Positions 1 through 64,000 of a DNA stretch of 64,000 bases are shown here, one piece after another. The stretch comes from Nitrospinae bacterium CG11_big_fil_rev_8_21_14_0_20_45_15 (lineage in GTDB: Bacteria > Nitrospinota > Nitrospinia > Nitrospinales > VA-1). Every line of letters starts with the position of its first letter. The first letter of the stretch is position 1. The notes under the pieces were generated by a model. The model saw only the letters and a list, made by a program, of their open reading frames with translations. It did not search any database and was not told where the DNA came from. The DNA lies in the NCBI GenBank assembly GCA_002787235.1, contig PCWG01000004.1, positions 62,001 to 126,000 on the forward strand. Direction: 5' to 3'. The position numbers and the translations under genes are program-made.

Positions 1-342
1 CAAATCTTTGATCCATGCATAGAAAACAGCCCAGCTCAAAATACCAAAAAAAATAACGGGGAATCGAAGCCCAATCCCATTGTGCCCAAACAAGGTCAGG
101 GATAGTTTCGACGCATAAATAGTCAAACCATGATTGGGAAATTGCTGGTTGGGGACAAAGCGGTTGGCAAACGATTTGTTGGTGAAATTGAACCAGTAGC
201 CAGCCTCATCGACATGCACAGGAATGAGCCAGGCATAGTAGAACAAAAAAAATGCGCTCGCGAGGATGATGAAAAACGCAACCAGATAAAACGTTCGTTC
301 CGCAAGGCTTGCGGGCCAGTGGGTTGTCGGGTCAGTGTTCAT
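1..342 (-). CDS. GT39/PMT-like membrane glycosyltransferase, N-terminal part (runs off window)
   Basis: An uninterrupted minus-strand frame starts at the ATG complementary to 340-342 and stays open to base 1, giving the first 114 residues. A cytosolic start of about 18 residues is followed by one strong membrane segment (about 19-41) and then an exported loop with an Asp-Glu pair in the context HVDEAGYW. That layout is known for GT-C fold enzymes of the ArnT/GT39 type, which take sugars from polyprenyl phosphate on the outer face of the inner membrane. A second hydrophobic segment begins near residue 93. There is no obvious Shine-Dalgarno before the ATG. Substrate cannot be told. It sits downstream of two genes of the same flavour on the same strand, so a glycan-assembly operon is likely. 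Confidence 0.72.
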   Translation of the reverse strand, partial: MNTDPTTHWPASLAERTFYLVAFFIILASAFFLFYYAWLIPVHVDEAGYWFNFTNKSFANRFVPNQQFPNHGLTIYASKLSLTLFGHNGIGLRFPVIFFGILSWAVFYAWIKDL

Positions 343-450
343 CGGGATTGCGTGCTACCGCGAGTTTCTCCTCAGCCTTGGAAATGGGTATTCGGGCTAG
401 CCTGTCGGGTTTGTCTTGTTAGAGGTGGACTTCATTGCCGTTGCCCATCT

Positions 451-906
451 TCATACCGGGCACATGCCAAATCCGGGAAGGCCCAATGGGATGATTGTTT
501 TGCCTGTGCAGTATTGCGGATGCCATTGATTGCTGAAAACAAAAAAAGTCGGTCGTGTGCCCCATTGCGAATTTAAAAGTTCTGCAAAATTTTTATCGTC
601 GCCGAAAGCGATTTCACGGGGGAACAGTCGTTGCGTGGTGGCGGAGCGGAACGAACCGTCTTTGCGATTTCCGGGTGGCATAAAAATCATTGCATTGTCG
701 CGCGTGTGTCTGCGGATTTGATTGGCAACAATGTAGGTTTCTTTGTATTGATTGGGCATGTCAAAGGAACCGTCCGTTTCCGATCTCTGTTCCAGAGAAA
801 GATTGGCCGTTTGGGAAATGAAATACCATTTTGGGCCGAGAAAAACCAGAAACAGAACCAGAAGATTCAATCCTGCAATGGCGTAGAGAAATGTTTTTAT
901 GGGCAC
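451..906 (-). CDS. Small membrane-anchored protein of unknown function
   Basis: A 151-residue protein beginning at a GTG codon. Residues about 5-25 form one membrane segment; the rest is a soluble domain, probably periplasmic, with no motif I recognise. The start overlaps the end of the upstream membrane glycosyltransferase gene by 10 bases, which argues for translational coupling and a shared role. A mix of aromatic residues and an Arg/Lys-rich central part (IRRHTRDN, PPGNRKDG) are the only visible traits. It could be an accessory subunit or an exported C-terminal domain split off a GT-C enzyme; no family is assigned. Confidence 0.6.
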   Translation of the reverse strand: MPIKTFLYAIAGLNLLVLFLVFLGPKWYFISQTANLSLEQRSETDGSFDMPNQYKETYIVANQIRRHTRDNAMIFMPPGNRKDGSFRSATTQRLFPREIAFGDDKNFAELLNSQWGTRPTFFVFSNQWHPQYCTGKTIIPLGLPGFGMCPV

Positions 907-2429
907 GGGATTTTTCTCCGGTCAGAAAAAGATTGCTCGACAGCGGGCAGGATGGCGATGAAAAAAACGAATGCAGGGTAGAATGCGATCATGCCACGGA
1001 CGTCAGACAGATTGATCGAACTTCCGGGTTTAAAGAAAGTCGCGCGCACGTATTCCTGCCATTCACCCCATTTGAGATCGGCGTAAGTGAATACACCCAA
1101 ATGCAAAATCACAAATCCCAGTAAAATCGCAGCCAGGAATTTTGCTTCATCGGAGAGGGCTTGTCTTTTGATAAAAAACAGAAGCGCGATCACCGGTGTG
1201 AAGGCAAAAAACAGGGGGCCTGCGATCAGACGGAAAAGAGCGACCGATCCATTGTAAAAAAGACCGTCGAGACCTCGCATCAATGCAAAAGCCATGAAAA
1301 TCAGGGCACCGTACAAAATGGGGAACACTAAATTTTTTGGCTCAATGCGAGCCTCTGCTTTATTGCTGATCGTCATCCACAGGAAAAATACCCATAGCCC
1401 GGCGCAGACGAACATCACTTCGGGTGTCTTGGAATAGGACGGAGAGCCAGACACGAGGACGATCAGACACCATAAGGTGGGAAGAGCCAGTAAAGGCAGA
1501 CAGAAACAGGAAATTATTTTTTTCTTTTCAATGTGAGGCAAGGAAGCCATGCGATTCAAAAGGAGAAACATGAGGATGACAGGTGCAAGATCGTAGATCA
1601 GATATTCCCATCGCGTCCAGCCCGCCAAGCCAAAGAGACAGCCGCTCAACAATGCCCAGGATTGAGCTTGTTTCAAACTTGCAGGCTTCTTCAATTCGCG
1701 CGCGATGAAAAAAGCGTAGATCGTGCCCAATCCATAGAATGTTCCCACCGTGAGGTCGAGAAATGGCAAGGAACTGTGCCACCACAGGTAAGGCGTGCTT
1801 CCCAGTATCAACGTGAATATCGCGGCCAATTCTCCGTTATGAGTTTGTGCCAGCGTTCTATAATAAAACACCAGAAGCAAGCTGAGAAACAGGATGGGGA
1901 AGAGCACTTTGACCGTTTCGATTTGCCCGGAGATCATGTAACAGAATATCAAACTGACAAAGGGAGGGTATTGCCGCATTTGAACGGTCACCGCTTCTGA
2001 ATTCAGATCAGCGGAATGAAAATAGGCCATGCCCTTGATGTGATACCAGATGCCGTCGGCCTCGGTGATGGGAACATTCAAAGCCATCTTCACGCTCAAA
2101 GCCAATAAAACAAATAATATAATTGGGGAGATGATTTTTGCCCATGAGAACCCGTCTGCTATGCGAGGCACATCGCCGAAGTTTGTCGCCCCGATTCCCG
2201 GTTTGAAGAAAAAGAACGTTGCAAACAGGAGGCTCAAAGAGACGGGAAGTTGCAGGGCGAGCACGGGCTGGAATCCTAACAGGATGAAAGCAAACAGGCT
2301 AAGGCTCTTGACGCCTGCGCCGATTAAAATAGCAAGTGCACCACGTTCAACGATGAACGGAATGATTCGCAATCGGCTGACCAGCAAGTAACCGATGAAC
2401 CCTGTGATGATCAGATCAAGAACAAACAT
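897..2429 (-). CDS. Polytopic membrane protein, GT39/GT-C glycosyltransferase-like
   Basis: A 510-residue protein. The ATG complementary to 2427-2429 is preferred because it follows a GGAG-type ribosome site and starts directly with a membrane segment; the longer frame adds 55 hydrophilic residues that overlap the upstream gene. About twelve hydrophobic segments are visible. After the early segments an exported loop carries ITEADGIWYH, reminiscent of the acidic catalytic loop of GT-C enzymes, and a later loop carries WWHSSLPFLDL. The gene overlaps the upstream RNase Z-like gene by 14 bases and the downstream small protein by 10, so all three are probably one transcript. Donor and acceptor are unknown; assignment rests on topology and loop motif, not on a full family match. 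Confidence 0.6.
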   Translation of the reverse strand: MFVLDLIITGFIGYLLVSRLRIIPFIVERGALAILIGAGVKSLSLFAFILLGFQPVLALQLPVSLSLLFATFFFFKPGIGATNFGDVPRIADGFSWAKIISPIILFVLLALSVKMALNVPITEADGIWYHIKGMAYFHSADLNSEAVTVQMRQYPPFVSLIFCYMISGQIETVKVLFPILFLSLLLVFYYRTLAQTHNGELAAIFTLILGSTPYLWWHSSLPFLDLTVGTFYGLGTIYAFFIARELKKPASLKQAQSWALLSGCLFGLAGWTRWEYLIYDLAPVILMFLLLNRMASLPHIEKKKIISCFCLPLLALPTLWCLIVLVSGSPSYSKTPEVMFVCAGLWVFFLWMTISNKAEARIEPKNLVFPILYGALIFMAFALMRGLDGLFYNGSVALFRLIAGPLFFAFTPVIALLFFIKRQALSDEAKFLAAILLGFVILHLGVFTYADLKWGEWQEYVRATFFKPGSSINLSDVRGMIAFYPAFVFFIAILPAVEQSFSDRRKIPCP

Positions 2430-3489
2430 CCTGACTCCGCTGAGGGCGTTTCTTTTTTGAAAATAGAGATTTTGAGGGCAGGATAGGCTGACCAAAAGCG
2501 GATTCTGCTTCGCGGTAAAACCGTTGCGCGTGCCCGACATGCCGTCGTGAAAAATGAAAAATCTGCAATCGTTTGACCCCTGCCGTACGCGCAAGTGTTC
2601 CTGCCTGTTCCGTTGTCAAATGCCTGCGCTCGCGAGCGCGGTCTGTTTCCTCTGCGATGAAAGGCGATTCGCAAAAAAACAAATCGGCCCCATTCGCAAG
2701 CCCCACAATCCGCTTATTATTTGCTTCACTGAAGAGGGTGTCGGTCACATAGACAATTTTGTAGCCAGCAGATACTGTTACCAGCTTGTTTTTTAACAGG
2801 CCGAAGGGGATTTCTTTCAGGTTGCGGGTGTCATTTTTTATTGTCGGGGCATGTAACAGGAAGTCGTCCGCTTTGTTTTCCAAGGCGGCTGATTTCAATT
2901 CGTTCAGCCAGGGTCCGGCGACCGCATCGAGAGATTCGAGTTGCTCTTTGTCGATATGCGCTTTTGGTTTTTCTTCCAGAGCGTAACCGAGGCAAGGGAC
3001 GCGATGCTCCAAAATAGCGGTGCGTACGGTGAAGTCTTTTTCATCCACCAGCAGTCCATCTTGAAAGGGCAGACTTTGTTCCTCACTGGGTTGAAATTTG
3101 TCGATGGCTCGAAATTGCGTTTTGATCAATCGGTCTTCATGGACTTCGGTCACCGCGATGGTCAGCGATTCGTCGTACAATTCGACAAGATTCCAGGTGA
3201 AGCCTGCCAGTTTTCCGGCAACATTGGCGGTGATATTTTCGGGGCCAAACAAATGAATGGTTTTCCCTTGCCCGAAGGACACGCGAAGCAGGCGATCGAA
3301 ACCGATGAAATGGTCGATGTGTGTGTGGCTGATGAAGACGTGACTGGCCTTGAGTAGAAGCTTTGAAGGGATGCCAGAAAGATCGCCAAGGTCAAACAAA
3401 AACACGTCAGACGAATTTTCACGCTCCACCAGGAGACCGGGATCTCCAAATGGATCGTTGAGCAGGCTGGGTTGAAAAGTGGAATTCAT
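2416..3489 (-). CDS. RNase Z-like metallo-beta-lactamase-fold hydrolase
   Basis: A 357-residue protein with the metal-binding HTHIDH motif at residues 55-60, a later YVTDT segment supplying a metal-bridging Asp, and a C-terminal FHFSRRH region like the last His motif of the tRNase Z/ElaC family. True RNase Z cleaves the 3' trailer of tRNA precursors. This is relevant here because three of the five tRNA genes in the window lack an encoded CCA. The first strand is shorter and less typical than in ElaC and the middle is longer, so it may be an RNase Z homologue of different substrate range. The ATG at 3489 is chosen because the 66 bases upstream lie in a perfect inverted repeat rather than normal coding sequence. 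It overlaps the following glycosyltransferase gene. Confidence 0.72.
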   Translation of the reverse strand: MNSTFQPSLLNDPFGDPGLLVERENSSDVFLFDLGDLSGIPSKLLLKASHVFISHTHIDHFIGFDRLLRVSFGQGKTIHLFGPENITANVAGKLAGFTWNLVELYDESLTIAVTEVHEDRLIKTQFRAIDKFQPSEEQSLPFQDGLLVDEKDFTVRTAILEHRVPCLGYALEEKPKAHIDKEQLESLDAVAGPWLNELKSAALENKADDFLLHAPTIKNDTRNLKEIPFGLLKNKLVTVSAGYKIVYVTDTLFSEANNKRIVGLANGADLFFCESPFIAEETDRARERRHLTTEQAGTLARTAGVKRLQIFHFSRRHVGHAQRFYREAESAFGQPILPSKSLFSKKKRPQRSQDVCS

Positions 3490-3530
3490 GAGTAGATTGT
3501 TTTTGCAGGAAACTGCAAGTTTATTTGGAG

Positions 3531-3581
3531 CTTTATCTTGAGCCACTTGGGCCATAGCCCTCGTGTCAACTCAAGATAAAG
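3531..3581. repeat. Perfect 12-bp inverted repeat between prfB and the RNase Z-like gene
   Basis: CTTTATCTTGAG at 3531-3542 is the exact reverse complement of 3570-3581. Inside, GGGC-CATA-GCCC (3549-3560) can form a second small stem. The structure lies after the prfB stop and before the next start on the same strand. It could end or stabilise the prfB transcript, but no clear T-run follows on the minus strand, so a classic terminator is not proven. Confidence 0.7.
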
Positions 3582-3643
3582 TTTCGTGAATAGCTCAAAG
3601 GACTCAAACCGCAAAGCCGAAAGTGGCATCTGCAGGTCGAGAC

Positions 3644-4748
3644 TCAAGATGCTGTCTTATCGGCCAAAAGAAAAGCTTCAATGAATTCTTCTATGTCGCC
3701 ATCGAGAACCGCATCGACATTGCCCTTTTCCACATTGGTGCGCAAGTCTTTGACCATTTGATAGGGATGCAGGACATAAGAACGGATTTGACTGCCCCAT
3801 TCGATTTTTTTCTTTTGCTTTTCCTGTTCTTTCTTTTCTTCGTCCAGCTTTTCCATTTCCATCTCGTGCAGTCTGGATTTCAGAACACGCAAAGCCGACG
3901 CTTTATTTTTGTGTTGTGAACGCTCGTTCTGACATTGAACTACAAGGCCAGAAGGAATGTGTGTCAGCCGAACTGCCGAGTCCGTGGTATTGACTCCCTG
4001 CCCGCCGGGTCCCGAAGCACGATAGACATCCACCCTCAAATCATCTTCTTTGATTTCGACTTCGACCGTTTCTTCGATCTCAGGGTAAACAAAAACCGAT
4101 GCAAAGGAAGTGTGTCTCCTTTTGTTGGAATCGTAGGGTGAAATGCGTACCAGCCGATGAATGCCTATTTCTGCTTTCAAATAGCCGTAGGCAAAATCGC
4201 CTTTAAAAATGATCGTGCAGTTTTTGATGCCCGCCTCCTCGCCATATTGCGTATCGAGTATTTCCGCCTTGTAGCCATTGCGGTCGCCCCAGCGGAGGTA
4301 CATGCGCTGTAAAATTTCTGCCCAGTCCTGCGATTCCGTTCCGCCAGCTCCAGAGTTGACGGTTAAAATCGCGCCATTGAAATCACTGGGTCCCGAAAGC
4401 ATGGCCTTGATCTCGGCCTGTTCGATCTTTTTACTCAGTGCCTGGATTTCCGGTTCGATTTCCGCAGCGAGGGAGTCGTCGTCCTCTTCCTCTAAAAGTT
4501 CGATCATGGCCTGAATGTCTTCGGAAGCGTGATGCAAATCTTTCCAAAGATCAACCGTGCGTTGCAGGACGGCGCGTTCTTGCAAAACTTTCTGCGCCGC
4601 CTTGTTGTCGTTCCAAAAATTAGAAGCCGTGCTTTTTTCCTCCAGTGCCGCTATTTCCTTTTCTTTTTTTGCGAGGTCAAAGATACCCCCGCAGGCGCTC
4701 TATCTTGCGCCTCAAGTCATTGTGTTCCCTCTTTAAATCGTACTGCAT
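3644..4748 (-). CDS. prfB: Peptide chain release factor 2, with programmed +1 frameshift
   Basis: RF2 recognises UAA and UGA in the ribosomal A site and triggers peptide release. The gene begins at the ATG complementary to 4746-4748, reads 23 codons ending in RLRGYL, then meets an in-frame TGA (4677-4679). Reading resumes one base on for 344 more residues, giving 367 in total, against 365 in E. coli. The catalytic GGQ loop is present in the context SGPGGQGVNTTDSA. The stop-codon recognition tripeptide, normally SPF, reads SPY here (RISPYDSNKRRHTSF; codons near 4127-4135). The extra stop is the well-known autoregulatory device of prfB: low RF2 favours the shift and so more RF2. A tool that ignores frameshifts would call a 313-residue fragment from an internal ATG. 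Confidence 0.96.
4674..4691 (-). promoter_or_regulatory. prfB programmed +1 frameshift site
   Basis: On the minus strand the sequence reads CGGGGG TAT CTT TGA CC. A GGGGG run works as an internal Shine-Dalgarno element, followed at the standard short distance by the slippery CTT and the TGA stop with a following C. This is nearly identical to the E. coli site (AGGGGG TAT CTT TGA C). Confidence 0.96.
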
Positions 4749-4872
4749 CGAACAAACTCCCAATAAAATTTTAACTTTCAACGGCCTATTGTCTCCAATT
4801 GGCCATAGGAAAGCAAGCGTTTGGATCGATAAGGCAAGCAATAAATTGTTGAATTAATAGAGATACCTGCGA

Positions 4873-5853
4873 TTGACATCGCTTCCCACTCACTGGCATA
4901 ATTCTTTTGTGACAAAAATCGAGCCATTCTCATTTCCCAGACCTCCCGAAATTGATTTGAGCCTCATCGTTGTGAGCTACAACACGCGTGAACGCTTGAT
5001 GGCTTGCCTGCGTTCCGTATTTGCCTTCACTCAGGATCTGGAATTCGAAATATTTGTTGTCGATAATAATTCCCCGGACAACAGTGCCGATGCCGTTGCA
5101 GAACATTTTCCGCAGGTGCATTTGATTCGCAATTTGGACAATCGGGGTTATTCCTGCGCCGCCAATCAGGCATTGCGTCAAAGCCGGGGGCGTTACTGCA
5201 TTCTCCTCAACAGCGATGCCTTGCTTGAGGAGAACAGTTTTCACAAAATCGTTGCCCATCTGGATGCCTGCCCGGAATTTTATATCCTGACCCCAAAAAT
5301 CCTCGATGCAGAGGGCAAGCTGTGCGCCATGCGCCTTTGGCGTGATTCACCCATGGATGCCCTGCGCAAGATTTTGGGATTCTACGATGCCTCCAGCGAA
5401 GGCCCCCGAATGGGAACTATCGAAAACAAGGAAACCGAGGTTGCCGGCGGCCCCTGTCTGGCTTTTCGCCGATCCCTGTTTGAAACCATCGGTCTCATGG
5501 ATGAATCGTTTTTTCTTTACAACGAAGAGGACGATTTATCACGTCGGGCGCATGAAAAGGGCTTGAAGGTCTGTTTTTTCGCGGAAACGGCGGTGACGCA
5601 TTTTCTCAGCCAAAGTTGCAGTCAGCCGGGCATCCGTGCCAAGGTGATGCGGGAAGCCTATAAAAGCGATCTGAATTTTTACCGGAAATATTATTCCTTT
5701 TCATGGAATCTCCTGTTGCGCCTGGCTTATCGGCTGGCTTTCTTTCTGGGAGCCGCCCGCTCTGCATTTCGGAGGATTTCAGGGATTCCCTCAACCGGAT
5801 CGGATGATTCTGCTCAGTTGAAAATGCGGCTGTTTTTTCTGAAAATTCCCTGA
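4873..5853 (+). CDS. GT2 family glycosyltransferase (rhamnosyltransferase-like)
   Basis: A 326-residue GT-A fold enzyme expected to move a sugar from a nucleotide donor to a glycan or lipid acceptor at the cytosolic face. Visible motifs are LSLIVVSYNTRE at the N-terminus, VVDNNSPDNS (nucleotide binding), LLNSDALL (the metal-binding DxD-like segment), GGPCLAFRRSLF and FFLYNEEDDLSRRA (catalytic acidic stretch). A hydrophobic, basic C-terminal tail could associate with the membrane. Start is uncertain: TTG at 4873 or GTG at 4909, neither with a strong ribosome site. The nearest relatives of this motif set include WbbL-type rhamnosyltransferases. It is alone on its strand, diverging from prfB. 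Confidence 0.85.
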   Translation: MTSLPTHWHNSFVTKIEPFSFPRPPEIDLSLIVVSYNTRERLMACLRSVFAFTQDLEFEIFVVDNNSPDNSADAVAEHFPQVHLIRNLDNRGYSCAANQALRQSRGRYCILLNSDALLEENSFHKIVAHLDACPEFYILTPKILDAEGKLCAMRLWRDSPMDALRKILGFYDASSEGPRMGTIENKETEVAGGPCLAFRRSLFETIGLMDESFFLYNEEDDLSRRAHEKGLKVCFFAETAVTHFLSQSCSQPGIRAKVMREAYKSDLNFYRKYYSFSWNLLLRLAYRLAFFLGAARSAFRRISGIPSTGSDDSAQLKMRLFFLKIP

Positions 5854-6025
5854 AAACGCTCCATCGTCTTACTTGGATTTTTTTTACCCGATGGCCCATC
5901 AAGTTAAAGCCGATTGCATCCGAAACAATAGATACGGACCTTTGCGTAAAGTTTCCGATCAAATATTCGGATGATCAGAGATATCCTTAAGATATTTTTA
6001 ACCGACAATCATCACTGTTCTTGAA

Positions 6026-6844
6026 ATGGCGTCTTCAGCAAAAAATAATATCGTTCTGATTCTCATAGGGACGGCCTTCTTTTTTTCCGCTTGCAGTTCG
6101 GATGCGAAGAAAGAACCGGAGATGGCTTCGGTTCGGCTCAATCCCGATATCATCAACTTGGGTATGCGTGCAAAACTTGATTTGTCTGCATTGCCCAAAC
6201 AGCTTCCCGAGATTTCCAATCCGGAAGAGAAGAAAGAATTGCAAAGCCAGCGTAAAGAAGACAAGGAAGAGGAACAAACCGACTTGTTCAAAACAGATCC
6301 TGATTATTTGAAGATGGATCGTATGGAAAAAGTGGATCGATCCACACACAAAAAACGAGTTCCTATCAGTAAATTTTCGGAAGGTTTGGAGTCAAATTTT
6401 CCGATCCTGGAAAGACCATTGATTTTTTCGGGTGCCGGTTTCGAGATTCATGATTTTGAAAAACTCTCCATGCAAATGAACGAGTTTCGATACGACGACC
6501 ATTTGTATATTTTGTATCCGCATCAAGTTTTGGAGAAACATCTGACCACGCGGGTGTTTGAAGGTGCTTATGCTCGCAGTGACAGGTATTTGATTTTTCA
6601 TCCCACGGGGCCTGTCTGGGGGGATAAATCTTTGCTACCGATAGTGGGTGGAGAAGGAGAAGCAACGACAAAACCCACTCCGGTAAAATTGGATGCGATT
6701 CCAGAAACAGAACTCACCTTCATGCCGGGTCTTCCCACGCTAATGACTTTAAACCGCAAAGAGGATGCGCTGAATTTGATCACAGGCAACGAGGCGATCA
6801 ACAAACACCGTTATCAATCCGAATACCACCAAACAGTCAATTAG
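6026..6844 (+). CDS. Putative lipoprotein of unknown function
   Basis: A 272-residue protein with a short N-region, a hydrophobic stretch and a lipobox FFSAC, so Cys23 is probably lipidated after signal peptidase II cleavage. A charged linker rich in Lys, Glu and Gln (about residues 65-90) precedes the rest, which contains the short segments YILYPHQVLEKHL and YLIFHPTGPVWG. I do not recognise a family. The stop overlaps the end of a convergent small gene by 8 bases. Confidence 0.7.
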   Translation: MASSAKNNIVLILIGTAFFFSACSSDAKKEPEMASVRLNPDIINLGMRAKLDLSALPKQLPEISNPEEKKELQSQRKEDKEEEQTDLFKTDPDYLKMDRMEKVDRSTHKKRVPISKFSEGLESNFPILERPLIFSGAGFEIHDFEKLSMQMNEFRYDDHLYILYPHQVLEKHLTTRVFEGAYARSDRYLIFHPTGPVWGDKSLLPIVGGEGEATTKPTPVKLDAIPETELTFMPGLPTLMTLNRKEDALNLITGNEAINKHRYQSEYHQTVN

Positions 6845-7037
6845 CCGAATTTGTTTCAACGGATGTTGAAGCTGGCGTAGCGGGGGCAGGATTTTGAGCA
6901 GAAGTGTTCCAGTAAAAAAATATCCAGAATCCCAAAATGAAAATTACCATGATGATTTTACGGGTGAGTGAAATCTTGTAGCCCGTATCTTCGTCGTTCG
7001 CTGGAGGCAATGCATTGGGGTCAAATTCAGTGTTCAA
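6837..7037 (-). CDS. Small single-span membrane protein, unknown function
   Basis: A 66-residue frame starting at TTG with AAGG about 7 bases upstream. A hydrophilic, acidic N-terminus (about 20 residues, containing DPNALPPANDED) is followed by one membrane segment (about 28-44) and a Pro/Ala/Thr-rich tail. The composition is that of a real small membrane protein rather than a random frame. No family is recognised. Confidence 0.5.
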   Translation of the reverse strand: MNTEFDPNALPPANDEDTGYKISLTRKIIMVIFILGFWIFFYWNTSAQNPAPATPASTSVETNSAN

Positions 7038-7197
7038 AACCGTTGCCTTACATCAAATAGAGTGGGCCAAAGCTCAAACCCGCCAATAGATTCCAAGTCC
7101 TTTTAAAAATCAATTATAACGTATTGAGAATTCGCACAAAAAATTATTTTCTACGCAGGCTTGAGAAACTGTGTGAATTTTTTTCAACACGCAACGA

Positions 7198-7270
7198 GCT
7201 AATATTGTGCGGGCAAAAATTGCAAGCGCAAATCGTTATCAATGTCCGCTATCGACCACTAGCGAACATC
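7198..7270 (+). repeat. Dispersed non-coding repeat, copy A
   Basis: Shares the 20-base block AGCTAATATTGTGCGGGCAA exactly with copy C at 10227, followed by the weaker common blocks GCAAATCGTT and AACG/AATG. It ends in a hairpin: ATGTCCGCTA at 7242-7251 pairs with TAGCGAACAT at 7260-7269 with one mismatch. The 300 bases between the flanking genes (7038-7337) hold nothing else I can support. Confidence 0.75.
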
Positions 7271-7337
7271 ATTTGAATCAGCATGATTGCATGTGAAAAT
7301 TATACTCCATCATGCAACAGGATGAGAAACATCAGCT

Positions 7338-8111
7338 TTAAATATCTTTTGGTACCCAAAAATCTGGCGAAATATCTGCATTTTTTCTTCCCGCAACGGC
7401 AAAATAATAAAGCGGTCGGCCATTGATTGACAATCTATGTCGGTAGCGTTCGATATGGTAGATATCAAGATATTTTGAGAAAATTAATTCTCTGATCAAT
7501 GTGGAAAACCCGGTTTTGTCGCTCAGATCCAGGAAGGTGTCCTTTATGTTGAATGCTACCCATCCCTCATCGCGAATGATATTGAATGCAGTTATAAATG
7601 CTTTCGTTGGGATATCTCCAAAGCCAAGTGCCGCAACCGTCACCATGCAATCACATTGCCAGGATTCTATCTCTTCTTTCTTCTCCTCACTTAGTTTGCA
7701 AAAGTCCTCAATATAATAGGCGTCGTATACTCCCGGTCTATCGCGATTGAGCGCATCGTGAGCTTCCGGGATAATGTCAATTCCTATCAATCGAGAGATG
7801 CCATGCTTTTTTAGTTCCTCGCCCATCATGCCATTGCCTGCGCCCAAATCCAGCACTCGAAGTTCAGTGAAATTATCCGCAGACTGTTTGATAGCGGATT
7901 CAAGTATCGTGGTCACCTTGCCTGGAGAGGAGCATTTCAGGCGGTCATAAAACAGTTGCTCATACAAACCCGGCACCTGATAAATTTCGTCGTAGTCGTG
8001 GAACCTTATCTTTCTCCTTTTACTGGCTCCATCAAGGTAGAAATAGCTTTCATCCTGATTGTGATCCAATGATTCTGTTCTTGGAAACTGTATTCGATGC
8101 CTCTTGTTCAT
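7338..8111 (-). CDS. Class I SAM-dependent methyltransferase
   Basis: A 257-residue Rossmann-fold protein with motif I VLDLGAGNGMMG at residues 86-97, an acidic motif II (LIGIDIIPEAHDAL) and a motif IV-like stretch VTVAALGFGDIP. The N-terminal 80 residues are charged and may bind the substrate. The ATG has a GAGGAAG ribosome site. The substrate, small molecule or protein, cannot be told. It belongs to the repeat-flanked accessory segment, is codirectional with the downstream FGE relic and membrane gene, and is separated from the latter's stop by about 100 bases. Confidence 0.8.
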   Translation of the reverse strand: MNKRHRIQFPRTESLDHNQDESYFYLDGASKRRKIRFHDYDEIYQVPGLYEQLFYDRLKCSSPGKVTTILESAIKQSADNFTELRVLDLGAGNGMMGEELKKHGISRLIGIDIIPEAHDALNRDRPGVYDAYYIEDFCKLSEEKKEEIESWQCDCMVTVAALGFGDIPTKAFITAFNIIRDEGWVAFNIKDTFLDLSDKTGFSTLIRELIFSKYLDIYHIERYRHRLSINGRPLYYFAVAGRKNADISPDFWVPKDI

Positions 8112-8161
8112 AACTTCCTCGGAATGAGTTGAATGTTTTTACAAATGTCTATAGATTTCTC

Positions 8162-8214
8162 TCACTCCTCCAATCGTTGCCCTCGGGGATAAATCAGTCC
8201 GCCTTCACCTGCTT
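8162..8214 (-). pseudogene. Relic of an FGE-sulfatase (SUMF1) domain
   Basis: Read on the minus strand, this stretch encodes KAGEGGLIYPRGQRLEE then TGA, close to the KAARGEDGLIYPWGNEW segment of the intact FGE-like gene at 11333-12343. The DNA also aligns over about 36 bases with one indel, starting from the shared TCGTTGCCC. It directly abuts the stop codon of the next gene. It looks like a decayed remnant left by a deletion or recombination, not an active gene. Confidence 0.6.
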
Positions 8215-8793
8215 TTAGAAACGGTTTTCTATGCCCAGTGAAGCGATGAGCTTGTAGTATCCATAAATAATGAAGATGAAAAACACAATGATAATGATCT
8301 CGTGTTTGAAGCTGTGTTTGTGAAAAAACTCCCTGTCCCGATGGTGTAAAACGTCCATCAGTTCATCCGCAAATTGAATGGAGAGGAACGTTCCGGCCAC
8401 AGATAGCAATATCACACCCCAATAGGGAAACGGGACGGTAAGGATGGTGTGCAACAGTTGGGTCAGCACCGTGGTCTGGTAATATTCAGCAAAATAAAGC
8501 AGTGAAATCGTATTGATTGAGATGGCAAGAGCCCAGACAACCATTTCCGAAATCAGCATACGCACGCCAAATAAAAGCCGGAGTGGAAAGTCGATCAAAA
8601 AACCGGCGTCTGCAATAGGGGTGCAGAGCACGAAAAATGTCCATGTCAGCGCAGAAGCAATCCCGCCGGTCACGAAGTTGTATTGGTAGCTGAGGTAAGA
8701 AAAATAGCCCAGAAGCAGGGCGCAAAGCAGGATGAACTTGTAGACCACCTGTTGCTTGGGGTGAGTTTCTTTTTTATCGTTGAGGTCTTTCAT
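8215..8793 (-). CDS. Polytopic membrane protein of unknown function
   Basis: A 192-residue protein with a charged cytosolic N-terminus (about 18 residues) and about five membrane segments, at roughly 19-38, 43-62, 78-98, 118-140 and 162-184. A loop with DELMDVLHHRDREFFHKHSFKHE is strikingly rich in His and acidic residues and could bind metal, but that is inference. I recognise no family. The reading frame ends exactly where the FGE relic begins. Confidence 0.65.
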   Translation of the reverse strand: MKDLNDKKETHPKQQVVYKFILLCALLLGYFSYLSYQYNFVTGGIASALTWTFFVLCTPIADAGFLIDFPLRLLFGVRMLISEMVVWALAISINTISLLYFAEYYQTTVLTQLLHTILTVPFPYWGVILLSVAGTFLSIQFADELMDVLHHRDREFFHKHSFKHEIIIIVFFIFIIYGYYKLIASLGIENRF

Positions 8794-9255
8794 TCCCGGC
8801 GATCCGGTGTGCGCATCTGATACCCTCGTATTTTACTGTTCGTCGGGTGGGAATCCCGGCTCCAGGGCACTTGGTGCGCCAATAGAAGCCCGGGCATCCA
8901 GCAAAAATATCGAAAAAATGAGGAGAGACTCTTGCTAAACCAGAAGGGGATCATAACAATCCCACCCGGTACTTCTCTTTAGCATACAGCAAGCGCAGGT
9001 TGTGCGGGCAAAAATCGAAAACGCAAAACGTTGCTAACCTCGACTTTCGGCCAACAGGGGGTATTCTTTCGCCAGGAATTCATCCGGTTTTCCAGAAGAG
9101 CGTAAAAATAATTTTATAAATGGAAATCCAGCGAAAGTAGAAAAAGGGAATAAAACCCAAAACAATTTGATCCTTATTAATAGTAGCAATCCAATCAAAA
9201 AATTACGTAAGCACATGCTTAAATGAATTCAATCCAAAACAATTGAGGCTCAAAT
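8794..9255. other. 462-base intergenic stretch with repeat copy B
   Basis: No convincing gene. A 60-residue minus-strand frame (9034-9216) is very hydrophobic, but its C-terminal end lies within the repeat and it lacks a good ribosome site. The only structured element is repeat copy B near 9000-9067. Confidence 0.6.
9000..9067 (+). repeat. Dispersed non-coding repeat, copy B
   Basis: Carries TTGTGCGGGCAAAAATC, then AACGCAAAACGTTGCTAAC, matching copies A and C in order and spacing. The 3' hairpin is degraded compared with copy A. Confidence 0.7.
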
Positions 9256-9753
9256 ATGATTACTAAGGTTCACGGCGATATCCTTTTAAGCGAAGCGCAT
9301 GCAATTGCTCACGGCATTGCACCCCACGATCACTTTAACCAAGGCCTGGCACTGGCTTTGCGAGAGCGTTATCCTGCCATGGCGCAGGATTTCCGCCATT
9401 ACTGTTTTCAGCAAAATCCAAAATCCGGACATGCCTGGCTTTGGGCTGGCCCAGAGAAGGTCGTTATCAATTTAATGACACAGGAACCTGCCCTCGCCAA
9501 TCAGGTTCACCCCGGGAAAGCGAGCCTGAAAAATATCAATCATGCTCTTAAGGAATTATGCGGCATCATTGAGAAGGAAGAAATCAAATCAATCGCGTTG
9601 CCAAGACTGGCTACCGGAGTCGGGGGGCTGGAGTGGAGCGATGTCGAGCCGTTGATTGAAAAATATCTGGGCGACCTGAAAATCCCCGTAATTGTATACA
9701 ATTCTTATGGCAAAGATGAAAAAGCTATCGAGAAAAACCTCAAAACAGCCTAA
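9256..9753 (+). CDS. Macro-domain protein (ADP-ribose binding/hydrolase-like)
   Basis: A 165-residue protein made of a single macro domain. The N-terminal VHGDILLSEAHAIAHGIAP corresponds to the first strand and the Asp that contacts the adenine. ALPRLATGVGGLEW near residues 114-127 matches the loop that wraps the ADP-ribose diphosphate. Members such as TARG1 and the bacterial YmdB/DarG group remove or read ADP-ribose on proteins or DNA, or deacetylate ADP-ribose derivatives. No DarT-like toxin is next to it, so a toxin-antitoxin role is not supported. It overlaps the start of the following cytochrome gene by up to 38 bases in another frame. Confidence 0.8.
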   Translation: MITKVHGDILLSEAHAIAHGIAPHDHFNQGLALALRERYPAMAQDFRHYCFQQNPKSGHAWLWAGPEKVVINLMTQEPALANQVHPGKASLKNINHALKELCGIIEKEEIKSIALPRLATGVGGLEWSDVEPLIEKYLGDLKIPVIVYNSYGKDEKAIEKNLKTA

Positions 9754-10111
9754 AGGCGCGGTATCAAGTATCAAGCGTGTATGCTTTCTGCTTCTTTTAT
9801 CGGCTATCTGGTTCGCACTCCCACAGTTGAGTTCTGCGAGAGGACCCGATGTCTTGCGATATGGAGACACAGGGGATTATCCAGCAGTCCTGTTCAGTCA
9901 CGACGCTCATATGGCTACAGGACTCAACTGCGGAGATTGTCATTACAGTATTTTTCAGAAAAGAAAAGGTGATGCCGATAGCGATGGAGAAATGACGATG
10001 AAAACCCTCGATGAGGGGAAATACTGCGGAGAATGCCACAACAACGATAACGTCTTTTCGACCAAGAAGAACTGCGACCGCTGTCATGTCAAAAAAATCA
10101 TCGGCAAATAA
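9716..10111 (+). CDS. Triheme c7-type periplasmic cytochrome
   Basis: A 131-residue precursor. A basic N-region and a hydrophobic segment (about 23-37) form a signal peptide or anchor. Three CXXCH haem sites follow: CGDCH at 72-76, CGECH at 104-108 and CDRCH at 120-124. An upstream LFSHDAHM segment supplies His ligands, as in class III c7 cytochromes of the PpcA/nanowire-triheme type, which carry electrons through the periplasm. Start uncertain: ATG at 9707 or 9716, both inside the end of the macro-domain gene. The overlap suggests that gene calling here needs care, or that the two are coupled. Confidence 0.85.
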   Translation: MKKLSRKTSKQPKGAVSSIKRVCFLLLLSAIWFALPQLSSARGPDVLRYGDTGDYPAVLFSHDAHMATGLNCGDCHYSIFQKRKGDADSDGEMTMKTLDEGKYCGECHNNDNVFSTKKNCDRCHVKKIIGK

Positions 10112-10136
10112 AAAGAGGCACTGCCGGATTGATATA

Positions 10137-10156
10137 ACCCCTTTTTCAAAAGGGGT
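10137..10156. terminator. Hairpin downstream of the cytochrome gene
   Basis: ACCCCTTTT at 10137-10145 is the exact reverse complement of 10148-10156 with a tiny loop. It lies 26 bases past the cytochrome stop. No T-run follows on the plus strand, so efficiency as an intrinsic terminator is doubtful. Confidence 0.45.
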
Positions 10157-10226
10157 ACGCCTGAGTTCTAACTCCCACTCATTAAGCTGAGAGCTAAAGA
10201 ATCCGAACCCTCACCAACATGCAGTC

Positions 10227-10308
10227 AGCTAATATTGTGCGGGCAAGAATTGAGAATGTAAATCGTTGCTAACGTCGTCTTTTGGACAAAAGCTGACATT
10301 CGGCGATG
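10227..10308 (+). repeat. Dispersed non-coding repeat, copy C
   Basis: Starts with the same 20 bases as copy A, AGCTAATATTGTGCGGGCAA, then AAATCGTTGCTAACGTCG. It ends with an imperfect hairpin (TCGTCTTTT and AAAAGCTGA around GGAC). It abuts the 3' end of the HNH-like gene. Confidence 0.75.
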
Positions 10309-10313
10309 AGTAA

Positions 10314-11069
10314 TTAGTAACCAATTATAAGCTTTTCCAAATTATTGATCTGAAAAGAATGCTCCGTTTCTACTTGGATAACAATAGTCTGTTTGTTTCC
10401 TACAAACATAGGGTGATTACATGGAACTGGATTCTTTAAGATAGCTAGATTTGGATTGCTAAGGTGTATATGAGCAATTAAACCGTCCATATAAAATCGA
10501 TAAACCTCCCTTTTATTTGTGCCTACCTGTACCTGTTGCTTAATTGAGGCAAAATTATGTGTAGGTCCTTTTATAGGTAGTTGAATGAGAATAACCGGGA
10601 AGAAACTTAATTGATCATCTACTTCTCTAATAATGATTTTCCTTAGTCTTTCTATATCATTCAGAGTTAATTCAATTTCTTTAAATTCCGGTAGAGACGA
10701 TACTGCCGCTCTCCACAAAAGGCTTAAGAAAAATATTCTAATTTTTGTTGGGTCATTAAACTCCACAATTGCCAATTCAGAAATTGACTTAGTAGCAGGC
10801 TGTCTTATTTTATCACTTGACCAAAGCAACCCTAAAGCTCGTAGCTCTTCTATCGCATGGGAATCTATATCGGATAAATAATCTTCGCCTTCTCTTATAA
10901 CAATTGTTTTGTCATACCAGCTATCAGCTCTCTTGATATAGCGTTTGTCAATTGAAAGTGCAGGTTGAATAAATTTGTTTCCTAGCTTTGTTGGCCTTGT
11001 TAAAGCCCTTGGAATAATATGTGATTTTACAAATTTTCCTTGCCTACCAGTTAACTTGCATATCCCCAC
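10314..11069 (-). CDS. Orphan protein with HNH-like N-terminal motif
   Basis: A 251-residue protein starting at a GTG with a strong AAGGAG site (11077-11082) 7 bases upstream. The N-terminus, CKLTGRQGKFVKSHIIPRAL, resembles the C-x2-C/SHIIP start of a group of HNH-related proteins seen in phage and accessory islands. Only one Cys of the first pair is present, so zinc binding is in doubt. The rest has no motif I can name. The gene is visibly more AT-rich than its neighbours and borders repeat copy C, both consistent with horizontal gain. A nuclease or defence role is possible but unproven. Confidence 0.55.
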   Translation of the reverse strand: MGICKLTGRQGKFVKSHIIPRALTRPTKLGNKFIQPALSIDKRYIKRADSWYDKTIVIREGEDYLSDIDSHAIEELRALGLLWSSDKIRQPATKSISELAIVEFNDPTKIRIFFLSLLWRAAVSSLPEFKEIELTLNDIERLRKIIIREVDDQLSFFPVILIQLPIKGPTHNFASIKQQVQVGTNKREVYRFYMDGLIAHIHLSNPNLAILKNPVPCNHPMFVGNKQTIVIQVETEHSFQINNLEKLIIGY

Positions 11070-11332
11070 TTACCGACTCCTTGTAAAGTAAGATATTGCC
11101 CTTGTTTTGGGCAGTTAACTACCTTTAGAGAACATCAAAAGCAGCCCAATTTTAGAATTTTGATTAACTATACATATTTAGAACGAATACCTTGATTGGT
11201 TGCAGATTTCTTTCTTCACATTTTAACAATAAAAGGGAGAAGATTGGCCTGATTTACATATTCTCAGTAATGGCATTTTTGCTCTTCATGAGAATACCCG
11301 CTTTGGGTCGATTGTGGACACCTGCATTAGGA

Positions 11333-12343
11333 TTAGGGTGTCTTGGCACACCGGAAGCCAAAGCTGTTGTTGCGGACTTCTGGAGTGAAGAAGCTTCGGT
11401 TGAAGGTGGGTGCGCTCAATCCGCAACCGTAGGACAGGCAGTCGAACCAGGAGCCGCCTTTTAACAGCCGTTTGTCTTCGCCGTATTCGGGACGCATAAC
11501 GGTGTTGCCGGGGTGCGGCAGATAAAAGCTGTCCACCCATTCCCAGACATTTCCAGACATGTCGTACAATCCGTATGGGCTTCTCCCGTTGGGATAAGTT
11601 CCTACCGGCTGGGTCCCTGTGGAATAGTTGTAGGGGTGATTGGAGCGGTCCAGCTTCCACTCGTTGCCCCAGGGATAGATCAGCCCGTCTTCGCCGCGTG
11701 CGGCTTTTTCCCATTCGATTTCAGTGGGAAGTCGTTTCCCCGCCCATTTGCAATAATCATCGGCATCGAACCAGTTGACGTAGACGACCGGGTGATTTTC
11801 CTTGCCTTTGGGGATTTCGCCCTTGGGCCAGTGGTACGGTTTTTCTCTGGAAGTCGCTTCCGCAAAAATTTTATATTTGCTGTTGGTGATCTCATAAAGA
11901 TCAATATAGAATGCGTCGGTTCGCGCGATGTGTTCGGGGCCTTCGTCGTCCCATCTCTCGTTGGAGCCCATGATGAATTCTCCTGCGGGGATCAACACCA
12001 TATCTTCCAAACCGGGAGCGGTGTTCGATTTTTTCGAGGCCGGGGCTTTTTCTGCTTTGAGTTTGGGATGAGGGGTCTTATCTTTGACAGCGATTCTTTG
12101 CAGTGAAAGGTTTCCGAAGGGGCTGGACTGGGTTCGCTTGGGAATGCCGACGTGACAGGCCTTGCATTGCGGGCGTTCGGTGCGGTCGCGTTTTGCCTGT
12201 ATGATTTTTTCGGGATCGTGGCAGGTGCTCTGGCATTTTTTGCCGTTGTTTTCAGTGAGCTGGTGTTCGTAGGCCAGCGTGACTCTTGCGTTCAGCAAGC
12301 ACAGTGTCAGAACCAACAATTTGAGAAGATTGAAAGAGTGCAA
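11333..12343 (-). CDS. FGE-sulfatase (SUMF1) domain protein with N-terminal haem-binding motifs
   Basis: A 336-residue exported protein. The signal peptide is residues 1-24 (ending LAYEH). Next come two candidate haem c motifs: the rare CX3CH form CQSTCH at 37-42 and a canonical CKACH at 60-64. From about residue 110 (GLEDMVLIPAGEFIMGS) to the end (NSFGFRCAKTP) is a complete formylglycine-generating-enzyme fold with LPTEIEWEKAARG and DMSGNVWEWV. The pair Cys302 and Cys307, in GGSWFDCLSYGC, has the C-x4-C spacing of the copper-binding active-site pair of true FGE, which most SUMF1-domain proteins lack. The TTG start lacks a clear ribosome site. An oxidoreductase role in the periplasm fits; no sulfatase is near. 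Confidence 0.8.
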   Translation of the reverse strand: MHSFNLLKLLVLTLCLLNARVTLAYEHQLTENNGKKCQSTCHDPEKIIQAKRDRTERPQCKACHVGIPKRTQSSPFGNLSLQRIAVKDKTPHPKLKAEKAPASKKSNTAPGLEDMVLIPAGEFIMGSNERWDDEGPEHIARTDAFYIDLYEITNSKYKIFAEATSREKPYHWPKGEIPKGKENHPVVYVNWFDADDYCKWAGKRLPTEIEWEKAARGEDGLIYPWGNEWKLDRSNHPYNYSTGTQPVGTYPNGRSPYGLYDMSGNVWEWVDSFYLPHPGNTVMRPEYGEDKRLLKGGSWFDCLSYGCGLSAPTFNRSFFTPEVRNNSFGFRCAKTP

Positions 12344-12538
12344 GGGAAACTCGATGAAAAGTGTTTGATGTGTTTTTTAATGTGTGCTCAGTCCGTGCCT
12401 AAGGTTAACGGATGGGGCATATTGAGTCAAAGCCAAATATCATCTCGCGCGATTCCATCTGTACTCTGATTTTACAAACGAAACGGTACCGGATTCAATC
12501 CGCAAAAGCTGTGACCGAAGATAAGGAATGAACTTTTT

Positions 12539-13381
12539 ATGATGGAATGGAGATTGATCTGCGACGGCCCTATGGCGGGTCCGGTGAATATGGCAACCGA
12601 TCGTGCGCTTTTGCAGGCCTGCAACGAAGGGATTTCCGGTCCCACGTTTCGGATTTACGGCTGGGCGGGAACGGCGGTCACTCTGGGTTATGCTCAGGAA
12701 GAAAAAGGCCAGATCAACAGCGAGCTTTGTCAAAGACTGAATATTCCCATCAGCCGCCGTCCGACCGGGGGGCGCGCGATGGCGCATCAAAACGAATTGA
12801 CCTACAGTCTGACCGTACCCATCCCGCACGAGCAATTCCCCTCCAGTCTCAAAGGAGCCTATGCGGTGGTGGCGACGGCGGTCGAGAAATCCCTGCAACT
12901 TCTGGGAGTCAAAAACACCCCTCATGCCCCGCGCTCGACAAAGAAGACAGAGGGTAAGGAAAAATTTCGCTCTCCGGCCTGTTTCGCACATTTGAACGGA
13001 CATGAAGTTGCGGTGCAGGGAAAAAAACTGACAGGCGGGGCGCAACGGCGCCTGAAAGGGGCTTTTTTACAGCAAGGATCGATTCTGCTGGATTGTGATC
13101 GGGAATTTACGAATTCGTTGTTTGAGTTCCCCGATCTCCAGACGAGAGAAAGAAATCTTGAGATTTTGAGGGAGCAAACCATCAGCCTGCGTGAATTGTT
13201 AGGAATCGAAATTCCTTTTGAGCTGGCCGCCGGAGTATTCAAAAAAGGTTTCTCGGAGACCTTTCCCGGTCGCTGGCAGGAAAAAGGTTTGAGCGCAAGA
13301 GAGATCAGCTTGCGCGATGCTCTTGTAGAGGATAAAGGACCGGGAATCTCGCGCAGAGTCCTGGATGACGCCATAAAATAA
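12539..13381 (+). CDS. Lipoate-protein ligase/octanoyltransferase family protein
   Basis: A 280-residue member of the BPL/LplA/LipB superfamily, which attaches lipoate or octanoate to lysines of the H-protein and 2-oxoacid dehydrogenase E2 subunits. Visible motifs: the RRPTGGRAMAHQNELTYSL segment (acyl-AMP or substrate binding), and HLNGHEVAVQGKKLTGGAQ with the conserved Lys162/163. The length and lack of a long C-terminal accessory domain resemble LipM-type octanoyltransferases, so either activity is possible. A single Cys precedes the HLNGHE segment (SPACFAH), as in LipM. AAGGA lies about 10 bases before the ATG-ATG start. Confidence 0.82.
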   Translation: MMEWRLICDGPMAGPVNMATDRALLQACNEGISGPTFRIYGWAGTAVTLGYAQEEKGQINSELCQRLNIPISRRPTGGRAMAHQNELTYSLTVPIPHEQFPSSLKGAYAVVATAVEKSLQLLGVKNTPHAPRSTKKTEGKEKFRSPACFAHLNGHEVAVQGKKLTGGAQRRLKGAFLQQGSILLDCDREFTNSLFEFPDLQTRERNLEILREQTISLRELLGIEIPFELAAGVFKKGFSETFPGRWQEKGLSAREISLRDALVEDKGPGISRRVLDDAIK

Positions 13382-13652
13382 AAGTGCTGAATTTTTCTTT
13401 TTGAGCGGGTAGAACCTCGGAATGGATATGGAAGTTTGTCTTTAGAAACTGGCAAAGGTCCATCATTTTGCGGGTCTATTCGTTGCCGTTTGGCGGGCGG
13501 CTTGTGTTACCATGAGGTTTTAAAAGACACCGCTTTCTGTGTTAGCTTGTATGAAAATCCTGCGTGAGGATTTTTGGAATTGGAATCGGAGAACCGCTTG
13601 CTAAAGCATCTCTGATGCATCGCTTATCAATTTGAGAAAAGTTTGGATTTGC

Positions 13653-14915
13653 ATGTTTCCTAGAAGGGTCGTTATCACAGGATTAGGTGCCATGAGCCCT
13701 AATGGGAATGGAATCAAAAATTTCTGGCGCAATACCTGCGAGGGGAAAAGCGGTGTCGACCGAATCCGTTGTTTTGATCCTGGTGAATTGTCTTGCCAGA
13801 TTGCGGGAGAGGTCAAAGATTTTGACCCCACTGAGCTTTATTCGCGGGGTGATCTCAACAAATTGCCGCGCGCCGTGCCTTTGGCCATTGCCTCTGCAAC
13901 CGAGGCCTTGAAGGATGCGGGAATTGATCTTGCTGATTTCAGCGAAGAAGATTTTGAAAGTCTGGGCGTTCTGGTCGGGAGCGGTGGTGCCGGCTTTGAT
14001 TTTTCCGAGAAACAATTTGAAATTTATTTCACCGGAAGCAAACATAAAATCAGTCCCTACGCCATTTCCAACTCACTGGTGGGGATGCTTTCCAGCGAAA
14101 TCTCGATGTATTTCGGGTTGATGGGTCGAAGCCACGTGATCGCCAATGGTTGTGCGAGTTCGACCGATGCCATGGGTTACGCGTTTAACGCAATTCGGTT
14201 CGGACAAGAAGACTGGTTCCTGTCGGGTGGCGTGGAGGCCTGCGTGACCCCCGCGATGATGTGTGGATTCCAGCGCATGAAGGTCAATCCCATTCACTTC
14301 AACGATGACCCCACACGTGGATCGCGTCCTTTCAATAAGGATCGGGAAGGCTTTGTGCTGGGGGAGGGAAGCTGGATGCTGGTTCTGGAAGAACTGGAAC
14401 ATGCCAAGCGTCGACGCGCACCGATCTATGCAGAAATCATTGGTTACGGTTCGACCTGCGACGCTTATCATCGCGTTGCGATCATGCCCGATGGCAAGCA
14501 ATCGACCCGCGCCCTCACTCTGGCGATGAAGGATGCAAAGGTCGATAAAAACGATGTGCAATATATCAACCTGCACGGCACCTCAACGGAATTGAACGAC
14601 CGCATCGAAACGATGGCGGTCAAACAGGCATTCAATGGCCGCAATGTTCCAGCGAGTTCCACCAAATCCATGGTTGGGCATCCGCAGGGAGCTTCGGGTG
14701 CATTGGGTGTCACGGTGACCGCGCTGACGCTGAAAAACGGATTCATGACGCCGACCATCAATCAGGAAAATCCGGACCCGGAATGTGACATGGATTACAT
14801 TGCCAATCAAGGGCGTGAGGCAAACGTTGATATTGCGATCAGCAATTGCATATCGTTCGGATCAAAAAACTCGGCACTTGTTTTGAAAAAATGGGCGGAT
14901 GGAGCAAATTCATGA
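13653..14915 (+). CDS. Beta-ketoacyl-ACP synthase II-like enzyme
   Basis: A 420-residue condensing enzyme of the FabF family; it joins malonyl-ACP to an acyl-ACP in fatty acid or related acyl-chain synthesis. The catalytic triad is visible: Cys167 in NGCASSTDA, His308 in NLHGTSTE and His343 in VGHPQGASGA. The ATG at 13653 is chosen because VVITGLG directly follows, as in FabF. No ACP, FabD or FabG gene is adjacent, so it may serve a specialised lipid rather than the core pathway. A DUF1318 lipoprotein gene follows. Confidence 0.88.
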   Translation: MFPRRVVITGLGAMSPNGNGIKNFWRNTCEGKSGVDRIRCFDPGELSCQIAGEVKDFDPTELYSRGDLNKLPRAVPLAIASATEALKDAGIDLADFSEEDFESLGVLVGSGGAGFDFSEKQFEIYFTGSKHKISPYAISNSLVGMLSSEISMYFGLMGRSHVIANGCASSTDAMGYAFNAIRFGQEDWFLSGGVEACVTPAMMCGFQRMKVNPIHFNDDPTRGSRPFNKDREGFVLGEGSWMLVLEELEHAKRRRAPIYAEIIGYGSTCDAYHRVAIMPDGKQSTRALTLAMKDAKVDKNDVQYINLHGTSTELNDRIETMAVKQAFNGRNVPASSTKSMVGHPQGASGALGVTVTALTLKNGFMTPTINQENPDPECDMDYIANQGREANVDIAISNCISFGSKNSALVLKKWADGANS

Positions 14916-14998
14916 GGGCGACAATACACTTGAAGAAAAGAGTTCAGGGTTGCTGATAATGTAAGGAAAGTTTTTGCATTTTTAACCGGGTGCTAATT

Positions 14999-15577
14999 AT
15001 GGAAATTAAAAAAATATCAGTCAGCGTTTTTATGTTGCTCATCCTTTCCGCTTGCGGCGGACCCTTGGTGTCGGTTGATGTGACGGTGGTCGATCAGAAG
15101 ACCGCGCTGGAAAATCAAATCCTCGGGAGTTACGAAGAAATTGGCAACGACATGGCACTTCTGGCTTCCGTTCGTTCGGTGGATGAAGAGGGGGCGTTGA
15201 TAACCGTTGCCGAAATTCCCAAGGGAAAAAAAGAAGCGATTCGCGCCCGGCAGAGGCAAGAGTTCAATCATGACGATATCCAGATGTTCAAAAAAGAATC
15301 CTGTGCCGGAGAAGGCAACGATGGATTGGTCGCCCTGTTGGCGATTCAATGCACGAAAAAAGACGATCCCAAATTTGTCGAATTCGCCAAGGCGATCATA
15401 GAGGAAGAAAACAAAAGCCGGCTCATCATCCTGCAAAGGATCATCGACACAAACGAAAATTTTGCAAAAGACGACATGCCCAAAGTCCAGAAAGTTTTTG
15501 CTGGACTCAATCGCGACAAAGCCCTCTCTGGTGAATGGATCCAACTGGAAACGGGTCAATGGCAAGTCAAAAAATAA
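14999..15577 (+). CDS. DUF1318 (YdbL-like) lipoprotein
   Basis: A 192-residue protein. The signal ends in a lipobox LSAC, so Cys19 is probably lipidated. The mature N-terminus VDVTVVDQKTALENQILGSY matches the DUF1318 start, a family of envelope proteins usually found with YdbH/YnbE, which link the inner and outer membranes. Neither partner is visible here. The remainder is charged and helical, ending in a Trp-containing GEWIQLETGQWQ segment. ATG at 14999 is favoured over GTG at 14990. Confidence 0.75.
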   Translation: MEIKKISVSVFMLLILSACGGPLVSVDVTVVDQKTALENQILGSYEEIGNDMALLASVRSVDEEGALITVAEIPKGKKEAIRARQRQEFNHDDIQMFKKESCAGEGNDGLVALLAIQCTKKDDPKFVEFAKAIIEEENKSRLIILQRIIDTNENFAKDDMPKVQKVFAGLNRDKALSGEWIQLETGQWQVKK

Positions 15578-15702
15578 CTTGCACAAAGCGCGGGAGTGAA
15601 TCTGTCGGTATTTTTTGTAGCGTCTGTTGCGTGCTTCGGGCAATGGCCCAACCTTTTCGCGGGGAATGATTCCTGCTTCCACAATTTCCTCTTTGCAAAT
15701 CA

Positions 15703-17229
15703 ATGAGGCCTTCCTTTAAAGAAATTTCCTTACCCACCCTTATATTCGTATTCTTTTTTTCGTTGTACCTGCTCACTGCTCAGGGTTCCATCCAGAGTTC
15801 GGATGGCAAAACCATGTTTCTGCTCACGCAAAGCATTGCCGAACATCAAAGCATCAGTTTCTCCGAACATGTCGCGGGTCCGCTGGCGGAAAAATACTAC
15901 TCAAAATACGGGCTGGGAATGAGTGTTCTGGTCTTGCCGCTGTACCTTCTGGGCAAGGGATTGGGAATGGTGTTGGGCATCGATCCGGTGTTTGCGACGC
16001 GATTCACTGTCAGTCTGTTCAATGTGATCGTGACGCCCCTCACCTGTGTCCTCCTCTATTTTTTTGCGTTACGGCGACTGTATTTTCCCTCGCAGGTGGC
16101 CTGTTGGCTCAGTCTTGGATTCGGATTGGGAACCATCGCCTGGCCGTATTCCGAAGAGTTTATGAGCGAGCCTGCGACCTCTCTGTTCCTGCTGGCTTCG
16201 GCCTATTGCCTGACGGATGATCGCAGGTGGGATCGAAAGGCACTCAGCCTCTGGGCGGGTGTTTTTTTTGGAGTGGCCCTGTCTTTGCGATCCGCAACCG
16301 CAATCGCCCTGCCGGGATTCGTTGTCTACGCCTTTTGGACGGCAAGGTCCGGGCGGGAATGGCTGGAACGATTGCACGAAGCCCTGCGTTTCCTGATTCC
16401 GGTGATCGGTTTTGGTTTAGGTCTTTTGTATTACAATTATGTGCGTTTTGGCGACGCTTTGGAAACAGGCTACGAAAGCGGAATGGTCCCGCATTTCTGG
16501 ACCGGATTCCTGGGCATGCTGTTTTCACCCGGCAAGTCGGTGTTCTTATACAATCCGGTTTTGATTCTCGCCTGTTTGGGAGTACCCGCACTTTTCCGCA
16601 AGCGTCCTCAAATGGCATTTTTAATCGCGTGGGTGATCCTGTCGCATGTCCTGTTATTTTCATTCTGGCACAGCTGGTTTGGCGGCATGAGCTGGGGACC
16701 GAGGTTGCTACTGGTCGTTGTCCCGTTCTGGATTTTGCCCGCCGGTTACCTTGCAGAAATTCGCCTCGGATGGTTTCGCAAAGCCATGGCCGTTGCGGTG
16801 ATCGTTGGCGCGTTGATCCAGATTCCGGCGGTGTCTGTCAATATGGCGCGATACTATTATCAACTGCAGACGCAATCGGCCGAATTCGAGCCATTGTTGT
16901 TGTACGATGTGGCGCACACGCCCTTGATCGGTCAATGGCATCAATTGGCAGAAGTCGTTCGCGGTTTGAGTGATGAAGCGGCACTGCAGAAGCGCACGCA
17001 AATGGCCTTGCAGGGCACCCGTTTTGCGGGCAAAGACGTCGCCGAGGCATTGCGGTGGGGATTGGCCGTCAATGCCCCTAATTTCTGGTGGTATTATATG
17101 AAGCGATTTGGTTATCCTTGGGCACTGTGCATCGGCCCCCCCATTGTCCTATTGTGTTTGACCCTGCTTTGCGGGTATAAATTAGTATCGCATTTGAAGA
17201 GTGAGTCCCACTCTCCCACGTCATTTTAA
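15703..17229 (+). CDS. Polytopic GT39-like membrane glycosyltransferase
   Basis: A 508-residue protein with about ten membrane segments. The first exported loop holds SSDGKTMFLLTQSIAEHQSI, typical of a bacterial branch of GT-C/PMT-like proteins that use polyprenyl-phosphate sugars. The sequence FSFWHSWFGGMSWGPRLL near residues 324-341 is the conserved W-rich loop of the same group. Substrate unknown. It starts at an ATG with no strong ribosome site and its end lies just 16 bases before the aldolase/dehydrogenase start. Confidence 0.7.
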   Translation: MRPSFKEISLPTLIFVFFFSLYLLTAQGSIQSSDGKTMFLLTQSIAEHQSISFSEHVAGPLAEKYYSKYGLGMSVLVLPLYLLGKGLGMVLGIDPVFATRFTVSLFNVIVTPLTCVLLYFFALRRLYFPSQVACWLSLGFGLGTIAWPYSEEFMSEPATSLFLLASAYCLTDDRRWDRKALSLWAGVFFGVALSLRSATAIALPGFVVYAFWTARSGREWLERLHEALRFLIPVIGFGLGLLYYNYVRFGDALETGYESGMVPHFWTGFLGMLFSPGKSVFLYNPVLILACLGVPALFRKRPQMAFLIAWVILSHVLLFSFWHSWFGGMSWGPRLLLVVVPFWILPAGYLAEIRLGWFRKAMAVAVIVGALIQIPAVSVNMARYYYQLQTQSAEFEPLLLYDVAHTPLIGQWHQLAEVVRGLSDEAALQKRTQMALQGTRFAGKDVAEALRWGLAVNAPNFWWYYMKRFGYPWALCIGPPIVLLCLTLLCGYKLVSHLKSESHSPTSF

Positions 17230-17245
17230 CTGGATCGGAAAAAAT

Positions 17246-19303
17246 ATGCAGAACGAATGGAACGATGCCGACGCAAAAGCGGCGATTGAAACATACAAAG
17301 ATTGTTCAGAAGACGTTGCCCTCCGCGTTTACACCTCGCGTTTGATCGGTAAAAATCCCGCATTGGTTCTCCACGGCGGCGGCAACACCTCGGTCAAATC
17401 CATGGCGACCAATAAGGTTGGGGAACAAGTCAACACGCTGTACGTTAAAGGCAGTGGCTGGGATCTCGACACCCTGCTTCCCGCAGGTTTGCCCGGCGTC
17501 ACACTCGACCATTTGCTCAAATTGCGCAAACTGGATGGCCTGAGCGACGAGGACATGGTCAACGAACAACGCACTCATCTGCTTGATGCGTCGTCACCCA
17601 ATCCATCGGTTGAAACCTTGCTGCATGCTTTTTTGCCGCATAAATTCATCGACCATTCGCACGCCGACTCTGCGCTGGTATTGGCCAATCAGCCCAATGC
17701 CGAAGCACTGTGCAAAGAAATATACGGCGATAGCATCGGCGTGGTTCCCTACATCATGCCGGGCTTCGATCTGGCAAAAGCATCCGCCGAAGTTTATGAG
17801 AAGAAACCGGATGTCAAAGGTCTGTTGCTGGTCAATCATGGTTTGTTCACCTTTGGCGACACCGCCAAAGAAAGTTACGATCGTCATATCGAAGCCGTGA
17901 CACGGGCAGAGGAATACATCGCCAGCAAACCGCTGAAAGCCTTCACGCCCTTGAAAGACGCACCGACGATGAGTCCCGATGAAATATTACGGGCCATTGC
18001 GCCTAAATTGAGAGGACTGTTTGCCGAACGTTCGGGCCGGTCCTGGCTCGTGCATCATCGCGAAGATGAGGTTCTGCGTGAATTCGCATCCAGTGAAGAA
18101 TGCGCGATCTGGTCGCAGATTGGTACCGTGACACCCGATCATGTCATCCGCACCAAACAGAAACCCCTGCTTCTGAATTTGCAGAGTCTGGGCGATCCGG
18201 TGGCCTTGCGGTGCGACATTGAAGATGCGCTGGAACATTACATGGACGCTTACCACGTTTATTTTGAAGGCAACAAACAAGCGAAGGAAGTCGAGAAAAA
18301 AGAACTCGACCGTTTGCCCCGTGTGATTCTGGTTGCCGGACTCGGCTTGCTGACCGTTGGCACGACCGCAAAGGAAACAAAAATCTCGGCAGATATTTAT
18401 CAACACGCGGCGGACGTGATCCGCAAATCCTTCAGCATTGGTGATTTCAAACCGCTCGGCGATGGCGATTTGTTCGACATGGAATACTGGTCGCTGGAGC
18501 AAGCCAAACTCGGCAAAAGCAAGCCCGCCACCCTGCAGGGTAAAGTGGCGTACGTTACTGGCGCGGCCAGTGGCATCGGTTACGCGACAGCCCGACTGTT
18601 TGCCGCGCAGGGCGCGAACCTTTTCCTGAGCGATCTCGATGGCGAAAAATTAGAAGCCGTAGCCGAGACCATCCGCAAAGAAAGCAAAGTCAGCGTCGCT
18701 TGCGGAGCCGTCAACGTGACCGACGAGCAGGCGGTTCGCGAATCGTTCAGCGAAGTGACCCGCATTTTCGGCGGACTCGATATCCTGATCTCCAACGCCG
18801 GAAATGCCATGCAAGGATCGATTGCCGATATCGACTCGCAGTTGTTGCGACAAAGTTTCGAGCTGAACTTTTTCGCCCATCAGACCATGGCCTCCGAATC
18901 CGTTCGTCTGTTCCGTCGCCAGAAAACAGGAGGCGTGCTTCTGTTCAACGCCTCCAAAGCCGCCTTCAATCCGGGCAAGAATTTCGGACCCTACGCACTG
19001 CCCAAAGCCGCCGTCATGGCATTGATGAAACAGTACGCGCTCGATTACGGCAGTGAAGGCATCCGCTCCAACGCCATCAATGCCGACCGCATCCGCACCG
19101 GAATTTTCTCCGAAGAAGTGATCGCGCAACGCGCCGCCGCACGCAACCTGTCCGCCGATGAGTATTTCCGAAACAACCTGCTGGAAAAAGAAGTTTACGA
19201 CACCGACGTCGCGCAGGGATTTCTCAGTTTGGCACTCGCAGAAAAGACGACCGGAAGCGTGCTCACCGTCGATGGTGGCAACATCGCCGCCAGCCCGCGC
19301 TGA
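17246..19303 (+). CDS. Bifunctional class II aldolase / short-chain dehydrogenase
   Basis: A 685-residue fusion. Residues about 20-250 are a class II aldolase domain with GGGNTSVK and the metal His motif DHSHADS. Residues about 430-685 are an SDR domain with TGAASGIG for NAD(P) binding and YALPKAA as the Tyr-x3-Lys catalytic pair. The same fusion is known as rhamnulose-1-phosphate aldolase/alcohol dehydrogenase (RhaD/RhaE-like), which turns rhamnulose-1-P or a similar sugar phosphate into dihydroxyacetone phosphate and an aldehyde that the second domain oxidises. No rhamnose kinase or isomerase is adjacent, so the substrate is uncertain. The ATG at 17246 is preferred; a longer frame overlaps the upstream gene. 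Confidence 0.85.
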   Translation: MQNEWNDADAKAAIETYKDCSEDVALRVYTSRLIGKNPALVLHGGGNTSVKSMATNKVGEQVNTLYVKGSGWDLDTLLPAGLPGVTLDHLLKLRKLDGLSDEDMVNEQRTHLLDASSPNPSVETLLHAFLPHKFIDHSHADSALVLANQPNAEALCKEIYGDSIGVVPYIMPGFDLAKASAEVYEKKPDVKGLLLVNHGLFTFGDTAKESYDRHIEAVTRAEEYIASKPLKAFTPLKDAPTMSPDEILRAIAPKLRGLFAERSGRSWLVHHREDEVLREFASSEECAIWSQIGTVTPDHVIRTKQKPLLLNLQSLGDPVALRCDIEDALEHYMDAYHVYFEGNKQAKEVEKKELDRLPRVILVAGLGLLTVGTTAKETKISADIYQHAADVIRKSFSIGDFKPLGDGDLFDMEYWSLEQAKLGKSKPATLQGKVAYVTGAASGIGYATARLFAAQGANLFLSDLDGEKLEAVAETIRKESKVSVACGAVNVTDEQAVRESFSEVTRIFGGLDILISNAGNAMQGSIADIDSQLLRQSFELNFFAHQTMASESVRLFRRQKTGGVLLFNASKAAFNPGKNFGPYALPKAAVMALMKQYALDYGSEGIRSNAINADRIRTGIFSEEVIAQRAAARNLSADEYFRNNLLEKEVYDTDVAQGFLSLALAEKTTGSVLTVDGGNIAASPR

Positions 19304-19308
19304 TCGGG

Positions 19309-19327
19309 CACCGGGCAACGCCCGGTG
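19309..19327. terminator. Hairpin after the aldolase/dehydrogenase gene
   Basis: CACCGGGC at 19309-19316 pairs perfectly with GCCCGGTG at 19320-19327, with loop AAC. It begins 5 bases after the stop codon. The GC-rich stem fits a terminator but a T-run is absent. Confidence 0.55.
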
Positions 19328-19401
19328 GAAATGGATGGATTTGCGATGGTTTAATTGCTTTTTCCGGCAATTGAGAATCTGTTGCAAGACTGGTCACTCA
19401 G

Positions 19402-19422
19402 GTGTATTATCTAATAATACAC
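19402..19422. promoter_or_regulatory. Perfect palindrome upstream of parD, likely ParD operator
   Basis: GTGTATTAT at 19402-19410 and ATAATACAC at 19414-19422 are exact reverse complements around CTA. The site ends 16 bases before the parD start. ParD-type antitoxins bind such palindromes to repress their own operon. Confidence 0.8.
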
Positions 19423-19438
19423 TTTTGGAGAGGTAGTC

Positions 19439-19675
19439 ATGCAAAGAAATACCAGTGTGGTGCTAGGCGAACATTTTTCATCATTCGTTGAAAGCAAGAT
19501 CAAAGAAGGTCGTTTTGAATCCACCAGCGAAGCCATTCGTGCCGGGTTGCGATTGCTGGAAGTAGAAGAAAGCAAGCTCGATCTGTTGCGCTCCAGGCTG
19601 GCAGAAGGAGAGGCCCAGCTAGACAGTGGAAAAAGCACCGATGGGGAAACTTTCATGCAAACATTGATGGATTGA
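19439..19675 (+). CDS. parD: ParD-family antitoxin
   Basis: A 78-residue ribbon-helix-helix protein: MQRNTSVVLGEHFSSFVESK is the DNA-binding start, followed by helices with SEAIRAGLRLLE, a hallmark of ParD. The C-terminal 25 residues should wrap the toxin. GGAGAGG lies just upstream of the ATG. The toxin starts two bases after the stop (TGA-T-ATG), so translation is coupled. Confidence 0.9.
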   Translation: MQRNTSVVLGEHFSSFVESKIKEGRFESTSEAIRAGLRLLEVEESKLDLLRSRLAEGEAQLDSGKSTDGETFMQTLMD

Positions 19676-19676
19676 T

Positions 19677-19979
19677 ATGGGCACGTATGTTCTTTCCCTC
19701 AATGCTCAAGAAAGCTTGAAAGAGATCAAGGCCTATTCCACAGAAAAATTTGGGGAAGACCAAACCCGTATTTACCTTGGGAGGTTGCGTGATCGAATGC
19801 GTTACCTTGCGGATAATCCAGAGCGCGGTCAGGCGAGAAACGAAATAAGGTGGGGGTATTATAGTTACTTTGAGGGGTCTCACACCATTTACTATAAAAT
19901 TCTTTCAGATCAGATCGCAATCATAGACATCTTGCATCAGTCGATGGAACCAATGCGGCACCTTTTGGAAAGTGACTAG
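19677..19979 (+). CDS. parE: ParE-family toxin
   Basis: A 100-residue RelE/ParE-fold protein. Typical signs are the N-terminal YVLSLNAQESLKEIKAY, the RYLADNPERGQ turn and the late YKILSDQIAIIDILHQ strand. ParE toxins poison DNA gyrase, RelE relatives cut mRNA on the ribosome; gyrase inhibition is inferred from its pairing with ParD. The end is 16 bases from the convergent GT4 gene. Confidence 0.88.
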   Translation: MGTYVLSLNAQESLKEIKAYSTEKFGEDQTRIYLGRLRDRMRYLADNPERGQARNEIRWGYYSYFEGSHTIYYKILSDQIAIIDILHQSMEPMRHLLESD

Positions 19980-19995
19980 CTGAAGAATTGTATTT

Positions 19996-21225
19996 TTAAA
20001 GTTTGATGGTTTTGTATAGCTTCAGATACTTTTCGGCGATGGCGTTCCAGCAATAGTGTTCTTCTACCAGACGTCTGCCATTTTCTGCGAGTTCTTGTTT
20101 CAGCTCGGGATTTTTGCAAAGGGCGATGATTTTTTCGGCCAGTGCCGGTGAATTTTTTTGCGGCACGGTCAATCCGGTTTTGCCATCCTTTATCATATCA
20201 ACGATGCCGCCCACGTCGCTGGCGACCACGGCGGTTTTTGAGGCGAGGGCTTCGAGAAACACCACGCCCTGTCCTTCGGTGTCGCCGCTTTCGGCGATGA
20301 TGGAGGGGCCGATGAACACATCGGCGGTGGCGTAAAAACGCGCCAGTTCTTCGCCCGATTTTGAGCCGGGGAAGAGGACTTTCCCGGTCAGTCCAAGTTC
20401 CTGCACTTGACATTTGAGTGCTTCCTCTTCAGGACCAAACCCCACCAGCACCAGACGCGCTGAAGGTTCTTCCTCTAAAATTTTCGGCAGGGCATCGATG
20501 AGGTAGCGGAATCCTTTTTTCTCCGCAAAACGTCCCACGCCGAGCAGAAAGGGACCTTCGATGCCCAGTTTCGATTTCAATTGCGGATCATATTTCTCTG
20601 CGCAAAAAATCGTTTCATCGACTCCGTTGGGGATGTAGGGATAAACCCCGTCTGCATAAATCGATTCGAGGGTTTCTTTGACAGAGAGGCTGTTCACCGC
20701 GCAAGCCGAGGCGCGGGACAGGGCAAAGCGTTTGATGGCGCGAGCGATGGGATTTTTTTGAAAGGCGTAAACGTCGCCGCCGAGCGCGGTCAGGATGAAG
20801 GGGATGCCCGTGATTGAGTGGATCAGGGAAACGAAGAATCCCTGTGGCACGATCCAGTGGCAATGGATGAAGTTGATTTTGTGTTTGCGGACGGTTCGCC
20901 ATAGATGATAGGCCTGTGCGAGCAGGAAACCGGGCAATTGTTTTTTTGCAGAGGGATTGGATTTCAGTTTGGGCAGGATGCCGCCTTCGTAACACAGCAC
21001 CTGTTGCGATTTCGGGTAGGCGTAGGGGTAGCGGATGATGCGCACGCCTTCCATTGTTTCGTATTCTTCCGCACCGGGAGCGTGCGGGACCAATGCCCAG
21101 AGGGATACTTTTTTCGCGAGACGTTGGGTCAGGTCGAAAACAAAACGTGGCTCGGCATCGCCTGCCCAGCGTGGGAAAGTGGTGGCGACGACGAGGACCC
21201 GCAGTTCATTTTCAGAATCCGTCAT
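19996..21225 (-). CDS. GT4 family glycosyltransferase
   Basis: A 409-residue GT-B fold retaining glycosyltransferase. The N-terminal half begins VLVVATTFPRWAGDAEPRF and contains HCHWIVPQG; the C-terminal donor domain has GVGRFAEKKGFRYLIDAL and the EX7E-like SGDTEGQGVVFLEALA segment. Such enzymes build cell-surface polysaccharide, using UDP- or GDP-sugars at the inner membrane. Start is the ATG complementary to 21223-21225. It is last in a three-gene minus-strand run with a GT2 and a GT39-like protein. Confidence 0.9.
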   Translation of the reverse strand: MTDSENELRVLVVATTFPRWAGDAEPRFVFDLTQRLAKKVSLWALVPHAPGAEEYETMEGVRIIRYPYAYPKSQQVLCYEGGILPKLKSNPSAKKQLPGFLLAQAYHLWRTVRKHKINFIHCHWIVPQGFFVSLIHSITGIPFILTALGGDVYAFQKNPIARAIKRFALSRASACAVNSLSVKETLESIYADGVYPYIPNGVDETIFCAEKYDPQLKSKLGIEGPFLLGVGRFAEKKGFRYLIDALPKILEEEPSARLVLVGFGPEEEALKCQVQELGLTGKVLFPGSKSGEELARFYATADVFIGPSIIAESGDTEGQGVVFLEALASKTAVVASDVGGIVDMIKDGKTGLTVPQKNSPALAEKIIALCKNPELKQELAENGRRLVEEHYCWNAIAEKYLKLYKTIKL

Positions 21226-21237
21226 GAATACCTTGAG

Positions 21238-22200
21238 TTAATTTTTTGAGTTTTCTTTGTCTGAATCCATGTCTCGTTTTTTGACGCGGACCTGGATGTC
21301 TTCGAGGAGCTGGCGGTTGATCGCGATCAAATCCGCAACGATTCCCATCATGATGATCTGGAATCCGACTATGAGCAGGATGGCGGAAAGTATGAGCGAC
21401 TGGACATGTCCTTCGGTCATGCCCTGAAAAAAGAAATAAAGGTAGCGACAGCCAATGGCAAAACCCATCAGGAAAGTGATTCCCCCGGCGATTGCGAAAA
21501 CCTTGAGGGGCTTGTACATCGAATAAATTTTGATGATGGTCACAAGAGTGCGTTGCAGGTAGGACGCAATGTTGGGAAACAAGCGCGACTCACGCAATTT
21601 TTCGTTGACGCGGATGTCCACATATTCGAGAGCGAGATTGTTGTTGCCCGCACTGATAAGCGTTTCGATCGTGTAGGTGAAATCGGAAACGACATTGACC
21701 TGCATCGCGGCAGAACGGGACCAGGCCCGGAATCCGCAAGTGGCATCGGGAACCTCGGTGCCCGAAATCTGTCGAACGAACCAGCTCCCGCATTTTTGCA
21801 GAAAAATTTTCCAGGGCGAAAAATGTTTGATCGTTTCAACACGGCGGTTGCCGATGACCATGTCGGCGCGTTGATCGAGGATCGGTTGAATCAGTTTGGG
21901 GATATCGTTGGCGTTGTATTGATTGTCGGCATCGGTGTTCACGATGATGTCCGCTCCCAGCTCCAAAGCCCGGTTCAGTCCTGCCACAAAGGCTTTGGCC
22001 AATCCCTTGTTCGATCCCAGTTGCAGGATATGATCGACTTGATGTTGTTTGGCAATTTCTACCGTGCGATCGGTACTGCCGTCGTCCACAATGAGGGTTT
22101 CGATGACATCAATGCCGTCGATTTCCTTGGGCAGTTCCCGCAAGGTCAGAGGAAGCGTTTCTTCTTCGTTGAGACAGGGAATTTGTATGATGAGCTTCAC
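21238..22200 (-). CDS. DPM1/ArnC-like GT2 polyprenyl-phosphate glycosyltransferase
   Basis: A 320-residue GT-A enzyme. The N-terminal IIQIPCLNEEETLP, the IVDDGSTDRT segment and NTDADNQYNA (catalytic DxD) are those of dolichyl- or undecaprenyl-phosphate glycosyltransferases. Two C-terminal membrane segments (about 232-255 and 267-290) follow. It would load a sugar onto undecaprenyl phosphate for use by a GT-C enzyme, and the gene immediately upstream (22219-23820) encodes just such a protein. GTG start. The 12 bases to the downstream GT4 gene suggest one operon. Confidence 0.88.
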   Translation of the reverse strand: MKLIIQIPCLNEEETLPLTLRELPKEIDGIDVIETLIVDDGSTDRTVEIAKQHQVDHILQLGSNKGLAKAFVAGLNRALELGADIIVNTDADNQYNANDIPKLIQPILDQRADMVIGNRRVETIKHFSPWKIFLQKCGSWFVRQISGTEVPDATCGFRAWSRSAAMQVNVVSDFTYTIETLISAGNNNLALEYVDIRVNEKLRESRLFPNIASYLQRTLVTIIKIYSMYKPLKVFAIAGGITFLMGFAIGCRYLYFFFQGMTEGHVQSLILSAILLIVGFQIIMMGIVADLIAINRQLLEDIQVRVKKRDMDSDKENSKN

Positions 22201-22218
22201 GATTCAGGTTGGTTGAGG

Positions 22219-23820
22219 TCAATCAATCCGCTTGTAGATGCGTATTCTATCAGAATTTTCGGGAGATTTATGTTTTCGGATTTGAATATCATAAGAATTA
22301 TTGTTGCGCATTTTTGAAGCAGAAAGAATAATTTTTTCGTAAGGATGAGAGCTGATGATTTGTTGCAATGCAGGGTCCTTCTTCTGCATCTCATTTTCAG
22401 GGAGCCAGCGCGCCCCGCGCAAAACGATCCATTTGGGAGGCGAAGCCGGGCTGAGCGCACTGTCGTCAATCATTTTCATTCCAGTATAGAAAGTGAGCGA
22501 TTCGGCTTCATTGTCAATATAACAAGTGTCACCCGGGGTTCCATGCGTTGCAAAAAAATGCACAATCGCATCGAGTGGGCCCTGGTAACGGTGCGCGATC
22601 TCATAGCCGTAATCGTACAAGTGAGATTGCAGAGAAATTTCCCGCATGAAGGTATCATGCGCCGATTCAAGACGCGGTCCGGAAAAGAGACCGCGTGCTT
22701 TATCCACAACGGGTTTGAAAATCCATAGCGGCCCAATATGAAACAGATTGCTGAGGATCAAAGTCACAGCCATCAAAGTTTGCAGAACAGGTTTTCGGTT
22801 CAGACCTTTTGCCAGAATGATCCCCATGATAAAGCACAACAAGGGGATACCGCCCGCCACATATTGTTGCATGGGAATGGAATGAACCGTTGCCGTCAAG
22901 TAGATACCTACCAGACACAACAAAGGCAATTGCAGGATTTTCCGATGCGTGCGCAGGGGCTGGAGCCAGAACAGAGGGATGAGGATAAAAGGAAACAAAT
23001 TATTGTTGGTCTGGAACAGATAACCCGCAAGCCGGGTGATTGGAGACATGGCATTGCTTTGGACCAGAATGCTGGCATTTTGGTAAAACTCTGTTATTTT
23101 GGTAAAAACCGGGATGATGGCGATTTGCCAGGGAATGGTCAGTGCCGCTACAACAAACGCCGAAAAATAAACGCGGTTCATATTCTCGGCTAAAATATCT
23201 TTTCGATTCAAATACAGATGAACCAAAATCCCGATCAACAGTCCGGCAAATTCCACATACATGGTCTGGAAGTAAACCAGACAAATCAAGGTAAACGCAA
23301 ACGGATTCCAGGGTTTCTTCTCATACAATCTGAGGTAGAGATAAAGCAGGAAGGGCGTGAGCAGAATGGGCAAGCCCACATAGCGGGCCGTGCGAAAAAA
23401 AAGCAGAGCGGGAACAGAGGATGCGAGTAAAAATCCCGAAAAGAACGCAACCGATTTAGAACCTGTCATGCGTAACGCAAAATAATAAAGAGCGACGATG
23501 GACAATATTCCGCAGAGAGCAAAAGGGAGTCGGGCCGAAAAAGTGGAAGGACCCAAAAACTCCATAAAACCCGCTTGTAGATAATAAGGAAACCAGGTTC
23601 GGTAAACAAACAGTCCCTGATAGACATCCGCAAACAGCATCGTTGCATTGGTTTCGTCGGAATGCTTGGGAACCGCATATTTCAGAATGGTCGTGCTGAC
23701 AAAGGTATCCGCCCCCTCATCGACCTGCAAAACAGAGTCCGCAAGACCCGGAAGGATCATCAGCGAAGCGTAAAGAACCAGGCACAGCAGGGGATATTGG
23801 AATTTAAAGTAATTTTTCAA
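22219..23820 (-). CDS. GT39/PMT-like membrane glycosyltransferase
   Basis: A 533-residue protein with a signal-anchor start, then an exported loop with LQVDEGADTF (acidic catalytic pair), about ten membrane segments, and a soluble C-terminal part of about 140 residues that holds MREISLQSHLYDYG. It should take sugar from polyprenyl phosphate and move it to lipid or protein in the periplasm. The TTG start is uncertain. The neighbouring DPM1-like gene would make its donor, so the two work together. Confidence 0.75.
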   Translation of the reverse strand: MKNYFKFQYPLLCLVLYASLMILPGLADSVLQVDEGADTFVSTTILKYAVPKHSDETNATMLFADVYQGLFVYRTWFPYYLQAGFMEFLGPSTFSARLPFALCGILSIVALYYFALRMTGSKSVAFFSGFLLASSVPALLFFRTARYVGLPILLTPFLLYLYLRLYEKKPWNPFAFTLICLVYFQTMYVEFAGLLIGILVHLYLNRKDILAENMNRVYFSAFVVAALTIPWQIAIIPVFTKITEFYQNASILVQSNAMSPITRLAGYLFQTNNNLFPFILIPLFWLQPLRTHRKILQLPLLCLVGIYLTATVHSIPMQQYVAGGIPLLCFIMGIILAKGLNRKPVLQTLMAVTLILSNLFHIGPLWIFKPVVDKARGLFSGPRLESAHDTFMREISLQSHLYDYGYEIAHRYQGPLDAIVHFFATHGTPGDTCYIDNEAESLTFYTGMKMIDDSALSPASPPKWIVLRGARWLPENEMQKKDPALQQIISSHPYEKIILSASKMRNNNSYDIQIRKHKSPENSDRIRIYKRID

Positions 23821-24099
23821 TGGGAATTCTGTTTTAGGGTGAACCTGCGCCTGCTAAAATTTTTCAAATTGCATTCCGTTAGTAAAAGTAACGGTCAAAA
23901 TATCAATTAGTTTATCCGAGGTTGCAAAAGGGAACAAGCGACAATGAATGAGAACAGGGTGCTAGAATGACCTTGTGAAATTTATTCCCGCTCTTTCGAC
24001 AGAGAGGAAATAAAAAGATGAACGCTTTTGAGACAAACCAAGAGCCGAAATGAGAGAAAAGATAGCAGACAGGGCAAAGTCTATGATAGGTAAGACCCA

Positions 24100-24984
24100 A
24101 TGACCCAAAAAATTTTATTGACCGGGGCTTCCGGTGGATTGGGTGGACTGGTTTTAAGGAAATTGGTGGATGAGGCTATTTTCAGTATATCAGCACTGGT
24201 TCATCAGCAACCGCTTGAAAAAGGGATATACGAAGTCGTTTGTGGTGATTTGACAGATCCAGATTCCCTTCTTCCCGCAGTTGAGGGCTGTGACACCGTT
24301 TTACATCTGGCCGCCTTGACCCATTCCCCGAACGAGTCCGATTATTTCAAGGTCAACCTGGAAGGGACGCAAAACCTCCTGTCCGCCTGTCTTGCCAAAA
24401 GCGTCAAGCGGTTTATCTTTGTGAGCACCCGGTCCGCGCAAGCAGATGGCGGTGCATACGCATTGAGCAAATTGAAGGCGGAAGAAGCAGTGAAGCAATC
24501 AGGATTGTCGTGGCTGATAGTGCAACCCGGAGAATGCTACGGTCCTGGAATGAAGGAACCCATCAATCGTTTGGCAGAATGGGTTCAGCGTTGGCCGGTT
24601 GTACCCTGCATCCGTGATAAAAACTGCACCCTCTCGCCCGTTTACGTTGATGATGTGGTGCAGGCCCTTGTTACAGCTTTAAAGTTCGGACAGATTTCTA
24701 AGGAAACCATCGTTCTGGCAGGGCCCGAAGCGATGACATTTGAAGAATTGATCGACCGAATGTGTCATTATTATCAGGTAAAACGAAGAAAAGTGCGCGT
24801 ATCGATCCATCTGGTTCAAATTTTGGTGCGTATCCTGTCCCGATTGGGAGTAAATGCACTCGTTCCAGACCAGATTCCCCGATTGATTTGTAACAAGCCA
24901 GAATATGACCCCTCCAGCAAAAATTTGATCGATTTTGTCCCAAAAACATTAGAACAGGGTTTGAAATCGCTAAATTTTCGATAG
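24100..24984 (+). CDS. NAD-dependent epimerase/dehydratase (extended SDR)
   Basis: A 294-residue Rossmann protein with the nucleotide motif TGASGGLGG at 8-16, a DxT-type LTDPDSLLPAV segment, and the catalytic Tyr120-x3-Lys124 (YALSK). It belongs to the extended SDR class that includes nucleotide-sugar epimerases and reductases. The missing strict sugar-binding motifs leave the substrate open. It follows the glycan cluster but is on the opposite strand. Confidence 0.82.
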   Translation: MTQKILLTGASGGLGGLVLRKLVDEAIFSISALVHQQPLEKGIYEVVCGDLTDPDSLLPAVEGCDTVLHLAALTHSPNESDYFKVNLEGTQNLLSACLAKSVKRFIFVSTRSAQADGGAYALSKLKAEEAVKQSGLSWLIVQPGECYGPGMKEPINRLAEWVQRWPVVPCIRDKNCTLSPVYVDDVVQALVTALKFGQISKETIVLAGPEAMTFEELIDRMCHYYQVKRRKVRVSIHLVQILVRILSRLGVNALVPDQIPRLICNKPEYDPSSKNLIDFVPKTLEQGLKSLNFR

Positions 24985-25268
24985 ACTGAAATTTTTTCAG
25001 CATAAAATCCAAAAAATAGCACCGAAAATCATAAATTCACACCCTCAAAAGAACCAAAAAAGAAAATTTTCGCTTTCAGTCTCCAATTTTTTTGTAAACA
25101 TCGACCGAATTGTCCAAAAATAATGAAAAATAATTTGGAAATAAAATAAGTATCGTGTTAACATCCATCAAATAGAATACACCTGTTGCCGCCAGGCAGA
25201 TATAATGGCTTATAAAACAGTCGGATGATAGTCCCCAAAATAAAAAAACAAAGGGATCCTCTTTTCGG
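24985..25268. other. AT-rich gap before the tRNA/ribosomal super-cluster
   Basis: No supported gene. A weak hairpin (CTGAAA, TTT, TTTCAG at 24986-25000) follows the SDR stop and may end its transcript. The tRNA promoter begins at the right edge. Confidence 0.6.
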
Positions 25269-25298
25269 TTGACAGGCACCATGTAAAACCTTTAGAAT
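25269..25298 (+). promoter_or_regulatory. Sigma-70 type promoter for the tRNA/rpmG/secE transcript
   Basis: TTGACA at 25269-25274 and TAGAAT at 25293-25298, spacer 18 (or TTAGAA with 17). The tRNA-Thr 5' end is 22 bases further on. The consensus -35 and its position make this the most convincing promoter in the window. Confidence 0.75.
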
Positions 25299-25319
25299 CC
25301 AAAGTTTCCATTTCGCTGG

Positions 25320-25395
25320 GCTGGCATAGCTCAGTTGGTAGAGCAGCTGATTTGTAATCAGCAGGTCGGGGGTTCGAGTCCCTTTGCCAGCTCCA
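25320..25395 (+). tRNA. tRNA-Thr (TGT)
   Basis: Acceptor GCTGGCA pairs with TGCCAGC. The anticodon stem GCTGA/TCAGC encloses TTTGTAA, giving anticodon TGT. The T-arm GGTTCGAGTCC is standard. The 3' CCA is encoded. Confidence 0.97.
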
Positions 25396-25485
25396 GATTC
25401 TTGTGTTTTGATGTGGAGTGGTTACGGGTTGAACGGGGTGTGCTCTGTCTTTTTTTGTTGCTGTGTGTTCTGTTGGAAGGGTTAA

Positions 25486-25567
25486 GGGGAGATTCCCGAG
25501 TGGCCAAAGGGGACAGACTGTAAATCTGTTGGTTCCGCCTTCGGAGGTTCGAATCCTCCTCTCCCCA
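25486..25567 (+). tRNA. tRNA-Tyr (GTA)
   Basis: Acceptor GGGGAGA pairs with TCTCCCC. The loop CTGTAAA gives anticodon GTA. A long variable arm (GGTTCCGCCTTCGG region) marks a class II tRNA. The 3' CCA is not encoded. Confidence 0.97.
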
Positions 25568-25591
25568 TTCAAACCGATTTAACGGAATCAG

Positions 25592-25668
25592 GCGGGAATA
25601 GCTCAGTTGGCTAGAGCGTCAGCCTTCCAAGCTGAGGGTCGCGGGTTCGAGTCCCGTTTCCCGCTCCA
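25592..25668 (+). tRNA. tRNA-Gly (TCC)
   Basis: Acceptor GCGGGAA pairs with TTCCCGC. The loop CTTCCAA gives anticodon TCC. The T-arm GGGTTCGAGTCCC is perfect. The 3' CCA is encoded. Confidence 0.97.
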
Positions 25669-25767
25669 TCTTCGTTTTATTTTGAAGGTGTGTATCGCAG
25701 TATTGAATTTTCGGGTTTGGAAGCGTGCGTGGTCAGGGCGGTTTAAGAGGCGCTCGTTAAAGAATGT

Positions 25768-25839
25768 GCCCACGTAGCTCAGTGGTGGAGCACTTCCTTG
25801 GTAAGGAAGAGGTCATCGGTTCAATCCCGATCGTGGGCT
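25768..25839 (+). tRNA. tRNA-Thr (GGT)
   Basis: Acceptor GCCCACG pairs with CGTGGGC. The loop TTGGTAA inside CTTCC/GGAAG gives anticodon GGT. The T-arm is TCGGTTCAATCCCGA. The 3' CCA is not encoded. Confidence 0.97.
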
Positions 25840-25904
25840 TAACAGAAAGCTGGTAATTCGTGTTGTCTTTATAGGCAATGCAGTAACTTTGGGTGTCTGG
25901 TGCG

Positions 25905-26054
25905 ATGAGAGATATTATTCAGTTGGCATGTGAAGAGTGTAAGCGACGAAATTATTCTTCTACCAAGAATAAGAAAACAACGACGCATAGGTTGGAAATG
26001 AAGAAGTATTGTCGATTCTGTCGTAAGCATGTTCCTCATAAGGAAACAAAATAA
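25905..26054 (+). CDS. rpmG: 50S ribosomal protein L33
   Basis: A 49-residue protein, too short for many gene finders. It has the L33 signature [17 protein letters not shown] and a second Cys pair in [10 protein letters not shown], so it is the zinc-binding (C+) form. L33 sits near the E site of the large subunit. It occupies the place between tRNA-Thr and tRNA-Trp where E. coli carries tufB, and heads the secE-nusG transcript. Confidence 0.96.
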
Positions 26055-26146
26055 GGCGAAAGATCGACGCCGATTTGCAGGCGGCGGGCTGGCGTTTGTT
26101 TTCTTTAAGACAGTCGGCCAAGGTCGCTGTTATTGATGGAAAACCA

Positions 26147-26221
26147 AGGCCAGTAGCTCTAATTGGTTAGAGCATCGGACTCCAAATCCGAGGGTTGTGG
26201 GTTCGAATCCCTCCTGGCCTG
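26147..26221 (+). tRNA. tRNA-Trp (CCA)
   Basis: Acceptor AGGCCAG pairs with CTGGCCT. The loop CTCCAAA inside TCGGA/TCCGA gives anticodon CCA. The 3' CCA end is not encoded. It precedes secE by 24 bases, as in many bacteria. Confidence 0.97.
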
Positions 26222-26245
26222 TATAATATGCGTTGAGAGAGGCGA

Positions 26246-26428
26246 ATGATAAGCAAAGCAATTCAGTTTTTATCCGAAGTCAAGATGGAAGTCAAGAGGG
26301 TCACCTGGCCTTCGAGACGAGAGGCTTTGGGCGGCACTATGGTGGTTTTGGTGACGGTTTTTTTGATGGCCTTGTTTTTGGGTGTCGTGGATTTGTTATT
26401 GTCCAAGGCGGTCCAAAGTCTCTTTTAA
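26246..26428 (+). CDS. secE: Preprotein translocase subunit SecE
   Basis: A 60-residue single-span form. The amphipathic segment QFLSEVKMEVKRVTWPSRREA is the conserved SecE signature that braces SecY; the following 23 hydrophobic residues form the one membrane segment. Together with SecY (51694-53010) it makes the core protein channel. The secE-nusG-rplK order is the standard one. Confidence 0.95.
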   Translation: MISKAIQFLSEVKMEVKRVTWPSRREALGGTMVVLVTVFLMALFLGVVDLLLSKAVQSLF

Positions 26429-26460
26429 TTGTATTGATACTGATTAAGTAAAGGGGATCT

Positions 26461-26991
26461 GTGGCGAAAAAGTGGTATGTGGTTCATGCCTATTCTGGAT
26501 TTGAGCGTAAGGTCAAATTGAGTCTTGAAGAGCAGTTTGAGACGCGTGGCCTGAAGGACGCTTTGGGAGAGGTGTTGATACCGACGGAAGAAGTGGTGGA
26601 AGTTCGCGCCGGTAAGAAGAGAGTTTCGACGCGGAAGTTTTTCCCCGGATATGTTCTGATCAATGTGGAGATGGATCAGGATATTTGGTATCTCATTAAG
26701 GATACCCCGAAGGTCACTGGATTTCCCGGTGCGGGTGGTCAGCCTGTTGCGCTTTCCGATGCGGAAGTGGAGTCGATCATGTCGCAGGTAAAAGGCGAAT
26801 CCGCCCGACCCAAGCCGAAATTTTCTTTTGAAAAAGGCGAGAGTGTGCGTGTTATTGATGGCCCCTTTCTTAATTTCAACGGGGTTGTGGACGAAGTCAA
26901 TCACGACAAGGGCAAAGTCAAAGTTATGGTTTCGATTTTTGGTCGCGGTACCCCGGTCGAACTGGAGTTTCCGCAGATAGAGCTGGTTTAG
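26461..26991 (+). CDS. nusG: Transcription termination/antitermination factor NusG
   Basis: A 176-residue protein starting at GTG. The NGN domain ([26 protein letters not shown]) contacts RNA polymerase. The C-terminal KOW domain starts at [19 protein letters not shown] and ends [17 protein letters not shown]; it contacts S10 or Rho, coupling transcription to translation or ending it. Confidence 0.97.
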
Positions 26992-26997
26992 GTTTGG

Positions 26998-27019
26998 CAA
27001 CTCGGCAGATGCCGGGTTG
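26998..27019 (+). promoter_or_regulatory. Stem-loop between nusG and rplK
   Basis: CAACTCGGC at 26998-27006 pairs with GCCGGGTTG at 27011-27019 (one G-T pair) around AGAT. It begins 6 bases after the nusG stop and is followed by a weak T-rich run TTTGCTTG. A second small stem, CCGGC-AGT-GCCGG, lies at 27118-27130. Together they may be an attenuator and the L11-operon leader, where L1 is known to bind in E. coli. Confidence 0.45.
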
Positions 27020-27169
27020 TTTGCTTGTGGATCTGAAACTTTCCGGTATTTCACCTTGGCTGGGTTGAGTGAGGTGGGCAGTTTTAATCGCAAGTGTGGG
27101 GCGAAAGATGTGTGCGCCCGGCAGTGCCGGAGAGCAAATAGATAAAGTTTTTTGAAAGGGTGTATTTTC

Positions 27170-27601
27170 GTGGCGACAAAAAAAGAGGTGACGGGACTCA
27201 TTAAGCTGCAGATCCCCGCCGGGCAAGCGACGCCTTCCCCGCCGGTCGGTCCTGCTTTGGGTCAGCATGGCGTGAATATTATGGAGTTCTGTAAAGCCTT
27301 CAATGCCAAGACTCAAGGGCAGGAGGGGATGATTATCCCTGTTGTTATAAATGTATATAAAGACAGGTCTTTTGACTTTATCACCAAGTCGCCTCCGGCG
27401 TCCGTGCTGTTAAAGAAAGCGGCGGGTATCGCTAAAGGGTCATCCAACCCCAGTAAAGAGTTTGTGGGTACTGTGACGATTGGGCAGGTAGAGGATATTG
27501 CGCGCACGAAGATGGAAGATCTGAATGCGTACGATATGGAAAATGCCGTCAATATTATAAAAGGTTCCGCCAAGAGCATGGGGCTCAAGGTGGAGGGTTG
27601 A
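27170..27601 (+). CDS. rplK: 50S ribosomal protein L11
   Basis: A 143-residue protein of usual length. The GTG at 27170 is chosen over an upstream ATG (27152) because GAAAGGG lies 9 bases before it and [18 protein letters not shown] is the normal L11 start. The Pro-rich [13 protein letters not shown] loop of the thiopeptide-binding region is present. L11 forms the GTPase-associated centre with 23S rRNA and L10. Confidence 0.96.
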
Positions 27602-27621
27602 ATGGGATTGAGGACAAGTAA

Positions 27622-28308
27622 ATGGTAAAGTTGGTTAAGAGGCGCAAGGCTGTAGCCGGAAAAGTAGATCGAAATGCCAAGTACGAGTTGAAAGAAGCTT
27701 TTCAGCTGGCAGTAGAGACTGCGAACGCTAAATTTGACGAGTCAGTAGATGTTGCCGTTAAATTGGGGATTGATCCTCGTAAGGCTGATCAGAATATTCG
27801 TGGTAGCGTGGTTCTGCCTCGTGGTACAGGTAAGAAATTTCGTATTTTGGTGTTTGCAAAAGGCGAAAAGGAAGCCGAAGCTAAAGAAGCGGGAGCCGAG
27901 CATGTGGGTGGCGATGAGCTTGCTGATAAGATTCAAGGTGGCTGGATGGAATTCGACCGCGTGGTTGCGACTCCAGACATGATGGGTGTTGTTGGTAAAT
28001 TAGGGCGTGTATTGGGTCCTAGAGGTTTGATGCCGAATCCCAAGACCGGAACGGTTACGTTTAACGTGCGTCAGGCCATTGAAGAAATTCAAGCGGGTAA
28101 AGTGGATTTTCGTGCGGACAAGGGCGGCATTATTCATGCCTCCCTGGGGAAAGCCAGCTTCTCAGTGGATGACTTGGCTGATAATTATGGAGCTTTGATT
28201 TCCACGTTGATTAAGATGAAGCCTTCTTCAAGCAAAGGTCTGTATGTTCGTGGAGTTTCATTGTCCACCACCATGGGACTGGGAGTCAGAGTTAATTACA
28301 TTCCGTAA
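27622..28308 (+). CDS. rplA: 50S ribosomal protein L1
   Basis: A 228-residue protein (E. coli 234). The L1 signature [18 protein letters not shown] is near residues 128-145. L1 shapes the mobile stalk near the E site and binds its own operon leader as a repressor in known bacteria. It ends 66 bases before rplJ. Confidence 0.97.
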
Positions 28309-28334
28309 ACTGACGGGGAATGCCGTGCCCGTAC

Positions 28335-28362
28335 ATTGCAGGATATTGATTGCAGGATATTG
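28335..28362 (+). repeat. 14-bp tandem duplication in the rplJ leader
   Basis: ATTGCAGGATATTG occurs twice back to back (28335-28348 and 28349-28362). The second copy abuts the AAAGGA ribosome site of rplJ. The leader is only 66 bases, short compared with the long L10 leader of E. coli. Confidence 0.85.
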
Positions 28363-28374
28363 AAAGGAATAGAC

Positions 28375-28902
28375 GTGCCCAACGCAGAAAAAATTAAATC
28401 CGTCGAAGAATTGAATCAGGTTCTGGTAAAGGCCAAGTCCGCAGTGTTGGCCAATTATCAGGGGATTGACGCAGTCGAATTGGCCGCCCTGAGAGCACAT
28501 ATGAAGAAAAGCTCGGTCGAGTTCCGAGTTGTAAAGAATACCCTGGCGCGGGAAGCTGCAAAAAATACCCAGTTTGAGGTGATGAGTGAAAGCCTCAAGG
28601 GACCGATATCGTTGGCTTTGAGCTTTGACGACCCGGTTGCTCCAGCGAAAGCTATGGCAGATTTTGTTAAAACGGGACCCAAGAAAGCCCCGGAGGTTAT
28701 CGGCGGTGTTGTTGAGGGTAAAGCTATTCTTCCACAACAAGTGAAAGATTTGGCGAATCTTCCTTCCAGGGAAGTACTGTTGTCGCAGATGCTTTCTGTT
28801 ATGCAAGGACCGACCACAAATTTTGTTGGCGTATTCAGCAGTCTGTTGCGAAAATTGGTGGGAACCTTGGACGCAGTACGCGATAAGAAAAATTCCGGTT
28901 GA
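28375..28902 (+). CDS. rplJ: 50S ribosomal protein L10
   Basis: A 175-residue protein. The GTG at 28375 follows AAAGGA with a 7-base gap and begins VPNAEKIKSVEELNQVL; an upstream ATG falls in the tandem duplication. L10 has the expected YQGIDAVELAALR segment, and its C-terminal helix would anchor L7/L12 dimers in the stalk. Confidence 0.95.
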   Translation: MPNAEKIKSVEELNQVLVKAKSAVLANYQGIDAVELAALRAHMKKSSVEFRVVKNTLAREAAKNTQFEVMSESLKGPISLALSFDDPVAPAKAMADFVKTGPKKAPEVIGGVVEGKAILPQQVKDLANLPSREVLLSQMLSVMQGPTTNFVGVFSSLLRKLVGTLDAVRDKKNSG

Positions 28903-28972
28903 AAACCGGCAGATATTTTAAACAATTGAATTCAAACAATTATAGAATTTATATAGTGAAAGGAGATTTGCA

Positions 28973-29350
28973 ATGTCCGTAACGAAAGAAGACGTCGTTT
29001 CTTTTATTGATGGAATGACCGTTTTGGAGATGTCTGCGTTTGTAAAAGAACTCGAGGAAAAATATGGAGTAACTGCGGCAGCACCTTCAGCGGTAATGAT
29101 GGCTCCTGCAGGTGGTGATGCGGGTGGAGCTGAAGAGAAAACTGAATTTGACGTCATCCTTTCAGCAGCAGGCGATAAAAAGATTCAGGTTATTAAAGAA
29201 GTACGAGCCATTACTGGTCTCGGCCTCAAAGATGCCAAAGATTTGGTTGATGGTGCTCCAAAGACAATCAAAGAAGGTGTTAAAAAGGAAGAAGCTGACG
29301 ATATTAAGGCTAAGATTGAAGCCGTGGGTGGAACGGTCGAAGTTAAGTAA
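28973..29350 (+). CDS. rplL: 50S ribosomal protein L7/L12
   Basis: A 125-residue protein. N-terminal dimerisation helices, an Ala/Gly-rich hinge ([17 protein letters not shown]), then the C-terminal domain [32 protein letters not shown] that recruits translation factors. AAAGGAG lies just upstream of the ATG. Confidence 0.97.
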
Positions 29351-29409
29351 ATCTTATCGTTGGTCGTTTGGCTTTCACACTAAGAAGTTTCTCTCGGATA
29401 AAATAAAGA

Positions 29410-29432
29410 ATCCCCACAGTCTCTGTGGGGAT
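29410..29432 (+). terminator. Perfect hairpin between rplL and rpoB (attenuator-like)
   Basis: ATCCCCACAG at 29410-29419 pairs perfectly with CTGTGGGGAT at 29423-29432. The loop is TCT. A poor T-run (CTTATAAC) follows, so partial read-through is expected. In E. coli an attenuator in the same gap lets more L7/L12 than RNA polymerase be made. Confidence 0.75.
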
Positions 29433-29460
29433 CTTATAACGACAAGAAGAAAATTTTACG

Positions 29461-29506
29461 AATCGCAAATAGCCCGGGCGCAAGTCCTGGAGTTCTATTT
29501 GTGATT
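29461..29506 (+). promoter_or_regulatory. Long stem in the rplL-rpoB gap, possible RNase III site
   Basis: AATCGCAAATAG at 29461-29472 pairs with CTATTTGTGATT at 29495-29506 (eleven Watson-Crick pairs and one wobble) around 22 bases that can fold further. E. coli processes its rplL-rpoB mRNA with RNase III in the same place; the analogy is inference. Confidence 0.55.
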
Positions 29507-29628
29507 TGTGTGTTATATTCTTTTGGAGGCTTGTTGTTTTTTTGTCCTGTTAGAAACTTTGTGTTGAGCCCGATGAAGTTTTAGATACGCCCTTTTGTTA
29601 ACCCTTCCATTATAAGGCCTGCTAGCCT

Positions 29629-32600
29629 ATGTCAAAAAGCCGTTCTCAAAGAGCGCATAGTAGCTTAAGAAAAAGAAGAAATTTCGCCCAGATCCCGACA
29701 GTCATAGACATTCCAAACCTGATTGAGATTCAGAAAAAGTCCTTTGAGCATTTCCTGCAATGGGATGTTGCCCAAAAAGATCGTAAGGTCAGAGGCTTGG
29801 AAGAAGTGTTCAGGGATATTTTCCCCATTTCAGATCTTAACATAAATGCGCTCATCGAATATGTTGGGTATGAGGTTGGTGTGTGGGAAAATGGTGAGGG
29901 CGAATATGACGGATTGGGTGGGATTGGCGTCGTTTGCGAAAAAACGGGGCAAGAAGTAAGCTATCGAGAAAAGTACAAATTGAGTGAGTGCCGCCAAAAG
30001 GGTCTGACTTATGCCGATCCTATTAAAATCATGGTGCGCCTGGTTTTGTATGATCGAGAGCGTATTGACCTCAACGAAAAAATGCTGAAGTCACTCCTTG
30101 GCAAGCATATTATGGAGGAGGTCAAAAGCCTGAAAAATGGCAAGACCATTATCCCTGCGCGCACTTTGGTAGATGACAAGATTCTGAAAATTTTGCAGGA
30201 TGAAAACGTTCCTCAGGTTGTAATCAACAGTATCCGTGAAGTTAAGGAACAGAAAATATTCCTTGGCGAAATGCCGATGATGGGTCCGACGGGCACGTTC
30301 ATGATCAACGGAGTTGAGAGAGTGATCGTGAGTCAGATGCATCGGTCCCCAGGAGCTTTCTTTTCGCATGATAAAGGCAAAAGCCATATCAGCGGAAAAA
30401 TTCTTTATTCAGCGCGGATCATACCCGACCGCGGTTCCTGGGTCGATTTTGAATTTGACATCAAAGACATCCTTTATGTAAAGATCGATCGTCGCCGTAA
30501 ATTGCCTGCGACCATTCTTTTGCAGGCGTTCGGGATGGACAATCGAACAATTCTTGAGACTTTCTACCCTATTGAAAAGATTTCGGTAGTCAGCAAAGGG
30601 GATGAGAGCCGATATTATATTGATAGCAAGAGCCTGCTTGTGGGCTTTAAAACGTTGGAAGATGTCATCGATCCAAAAACCGATGATGTTGTTCTCAAAG
30701 CCAATAAAAAGGTAACGCCGGTAATCAAAAAGAAACTAGGCCGGATGAGTAAATCCGCTGAAGTTGAGATCGATGCCGAAAGTCTGCTCGGTAAGTATAT
30801 TGTCGATGACGTGATTGATCAGGAAACCGGCGAAGCTCTTATTGACTACAATACAGCGATTACCGAAGATATTCTTGCGACTTTCAGAGCGCAAAGTGTT
30901 AAAGAATTCCGCATTCTTCGTATTGATGATGAAAATCCCGATACGAGTATCCGCGACACCATTGTTGCGGCAAAAGTAACGTCTGAAATTGACGCAATTC
31001 GCGAATTATACAAACGCTTGCGTCCCGGCGATCCGCCAACAGCAGACATAGCCCGAAGTCTGTTTCAAAATCTGTTTTTCAATGCCAAGAGATATAATTT
31101 ATCTGTGGTTGGGCGAATCAAGCTCAATCAAAAATTCGGATTGGATATTCCCGAGGAAAACCGACTTTTGACTTTGCCGGATTTGGTGGGTGTAGTGCGC
31201 CATCTGGTGAATTTGAAAAACGGGATCGGTTCCATTGATGATATCGATCATTTGGGAAATCGTCGGGTTCGAGCGGTTGGAGAGTCATTGGAAAATCAAT
31301 TCCGGGTTGGACTGGTGCGAATGGAACGGGCGATCATCGAGCGTATGTCGATACAGCATCTGGAAGTCACCATGCCGCATGATTTGATCAATTCCAAGCC
31401 AGTTACTGCGGCGATCAAAGAGTTTTTTGGTAGCAGTCAATTGTCGCAGTTCATGGATCAGACCAATCCCTTGTCTGAGGTAACGCACAAACGTCGATTG
31501 AGTGCATTGGGACCGGGTGGCTTGACACGCGAACGCGCAGGTTTTGAAGTGCGAGACGTGCATCCCACGCATTATGGACGTATCTGTCCCATTGAAACGC
31601 CGGAAGGCCCAAACATTGGCCTCATCGCGTCATTGAGTACCTATGCGCGTGTCAATGATTATGGCTTTGTGGAAACTCCCTATCGTAAGGTTGTGAACGG
31701 CAAAGCCGGTAAAGAGGTTGAATTTCACACCGCGATCATTGAAGACGACTACATCATTGCGCAGGCCAATGCTGAGCTGGACGATCAAGGAAACTTTAAA
31801 GAATCGATTATTTCAGCGCGACAGGGTGGGGATTTTATCCTCACGCCAAGTGATAAAGTCGATTACATGGACGTTTCCCCCAAGCAGTTGATCAGTGTGG
31901 CCGCATCTTTGATTCCCTTTCTTGAGAACGACGACGCCAACCGGGCCTTGATGGGGTCCAACATGCAACGTCAGGCAGTGCCACTGCTTCGTGCTGAGGC
32001 CCCTTTGGTGGGTACGGGCATGGAGCTGGTTGTTGCCAGTGATTCTGGCGCGGTCATTGTTGCCGAACACGACGGTGAAGTCATCAGTTCCGATGCAACA
32101 CGTATCGTTGTCCGAACCGCAGAAAAAGAAAAAGGTCGCGGAGTCAATTCTCGAAGTCGCTTGATGGATTCGAATGTAGACATTTACACGCTGTCCAAAT
32201 TTCAAAGATCGAATCAAAACACCTGTATCAATCAACGACCGTTGGTGAAAACGGGCGATGTTGTAAAAAAAGGTGATGTCATAGCAGATGGCCCCTCTAC
32301 TGATTTGGGTGAATTGGCATTGGGGCGTAATGCTCTGGTCGCATTCATGCCCTGGCAGGGATACAATTTTGAGGACGCCATCATCGTCAGCGAAAAACTC
32401 GTTAAAGAGGATGTTTATACCTCGATTCATATCGAAGAGTTTGATGTTGAAGCGCGGGATACGAAACAAGGTAAAGAAGAAATCACCCGCGATATCTCTA
32501 ACGTCGGTGAAGAAGCTCTGAAAAATCTGGACGCGAGTGGAATCATTCGCATTGGTGCGAGTATCAAGGCGAATGATATACTTGTTGGGAAAATCACGCC

Positions 32601-33855
32601 TAAAGGCGAGACTCAGCTCAGTCCAGAAGAAAAACTGCTCAAAGCGATCTTTGGCGAAAAGGCTGGAGATGTTCGGGACACTTCACTTCGTGTGCCCCCG
32701 GGTATTCAAGGCACCATCATTGATGTTAAAGTTTTCTCGCGCAAGGGAGTCGATAAAGATTCGCGGACACTTTCTATCGAGACGGAAGAAATTGATCTGA
32801 TCGAAAAAGACTTCAATGATGAGATTGCAATTGTTAAAAGCGAATCTGAAAAACGTCTGCGTATGGCACTGGTTGGCACGGTTGCCAATAAATCGACATC
32901 CGTAGGAGCCGCAAAATTCAAAAAAGGCGAAACGATTACGGAAGAACTGCTCAAAGGTTTGAGTTACAAAAACCTGATTGAAGTTCCTTCCCCGGTCGCC
33001 AATGAAGATAGTTTTAAGGAAACGGGAAGCAATTGTATCGAACAAGTTAAAATCCTTCAGACAATGAAGGAAGAAAAAGTAGCTCGACTGAAGCGAGGCG
33101 ACGACCTTCCTCCAGGTGTTATCAAGCTGGTGAAAGTATTTGTAGCGATGAAACGAAAGTTGCAAGTGGGCGACAAGATGGCCGGACGCCATGGTAATAA
33201 AGGTGTTGTATCCACTATTGTACCCGAAGAAGATATGCCTTATCTTGGTGATGGTACCCCGATCGAACTCATTTTGAATCCCTTGGGCGTACCCTCACGA
33301 ATGAACGTTGGGCAGATACTTGAAACCAATCTCGGAATGGCGGCAAAGGCTTCTGGCATTCATATGGCAACGCCGGTATTTGACGGAGCCAAAGAAGCAG
33401 ATGTTCGCGCCATCCTCGAAAAGGCCGGTCGACCAACAGGCGGTGAAGCGGTTTTGTTTGACGGTCGAAACGGTCAGGTTTTCAGGCAGAAAGTAATGGT
33501 TGGCTACATTTATATGCTGAAACTGCATCACTTGGTTGATGACAAAATCCATGCACGTTCCACGGGTCCGTATTCTCTCGTTACTCAACAACCGCTTGGT
33601 GGTAAGGCTCAATTTGGCGGACAAAGACTGGGAGAAATGGAAGTATGGGCATTGGAAGCTTATGGAGCCGCATACACACTTCAAGAGATGTTGACGGTTA
33701 AATCCGATGACGTCGAAGGTCGAAAACGTATGTACGAAGCCATTGTCAAAGGGGATACAAACTTAATGCCAAGCTTGCCAGAGTCTTTCAACGTCCTCGT
33801 GAAAGAATTGCAGAGTCTCGCAATCGACGTGGAATTGATAGAGTCACCCAAATAG
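29629..33855 (+). CDS. rpoB: DNA-directed RNA polymerase subunit beta
   Basis: A 1408-residue subunit. The rifampicin region near residues 600-665 ([20 protein letters not shown], then [18 protein letters not shown]) has the common susceptible residues at each main resistance site. [12 protein letters not shown] near residue 1183 is part of the active-centre lid region. The C-terminal end [20 protein letters not shown] is complete. It opens with [19 protein letters not shown] and follows a 278-base leader holding two hairpins. Confidence 0.98.
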
Positions 33856-33889
33856 GAAACAGTCAGGGAATTTCCCCACTGTTCCTTTT
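33855..33889 (+). terminator. Hairpin with T-run between rpoB and rpoC
   Basis: GGAAACAGT at 33855-33863 pairs with ACTGTTCC at 33878-33885, one base bulged, with GGGA/TCCC inside. TTTT follows at 33886-33889. It overlaps the rpoB stop codon. The shape is that of a weak intrinsic terminator or attenuator between the two large polymerase genes. Confidence 0.6.
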
Positions 33890-33992
33890 GGCGGTTGGTA
33901 CGCAGAACTGGTGTGAAAGAACGAATCAGGAATAATACGTTTGAGCCACGAAACTCAAGCGCGCTAATATCAAATTAAAGGAGATAAACCTG

Positions 33993-36900
33993 GTGGATAG
34001 CTTTATGTTTTTTGAAAAGCCCAAGAATCCCATTGTCTTTGATGCAATGCGGGTGCGCCTTGCATCACCAGAGAAGATTCGATCTTGGTCTTATGGAGAA
34101 GTCAAAAAGCCAGAAACCATTAATTACCGGACGTTTAAGCCTGAGCGCGACGGTCTTTTCTGTGCCAAGATATTTGGCCCCGTAAAAGACTGGGAGTGTA
34201 ATTGCGGCAAGTACAAGCGCATGAAGCACAAGGGTGTGGTCTGTGAAAAGTGTGGCGTTGAAGTCATTCTTTCCAGAGTACGTCGCGAACGCCTGGGTCA
34301 TATCGAGCTGGCTTGTCCCGTTGCCCATATCTGGTTTTTTAAAGGGTTGCCTTCGCGAATTGGACATGTGCTTGCTATCAGTCTCAAAGACCTGGAGCGA
34401 GTCATCTATTTCGAAAATTATGTCGTTATCGATCCGGGTGATTCGGACTTTGACCGGGGACAACTTCTCAGTGAAGAAGAATTCCATGAAGCTGAGATGG
34501 AATTTGCCGACACCCTCAAGGTGATGATCGGTGCTGAAGCCATCATGGAATTGCTGAGCACTCTCGACCTGGATGCCGAAGTCATAAAAATTAAAGAAGA
34601 TCTTGCCGCCACACGGTCGGTTATGAACAAAAGGAAATACTCCAAACGTCTGAAAATCATTGATGCTTTCAGGAAATCAGGCAACAAGCCTGAATGGATG
34701 ATTCTACGAGTGGTTCCTGTTATTCCACCCGAGTTGAGGCCCTTGGTTCCTCTGGACGGCGGACGCTTCGCGACCTCCGATCTCAATGACCTTTACCGAC
34801 GCGTTATCAATCGAAACAATCGTTTGAAGAGATTGCAAGAGCTCAAAGCTCCGCAAATCATCATTCGTAACGAAAAACGAATGTTGCAGGAAGCCGTATC
34901 CGCCTTGTTTGACAACGGCAGACGTGGACGAACATTGCGTGGAACCAATAAACGACCCTTGAAGTCCTTGAGTGATATGCTCAAAGGCAAACAGGGCCGG
35001 TTCCGTCAAAATCTTCTTGGCAAGCGTGTCGATTATTCCGGTCGATCCGTTATCGTGGTCGGTCCCCATCTCGAGTTTCATCAATGCGGACTGCCGAAGA
35101 AAATGGCCTTGGAATTGTTCAAGCCATTCGTATTCAGCAGACTTGAGAAAAAGGGATACGCGGCGACTATAAAAAATGCAAAGAAAATGGTAGAGCAAGA
35201 ACGACCCGAAGTATGGGAAGTGCTTGAAGAAGTGGTTGATGGGCATCCGGTGCTATTGAACCGAGCTCCCACGCTGCATCGATTGGGTATCCAGGCATTC
35301 ATGCCCATACTCATTGAAGGCAAAGCAATCCAGCTACATCCTCTGGTCTGTACCGCATTCAACGCAGACTTTGATGGAGACCAGATGGCGGTGCATGTGC
35401 CCTTGTCGATGGAAGCGCAGGTAGAAGCCAAATTGTTAATGATGTCTTCTAACAACGTGCTTTCTCCTTCAAACGGAAAACCCATAGCGGTTCCGTCACA
35501 GGACATCGTATTAGGTTGTTATTACATGACCAAAGAACGCGGTGGAGTGCAAGGCGAAGGCCGAGTGTTCTCAGACGCACAAGAGGTCGTTTCCGCATTC
35601 GATGCAGAAGCTGTCGATTTGCAAGCCAGAATTCTGGTGCGAATACAAGGCGAGTTGGTTCAAACAACGACCGGGCGTGTGCTTCTCGGTGAAGAATTGC
35701 CCAAAGCATTGCCTTTCGCGATGGTCAACCGCTTATTGGATAAAAAGGCCCTGTCTGATCTCATATCCAAGTCATTCCTAATTGCAGGTAGAGAAAAAAC
35801 AGTAGGACTGCTCGACAGTGTCAAAAGAATGGGTTTCCGTTTTGCTACCGAAGCCGGACTGACCATTTCGATTGATCAGATGAAGATTCCTGCCGCCAAA
35901 CATATATTGGTAGAAAAGACTCGAGATGAAGTTCTCAAGGTATACAACCAGTATCGAGACGGACTCATCACCAACGGCGAGCGCTACAACAAGGTAATCG
36001 ACATCTGGGCGCACGTGACGGAAAAAGTTTCCGAAGAAATGTTCCGCGAGCTGGAAGAGGAAGACGAGCGTATTGTAGCGGGAATTCAAGACAGTGATTT
36101 CAATTCCATGTTCATCATGGCCGATTCAGGAGCCCGAGGTTCGGCACAGCAATTGCGTCAGCTTGCAGGTATTCGAGGTTTGATGGCAAAACCTTCCGGT
36201 GAAATCATTGAAACCCCGATCACAGCAAACTTCCGTGAAGGACTTTCAGTAATTCAGTACTTCATTTCAACACATGGAGCACGTAAAGGATTGGCCGACA
36301 CCGCATTGAAAACCGCAAACTCAGGATACCTGACACGACGGTTGGTGGACGTAGCACAAGACATCATCATTCATGAAGATGATTGTGGAACCATGCGTGG
36401 ACTTGAAGTCACCGCATTGGTAGAAGCCGGCGAGATCATTCAACCCCTCGGCGAGCGAATTCTTGGTAGAACCGCTCTCGAAGATGTGTTGGATCCCTTC
36501 ACCGATGAAGTCCTGGTGCATGCCAACGACATGATCGATGAAAAGGTCGTCGATTTGATCGAAAATTCAAGTGTTGAAAAATTACGCATTCGATCCGGAT
36601 TGACCTGCGAATCCGAATCAGGGATCTGCATCAAATGTTACGGTCGAAACCTTGCAACAATGGGTTGGGTAGAAGTAGGCGAACCGGTGGGTGTCATCGC
36701 GGCACAATCTATCGGCGAGCCCGGTACCCAGTTGACCATGCGTACCTTCCATATCGGTGGTACCGCAAGTCGAGTTGCAGAGCAGACCACATTGCAGACC
36801 AAAAAAGGCGGTCGCGTCAAATACATAGGCATTCGAGCTATCAAAACCCATCACGGTGAATTGGTTGTAATGAACCGAAACGGCAGTCTTTCAGTTCAAG

Positions 36901-38102
36901 ACGAAACCGGACGGGAAAAAGAACGCTTCAGCGTCGTGTATGCCGCAAAACTCAAAGTGCAAGATGGACAAGAAGTGCAAGAAGGGCAAACACTGGTCGA
37001 GTGGGATCCTTACGCAAACGCGATCGTGACTGAAGCGTCAGGAATCGTGGCCTTCGGCGATATCGTAGAAGGTGTGACCATGAAAGAAGATTTTGACGAA
37101 ATCACCGGGTTGTCGACCAAAATCATTATCAGCCATCGTGACGAAAAGAAACAACCGCGCGTTTCCATCAAAGATGAAAAAGGTGAAACACTGCGGCGGT
37201 ATCTGTTGCCCGCTGGTGCACATATCAACGTGGTAGAAGGTGACGAGGTGCATGCCGGTGATATGATTGTTAAAATCCCGCGTGAATCAGCGAAAACCAA
37301 AGACATCACAGGTGGTTTGCCGCGTGTAGCCGAATTGTTCGAGGCGCGCAAACCGCACGAGCAAGCAACCATCACTGAAGTATCCGGTATCGTGAAGTTT
37401 GGTGGATTTGTAAAAGGCATGCGAAAAGTTATCGTTGCGACCGAGACTGGAGAAGAATTCGAATATCTGATCCCTCGGGGCAAGCACATCAACGTCCACG
37501 AAGGGGACAGTGTGGTCGCCGGAGAGCCATTGATGGACGGCGCATCCAACCCACACGACATCCTGCGCGTGTTAGGCGAAAACGAGTTGCAAAAATACCT
37601 CGTCAACGAAGTGCAGGAAGTGTATCGATTGCAGGGCGTAGCCATCAACGATAAGCACATTGAAGTAATCGTGAGACAGATGTTGCGGCATCTCATCATA
37701 GAAGATCCGGGTGACACCGATTTCCTGATTGGCGATCAGACACCCAAGAAAGTTTTCAACCAGAGAAATCAGGAAGCCATTAAAAACAACTTGAAGCCAG
37801 CAAGAGGGGTCCCCGTTTTATTAGGAATCACAAAATCCTCCCTGAGCACAGAAAGTTTTATTTCAGCCGCCTCATTCCAGGAGACCACCCGTGTGCTCAC
37901 AGAAGTGAGTCTCAGTGGCAAACGTGACAATCTCGTAGGACTGAAGGAGAACGTCATCATGGGCAAACTGATCCCCGCAGGGACTGGTTGTCGTGCATAT
38001 TCTGGAATAAGAATCGAAGAACCCGAGTTAGAAGAGGTTGCCGCAGAGGTGGTGGCAACAGATTATAACGAGGTAGAAGCAGTGGGCGGTTCAATTGAGT
38101 AA
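33993..38102 (+). CDS. rpoC: DNA-directed RNA polymerase subunit beta-prime
   Basis: A 1369-residue subunit starting at GTG with AAAGGAG 9 bases upstream. Zinc site 1 is [20 protein letters not shown] near residue 70. The magnesium-binding [12 protein letters not shown] is near residue 457. Zinc site 2 is made of [10 protein letters not shown] (about 796) and [13 protein letters not shown] (about 872). No insertions or split are apparent. With RpoA (55708) and RpoB it forms the polymerase core. Confidence 0.98.
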
Positions 38103-38130
38103 AAAAACGCAGAATTAAGGAAAATTTACC

Positions 38131-38158
38131 TTGACTCTGAATTCCACAGTGATATTAT
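38131..38158 (+). promoter_or_regulatory. Promoter upstream of rpsL (str operon)
   Basis: TTGACT at 38131-38136 and TATTAT at 38153-38158, spacer 16. It lies about 130 bases before rpsL in the 184-base gap after rpoC, so the str-S10-spc-alpha genes can be transcribed apart from rpoBC. Confidence 0.6.
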
Positions 38159-38286
38159 AACTGACTTTCAAGACGCATATTCCAGTTATTATTTTCGCGC
38201 TAACCTGTTGTTTTTATTGTCTACTGGTGCGTATTCGCCGGGAGGCACAGACTATTAGTGTCTTTCGTCAGTAGAGGAGTTTTGCT

Positions 38287-38664
38287 TTGCCAACAATTAA
38301 TCAGTTGATCCGGTCGGGTCGTCAGAAGCTAGTAAAGAAAACGGCGAGTCCGGCCCTGAAGTCCTGCCCCCAAAAACGGGGAGTGTGTGTGCGTGTGTAT
38401 ACTTCAACTCCAAAGAAGCCCAATTCGGCCCTGAGAAAAGTGGCCCGTGTTCGGTTGACAAATGGAATGGAAGTAACTACTTACATCCCTGGCGTGGGGC
38501 ATAATTTGCAAGAGCATTCCATCGTGATGATTCGTGGCGGTCGTGTTAAAGACCTGCCTGGTGTTCGTTACCATGTTGTTCGCGGCAGCCTTGATACACT
38601 TGGTGTAGATAAGAGGAAGCAATCGCGATCCAAGTATGGTGCGAAGAGACCCAAGAAATCCTAG
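38287..38664 (+). CDS. rpsL: 30S ribosomal protein S12
   Basis: A 125-residue protein starting at TTG after GAGGAG. The decoding-centre loops [15 protein letters not shown] and [20 protein letters not shown] are intact. The lysines at which streptomycin-resistance changes are known have the wild-type residue. It is first gene of the str operon. Confidence 0.97.
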
Positions 38665-38677
38665 ACAAAACTAAAAA

Positions 38678-39148
38678 ATGGCAAGAAGAAGAGAAGCAAC
38701 CAGGCGGCAAGTTACACCCGATCCAAAGTTCAATGATATTCTTGTGGCTCGGTTTGTTAATAGCGTATTGAAGCAGGGCAAAAAAAGCCTTGCTGAGCGG
38801 ATGTTGTATAGCGCGCTAGACATGATTCAGGAAAAAGCAAGCGAAGAGCCTTTAAAGGTTTTTAAGAGAGCAGTGGAAAATGTTGCGCCTCTTTTAGAAG
38901 TTCGCTCGCGGCGCGTTGGCGGAGCTACCTATCAGGTGCCGGTGGAGGTGAAGGAGAATCGGCGGGTGGCTTTGAGTATTCGGTGGCTGATTCAGCATGC
39001 AAGGTCTCGTCCAGGTCGATCCATGGCGGAGAAGTTGGCTGGTGAGTTATTAGACGCCTATAATAATACGGGTGGATCTGTTAAGAAAAAAGACGAAGTG
39101 CACCGAATGGCTGAGGCAAACAAAGCGTTCGCTCATTATAGATGGTAA
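38678..39148 (+). CDS. rpsG: 30S ribosomal protein S7
   Basis: A 156-residue protein with the start [20 protein letters not shown] and the signature [15 protein letters not shown]7 nucleates the 30S head. It has the length typical of the form lacking a long C-terminal tail. It is 13 bases from rpsL. Confidence 0.97.
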
Positions 39149-39170
39149 AGGAAGGCTTGATAGCAAGGAA

Positions 39171-41276
39171 ATGAGTAAGAAAGTCTCGAAGGATAAAATT
39201 AGAAATATTGGTATTATTGCCCATATTGACGCAGGAAAAACGACAACAACTGAGCGGGTCCTCTATTACACCGGACGCAGTCATAAAATCGGTGAAGTGC
39301 ATGAGGGGACAGCTACGATGGATTGGATGGAGCAAGAGCAGGAGCGTGGAATAACGATCACGTCTGCGGCGACAACCTGTTTCTGGGGTGGGTGTCAGGT
39401 GAATATCATTGATACTCCCGGGCATGTTGACTTTACTGCAGAAGTAGAGCGGTCTTTGCGAGTTCTTGATGGAGCGGTGGGTGTTTTCTGTGCGGTAGGC
39501 GGTGTTGAGCCCCAATCAGAAACCGTTTGGCGGCAAGCCAGCAAGTACCGTGTCCCGCGCATCGGTTTTGTAAATAAGATGGACCGTGCAGGGGCTGATT
39601 TCCTTAAAGTAGTCGGGCAGATGCGCGAGCGATTGAGTGCTAACCCGGTGTTGATACAATTGCCGCTTGGCAGCGAATCTAATTTTATCGGCATCATTGA
39701 CTTGGTGACGATGAAGGCCAATGTGTACTCTGAAGAAAAGGATCGAGGCGAGACCTTTGAGACGGTAGAAATACCAGCTGAGTACAAAGAGCAGGCCGCT
39801 CTGTATCATGATGCTTTGTTAGAGGCCATTTCAGACGTAGAAGAGAGTTTGATGGAGAAGTATCTGGGCGGTGAAGAGATCAGCGAGAAAGAAGTCAGGG
39901 CCGCGCTGAGAAAAGGTGCTTTGGAATTGCGTTTTACCCCGATGCTTTGTGGGTCTGCATTCAAGAATAAAGGCGTTCAGCAGTTGCTGGATGCGGTGGT
40001 GAGTTACCTGCCCTCCCCTATTGAATCCCCGGATATCGTTGGAGTTGATCCCAACACTCAAGAGCCTTCCTCGCGAAGAGCTGAAGATTCTCAGCCTTTG
40101 TCAGCATTGGCATTTAAAATCATGACAGATCCTTTTGTGGGTCAGCTGGCTTTTGTGCGAATTTATTCCGGCGTATTGACGAGTGGTTCGTATGTGTATA
40201 ATTCCACAAAGAATCAACGCGAGCGAGTGGGCAGGCTTTTGCGAATGCATGCCAATAAGCGTGAAGAAGTTGATTCTGTCAGTTCAGGTGATATTGCTGC
40301 GGCGATCGGTTTGAAGAAGACTTTCACTGGGGATACCTTGTGTGATCAGGATAAGCAGATCATTTTGGAGACGATTTCCTTTCCAGAGCCAGTAATCTCG
40401 GTCGCGATTGAGCCAAAGACGAAATCAGAGCAAGACAAACTATCCGATTGTCTGCAGAAGTTGCTTCAAGAAGATCCAACCTTTAGTGTTAAGGTTGATC
40501 CCGAGACCAATCAAACGGTAATCTCAGGGATGGGCGAGTTGCATCTCGAAATTCTGGTTGACCGGATGCGTAGAGAATTCGCATTGGATGTGTCTGTGTC
40601 AAAACCCCAGGTTGCTTATAAAGAGACAATCACCAAGGCGGTTGAAGGTGAATATCGATATGTCAAGCAAACGGGCGGTCGAGGACAGTACGGTCATGTC
40701 AAGGTTTTGGTAGAGCCAAACGAAGCGGGTGCAGGATTTGAATTTGTGAATAAAATTGTCGGTGGTGCCATTCCGAGGGAATATATCCCCGCAGTACAAA
40801 AGGGAATGGAAGAGGCCATGGGTAGAGGGATCTTGTGTGGCTATAATGTAGTTGATGTCCGAGTTTCATTGTTGGATGGGTCGTATCATGAAGTCGACTC
40901 CTCTGAAATGGCGTTCAAGATGGCGGCATCTCTCGCATTTAGAGAAGTTGCGAAAAAAGCCGCGCCGGTACTGTTGGAACCGGTGATGGATGTAGAAGTA
41001 GTGACTCCTGAGGAATTCATGGGGGATGTAATAGGTCGTTTGAATTCCAAACGTGGAAGAATAAAAGACTTGAGCGATAGATCCGGTGCGAAAGTGATAC
41101 GGGCTGAAGTTCCCTTGGCTGGAATGTTTGGATATTCGACAGATTTGCGATCCGCAACTCAGGGACGCGCAAACTATACAATGGAATTTACCAAATACGA
41201 GCCAGTCCCACATCAAGTCGCCGAGGAATTGATTGCGAAGATAACAGGCGCGGGCAGTGGTAAAGCGTCAGCGTGA
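39171..41276 (+). CDS. fusA: Elongation factor G
   Basis: A 701-residue translocase. The ATG at 39171 begins [21 protein letters not shown]-loop [13 protein letters not shown], switch [19 protein letters not shown] and [10 protein letters not shown] are present. The C-terminal domains IV-V are complete. A longer frame upstream overlaps rpsG and is rejected. GTP hydrolysis drives tRNA-mRNA movement on the ribosome. Confidence 0.97.
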
Positions 41277-41333
41277 GAATTTTTAAATAACTCAATTGAA
41301 TAAAAATTAAAACCATAATTGGAGTAAGCTAAA

Positions 41334-42524
41334 ATGGCAAAGGAAAAATTTGTCCGAGATAAACCACATTTGAACGTTGGCACCATCGGACATGTCGATC
41401 ATGGAAAAACAACTCTCACAGCGGCTATTACCGTAGTATTGTCCAAAAAAGGGTTTGCAGATTCTACCCCCTTTGATCAGATTGACAAAGCTCCGGAAGA
41501 GCGAGAACGTGGTATTACAATCGCTATCGCCCACGTAGAATACCGAACAGAAAATCGTCATTATGCGCATGTTGACTGTCCCGGCCATGCGGACTATGTT
41601 AAGAACATGATCACAGGTGCGGCGCAGATGGATGGTGCGATCATCGTAGTGAGTGCATCCGATGGACCGATGCCGCAGACACGAGAGCATATCCTCTTGG
41701 CACGCCAGGTAGGTGTTCCAAAGATCGTCGTATTTATGAATAAATGCGACATGGTAGACGACGAAGAGTTGCTGGACCTTGTAGAGCTCGAAATCAGAGA
41801 GCTTTTGGATAAATACGAATTCCCTGGCGACGAAGTTCCGGTAATCAGAGGGTCTGCATTGAAAGCTTTGGAAAATCCTGAAGATGCTGAAAAGACCCAA
41901 TGTATCTGGGATCTGATGAATGCATTGGATACTTATTTCCCAGTTCCAGAGCGACCAGTTGATAAGCCTTTCTTGATGCCGATTGAAGATATTTTCAGTA
42001 TTTCCGGTCGTGGTACGGTTGCAACCGGTCGAATCGAAACAGGCGTAGTCAATGTCGGCGACGAAGTAGCTATCATTGGAATTCGAGACACTGTCAAGAC
42101 AACAGCGACAGGTGTTGAGATGTTCCGAAAATTGCTCGATCAAGGGCAGGCGGGCGACAACGTTGGTATTTTGTTGCGCGGAACAAAGCGTGACGAAATC
42201 GAGCGTGGACAAGTTTTGGCCAAGCCCGGAAGTATTACCCCGCATACCAAATTTAAGGCTGAGGTCTATATTCTCAGCAAGGATGAAGGCGGACGACATA
42301 CCCCATTTTTTAATGGATATCGACCCCAATTTTACTTCCGAACGACAGACGTAACGGGAGTAGCTACCTTGCCTTCAGGTGTAGAAATGGTAATGCCGGG
42401 AGACAACGTGGCTTTGGAAGTAACCCTTATTGCTCCGATCGCTATGGCTAAAGAACTCCGGTTTGCAATCCGGGAAGGTGGCCGAACCGTTGGCGCAGGC
42501 GTTGTAAGTGAGATTATAGAGTAA
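41334..42524 (+). CDS. tuf: Elongation factor Tu
   Basis: A 396-residue GTPase that brings aminoacyl-tRNA to the ribosome. [34 protein letters not shown] and [12 protein letters not shown] are the G1, G3 and G4 motifs. It is the only tuf in the window; the usual second site beside tRNA-Trp holds rpmG instead. The stop overlaps the rpsJ start by one base (TAATG). Confidence 0.98.
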
Positions 42525-42832
42525 TGAGCGATCAAAAGATCAAAATCAAGCTGAAGGCGTACGATCACAAATTGCTGGACTCCTCTGTGAGTGAGATTGT
42601 TGAAACCACTCGCAGAACAGGTGCGCGAGTCGTGGGGCCGATCCCTCTTCCAACAGTACGGAACCGGTGGACGGTGCTTCGATCGCCGCATGTAGATAAA
42701 AAGTCACGAGAACAATTTGAGATCCGTACACATAAGCGGATTCTGGAAATATTAGAACCCACGCCGCAAACGGTTGATGCTTTGATGAAGCTTGACCTTT
42801 CTGGTGGTGTGGATATAGAAATCAAGCTCTAA
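42524..42832 (+). CDS. rpsJ: 30S ribosomal protein S10
   Basis: A 102-residue protein, first of the S10 operon. [20 protein letters not shown] and the loop segment VVGPIPLPT are typical. It also binds NusG and NusB in known bacteria. It is translated from an overlap with tuf. Confidence 0.97.
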
Positions 42833-42860
42833 TACGGGCGACCGACGAATAGAAAGAACT

Positions 42861-43496
42861 ATGGAAGCGCTACTTGCAAAAAAGATTGGCATGACTCAGG
42901 TGTTCTCCGAAACTGGAGATTGCATCCCTGTCACCATCGTTCAAGTTGAACGTTGCGTCCCTATCTTGAAAAAAACGATTGAGAAGGACGGTTATCAAGC
43001 AGTACTGACCACCTATGGTGTGCGCAAGGAAAAGCATACCAACAAGCCGCTTAAAGGATTTTACGATAAGCACAAGGTGGAGCCGGGCAGATTGCTGACC
43101 GAGTTTCGTGATGAGGAGATCGACGACGATCAATTGGGGAAACCGCTGACAGTAGAGTTGTTTGCGGCGGGCGACCGGGTTGATGTCATTGGGACCTCCA
43201 AGGGTAAAGGTTTCGCGGGCGTAATGAAGCGATTCAACTTTGCTGGTGCTCCCGCTTCTCGCGGAAGTCACGAAGCATTTCGAGGCGGTGGATCGATTGG
43301 TATGCATACTTATCCCGGACGAGTCTGGAAGGGAAAAAAGATGCCAGGACACATGGGTAATAAAACCGTTCGCGTACAAAACCTCAAGGTATTTCGAGTG
43401 GACGTAGACAAAAATGTATTGTTTTTGAACGGAGCGGCTCCTGGCCCCAACGGTCAAATCGTAAAAATAATTAAGTCCAAAAAGGGCGGGAGATAG
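42861..43496 (+). CDS. rplC: 50S ribosomal protein L3
   Basis: A 211-residue protein. The extended loop that reaches the peptidyl transferase centre reads GGGSIGMHTYPGRVWKGKKM-PGHMGN. The Gln methylated in E. coli L3 (SIGQ) is Met here. MEALLAKKIGMTQVFSETG is the N-terminus. Confidence 0.96.
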   Translation: MEALLAKKIGMTQVFSETGDCIPVTIVQVERCVPILKKTIEKDGYQAVLTTYGVRKEKHTNKPLKGFYDKHKVEPGRLLTEFRDEEIDDDQLGKPLTVELFAAGDRVDVIGTSKGKGFAGVMKRFNFAGAPASRGSHEAFRGGGSIGMHTYPGRVWKGKKMPGHMGNKTVRVQNLKVFRVDVDKNVLFLNGAAPGPNGQIVKIIKSKKGGR

Positions 43497-43499
43497 ACG

Positions 43500-44126
43500 A
43501 TGCCGGTACTGGATTTATTGGACTTGTCCAATCAGAAAATCGGGACCGTCGAGGCCTCCGCTGAGGTTTTCGACGTAGCCATAAAAGAGGACCTTGTGCA
43601 TCAGTATGTTCGTTTGCAATTGGCCTCCAGAAGAGGCGGAAATGCATGTACCATTGCGAACAAAGGCGACCTGCATGGCTCCGGCAAAAAACCCTGGCGT
43701 CAAAAAGGTACCGGCCGAGCGCGATCTGGCACGACCCGATCACCCATTTGGCGCGGTGGTATGACAGTATTCGGGCCAACGCCTAGGAGTTTCGAATTCA
43801 AAATGAACAAGAAGGCGCGCAAGATTGCTTTGCGATCTGCCTTGACCGATCAGGTGAGAGAAAATAGACTTTCCGTTGTAGAAAAAATTGAGATCGACGG
43901 ACCTAAGACTCGGTCTGCTTTGGAATTGATGAAGCGGTTGGAGAGTTCGGGTAAAACACTATTTATTCTCAATGAGGTAAATCGGGATCTGGAACTAGCG
44001 GTTCGCAACTTGCGTGGTGTGAAGACCCTGCTGGTTGAGGGTTTGAACGTGATAGACATTCTGCATCATGATAAGATTGTTTGCACCCCGGAAACGTTGA
44101 AGAAAATTGAGGAGCGACTCAGCTAA
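43500..44126 (+). CDS. rplD: 50S ribosomal protein L4
   Basis: A 208-residue protein. The loop GSGKKPWRQKGTGRARSGTT lines the exit tunnel. In E. coli L4 also represses the S10 operon, both transcription and translation. Three bases separate it from rplC, and its stop overlaps rplW by one base. Confidence 0.96.
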   Translation: MPVLDLLDLSNQKIGTVEASAEVFDVAIKEDLVHQYVRLQLASRRGGNACTIANKGDLHGSGKKPWRQKGTGRARSGTTRSPIWRGGMTVFGPTPRSFEFKMNKKARKIALRSALTDQVRENRLSVVEKIEIDGPKTRSALELMKRLESSGKTLFILNEVNRDLELAVRNLRGVKTLLVEGLNVIDILHHDKIVCTPETLKKIEERLS

Positions 44127-44416
44127 TGGAACAGCATTATCAAATTTTGAAAAAGCCGCTTGTTACGGAAAAGGGCACGATCATGCAACAGGAAACCAAC
44201 AGGGTTCTGTTCAGTGTCCACCCCGATGCCAACAAGATACAAATTAAAAATGCAATCGAAAAGATTTTTGACGTTACTGTTCTGTCGGTAAATACCGTCA
44301 ATGTCAAAGGCAAGCAAAGGCGTTTTGGGCGAAGCATTGGCATCACTAAGAACTGGAAAAAGGCTTACGCGCTTTTGAAGGATGGCGACACGATTGAACT
44401 GTTTGAAGGAGTGTAA
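44126..44416 (+). CDS. rplW: 50S ribosomal protein L23
   Basis: A 96-residue protein: [20 protein letters not shown] and [17 protein letters not shown] are characteristic. L23 sits at the tunnel exit and docks trigger factor and SRP. Confidence 0.95.
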
Positions 44417-44421
44417 CGGGA

Positions 44422-45252
44422 ATGCCCATTAGAAAATTAAAACCAACCTCCCCTGGAGTACGTTTTCAGACGATCTCAGGATTTGATGAGATCACCAAGT
44501 CAGAGCCAGAAAAAAGTCTGCTGGTATCGAAGTCTCGCTCAGGGGGGCGAAACAATCATGGACGTATGACGTCCAAGCATAGAGGCGGTGGTTTTCGTAA
44601 AAAATACCGCATCATAGATTTTAAACGAAATAAAGATAATATTCCTGCCAAAGTCGCTGGAATAGAGTATGATCCTAATCGATCCGCTCGAATCGCACTT
44701 TTGTTTTACGCTGATGGAGAAAAAAGGTACATTCTCGCTCCCGCTGGTTTGAATGTAGGCGATCAGTTGTTGTCTGGGGAAGAAGCTGAAGCTCGATTGG
44801 GTAACACGCTTGCTTTGAAAATGATTCCTGATGGCTCCATCATTCATAACGTTGAATTGAAGCCTGGAAAGGGCGGTCAGTTGGCGAGAAGCGCAGGGGC
44901 CTCAGTGCAGTTGATGGCTAAAGATGGTGCCTATGCGACGATCAAGCTTGGTTCCGGCGAAGTACGGCTGGTAGACTCAAGATGTCGAGCCACGATGGGT
45001 TCCATCGGAAATGCTGACCACGAAAACATCTCCATAGGTAAAGCAGGCAGGAACCGATGGAAAGGCTGGCGCCCGCGAGTCCGTGCGGTTGTAAAGAACC
45101 CAGTAGATCATCCAATGGGTGGTGGTGAGGGGCGTTCTTCGGGTGGACGTCATCCTTGTAGTCCATGGGGACAGATTGCAAAAGGTCTTAAAACACGTAA
45201 GCTCAGTAAGCAGTCGAGTAAATTAATAATGTCGCGGCGCAAAAAGCGCTAA
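44422..45252 (+). CDS. rplB: 50S ribosomal protein L2
   Basis: A 276-residue protein. The C-terminal [20 protein letters not shown] segment contains the His near the peptidyl transferase centre. [18 protein letters not shown] starts the RNA-binding part. Five bases separate it from rplW. Confidence 0.97.
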
Positions 45253-45278
45253 AGGCTTAACCTAACTACGGAAGCATT

Positions 45279-45548
45279 ATGGCAAGGTCGTTAAAAAAAG
45301 GTCCATTTGTAGACGATTGCTTGGCCGAAAAGGTCGAGAAGATGAATCAGGCCAATGAGCGCAAAGTCATTAAGACTTGGTCTCGCAGATCCACGATTAC
45401 CCCTGATTTTGTTGGACATACCTTCTCCGTTCATAACGGGAAGAAATTCATCCCCGTATTTGTGACTGAAAATATGGTTGGGCATAAGCTTGGAGAGTTT
45501 TCTCCGACCCGACTGTTCAAGATGCACGGCGGTAGGACGAAGAAATAG
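45279..45548 (+). CDS. rpsS: 30S ribosomal protein S19
   Basis: An 89-residue protein: [20 protein letters not shown] at the start and the signature [18 protein letters not shown] near the end. It binds 16S rRNA in the head together with S13. Confidence 0.96.
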
Positions 45549-45602
45549 GTTCTGTAGTTAAACGGTGCCTTACAAATATATAACTGACGAGAGAATAAGC
45601 AA

Positions 45603-45941
45603 ATGGAAGTTAGAGCGATACTGAGAAACGTACGTACATCTCCGCAAAAAGCCGCTTTGGTGGCAGATATGATACGCGGAAAGAACGTGAATAAGGCAGT
45701 CAATATCCTTCAGTTTAGCCCCAAAAAATCAGCTGCGATCTTTCAGAAACTCCTTAAGTCAGCCATTGCCAATGCGGAGGAGAATCACAAGGCATTGGAT
45801 GTGGATGATTTGGTCGTTACGAAGGTTACGGTCAATCAAGGGGCAACTTGGAAGCGGAACATGCCACGTGCGCGAGGTATGGCAACGACGATTAGAAAAC
45901 GAACCAGCCACTTGATGGTGGCTTTAGAAGAAAAATCCTAG
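45603..45941 (+). CDS. rplV: 50S ribosomal protein L22
   Basis: A 112-residue protein. [20 protein letters not shown] is the N-terminal domain; [20 protein letters not shown] is the beta-hairpin that narrows the exit tunnel, with no insertion of the kind linked to macrolide resistance. Confidence 0.96.
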
Positions 45942-45951
45942 GGGGGTTATC

Positions 45952-46596
45952 GTGGGTCAAAAAGTTCATCCATACGGGTTTCGATTAGGCGTTAACAAAA
46001 CCTGGAGTGCCAACTGGTATGCAGGTCGTGACTACGCCGATCTCCTGCTGGAAGATATGCGAATTCGCAAATACATCAATGCAAGTTTGTCGCATGCAGG
46101 CGTTTCTCTTGTAGAGATCGAACGCTCAGCGAATCGCGTAAGAGTCAATATCCATACCGCCAGACCCGGAATCATTATCGGTAAAAAGGGTCTTGAAGTT
46201 GATCGTCTTAAAGAAGAGTTGCAAAAGATGATGGCCGGCAAGCAGGTCAATCTAAATATCAAAGAAGTTCGTCGAGCTGAAATGGATGCGACTTTGATAG
46301 CGCAAAATGTTGCTCTGCAATTAGAGAAACGAGTTTCCTTTCGTCGAGTTGTAAAAAAGAGCGTGACCTCGGCGCGACGGTTTGGTGCGAAGGGCATTAA
46401 GGTACGGGTTTCTGGTAGATTGGGCGGAGCTGAAATAGCTCGAAGCGAATGGTATCGCGAAGGACAAGTTCCACTGCATACTCTTAGAGCCGATATCGAT
46501 TACGGAACAGCAACATCGCGCACGACTTTCGGAGCGATTGGTGTAAAAGTTTGGGTGTATAAGGGTGAAATTCTTCCAGAAAAAGCAAAGAGCTGA
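45952..46596 (+). CDS. rpsC: 30S ribosomal protein S3
   Basis: A 214-residue protein starting at GTG, with [18 protein letters not shown]. The KH domain holds [20 protein letters not shown], and the C-terminal domain contains [20 protein letters not shown]. It forms the mRNA entry channel helicase with S4 and S5. Confidence 0.97.
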
Positions 46597-46647
46597 GCGT
46601 AATCAATCGCTGTGAGCCGTGGAATATAGAAAGGGCAAGGTAGTGTC

Positions 46648-47061
46648 ATGTTGATGCCAAAGAAGGTCAAATATCGTAAGCGACATAAAGGTCGAATGCG
46701 AGGAGTAGCATTTCGAGGGGGTAAGGTCAGTTTTGGTTCCTTTGGGTTGCAAGCAACCGAGTGCGGACGTATTACAGACCGCCAGATAGAAGCGGCCCGT
46801 ATTGCCATGACTCGATATGTGAAGCGAGGTGGAAAAGTTTGGTTGAGAATTTTCCCAGACAAGCCAGTTTCCAGCAAGCCCGCTGAAACACGAATGGGTA
46901 AAGGTAAAGGCAATCCGGATTTCTGGGTAGCCGTAGTCAAGCCGGGGCGAATGTTGTATGAGATGGAAGGCGTTCCGGAAGTAACAGCAAAGGAAGCCTT
47001 TCGGCTGGCCGCACATAAGTTACCCATCTCCACCCGTTTTGTAGTAAAAGAACAAATTTAA
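46648..47061 (+). CDS. rplP: 50S ribosomal protein L16
   Basis: A 137-residue protein: [19 protein letters not shown] at the start, then [20 protein letters not shown], the loop facing the A-site tRNA. It organises the peptidyl transferase centre. Confidence 0.97.
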
Positions 47062-47168
47062 GGGAACCGCCAATAATTAGATTGTTTTAAAAGGCAACTC
47101 GCAACCTTATGAACAGGTTAAGTATGGTAGAAAGCCATTTGCAGAGATGCCCTTAAGCCAAAGGAAAT

Positions 47169-47423
47169 ATGAAGCCGCTAGAAATCAGAGAGTTGTCGGA
47201 AAAAGAAAGAAGCGATAAAATTGCGGACCTGTCTCAGGAGTATTTCAACCTGAAGTTTCAGGTCGCCACCGGGAAAATTGAAGATCCTTCGCGCTTGAAG
47301 TATATCCGCAGGGATCTTGCCCGAATCAAAACGATTCAACAAGAGTTTGAAGGCAAGGCCCAGGGCGCTGGTGCCGGGGTAGATGAGAAACAGGAGCCAG
47401 AAACGGCCCCCGCTAAAAAATAA
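47169..47423 (+). CDS. rpmC: 50S ribosomal protein L29
   Basis: An 84-residue protein, longer than the usual 60-70 because of an Ala/Gly/Glu-rich tail (GAGAGVDEKQEPETAPAKK). The core LSQEYFNLKFQVATGKIEDP and LKYIRRDLARIKTI are typical. A 107-base gap precedes it, larger than others in the operon. Confidence 0.94.
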   Translation: MKPLEIRELSEKERSDKIADLSQEYFNLKFQVATGKIEDPSRLKYIRRDLARIKTIQQEFEGKAQGAGAGVDEKQEPETAPAKK

Positions 47424-47450
47424 CCGGTATTGAGCCGGCAGGAGTATCTT

Positions 47451-47732
47451 TTGAAAGAAAAGAATGTAGCCAAAACCCTAACGGGCACCGTCGTTAGCGA
47501 CAAAATGGATAAAACCGTCATGGTGAGCGTTGAGCGGAAATTTATGGACACAACCTTTAAAAAGGTTGTCAAAAGAACACGCAAGTTTAGCGTCCATGAC
47601 GAGAAAAATCAGTGTAATACTGGGGATTTTGTTGTCATTTGCCAGACCCGTCCGTTGAGCAAAACCAAGCGTTGGAGGTTTTTGGAAATGATAAAAAAGG
47701 CAGAGATCATCGGAGAGGCGGAAGCTAAATGA
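47451..47732 (+). CDS. rpsQ: 30S ribosomal protein S17
   Basis: A 93-residue protein. TTG at 47451 with GGAG 6 bases upstream is preferred over TTG at 47430, since [20 protein letters not shown] follows soon after, as is normal. [20 protein letters not shown] is the C-terminal signature. It overlaps rplN by four bases. Confidence 0.94.
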
Positions 47733-48097
47733 TTCAACTGAGAACTGTTCTAGAAGCGGCAGATAATTCTGGCGCGAAAGTGGTTCAGTGTATAAAAGTC
47801 CTGGGCGGCTCAAAACGGCGATATGCTCGTGTTGGAGATATTATTGTTGTTGCAGTAAAAGAGGCCGAACCACACACACCCATTAAAAAGGGTGAAGTGA
47901 AGAAGGCGGTCGTTGTGCGCACACGCAAAGAAATCAGACGTTCTAACGGGACATACATAAAATTCGATAGTAATGCTGCCGTGTTGATTAATGAGGCAAA
48001 AGAGCCAATAGGAACACGTATATTTGGTCCAGTGGCTCGTGAGTTACGGGCAAAGCGTTTTATGAAAATCCTTTCTCTCGCGCCGGAGGTGCTATAA
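47729..48097 (+). CDS. rplN: 50S ribosomal protein L14
   Basis: A 122-residue protein, first of the spc block. [20 protein letters not shown] and [20 protein letters not shown] are diagnostic. It contacts 16S rRNA at an intersubunit bridge. Overlaps both neighbours (ATGA with rpsQ, TAATG with rplX). Confidence 0.97.
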
Positions 48098-48429
48098 TGG
48101 CTGGTAGAGGGACAAAACTTAAAAAAGATGATATTGTGCAAGTCATCTCTGGAAAAGAAAAAGGAAAAAAGGGTAAAGTATTGGCCTTTTATCCAGATGA
48201 AGGGCGTATCACAGTTGAAAAGCTGAACATGCTCAAAAAACACACCAAAGGTGATGGCAAGTCTCGTCAACCTGGTATCGTTGAGCAAGAAGGTAAGATG
48301 CATATTTCAAACGTGATGCTGGCTTGCGATAAATGCGGCAAAGGTGTTCGTGTCAAACGCAAACAACTTGAAGACGGAAAACGCGTACGTATTTGTCAAA
48401 AATGCGGCGAGGTGATGGACAGGGTATAA
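48097..48429 (+). CDS. rplX: 50S ribosomal protein L24
   Basis: A 110-residue KOW-domain protein ([20 protein letters not shown]). The C-terminus has two Cys pairs, CDKCGKG and CQKCGEV, that could bind zinc, as in several bacterial L24 proteins. It starts assembly of the large subunit. Confidence 0.96.
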
Positions 48430-48971
48430 TGATGACAAATTTAAAAATAGCGTACAAAGAAAAACATCGAGCACAGGTTCAAAAAGATTTGGGTCTCACG
48501 AACGTGATGGAGATCCCCAAGCTTGAGAAAATCGTCCTCAATATGGGTTTGGGTGAAGCGATACAGGATTCCAAATTGATTGAAGCAGGCGTTGAACAGT
48601 TGCGAACGATTACAGGACAAATGCCCATTATCACCCGCGCTAAAAAGGCGATCTCCAATTTCAAATTGCGAGAAGGTCTCCCGATTGGGGTCAAGGTGAC
48701 ATTGCGTGGTGACAGAATGTATGAATTCTTTGAAAGACTGGTCGGCTTTGCTCTGCCACGTGTTCGCGACTTTAAAGGGCTTTCCCCGAAAGCATTTGAT
48801 GGACGAGGCAACTATTCAATCGGTATCAAAGAACAGTTGATTTTTCCTGAGATTGATTTTGACAAAGTAGATAAAATCAAGGGAATGAATATCACAATTT
48901 GTACGTCAGCCAGGACCGACGAAGAAGCAAAATGTTTATTGACTCACTTGGGGCTTCCATTAAGGAAGTAA
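48429..48971 (+). CDS. rplE: 50S ribosomal protein L5
   Basis: A 180-residue protein (E. coli 179). The ATG-ATG at 48429, overlapping the rplX stop by one base, is chosen over a longer frame within rpl[20 protein letters not shown] and FVLPRVRDF-type [20 protein letters not shown] are typical. It binds 5S rRNA. Confidence 0.96.
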
Positions 48972-49019
48972 CTTGAACTCTTGGTCACGCTTGTATAGGC
49001 GGTGACACCGGAAAACAAA

Positions 49020-49205
49020 ATGGCAAAAAAATCGCTGATCGCCAAATCAGAGAAACCAAAAAAATTCAAAGTGCGCGAGTACAACCGTTGCAATGTTTGC
49101 GGACGTCCGCGAGCGTTTCTCAGAAAGTTCGGTATGTGCCGAATTTGTTTCAGAGAGCGTGCATTGTTGGGAGAAATCCCTGGCGTCACTAAATCCAGCT
49201 GGTAA
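49020..49205 (+). CDS. rpsN: 30S ribosomal protein S14, zinc-binding type
   Basis: A 61-residue short form with [20 protein letters not shown], the four-Cys zinc ribbon. The ATG at 49020 begins [20 protein letters not shown]; the longer frame from 49002 is rejected. It sits in the 30S head near the decoding site. Confidence 0.96.
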
Positions 49206-49260
49206 ACCGCCGCTTTAAAGCAAATAGCTAGCGCATTATATTCAGGAGTCTTAATCGCTT

Positions 49261-49656
49261 ATGTCAATGACGGACCCCATCGCAGATTATTTTACCCGCA
49301 TCCGTAATGGATTGATGGTCAAAAAGGATCGCGTTGAAATTCCAAGTTCGAAGCTTAAAACAAGGATTTCGGAGATTCTGAAAGAAGAAGGTTTTATCCG
49401 AAATTATCGCGTGTTTGAAGATGGTAAGCAGGGCATACTGCGCGTGTACTTGAAGTATAAAGAGGGTGAGTCTGTTATTCGTGGAATCAAGCGAATAAGC
49501 ACCCCTGGTAAAAGAAATTACGTGAGTGCCGGCGAGGTTCCGCGTGTGCTGAATGGTTTGGGCATCGCCCTCATCACCACTTCTTCGGGAGTGCTCACCG
49601 ATGAAAAATGTAGAGAAAAAGCCGTGGGCGGCGAAGTGCTGGGCCACGTTTGGTAG
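49261..49656 (+). CDS. rpsH: 30S ribosomal protein S8
   Basis: A 131-residue protein. [20 protein letters not shown] at the start; [25 protein letters not shown] at the end. In E. coli S8 represses the spc operon by binding mRNA near the rplE start. Confidence 0.96.
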
Positions 49657-49715
49657 ATGGTGGATCTAAAAGGCCCGCTAATAATTAATATCAGGCAGAA
49701 TTCAAGGTTTAAGTT

Positions 49716-50264
49716 ATGTCTCGGATAGGCAAAAAATCTATTCCCGTTCCCTCGGGAGTTGACTTTAAGATCGACGGCAATCAGATTACAGTCAAGGGCC
49801 CCAAAGGTGAGCTTAAGCGCGATTTGCATCCTTTGATGAAAATTGTGTCAGAGAGTGGTGAAGCTCGTGTAGAGCGCCCCGATGACAGCAGGCAAAGCCG
49901 GGCATTGCACGGTTTGACTCGTAGTTTGGTTAATAATATGGTTCTCGGCGTGACGCAAGGATTTGATAAGTCCTTAAAGATTGTCGGTGTAGGTTATCGC
50001 TGCGAATTGAAAGGGACGACTTTGGTTTTGAATGTGGGTCATTCACATCCCATAGAGTACCCCGCACCGAACGGAGTCACTTTTGAAGTGGATTCGAAAG
50101 CTAACATTGTAAAAGTATTAGGGATCAATAAAGAATCTGTGGGTCAGGCCGCGGCAGAAATTCGATCGTATAGGCCACCAGAGCCCTATAAAGGGAAGGG
50201 TATCATGTATTCCGACGAAAAACTCATTCGCAAGGCAGGCAAAACGGCCGGGTCCAAGGGCTGA
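49716..50264 (+). CDS. rplF: 50S ribosomal protein L6
   Basis: A 182-residue protein: SRIGKKSIPVPSGVDFKIDG opens two similar domains; the C-terminal signature is YRPPEPYKGKGIMYSDEKL. It supports the sarcin-ricin loop region. Confidence 0.97.
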   Translation: MSRIGKKSIPVPSGVDFKIDGNQITVKGPKGELKRDLHPLMKIVSESGEARVERPDDSRQSRALHGLTRSLVNNMVLGVTQGFDKSLKIVGVGYRCELKGTTLVLNVGHSHPIEYPAPNGVTFEVDSKANIVKVLGINKESVGQAAAEIRSYRPPEPYKGKGIMYSDEKLIRKAGKTAGSKG

Positions 50265-50270
50265 TAAAAT

Positions 50271-50636
50271 ATGAAAACAAATGCAAGGTATGAAGCAAGG
50301 CTGAAAAGAAAGCAACGTGTCAAAAAGAAAGTGCAACGTAATAAAACCAAGTTGCGCCTGACCGTGTTTAAGAGTGCCAATCATATTTACGCTCAGATCA
50401 TCGACGATCTGCAGGGTAAGACGCTAGTTTCAGAGTCCACCCAGTCTCCCGCTTTTAAAGAGCAAATGAAGTATGGCGGCAATGTGAAAGCAGCCTGTCT
50501 GGTGGGAAGTCTGTTGGGTGAGAAGGCAATTAAAGAAGGAATCAAGGAAGTATATTGCGACCGAAATGGTTTCATTTATGCGGGACGTATTGGCGCATTG
50601 GCTGATGCGGTACGCGAAAAAGGTGTGCAGTTCTAG
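50271..50636 (+). CDS. rplR: 50S ribosomal protein L18
   Basis: A 121-residue protein with basic N-terminus (RLKRKQRVKKKVQRNKTKLR) and the signature FDRNGFIYAGRIGALADAVRE-like VYCDRNGFIYAGRIGALADA. It links 5S rRNA to the large subunit. A 117-base gap without other features follows. Confidence 0.95.
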   Translation: MKTNARYEARLKRKQRVKKKVQRNKTKLRLTVFKSANHIYAQIIDDLQGKTLVSESTQSPAFKEQMKYGGNVKAACLVGSLLGEKAIKEGIKEVYCDRNGFIYAGRIGALADAVREKGVQF

Positions 50637-50753
50637 TTTGGTGAGACTGGTTTATTCCCAATTTAGATTTGTGGCGGTCTAATAATAGAGTGCTTTGAAC
50701 GCATATGTAGCGCACGGCCGGAAAACCGGATCGTACTTTAGCGGAGGTGTGGA

Positions 50754-51239
50754 TTGCAGGAACAAAAGGACGCGAGACAAGAATATATCGATAAGGTGGT
50801 CAATATCCGTCGTGTGGCCAAGGTAGTTAAAGGTGGTCGTAGGTTTGGCTTTAGCGCGCTGGTTGTTGTTGGAAACCGAGACGGTGAAGTGGGTTGGGGT
50901 TTGGGTAAGGCCAGTGAAGTCCCAGAGGCGATCCGAAAAGGTGTGGAACGCGCAAAGAAGAGCCTGGTGACGGTTAATCTGGATAAGGGAACCATTCCGC
51001 ACGAAGTGATTGGAAGTTATGGTGCCGGACGTGTATTGATGAAACCCGCCTCAAGAGGAACGGGAGTCATTGCCGGAGGTGCTGTGCGTGCCGTTTTGGA
51101 CGCTGTCGGGGTGAAGGATATATTGACCAAGTGCCTTCGAACAAATAACGCGCATAATGTCGTCAAGGCCACGATCGAGGGTCTGGTTTCGCTTCGAGGA
51201 GCGAAAGAGTGCGAAAGAATGCGCGACAAAGCATTATAA
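50754..51239 (+). CDS. rpsE: 30S ribosomal protein S5
   Basis: A 161-residue protein starting at TTG after [29 protein letters not shown] begins the double-stranded RNA-binding part. It checks mRNA entry and decoding fidelity. Seventeen bases downstream is rplO; the usual rpmD (L30) is not between them. Confidence 0.96.
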
Positions 51240-51255
51240 CAAGGGATAAGAAAGT

Positions 51256-51693
51256 ATGAAGTTATCGAATTTAAAACCAGCCCCTGGCACCAAAGTAACA
51301 AGAAAACGAGTCGGTCGCGGAATTGGATCTGGACTTGGCAAAACTTGTGGTAAAGGACAAAAGGGACAGAAGTCACGCTCAGGCGGCAAGCCACATCCAT
51401 GGTTTGAAGGTGGACAAACACCACTTCAGAGACGTCTCCCCAAAAGGGGTTTCACAAATATTTTTAGAAAAGAATACGAAGTTGTTAATTTGGACCAAAT
51501 TGCGGCAATCACAGGCGTAGATGCAATCACCCCTGAGGTTCTTAAAGCCAAAGGATTGATCCAAAAGATCGATCGCGTAAAAATATTAGGCGATGGCGAA
51601 CTGTCGACAAGCATTGCTATTACAGCTCACAAATTCAGTAGATCTGCTGTCGAGAAAATTGAAAAATCGGGCGGAAAGATTGAGATTCTATAG
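51256..51693 (+). CDS. rplO: 50S ribosomal protein L15
   Basis: A 145-residue protein: [20 protein letters not shown], then the Gly/Lys-rich [20 protein letters not shown]. Its stop TAG directly abuts the secY ATG. Confidence 0.97.
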
Positions 51694-53010
51694 ATGAGCG
51701 GAGCGGATTCATTTGGTAACGTTTTCCGGATTCCGGAGCTGAAGCGGAGAATCATTTTTACACTGTCTCTGCTGGTAGTGTATCGTATCGGAACGCATAT
51801 CCCAACACCAGGGATCAATACGGTTGCTTTGCTTGAACTGTTCGAAAAAGCTTCGGGAACGATATTAGGTTTTTTCAATATGTTTTCCGGTGGTGCATTG
51901 AGCCGTTTGTCGGTTTTTGCGTTGGGAATCATGCCTTATATCAGTGCTTCTATTATCATCCAGTTGATGACAATGGTTTCACCGTATCTGGCCCGACTGA
52001 AAAAAGAAGGCGAAGCTGGACAGAAGAAAATCACCCAATACACGCGGTATGGAACCATTGTTTTAAGTATGGTTCAAAGTTCTGGGATAGCCGTTGGACT
52101 GGAGGCCATGAAAAGCCCCTCTGGTGGATTGATTGTTCCTCATGCTGGTTGGGAGTTCAGGGTGATGACGATTCTGACTCTGACCGCTGGAACCGCGTTT
52201 TTGATGTGGCTTGGTGAGCAGATCACTGAGCGAGGCATTGGGAACGGGATTTCGTTGATCATTTTTGCAGGAATTGTCGCCGGTACACCTGCCGCAATTT
52301 TCCAATCAATGGATTTAATGGGGACAGGAGAAATTCCAGTTCTCGTTATGTTGCTCTTGTTGGTGGTGATGATTTTTGTTGTCGGTGCGATTGTCTATAC
52401 TGAAGGTGGGCAGAGACGGATTGCTATTCAGTATGCAAAGCGAGTGGTAGGCCGTAAGATGATGGGCGGACAAACTTCGCATTTACCGCTCAAAGTAAAT
52501 ACATCCGGAGTCATACCCCCCATTTTTGCTTCGTCTATCATCATGTTTCCCGCCACGATTGCACAATTCATCAATGAACCGTGGATGCAAACAGTGGCAG
52601 GAATGCTGACTCCAGGAAACTTGTTTTACAGCATGCTTTTTGTTGGCGCGATATTTTTCTTCTGTTATTTCTATACGGCTGTTATATTCAACCCTATAGA
52701 TGTTTCTGAAAACATGAAGAAGTCGGGTGGTTTTATTCCCGGTATCCGTCCAGGTCATAAGACTTCTGAATATATTGACAAGATTCTTTCAAGAATAACG
52801 TTTTACGGTGCGATTTATCTCTCTTTAGTATGTATTTTGCCGGATTATTTGATAAAGTACTTCAATATCCCATTTTATTTCGGGGGCACGAGCTTGCTCA
52901 TTGTTGTGGGTGTTTCGCTAGATACCATGCAACAAATTGAGTCCCATCTGGTAATGCGAAATTATGATGGTTTTGTTAAAAAAGGAAGGTTGAAAGGTCG
53001 GAGGGGCTGA
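51694..53010 (+). CDS. secY: Preprotein translocase subunit SecY
   Basis: A 438-residue channel subunit with ten membrane segments. FRIPELKRRIIFTLSLLVVY, GIMPYISASIIIQLM and the cytosolic loop GGFIPGIRPGHKTSEYID are characteristic. It starts with no gap after rplO, as is common. Works with SecE (26246). Confidence 0.98.
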   Translation: MSGADSFGNVFRIPELKRRIIFTLSLLVVYRIGTHIPTPGINTVALLELFEKASGTILGFFNMFSGGALSRLSVFALGIMPYISASIIIQLMTMVSPYLARLKKEGEAGQKKITQYTRYGTIVLSMVQSSGIAVGLEAMKSPSGGLIVPHAGWEFRVMTILTLTAGTAFLMWLGEQITERGIGNGISLIIFAGIVAGTPAAIFQSMDLMGTGEIPVLVMLLLLVVMIFVVGAIVYTEGGQRRIAIQYAKRVVGRKMMGGQTSHLPLKVNTSGVIPPIFASSIIMFPATIAQFINEPWMQTVAGMLTPGNLFYSMLFVGAIFFFCYFYTAVIFNPIDVSENMKKSGGFIPGIRPGHKTSEYIDKILSRITFYGAIYLSLVCILPDYLIKYFNIPFYFGGTSLLIVVGVSLDTMQQIESHLVMRNYDGFVKKGRLKGRRG

Positions 53011-53013
53011 CCT

Positions 53014-53655
53014 ATGAGGCTCATCCTTTTAGGGCCGCCGGGTGCAGGAAAAGGCACTCAGGCCAAACTGCTAAAAGAAAAGTACGGTATTCCGCAGATT
53101 TCTACGGGTGATATATTAAGAAAAGCTGTAAAGGATCAAACCGCTGTAGGGATTGAAGTTCAAGCTTTCATGCAGGCGGGGAACCTGGTTCCTGATGAAT
53201 TAGTCATCAATTTGATTAAGGAAAGAATCAAAGAGGGAGATTGTTCGGGAGGTTTTATTCTGGATGGTTTCCCAAGGACACAGATTCAAGCGGCTAAGTT
53301 GACAGAAACATTAGGAACGATGGGTATTGAAATCGATGCCGTTGTTGAGTTCTCTGTAGACAATAAAGCACTGGTGGATCGATTGACGGGAAGATGGACT
53401 TGTACTGAATGTGGTGAGATGTTCCATGAAAGTGCCAGGAAGTCGAGGGTTGACGGCATTTGCGATCATTGCGGCGGTGCATTGTTTCAAAGAGACGACG
53501 ACAAAAGAGAGACGATAATCAATAGATTGGAAATATACAAACAGGAAACACAACCACTGATAAAATATTATAAACAACAGGGTCGGCTCAAAACCGTAGA
53601 GGGTCAGGGAGATGTGCATGAAGTTTTCTCTCAGGTCTGCTCACTCATTACCTGA
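53014..53655 (+). CDS. adk: Adenylate kinase
   Basis: A 213-residue enzyme that converts ATP and AMP to two ADP. P-loop GPPGAGKGTQAKLL at the N-terminus, DGFPRTQIQA near the middle. The LID carries four Cys (CTECGEMFHE and CDHCGG), so it binds zinc. It is 3 bases from secY. The usual next gene map (methionine aminopeptidase) is absent. Confidence 0.97.
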   Translation: MRLILLGPPGAGKGTQAKLLKEKYGIPQISTGDILRKAVKDQTAVGIEVQAFMQAGNLVPDELVINLIKERIKEGDCSGGFILDGFPRTQIQAAKLTETLGTMGIEIDAVVEFSVDNKALVDRLTGRWTCTECGEMFHESARKSRVDGICDHCGGALFQRDDDKRETIINRLEIYKQETQPLIKYYKQQGRLKTVEGQGDVHEVFSQVCSLIT

Positions 53656-53661
53656 GGTTCT

Positions 53662-53880
53662 ATGTCAAAGGAAGAATCCATAGAAGTTGAGGGGACTGTG
53701 TTGGAGCCCCTCTCAAATGCAATGTTTAGAGTTGAATTAGAAAATGGACATAACGTAGTGGCTCATATTTCGGGTAAAATGCGATTGCATTTCATCAGAA
53801 TTTTATCCGGAGATAAAGTCAAGGTGCAATTATCACCCTACGATTTAACTAAAGGTCGCATCACGTATCGCTACAAATAG
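53662..53880 (+). CDS. infA: Translation initiation factor IF-1
   Basis: A 72-residue OB-fold protein. [20 protein letters not shown] and [20 protein letters not shown] are typical. It blocks the A site during initiation. Six bases follow adk. Confidence 0.97.
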
Positions 53881-53898
53881 GGAATAAAGGAAACTGTT

Positions 53899-54012
53899 AT
53901 GAAAGTCCGATCATCTGTAAAACCAATTTGTATTAAATGTAAAGTCATTCGTCGGCGCGGTGTTGTACGGGTGATTTGTGAAAATCCGAAACACAAACAG
54001 CGACAGGGCTAG
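53899..54012 (+). CDS. rpmJ: 50S ribosomal protein L36
   Basis: A 37-residue protein: [20 protein letters not shown] and [11 protein letters not shown]. Cys11, Cys14, Cys27 and His32 form the zinc site (C+ form). AAAGGAAA precedes the ATG. Confidence 0.97.
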
Positions 54013-54061
54013 TCGGTTTCCCTGCGAATGCAAAACAATATTATTTAGACGAGGAGCTACA

Positions 54062-54433
54062 GTGGCCAGAATTGCGGGAGTCGATATTCCCAAGGACAAA
54101 AGGGCAGTGATTGCGTTGACCTATATTTACGGCATCGGAAGGACTTCTTCTGCTGAAATTCTTAAGAAATCTGAAATTTCTGAGGACGTACGCGTCAAAG
54201 ACCTCACGGAAGGTGAAGTAACTCGTATTCGTAATTTTGTAGAAAAAGAATACGAAGTAGAGGGCGATTTGAGAAGGAATCTTAGTATGAACGTGAAGCG
54301 CCTGATGGACATCGGGTGCTACAGGGGTCTACGACATCGAAAAGGTTTGCCTGTACGGGGTCAAAGAACGCATACGAATGCTCGTACTCGAAAAGGTCCT
54401 AAGAAAAACGTCGGCGCATCACGCAAAAAATAA
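54062..54433 (+). CDS. rpsM: 30S ribosomal protein S13
   Basis: A 123-residue protein beginning at GTG with GAGGAG about 6 bases upstream: [20 protein letters not shown]. The longer frame would start inside rpmJ and is rejected. The tail [20 protein letters not shown] touches tRNA in the P site. Confidence 0.96.
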
Positions 54434-54451
54434 TCGAAAGGATTGAGCTTC

Positions 54452-54844
54452 ATGGTCGATAAAAAAGTAAAGGGTGCTAAGAAAAAGCAAAAAGTTGCAC
54501 CTGAATTGGGAATAGCACATATTCACGCTACTTTCAATAATACGCTTGTCAGCATTTCAGATATGTCGGGAAATGTTATTTCCTGGTCCAGCGCGGGTGC
54601 GCAAGGTTTTAAAGGTTCACGAAAGAGCACTCCTTTTGCGGCACAGGTAGCGGCTGAAAAAGCGGCTCAAAAGGCCCGTGATATGGGTATGAAAAAATTG
54701 GAAGTTCATGTTAAGGGACCGGGTTCCGGTCGCGAGTCGGCAATAAGATCGTTACAAAAAGTAGGCATGGAAATTACGGTTATTCGTGATCGTACACCCA
54801 TCCCTCATAATGGTTGTCGTCCTCGAAAGCGAAGAAGAGTCTAA
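54452..54844 (+). CDS. rpsK: 30S ribosomal protein S11
   Basis: A 130-residue protein. The ATG at 54452, spaced 9 bases from GAAAGGA, is preferred over TTG at 54443. [19 protein letters not shown] and the end [19 protein letters not shown] are typical of the platform protein. Confidence 0.96.
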
Positions 54845-54907
54845 TAATAACTTCAGGTCCTAGTTAGTGATGGGGTTGGACCTCATATAAAAAAAGGGAG
54901 TCGGGGT

Positions 54908-55537
54908 TTGGCGAGAAATACAGGGTCGGTTTGCCGGCTGTGCCGCCGTGAAGGCATTAAATTATTTCTGAAGGGTGAGCGTTGCGAGACCGCTAAGTGC
55001 GCTATCGAGAAACGCGCTTACGCTCCAGGTCAACATGGCCAGGGAAGACGTGGCAAGTTCTCTGAGTATGGTACTCAGCTCCGAGAAAAGCAGAAGGTCA
55101 AGCGAATTTATGGCGTTCTGGAAAAACCTTTTAGAAATTATTTCGCAGTTGCGGATCGGAAAAAAGGAATCACCGGCGAAAATTTACTAGAGACTCTGGA
55201 GTTGCGTTTTGATAACGTGATCTTCCGCCTCGGACTTGCACCTTCAAGAAGTGCCGCCCGCCAGATGGTTCGGCACGGACATTTCTATATCAATGGGAAA
55301 AAGGTAGATGTCCCGTCATATATTCTGAAGCAAGGTGATACGATCAAATCCAATCCCAGAAAAACAGAAAAGGCTCCCATTAAAAAGGCGTTGGAGACGA
55401 TGAAAAATCGAACGCTCCCACATTGGTTGGCCTATGATTTTGAAAATAAGCAGGCTTTGGTACAGGCCATCCCGGTCCGGGATGATATTACCATTCCCAT
55501 TCAAGAACAATTGATCGTTGAACTGTATTCCAGATAA
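54908..55537 (+). CDS. rpsD: 30S ribosomal protein S4, zinc-binding type
   Basis: A 209-residue protein starting at TTG. Cys residues [19 protein letters not shown] and TAKC give the C+ zinc form. The S4 RNA-binding domain has [20 protein letters not shown]. In E. coli it represses the alpha operon. A 170-base gap before rpoA follows, unusually wide. Confidence 0.96.
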
Positions 55538-55707
55538 TATAATCTGTTGTTTTAAGTTCATACGATAGTAGAAGGAAAACGTGCCGGTTTCGTGCCACTA
55601 TCAAGCTTTCAGGACAGTACTCTCGGGTGCTAGAGCGACGGACGAAATGGGATACGGTTTCCGGAAATCAATAATAATATGGTTGGCAGGAATTAATTGG
55701 AGGCTAC

Positions 55708-56736
55708 ATGTTTAGCGCCCAGGGAATCGTAAAACCCAAGAGATTGGAATTCGATAAAAAAACCAAAACAGATTTCTACGGCAAATTTACAGCAGGTCCT
55801 TTTGAAAGAGGCTACGGTACTACGATTGGTAATTCTTTGAGACGGATGCTGTTGTCCTCTGTTGAGGGAGCGGCGGTTGTTGCTGTAAAATTTGAAGGGG
55901 TGTATCATGAATTTTCTTCAATACCCGGTGTCGTAGAAGATGTTACAGAAATCATTCTTAATCTGAAGCAACTTAACTTGCGCTTGGCTGAAGGGGTTTC
56001 TGAAAAGAGACTTTATCTCAGAATCGATGGTTCTGCTGAGATCAAGGCCGGGAATATCACTCCGGACGGAGAAGTTACCATCCTCAACCCCGATCTTCAT
56101 ATTGCTTCAATGGATGTCGGTGGAAAGATCGATCTGGAAATGATTGTTCGCCGGGGACGTGGCTATGCTTCCGCAGAGCAACATGTGATTGAAGATGAAT
56201 CCGTTCAGATGATACCGATTGATTCGGTATTTTCTCCGGTTGAAAAAATCACTTACACGGTCGAGAATACACGCGTTGGACAATCTGCTGATTACGACTC
56301 ATTGGTGATGGAAATGTGGACCAATGGCGGGATTACGCCTGAGGATGCAGTGGCGCATGCGGCTAAAATCGTAAAAGACCATATGCAGATTTTCATCAAT
56401 TTCGATGAGGAACCCGAACCAGCTGTTCCTCAGGTAGATGAGAAACATCAGAAGACGATCACGAATTTAGCCAAAAGTGTAGAGGAATTGGAACTTTCAG
56501 TTCGCTCTTACAACTGTCTGAAAAATGCAAATATTCAAACCATTGCTGAGTTGGTGCAAAAAACCGATGGTGAGATGCTCAAGACTCGAAACTTTGGTAG
56601 AAAATCCTTGAATGAAATCAAGGAAATTCTTGAAGATATGGGATTGCATCTCGGTATCAAAGTGGATGATGAAGATTTAAAACAAATCAGTCAGTTGCGC
56701 AAGAAACGAGAAGTAGAGACGGAAGTTGAGTCATAA
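55708..56736 (+). CDS. rpoA: DNA-directed RNA polymerase subunit alpha
   Basis: A 342-residue subunit. The N-terminal dimerisation domain has [20 protein letters not shown]; the C-terminal domain (about 265-330) has [18 protein letters not shown] and [15 protein letters not shown], which contact UP elements and activators. GGAGG lies upstream of the ATG. Confidence 0.98.
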
Positions 56737-56840
56737 AAAACGGGTCGCAAGCACTTCACTTGTTTGGAGAAGTTTTTGCTTGATTGTGACCGTTAATAAA
56801 TAAAACCTGTGTGACAGAAGTAAAAGGAAAATGAGGAGCC

Positions 56841-57272
56841 ATGCGTCATTTAAAAGCCGGCAGAAAATTTAGCAGAACATCCGCCCATCGAAAAGCCCTT
56901 TTCAGAAACCTTGTAACGGCTTTATTGGAGAATGAGAGGATTCGAACGACTCTGCCGAAGGCTAAGGAACTGCGTAGCAAAGTGGAAAAAACCATCACTC
57001 TGGGTAAAAAGGGAACTTTGCATGCACGAAGACGCGCTTTGCGACTGGTTGCACAAAGAGACATTTTATCTAAACTTTTCGGTCCTCTTGCTGAGCGATA
57101 CGCAGATCGACCCGGTGGATACACGCGTATCATAAAGCTGGGAAACCGTCTTGGCGATGATGCCCCAATGGCCTATATTGAATTGGTTGATCGTGAGGAA
57201 AAGGTAGCCACACCAGAGAAAAAAGTAAAGCCAAAGAAGACTGAAGTAAAAGACGATTCTTCTGAAAAGTAA
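56841..57272 (+). CDS. rplQ: 50S ribosomal protein L17
   Basis: A 143-residue protein. [20 protein letters not shown] and LRRLVAQRD-like [16 protein letters not shown] are typical. An extra Lys/Glu-rich tail ([15 protein letters not shown]) makes it longer than the E. coli form (127). It closes the ribosomal super-cluster. Confidence 0.97.
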
Positions 57273-57323
57273 GAATTGGCGGGTGTCTAGTTAGGTCTTC
57301 TGAACAAATCTGATTGTCTATGA

Positions 57324-57341
57324 GAGCCCCTCCCGGGGCTC
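57324..57341 (+). terminator. Terminator-like hairpin after rplQ
   Basis: GAGCCCC at 57324-57330 pairs perfectly with GGGGCTC at 57335-57341 around TCCC; AAATTTT follows. It sits between the convergent rplQ and the YkgJ gene and may serve both. Confidence 0.65.
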
Positions 57342-57346
57342 AAATT

Positions 57347-57754
57347 TTAAGCGACGTTGGGGCTCACGCCTGTGAGCTCTTGCTTGAAACGAAATCGTGT
57401 GTTTTTCTTAATATACGTCAACAAATCATCATAACTTTTAAAGTGCTCTGAAAATCCGTATTCTGCCCCTGTATACTCGCAGGTTTTGACACTGTGTTCT
57501 CGGCAAATATAGGGTCGGGTCTCGTATATCATGCATTTATTGGTTGGCGATAAAAAATTGCATCTTGTGTGAATCATGATGTACCAGGCCTTGCGGTAGA
57601 TGTAGAGCGAGACTTTTTCGTGTGCCAACTTCCACAACAGACATTCATAATCTTTCCGGGTCTTGGGCTCATCCAAAGCGAAGGCGAAATAATTGCAACA
57701 ATGCGCTGGCAGACATTGTTCGCATTGATCGGTGCTGTTGACCTGAGATGTCAT
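57347..57754 (-). CDS. YkgJ-family cysteine cluster protein
   Basis: A 135-residue protein of the YkgJ/UPF0153 family, with Cys residues CEQCLPAHCC near the N-terminus, CNFLSPTNKCMIYETRPYIC in the middle and a further Cys near residue 92. Such clusters probably hold iron-sulfur or zinc; the biochemical role is unknown. The aromatic spacing YETRPYICREH is the family hallmark. Convergent with rplQ. Confidence 0.82.
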   Translation of the reverse strand: MTSQVNSTDQCEQCLPAHCCNYFAFALDEPKTRKDYECLLWKLAHEKVSLYIYRKAWYIMIHTRCNFLSPTNKCMIYETRPYICREHSVKTCEYTGAEYGFSEHFKSYDDLLTYIKKNTRFRFKQELTGVSPNVA

Positions 57755-57921
57755 GTTGTTTCATCCTTTGTGGGAGGACGATGAGGCAAGGTGCTCACGT
57801 TTGTATATTATTAATTTATTCTGATCCATTCACTGTTGATTCAATCCTCGTTTGATATATTGCCTGTAAATTAAAATGTTGTCAAATTCCTGCGGAATGA
57901 TTGTATGATTCAATTTGCGGA

Positions 57922-58722
57922 TCACATTAGCGTTTTGCTGATAACGAACAGGGCGACCAACAGGATACAAACGGAAAACACGCGCTGAAGCATGGATGCG
58001 GATATTTGCCTGGAAATACGATTGCTAACGGTAAGTCCAACGATCCCCCCGAGTATGAACAGCAGGGTTGTTTGAATGGATATTCCTTCGCCAGCTATGA
58101 AGTGGGATATCACACCTGAAAGGCTGGTGAATACAATGACCATGAGTGAGGTGCCGACGGCACGTTGTATGGGCATACCGCTGAACATGATCAATGCGGG
58201 AACGATCACAACCCCACCGCCTACTCCGAACATTCCTGAAAAAACTCCCGTTCCCAATCCTGCTCCCAGTATTATGACGGCGCATCGTGAGCTGATCTTA
58301 AGTTTGCCATTTTCATCGCGTTGGCATGTAGATGTTTTCCGATCGGATTGCGTGGAAAAGGGTTTGAGTGATTGTCGCCACATATTTCCAGCGATCAAAC
58401 ACATCAATACGGCGAACAACAGTAATAGGATGGATTCAGGAATTTTACTGGCCAATCGAATGCCAAGAGGTGCACCGGTCATTCCCGCCAGGGCGAAAAG
58501 AGTACCGGTTGAAAACTCAACTTGATTTGCGCGGACTCGCTGTACAAGTCCGATCAATGCAATGGCACCGACTGCCGCCAGAGAAATCACAAAGGCTTCG
58601 TGGGGTGCTATAGAAAGGCCGTACACCAGCAAGGGAACAGCCAATAGTGTTCCTCCGCCGCCAGTCAAGCCAAGTGCAAGGCCGACAAATGAACCAAATA
58701 ACAGGCTGAGGAAAGGTATCAT
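57922..58722 (-). CDS. TauE/SafE family sulfite/organosulfonate exporter
   Basis: A 266-residue protein with eight predicted membrane segments. The first half has GLALGLTGGGGTLLAVPLLV and the second half GVFSGMFGVGGGVVIVPALI, the two G-rich repeats of the family. These proteins export sulfite or related anions. It is third in the sulfur operon, 13 bases after the MBL/rhodanese gene. Confidence 0.88.
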   Translation of the reverse strand: MIPFLSLLFGSFVGLALGLTGGGGTLLAVPLLVYGLSIAPHEAFVISLAAVGAIALIGLVQRVRANQVEFSTGTLFALAGMTGAPLGIRLASKIPESILLLLFAVLMCLIAGNMWRQSLKPFSTQSDRKTSTCQRDENGKLKISSRCAVIILGAGLGTGVFSGMFGVGGGVVIVPALIMFSGMPIQRAVGTSLMVIVFTSLSGVISHFIAGEGISIQTTLLFILGGIVGLTVSNRISRQISASMLQRVFSVCILLVALFVISKTLM

Positions 58723-58735
58723 GATAAATTCGTAT

Positions 58736-60133
58736 TCAGGAAATAGGTATGTGAACAGGATTCTGGGTTGTGACCCAGGCCTGATAACCTCCTGCCAAAT
58801 CTAAAACGTTGTCACGATTTTCTTTTTCCAGAAGACTCGCCGCAATCATCGAACGATAACCGCCCTGGCAGTGCACGATCACCACGCCTGTAAAGGGGAC
58901 CTCTTTAACTCGCTCCACCAGATGGTTGAGAGGGATGTGGATACTGTTGGTGATGTGTCCTGCTTTTCGTTCATTCTCACTGCGAATGTCCAATATCGTG
59001 GTTTCACCTTCGTATTCCCTGAGAGTTGTGGGAGAGATTCGTTGAGTTTTAGAAATAAGGTCGGCGCGAGCATTGAGAGAATTCATCCCCTCTTTGAGAA
59101 ATCCCCTCACATTATTAAAACCGATTCTGCCAAGGCGTATCATGGCTTCGGTGACATGATGAGGTTCTGCAACGATGACGATTGGAATATCCTTGTTCAA
59201 AAGAGTTCCACACCAGGTTGCAAATTTCCCGTCGATGCCAATGTTGATGGAATGGCGCAAATGCGCGCTGGCAAAGTCGGGGGCATCGCGCACATCAAGA
59301 ACAACAGCACCGGATTGTTGCAGTTCAAGAACGGTTGTCAGATCGAGAGCATGGAACGATTCAGCCATGGACTCTTCAAGATTGGGTCGTTCTTGCTGAT
59401 TGAGGCTGGCATCATAGCCAAAATATGCAGGGGCCTCTGGTTGGTCGGCTGTGATCATGCGGATGAATTCTTCTTCCGTCATGGGTTGCAAGGCATAATT
59501 GTAGCGTCGTTGTTCGCCAAGAGTCGATACTTCCTGGTCACTCAATGCCTTGCCGCACATCGAACCCGCACCGTGAGCAGGATAGACAAGGGTTGCGTCG
59601 GGTAGTTTCAGAATTTTGTTATGCAGAGAGTTGTAAAGCATACGGGCTAACTCCTGAGCGGACACTCCAACAGAAGCAAACAAATCCGGTCGTCCAACAT
59701 CGCCAAGAAACAGGGTATCGCCTGTGAAAATTGACTGAGGATTTTTAGAATCAATCGTGTTATCAAAGGCCAGCAAGCTGATTCCCTCAGGAGTGTGACC
59801 GGGTGTTTCCATGACCACCAAACGAGTATCTTCTCCCAGTGCGATGATGCTTCCGTCGCTCAGTGGATTGAAAGCGAACTCCGCTCTGGCCCGCGCTCCG
59901 AGATGAATACAAGCTCCCACCTTGTCACGAAGCTCAATATGTCCTGCAACAAAATCAGCATGGAAATGGGTCAAGATAACGTGCTTGATTTCATATCCGC
60001 GCTCTCTGGCATCGTCAAGATAAAGATCGATGTCGCGTCGTGGATCTATGACAGCGGCTGTTTTCGTTGTTTCATCGGCAACCATGTACGATGCGTGCGA
60101 CAAACATTCCAGATAATAGCGTTGAAAAAACAT
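58736..60133 (-). CDS. MBL-fold persulfide-dioxygenase-like protein with two rhodanese domains
   Basis: A 465-residue protein. The MBL domain (1-230) has HFHADFVAGH at 56-65, PGHTPE at 111-116, FTGDTLF at 137-143 and PAHGAG at 186-191, the ETHE1-like metal ligands. A first rhodanese domain (about 262-355) has lost the catalytic Cys (VIVAEPHH at the loop). The second (about 366-455) keeps it, Cys422 in HCQGGYRS. Such fusions oxidise glutathione persulfide and pass sulfane sulfur on. GGAG precedes the start. It forms an operon with the rhodanese-DUF2892 and TauE genes. Confidence 0.85.
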   Translation of the reverse strand: MFFQRYYLECLSHASYMVADETTKTAAVIDPRRDIDLYLDDARERGYEIKHVILTHFHADFVAGHIELRDKVGACIHLGARARAEFAFNPLSDGSIIALGEDTRLVVMETPGHTPEGISLLAFDNTIDSKNPQSIFTGDTLFLGDVGRPDLFASVGVSAQELARMLYNSLHNKILKLPDATLVYPAHGAGSMCGKALSDQEVSTLGEQRRYNYALQPMTEEEFIRMITADQPEAPAYFGYDASLNQQERPNLEESMAESFHALDLTTVLELQQSGAVVLDVRDAPDFASAHLRHSINIGIDGKFATWCGTLLNKDIPIVIVAEPHHVTEAMIRLGRIGFNNVRGFLKEGMNSLNARADLISKTQRISPTTLREYEGETTILDIRSENERKAGHITNSIHIPLNHLVERVKEVPFTGVVIVHCQGGYRSMIAASLLEKENRDNVLDLAGGYQAWVTTQNPVHIPIS

Positions 60134-60171
60134 GGTGATGCTCCGGCTGGATTTTTAAAGGATATAACTGT

Positions 60172-60708
60172 TCAATTTTTGTTCCATGGCATCTTCATCA
60201 GTATCATAGCCATCGCGCAACTGTTGGTGATCCCTGAAAATACAAGGCCCGCTCCCACAAATGCAGATAGAGCGATGAAGGCAGGATGCACCAGCATGCC
60301 CAGAAGTGCACCGATAAGCACGAGCGATCCGGCAACTATCCGTACTTGCCGCTCAATTGAAACAGATGTTTGGCCATGAATAACCGGCAATCCCTTATCT
60401 TTCCAGGCCCGAGTGCCGCCTTCTATATTCACAATTTGCGTGAATCCCAAAGCATGGAACTGTTCGCAAGCTTTCAGAGAACGGTTCCCGGCTTGGCAGA
60501 TAATATAGAGTGGTGCTTTCAGGGGAAGCTTTCGGGACTTCATGACAGCTTTGGGGTCAAGAGAATCCAAGGGTATATTTCGAGCAGATGTGATATGACA
60601 ATCGCGGTACTCCGTTGGGGTGCGAACATCAATCAGCTCTATAGTCTGAGTGCTTTTTATCAAGGCATCCAATGCCTGGGGGGTGATCATTGAAATTGTG
60701 CTTGTCAT
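60172..60708 (-). CDS. Rhodanese with C-terminal DUF2892 membrane domain
   Basis: A 178-residue protein of YgaP type. The rhodanese domain has LIDVRTPTEYRDCHI and the active Cys71 in the loop CQAGNRS. Two C-terminal membrane segments (about 123-145 and 147-165) form the DUF2892 part, which anchors the sulfur-transfer domain on the inner face of the membrane. GGAG lies upstream of the ATG. It is first of the downstream three genes and 38 bases from the MBL/rhodanese start. Confidence 0.87.
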   Translation of the reverse strand: MTSTISMITPQALDALIKSTQTIELIDVRTPTEYRDCHITSARNIPLDSLDPKAVMKSRKLPLKAPLYIICQAGNRSLKACEQFHALGFTQIVNIEGGTRAWKDKGLPVIHGQTSVSIERQVRIVAGSLVLIGALLGMLVHPAFIALSAFVGAGLVFSGITNSCAMAMILMKMPWNKN

Positions 60709-60723
60709 TGAGGATCTCCAAGA

Positions 60724-60736
60724 ATCGTATTATCGT
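60724..60736. promoter_or_regulatory. Operator-like 13-mer upstream of the rhodanese gene
   Basis: ATCGTATTATCGT, the same 13 bases that occur on the opposite strand at 61118-61130 in front of the ArsR gene. It lies 16 bases upstream of the rhodanese start, so bound repressor could block the promoter. Confidence 0.6.
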
Positions 60737-60765
60737 GATTTGACAATATTTTTAATTATAAAAAT

Positions 60766-61080
60766 CTAACCGAATCGATGCTGAATGCAGTCCATGATGC
60801 TTGCTAAATGAGGTTCGGCGATCTCGTAATAATTGCGTCTGCCGTCCCGTTGACTTGAAAGCAAACCGCAAAGTTGCATCAATCGTAAGTGCTCTGAAGC
60901 CATATGGCTGGGGATCTCGCAGGCATCTGCCAGCTCGCCCACTGCGTATTTTCCCTGCAATAACATTTGCAACATGCGCAAACGGTGAGGGTGCGCGATT
61001 GTCTTGAGACAGCCTGCGGCTTGCGCCAAAGCATCCAGATCCAACAGTTTTTGTTTGTTGTTCCTTTTAACAGCAGGCAT
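60766..61080 (-). CDS. ArsR/SmtB-family transcriptional repressor
   Basis: A 104-residue winged-helix protein. The ATG complementary to 61078-61080 has a perfect AGGAGG upstream; a longer frame (to 61146) runs through the operator and is rejected. HPHRLRMLQMLLQGKYAVGE, then CEIPSHMASEHLRLMQLCGL is the DNA-recognition helix region and SSQRDGRRNYYEI the wing. Cys24, Cys54, Cys71 and Cys98 could serve as persulfide sensors. Its gene leads the sulfur module, like the sulfide-responsive BigR/YgaV/SqrR group. Confidence 0.88.
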   Translation of the reverse strand: MPAVKRNNKQKLLDLDALAQAAGCLKTIAHPHRLRMLQMLLQGKYAVGELADACEIPSHMASEHLRLMQLCGLLSSQRDGRRNYYEIAEPHLASIMDCIQHRFG

Positions 61081-61104
61081 GAAGCCCTCCTGTGAAATAG
61101 TGTT

Positions 61105-61132
61105 ATATCGTAATATAACGATAATACGATAT
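61105..61132. promoter_or_regulatory. Inverted-repeat operator upstream of the ArsR gene
   Basis: ATATCGTA at 61105-61112 and TACGATAT at 61125-61132 are exact reverse complements separated by 12 bases that also hold ATAACGATAA. It lies 25 bases before the start of the ArsR gene, where autoregulation is usual. Confidence 0.75.
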
Positions 61133-61327
61133 CTTTTGCGTGTCAAATGAATAATGTCTGTTTACTGCTTGAAATAGAGAGTGCCGGTCTTTGGGATTTC
61201 TGGGTTAGGAAAATGTTTGTAACCCAATATTTACCATTTCAAAAAGAAAATCTTGTGAATATAATAATGGAAGGGTGGTTCTAAATGAAAAATATCGATT
61301 TGGATTTCATGAGGATGAAGGCACTAT

Positions 61328-61738
61328 ATGAAACGTCATTTTTTGGGGTTTGTTTTTATCTTGTTGGGTGTTTTAGGAACCACAAATTCGGCAAGGGCTT
61401 ACGATCCTATCGAGTTTACTCTGGTCAACGAAACGTCTACTACCCTGACGGCAATGTACATTACTCTCCCGGAAGATCGAACCTGGCAACGCAATATCTT
61501 TGACAAACAAGACACTATACGCCCGGGTGATACCGCTGATATATCGATTGATGACCGAATGCCCGACTGTGTTTATGATGTGTTGATGACCTTCGAAAAC
61601 GGAAAAATAATGGAGGATCTGGAGGTGGATCTTTGCAATTTTGACGGAGAGGTTGTCAATGTACGGGATGCAGATCTCATCAATCCTGAAAACAGCTCAG
61701 ATCTTTACGATGTCTTGCGCTTCCTATTTGAGTCATAA
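61328..61738 (+). CDS. Small secreted protein of unknown function
   Basis: A 136-residue protein with a signal peptide (about 1-24, cut near ARAYDP). The mature part is a probable beta-sandwich with FTLVNETSTTLTAMYITLPE and QDTIRPGDTADISID, then a conserved Cys pair (Cys79 and Cys100). Similar small periplasmic proteins are found in many Gram-negatives, with no known function. An overlapping frame from 61285 is a shadow. Confidence 0.65.
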   Translation: MKRHFLGFVFILLGVLGTTNSARAYDPIEFTLVNETSTTLTAMYITLPEDRTWQRNIFDKQDTIRPGDTADISIDDRMPDCVYDVLMTFENGKIMEDLEVDLCNFDGEVVNVRDADLINPENSSDLYDVLRFLFES

Positions 61739-61792
61739 CCTTTAAATGATAGAGAGTTCTGTTTGTCGTTGATTCAATCGAAAGATGTGCGC

Positions 61793-64000
61793 TCATCTGA
61801 GGGATTTATCAATGGCATCGAGAAACTTTGGAATGTTGATGGGTTTGGTAATGTAATCACGGAATCCCATATCCAAAGCCCGTTGTATGTCCTTGCTCAT
61901 GGCGTCGGCGGTGAGGGCTATTATAGCGATATTCCGGGTTTGTTCCATCGCTTGCAGTTGTCTGAATGCTTCCAGACCATCCATTCCGGGCATGTGGATG
62001 TCCATCAGGATCAATTCAGGTGCCTGAGTCCTGGCAATCTCAATGCCTTCGAGAGCATTGTTTGCGGTGAGCAATTCGATTTCCGGTCGGCTATTTCTCA
62101 GGATTTGTTCCACCAATGCCCGATTGGCGGGAATGTCTTCAACATACAAAATCTTCTTTTTATTGGAATTGGGTGGCGAAAGTTGGACAGGTTCCTGACC
62201 CTTTTCAAGCTTGATGAATTCGTGTCTGATATTTTTAATGGGTAAATCAATATAGAAATAACTGCCTTCTCCCTCCGTGCTTTCAAAACCAATCTTGCCT
62301 TGCATCAATTCGATGAGCTGTTTCGAGATGGTGAGGCCAATTCCGGTGCCTTCGATGCTTTCCGCATCGACATCAAAACGCTCAAAAGGTTGGAACAGTT
62401 GGGCTTTTCTGTCTTTGGGGATGCCATGGCCGTTGTCTTTGATCCCGACGCGCATCATGCCATTGTTCAAATCTTCGTAGGAAACAATCACCGAGCCGTT
62501 GGGCTTGTTGTATTTGATCGCGTTGGATATCAGGTTCAAGACCACCTGTTTGAAACGAAGCGGGTCAATCTCGGCAAAGAAATTTCCGTGCGGGATTTTA
62601 TGATATTCGAGAGAAATATTATTTTTTTGCGCCAGCGGTTTGGAAATGGAGATTACGTTGTCCACAATGGGAATCATGTCGGTGGTCTCAATGGACAATT
62701 TCATGTTTCCAGATTCAATCCGGGAAAGGTCCAGCACCTCATTGATCAATGCTAGAAGATGATTCCCCGCAGAGGAGATTCTTGATAGATTGTCTTTTTG
62801 AGTGTCTGTAAAATTTGCGGATTTGAGTTCCAGCAGTTGCCCAAAACCCAAAATAGCGTTCATTGGAGTGCGAAGTTCGTGACTCATCCGAGAAAGAAAT
62901 TCGGATTTTGCCCGATTGGCTTTTTCAGCGATTTCTTTAGCTTTTTTCAATTCCTGAGTACGATCTTCAATGCTTTTCTCAAGGATTTGAGTCTGGTTTT
63001 GAAGTTTTTCGGACATGGTGTTGAACGAATGAGTGAGATCACCGATTTCATCTTGACTGGAAGTGTTGATACGGGTCTGGAACTCTCCTTTTGCCATGGC
63101 CAGACTTGCATTGCTAAGGGTGCGAAGAGGTTTGACGATAGAGACCGTTAAAATACTGGCAAGTATGAGCGCAAGAATTAAAGTCAGCATACCGGTGAAA
63201 ATAAATCCCTGCCGCAATTCAACGACTGAAGCAAACACTTCATCAAGATGAATATCTACGATGATTCCCCAACCTTCCCCTTCGCGAGCATAAATGGTTT
63301 TGGAGTTTGCAAAGGCACTCAGATACCATTCCCCATTTCTTTCATAATCGAGAAAGCCAATTTCATTATTTTTAATCTTTGTCAACGGGAGCCACGTTAA
63401 GTTGTCGATCCCAAAATCTTTCAGTGTCGGTTTTTCCTTAGGGGAAATATTTTTTGAAGCGACACTGCTGAAAAGAACCGCTCCCCTATTATTCACCAAG
63501 TAGATCTCGATCCGTTCGAAACCAGAATCGGACTTGATGGAATCAATGATTTCTGCGATCCGTTTTAAATTGATTCCGGCCCTTAAAACGCCCACGGTAT
63601 TCTGTTTGGGGTCCTTTATGGTCAAATTGGCATTGATGGCGTAGGTGTTTGAGCTGGAGTCGTATTCTACGTCGTCAACCCATCCGTCTTTAGTATTGAT
63701 GGTATTTTGGAACCAATCTTCATCGGCCTGATAATAATCGGAAGTCTTTGGGGAGGCACCAATGATGGCTCCAAAAATATTGGTGGCGAATAACTCATTG
63801 AACGTTGAGTCCCCGTATTTCGCCTGATAGTAATGGATGTAATCCTTAAAAGATTGCGACAGGGGGTTGTTTAATATTGAGGATATAGATGGATTTTCAA
63901 TATCTCGTACCCAATCTTCATCGATTTTCTTTATATAAGCATCACGGTCCTGTAATGACTCAAACGCCTCGTTGGATTTTTTAGTAGTAGACCCTAAGTG
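61793..64000 (-). CDS. Hybrid sensor histidine kinase with dCache domain (N-terminus outside window)
   Basis: The frame stays open to base 64000, giving the last 735 residues. The periplasmic dCache sensor (about 1-255) is followed by one membrane segment (about 264-290) and a HAMP domain (about 288-340). The HisKA box [18 protein letters not shown] holds the phosphorylated His374. HATPase motifs are [17 protein letters not shown] and GTGIGLT. The C-terminal receiver domain has Asp667 in [11 protein letters not shown]. Extracellular ligands of dCache domains are usually small organic molecules. No partner regulator is visible. Confidence 0.93.

Follow-up and report, generated by a model that had tools for sequence, protein, structure and literature searches.

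Can a single exported protein carry both c-type haems and the cysteine chemistry of FGE, the copper-dependent enzyme that generates formylglycine? The question is raised by one gene in a 64,000-nucleotide stretch of a Nitrospinae genome (contig PCWG01000004.1, positions 62,001 to 126,000; here, the window). An initial annotation made from the letters alone had noticed CX3CH and CXXCH motifs fused to an FGE fold and proposed a haem-linked copper oxidase. We examined the gene, its relatives, its fold, and its neighbors to see which parts of that proposal hold.

A haem-motif segment joined to an FGE fold

The position first assigned to the gene is correct, and we add its strand, minus, which had been left out (Table 1). 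The reading frame runs from a TTG called as the start, although the start codon is uncertain, to a stop at 11333, and the plus-strand frame over the same interval is interrupted by stops. Both haem motifs and the C-x4-C at Cys302 and Cys307 exist as originally numbered, and their conservation in orthologues and in the wider family described below shows that they are not chance occurrences. Cys198 and Cys332 correspond to Cys218 and Cys365, known as disulfide partners in human FGE, and we take them to be paired likewise; Cys332 is conserved in FGE-like paralogues too.

Table 1. Features of the haem-FGE gene and of neighboring genes in the window
Feature	Position	Strand	Basis
Trihaem c7-type cytochrome	9692-10111		TIGR04257, 1.2e-20
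251-aa ORF	10314-11069	-	No Pfam or NCBIfam match
Haem-FGE fusion gene	11333..12343	-	336-aa ORF; PF03781 (profile search, E = 7e-58); orthologues
Cys332 codon; aligns with Cys365 of human FGE, half of a structural disulfide	11348..11350	-	Alignment
FGE-sulfatase (SUMF1-like) domain, residues 113-334	11342..12007	-	PF03781; AlphaFold2; Foldseek
Loop S298-W-F-D-C302-L-S-Y305-G-C307-G-L-S310-A-P-T-F-N-R316	11396..11452	-	Invariant pattern, 115 distinct members
Cys307 codon	11423..11425	-	Conservation in orthologues/family
Cys302 codon	11438..11440	-	Conservation in orthologues/family
Cys198 codon; aligns with Cys218 of human FGE, half of a structural disulfide	11750..11752	-	Alignment
Haem motif 2, CKACH (CXXCH), residues 60-64	12152..12166	-	Translation; orthologue conservation
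Haem motif 1, CQSTCH (CX3CH), residues 37-42	12218..12235	-	Translation; orthologue conservation
Signal-peptide-like N-terminus, residues 1-24 (MHSFNLLKLLVLTLCLLNARVTLA)	12272..12343	-	Judged by eye from translation
Lipoyl protein ligase A/B family gene, divergent neighbor	12539..13381	+	LplA-B_cat, 4.5e-26

The FGE fold is backed by both the PF03781 profile match and structure prediction. An AlphaFold2 model built from 146 sequences reached a mean pLDDT of 85.6 (only 56 with 22 sequences). The FGE domain was modelled mostly at 93-99, falling to 80-87 around residues 296-315, while the haem segment (47-76) and the linker (31-56) were both poorly modelled. A Foldseek search with this model returned SUMF2 (pFGE; PDB 1y4j) as the best match (5e-23), followed by CalU17 and copper-bound FGE among the top matches. 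SUMF2 is also the top PDB match by sequence, but it has neither the Cys pair nor the haem segment. The resemblance to CalU17, an FGE-like protein of the calicheamicin pathway (PDB 6vqp), is at the level of the fold (rmsd, 2.6), and CalU17 is not haem-fused.

The protein has no curated family name, since all five NCBIfam equivalogs of the superfamily score far below cut-off (bits/cut-off: EgtB, 119.8/360; OvoA, 48.6/400; SenA, 105.8/420; PvdO, 60/500; GldK, 87.3/350). PvdO and the EgtB/OvoA/SenA oxidases have the FGE-type domain in common with it, yet these families lack a haem segment, and the window protein lacks the DinB-type iron domain. A search of a viral structure library gave matches only to remote FGE/tail-fibre folds, and the C-terminal 88 residues searched alone had no solved relative at E < 1.

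A conserved family in Nitrospinota and beyond

Among 77 genomes of the phylum Nitrospinota, whose members are major marine nitrite oxidisers, 63 encode a full orthologue. Within the order of the window's genome (families f1 to f4), the count is 61 of 64, the three negatives being at most 79% complete. Orthologues were readily separated from paralogues: in the phylum search, the weakest orthologue still had an E-value of 1e-96, against 3e-57 for the best of the remaining matches. Such near-universal presence in the order suggests that the protein probably has a fundamental, as yet unnamed redox role in the periplasm of these bacteria. An alignment of 50 orthologues (46-71% identity) has both haem motifs, Cys302, and Cys307 intact in 49 or 50 of them, and likewise Cys198 and Cys332; the exceptions are a truncated sequence and, in one orthologue, a shift to CX2CH.

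The window's genome (3.37 Mb) holds 23 FGE-fold genes, and only the window gene encodes either CXXCH-type motifs or a C-terminal loop with a Cys pair. This expansion of FGE-fold genes is unexplained. Several of them are clustered (C26, C32, C17, and C37), and the other 22 lack a catalytic-type Cys pair.

The initial annotation had suggested looking for the fused architecture in other genomes. A scan of GTDB genome contigs together with genome searches found the same fusion in Gammaproteobacteria, Nitrospirota, and 'Deltaproteobacteria'. At E <= 1e-100, positives made up 28 of 369 genomes of the gammaproteobacterial class, 22 of 296 in the phylum of a Nitrospirota hit, and 10 of 297 in the phylum of a 'Deltaproteobacteria' hit. 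The resulting set comprises 123 sequences, 115 of them distinct, and all 115 carry [DN]CxxYxCGxS, the pattern by which membership was itself first chosen. In extra regions picked on score alone, the pattern was confirmed in every family member they contained. A search of plasmids yielded only ordinary FGE-like proteins, none with the Cys pair.

In a tree of 246 FGE-type domains, the family forms one clade (local support, 0.996), from which the Cys pair is missing only in two truncated orthologues. The annotation knew of no earlier description of a periplasmic haem-linked copper oxidase of this type, and in the open-access literature we found no account of the fused architecture. The haem-FGE fusion is thus a real, undescribed, and widely conserved family.

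The haem segment

Two haem motifs are carried by 109 of the 115 distinct members, every one of which retains the His that follows each second Cys. The motifs are all-or-none across the family, vanishing together. The six members without the two motifs comprise four Nitrospirota proteins lacking any haem segment, a second copy, and a fragment at a contig end. Because the four Nitrospirota proteins keep the Cys pair, the haem and Cys-pair parts are separable.

The rare CX3CH form occurs in all 47 Nitrospinia members, with a motif spacing of 17 (15 in one), and all 62 two-motif members from outside Nitrospinia have CXXCH instead, with a spacing of mostly 15. Given this confinement, CX3CH is a lineage variant of the ordinary motif. 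One haem requires one motif only, so the distance between CX3CH and CXXCH, which the annotation had thought could speak against haem, is irrelevant as a refutation.

Profile searches of the segment gave cytochrome c3/c7 families as the best weak matches; PF14537 matched 6 of 12 members (best, 3e-4, under the cut-off), with the window protein unmatched. The CXXCH-x14-17-CXXCH spacing likewise resembles that of the mini multihaem domains of cytochromes c3/c7, but the family differs from these in having two haem motifs only, no conserved distal His, and the fusion to FGE. Among the 109 two-motif members, no distal haem ligand proved invariant, and 43 of them have no more than one additional His in the segment.

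The lack of an invariant distal ligand, the presence of just two short motifs, and the poorly modelled segment would suit a zinc or disulfide knuckle in place of bound haem. We regard such a knuckle as very unlikely: a His retained after each second Cys in every member with the segment, the joint disappearance of the motifs, and the cytochrome profiles as best matches all argue for haem, as does the window genome's own CcmH (PF03918, 4.5e-13), indicating cytochrome c maturation. Judging from these sequence features, the two motifs would each be sites of covalent haem attachment.

A cysteine pair offset from that of FGE

In FGE, Cu(I) is held by two thiolates, and the apo-enzyme makes a disulfide (PMC12123546). 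Activity depends importantly on Cys336, Cys341, Ser333, His337, and Tyr340, and a requirement for an exogenous reductant has been proposed (PMC4505483). The window protein shares with aerobic FGE/SUMF1 (PDB 1y1e, 6muj, and 6s07) the entire fold, the GGS Ser333, Tyr340, the structural Cys218/Cys365 pair, and a C-x4-C on the same loop.

Aligned to human FGE (KGGSWFDCLSYGCG versus KGGSYMCHRSYC), however, the cysteines do not superimpose. Without gaps, Ser298 corresponds to Ser333 and Tyr305 to Tyr340, Cys302 falls on His337, and Cys307 lies one residue past Cys341, an offset of +1 relative to Cys336/Cys341 that rests on anchoring the alignment at Ser333/Tyr340, as a profile alignment puts the gap elsewhere. 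His337 has no equivalent in this alignment, its position being occupied by Cys302. Compared with FGE the loop has two extra residues, and it matches in length the loop of the Cys-less SUMF2, to which it aligns ungapped.

A tree of the C-terminal half points in the same direction. It places the family among Cys-less FGE-like proteins, grouped at 0.945 with four FGE domains from neighboring genes, and places FGE nearest to SUMF2; with human FGE as its sole canonical reference, the tree is suggestive rather than strong. Since the nearest FGE-like relatives lack the cysteines and the pair is offset by one residue, Cys302/Cys307 was probably gained anew rather than retained from FGE. The initial statement that the fold "keeps" the copper Cys pair, in the place of the catalytic one, is therefore not supported in that form. 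The same offset, the absent His337, and the close relatives without the pair make copper in this protein a guess.

What, then, might the pair do? One possibility, somewhat unlikely but to be taken seriously, is that Cys302-Cys307 forms a family-specific structural disulfide in a redox-inert FGE-like (C-type-lectin-type) binding module, with the cytochrome hung on for docking or scaffolding. Cys pairs of exported proteins tend toward oxidation, the short C-x4-C spacing permits a disulfide, apo-FGE itself makes one (PMC12123546), and the C198-C332 cystine shows that the fold tolerates cystines; FGE-fold lipoproteins with related profiles, such as GldK/PorK, are structural. Yet the invariant Asp301, Tyr305, Gly308, Ser310, Asn315, and Arg316 around the pair resemble an active site more than a staple for the fold, and the 22 FGE-fold paralogues in the same genome manage without it.

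Alternatively, the protein could be a true haem-linked copper oxidase in which Cu(I) held by the two thiolates activates O2 exactly as in FGE and the haems add electrons, yielding formylglycine or some other oxidised thiol. The C-x4-C has the same spacing and sits on the same loop as in FGE, equivalents of Ser333 and Tyr340 are kept, copper-bound FGE and CalU17 are among the best Foldseek matches, and an exogenous reductant has been proposed for FGE (PMC4505483). We nevertheless consider this oxidase unlikely, given the one-residue offset, the absence of His337, a pair probably gained independently, and the lack of CxPxR in the four sulfatase-fold proteins of the genome.

Genes next to the haem-FGE gene

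In all 47 Nitrospinia loci, the haem-FGE gene stands head to head with an LplA-type lipoyl ligase gene; in the window the two are separated by a gap at 12344-12538. Two loci, L074 and L242, have a family member near glycine-cleavage genes.

Outside Nitrospinota, at least 32 of 47 loci have a second FGE-fold gene no more than two genes downstream in the same orientation; genes were called with a simple ORF picker, which makes this count a minimum. This second protein has neither Cys pair nor haem motifs, and it often bears a lipobox as well as a GG..GxGHY loop. Two lipoproteins whose FGE domains are similar are encoded elsewhere in the window's genome (G000:C4 and C37). Directly upstream in 10 of the 47 loci is a monohaem cytochrome c gene (PF00034, 4e-10). 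Six loci (L238, L239, L240, L241, L245, and L076) share a conserved set consisting of a SurA/PpiC isomerase, the monohaem cytochrome c, haem-FGE, and the FGE lipoprotein; several of them add a spermine-synthase-like membrane protein, a TPR protein, and a Pfam-less protein of ~650 aa that is possibly an outer-membrane barrel. Taken together, these genes resemble an envelope redox system.

We also looked for a larger fixed operon but did not find one: neither the trihaem c7 cytochrome nor the 251-aa ORF lies near any of 49 Nitrospinota orthologues. The trihaem gene is close to haem-FGE in the window's genome only. Its start is overlapped by a DarG-like macro domain at 9256-9753 (NF048014, 84 bits, under the cut-off), with the rest of DarG absent.

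A proposed periplasmic oxidoreductase

From its sequence and that of its relatives, we consider haem-FGE probably a redox protein. The specific reading that we tentatively prefer, held with somewhat less than even confidence, is a two-haem electron carrier joined to an FGE-fold periplasmic oxidoreductase based on thiols or Cu(I), with the FGE lipoprotein as its likely partner. The protein would be exported and work in two parts. Its N-terminal segment, with two covalent c-haems, would pass single electrons to or from a soluble cytochrome c, and its C-terminal domain would offer a substrate pocket lined by the invariant Asp-Cys-x-x-Tyr-x-Cys-Gly-x-Ser loop. By analogy with FGE, Cys302/Cys307 would most likely act as a dithiolate that is redox-active or binds Cu(I), and where FGE is proposed to need an outside reductant for turnover, the haems would take that electron-partner role. 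In most phyla a neighboring gene encodes the second FGE-fold lipoprotein, which is likely to be the partner or the membrane anchor.

Our analysis establishes the gene, its fold, its conservation, the single clade, and the gene pairing; export, haem attachment, the cysteine chemistry, copper, the path of electrons, the partner role, and the substrate are inferred. The fold, the conservation of haem motifs and loop, the weak cytochrome c3/c7 matches, CcmH, the upstream cytochrome c, and the downstream FGE-like gene all speak for an oxidoreductase. Against it stand the Cys offset, the lack of His337, the haem-less members, the lack of an invariant distal haem ligand, and the poorly modelled haem segment, and in the oxidising periplasm Cys302/Cys307 could simply be joined as a disulfide.

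A narrower claim, that the proteins form a widespread, undescribed class of periplasmic enzymes partnered by a second FGE-fold lipoprotein, with an FGE-type Cu(I)-thiolate centre that evolved again one residue from FGE's own and is connected to two c-haems, strikes us as quite improbable. If true, it would be the first copper oxidase of the FGE fold with a built-in electron supply. With haems on an FGE fold and a Cys pair that never changes across several phyla, the family allows a direct test of electron supply to this fold.

Sulfatase maturation was considered as a role in the window's genome and rejected, as none of its four PF00884 sulfatase-fold proteins has CxPxR.

A separate arrangement was seen at L074:8950-9969, where a two-haem segment is joined to an FGE domain of the GHY type rather than the Cys-pair type; the haem segment is thus swapped between FGE types.
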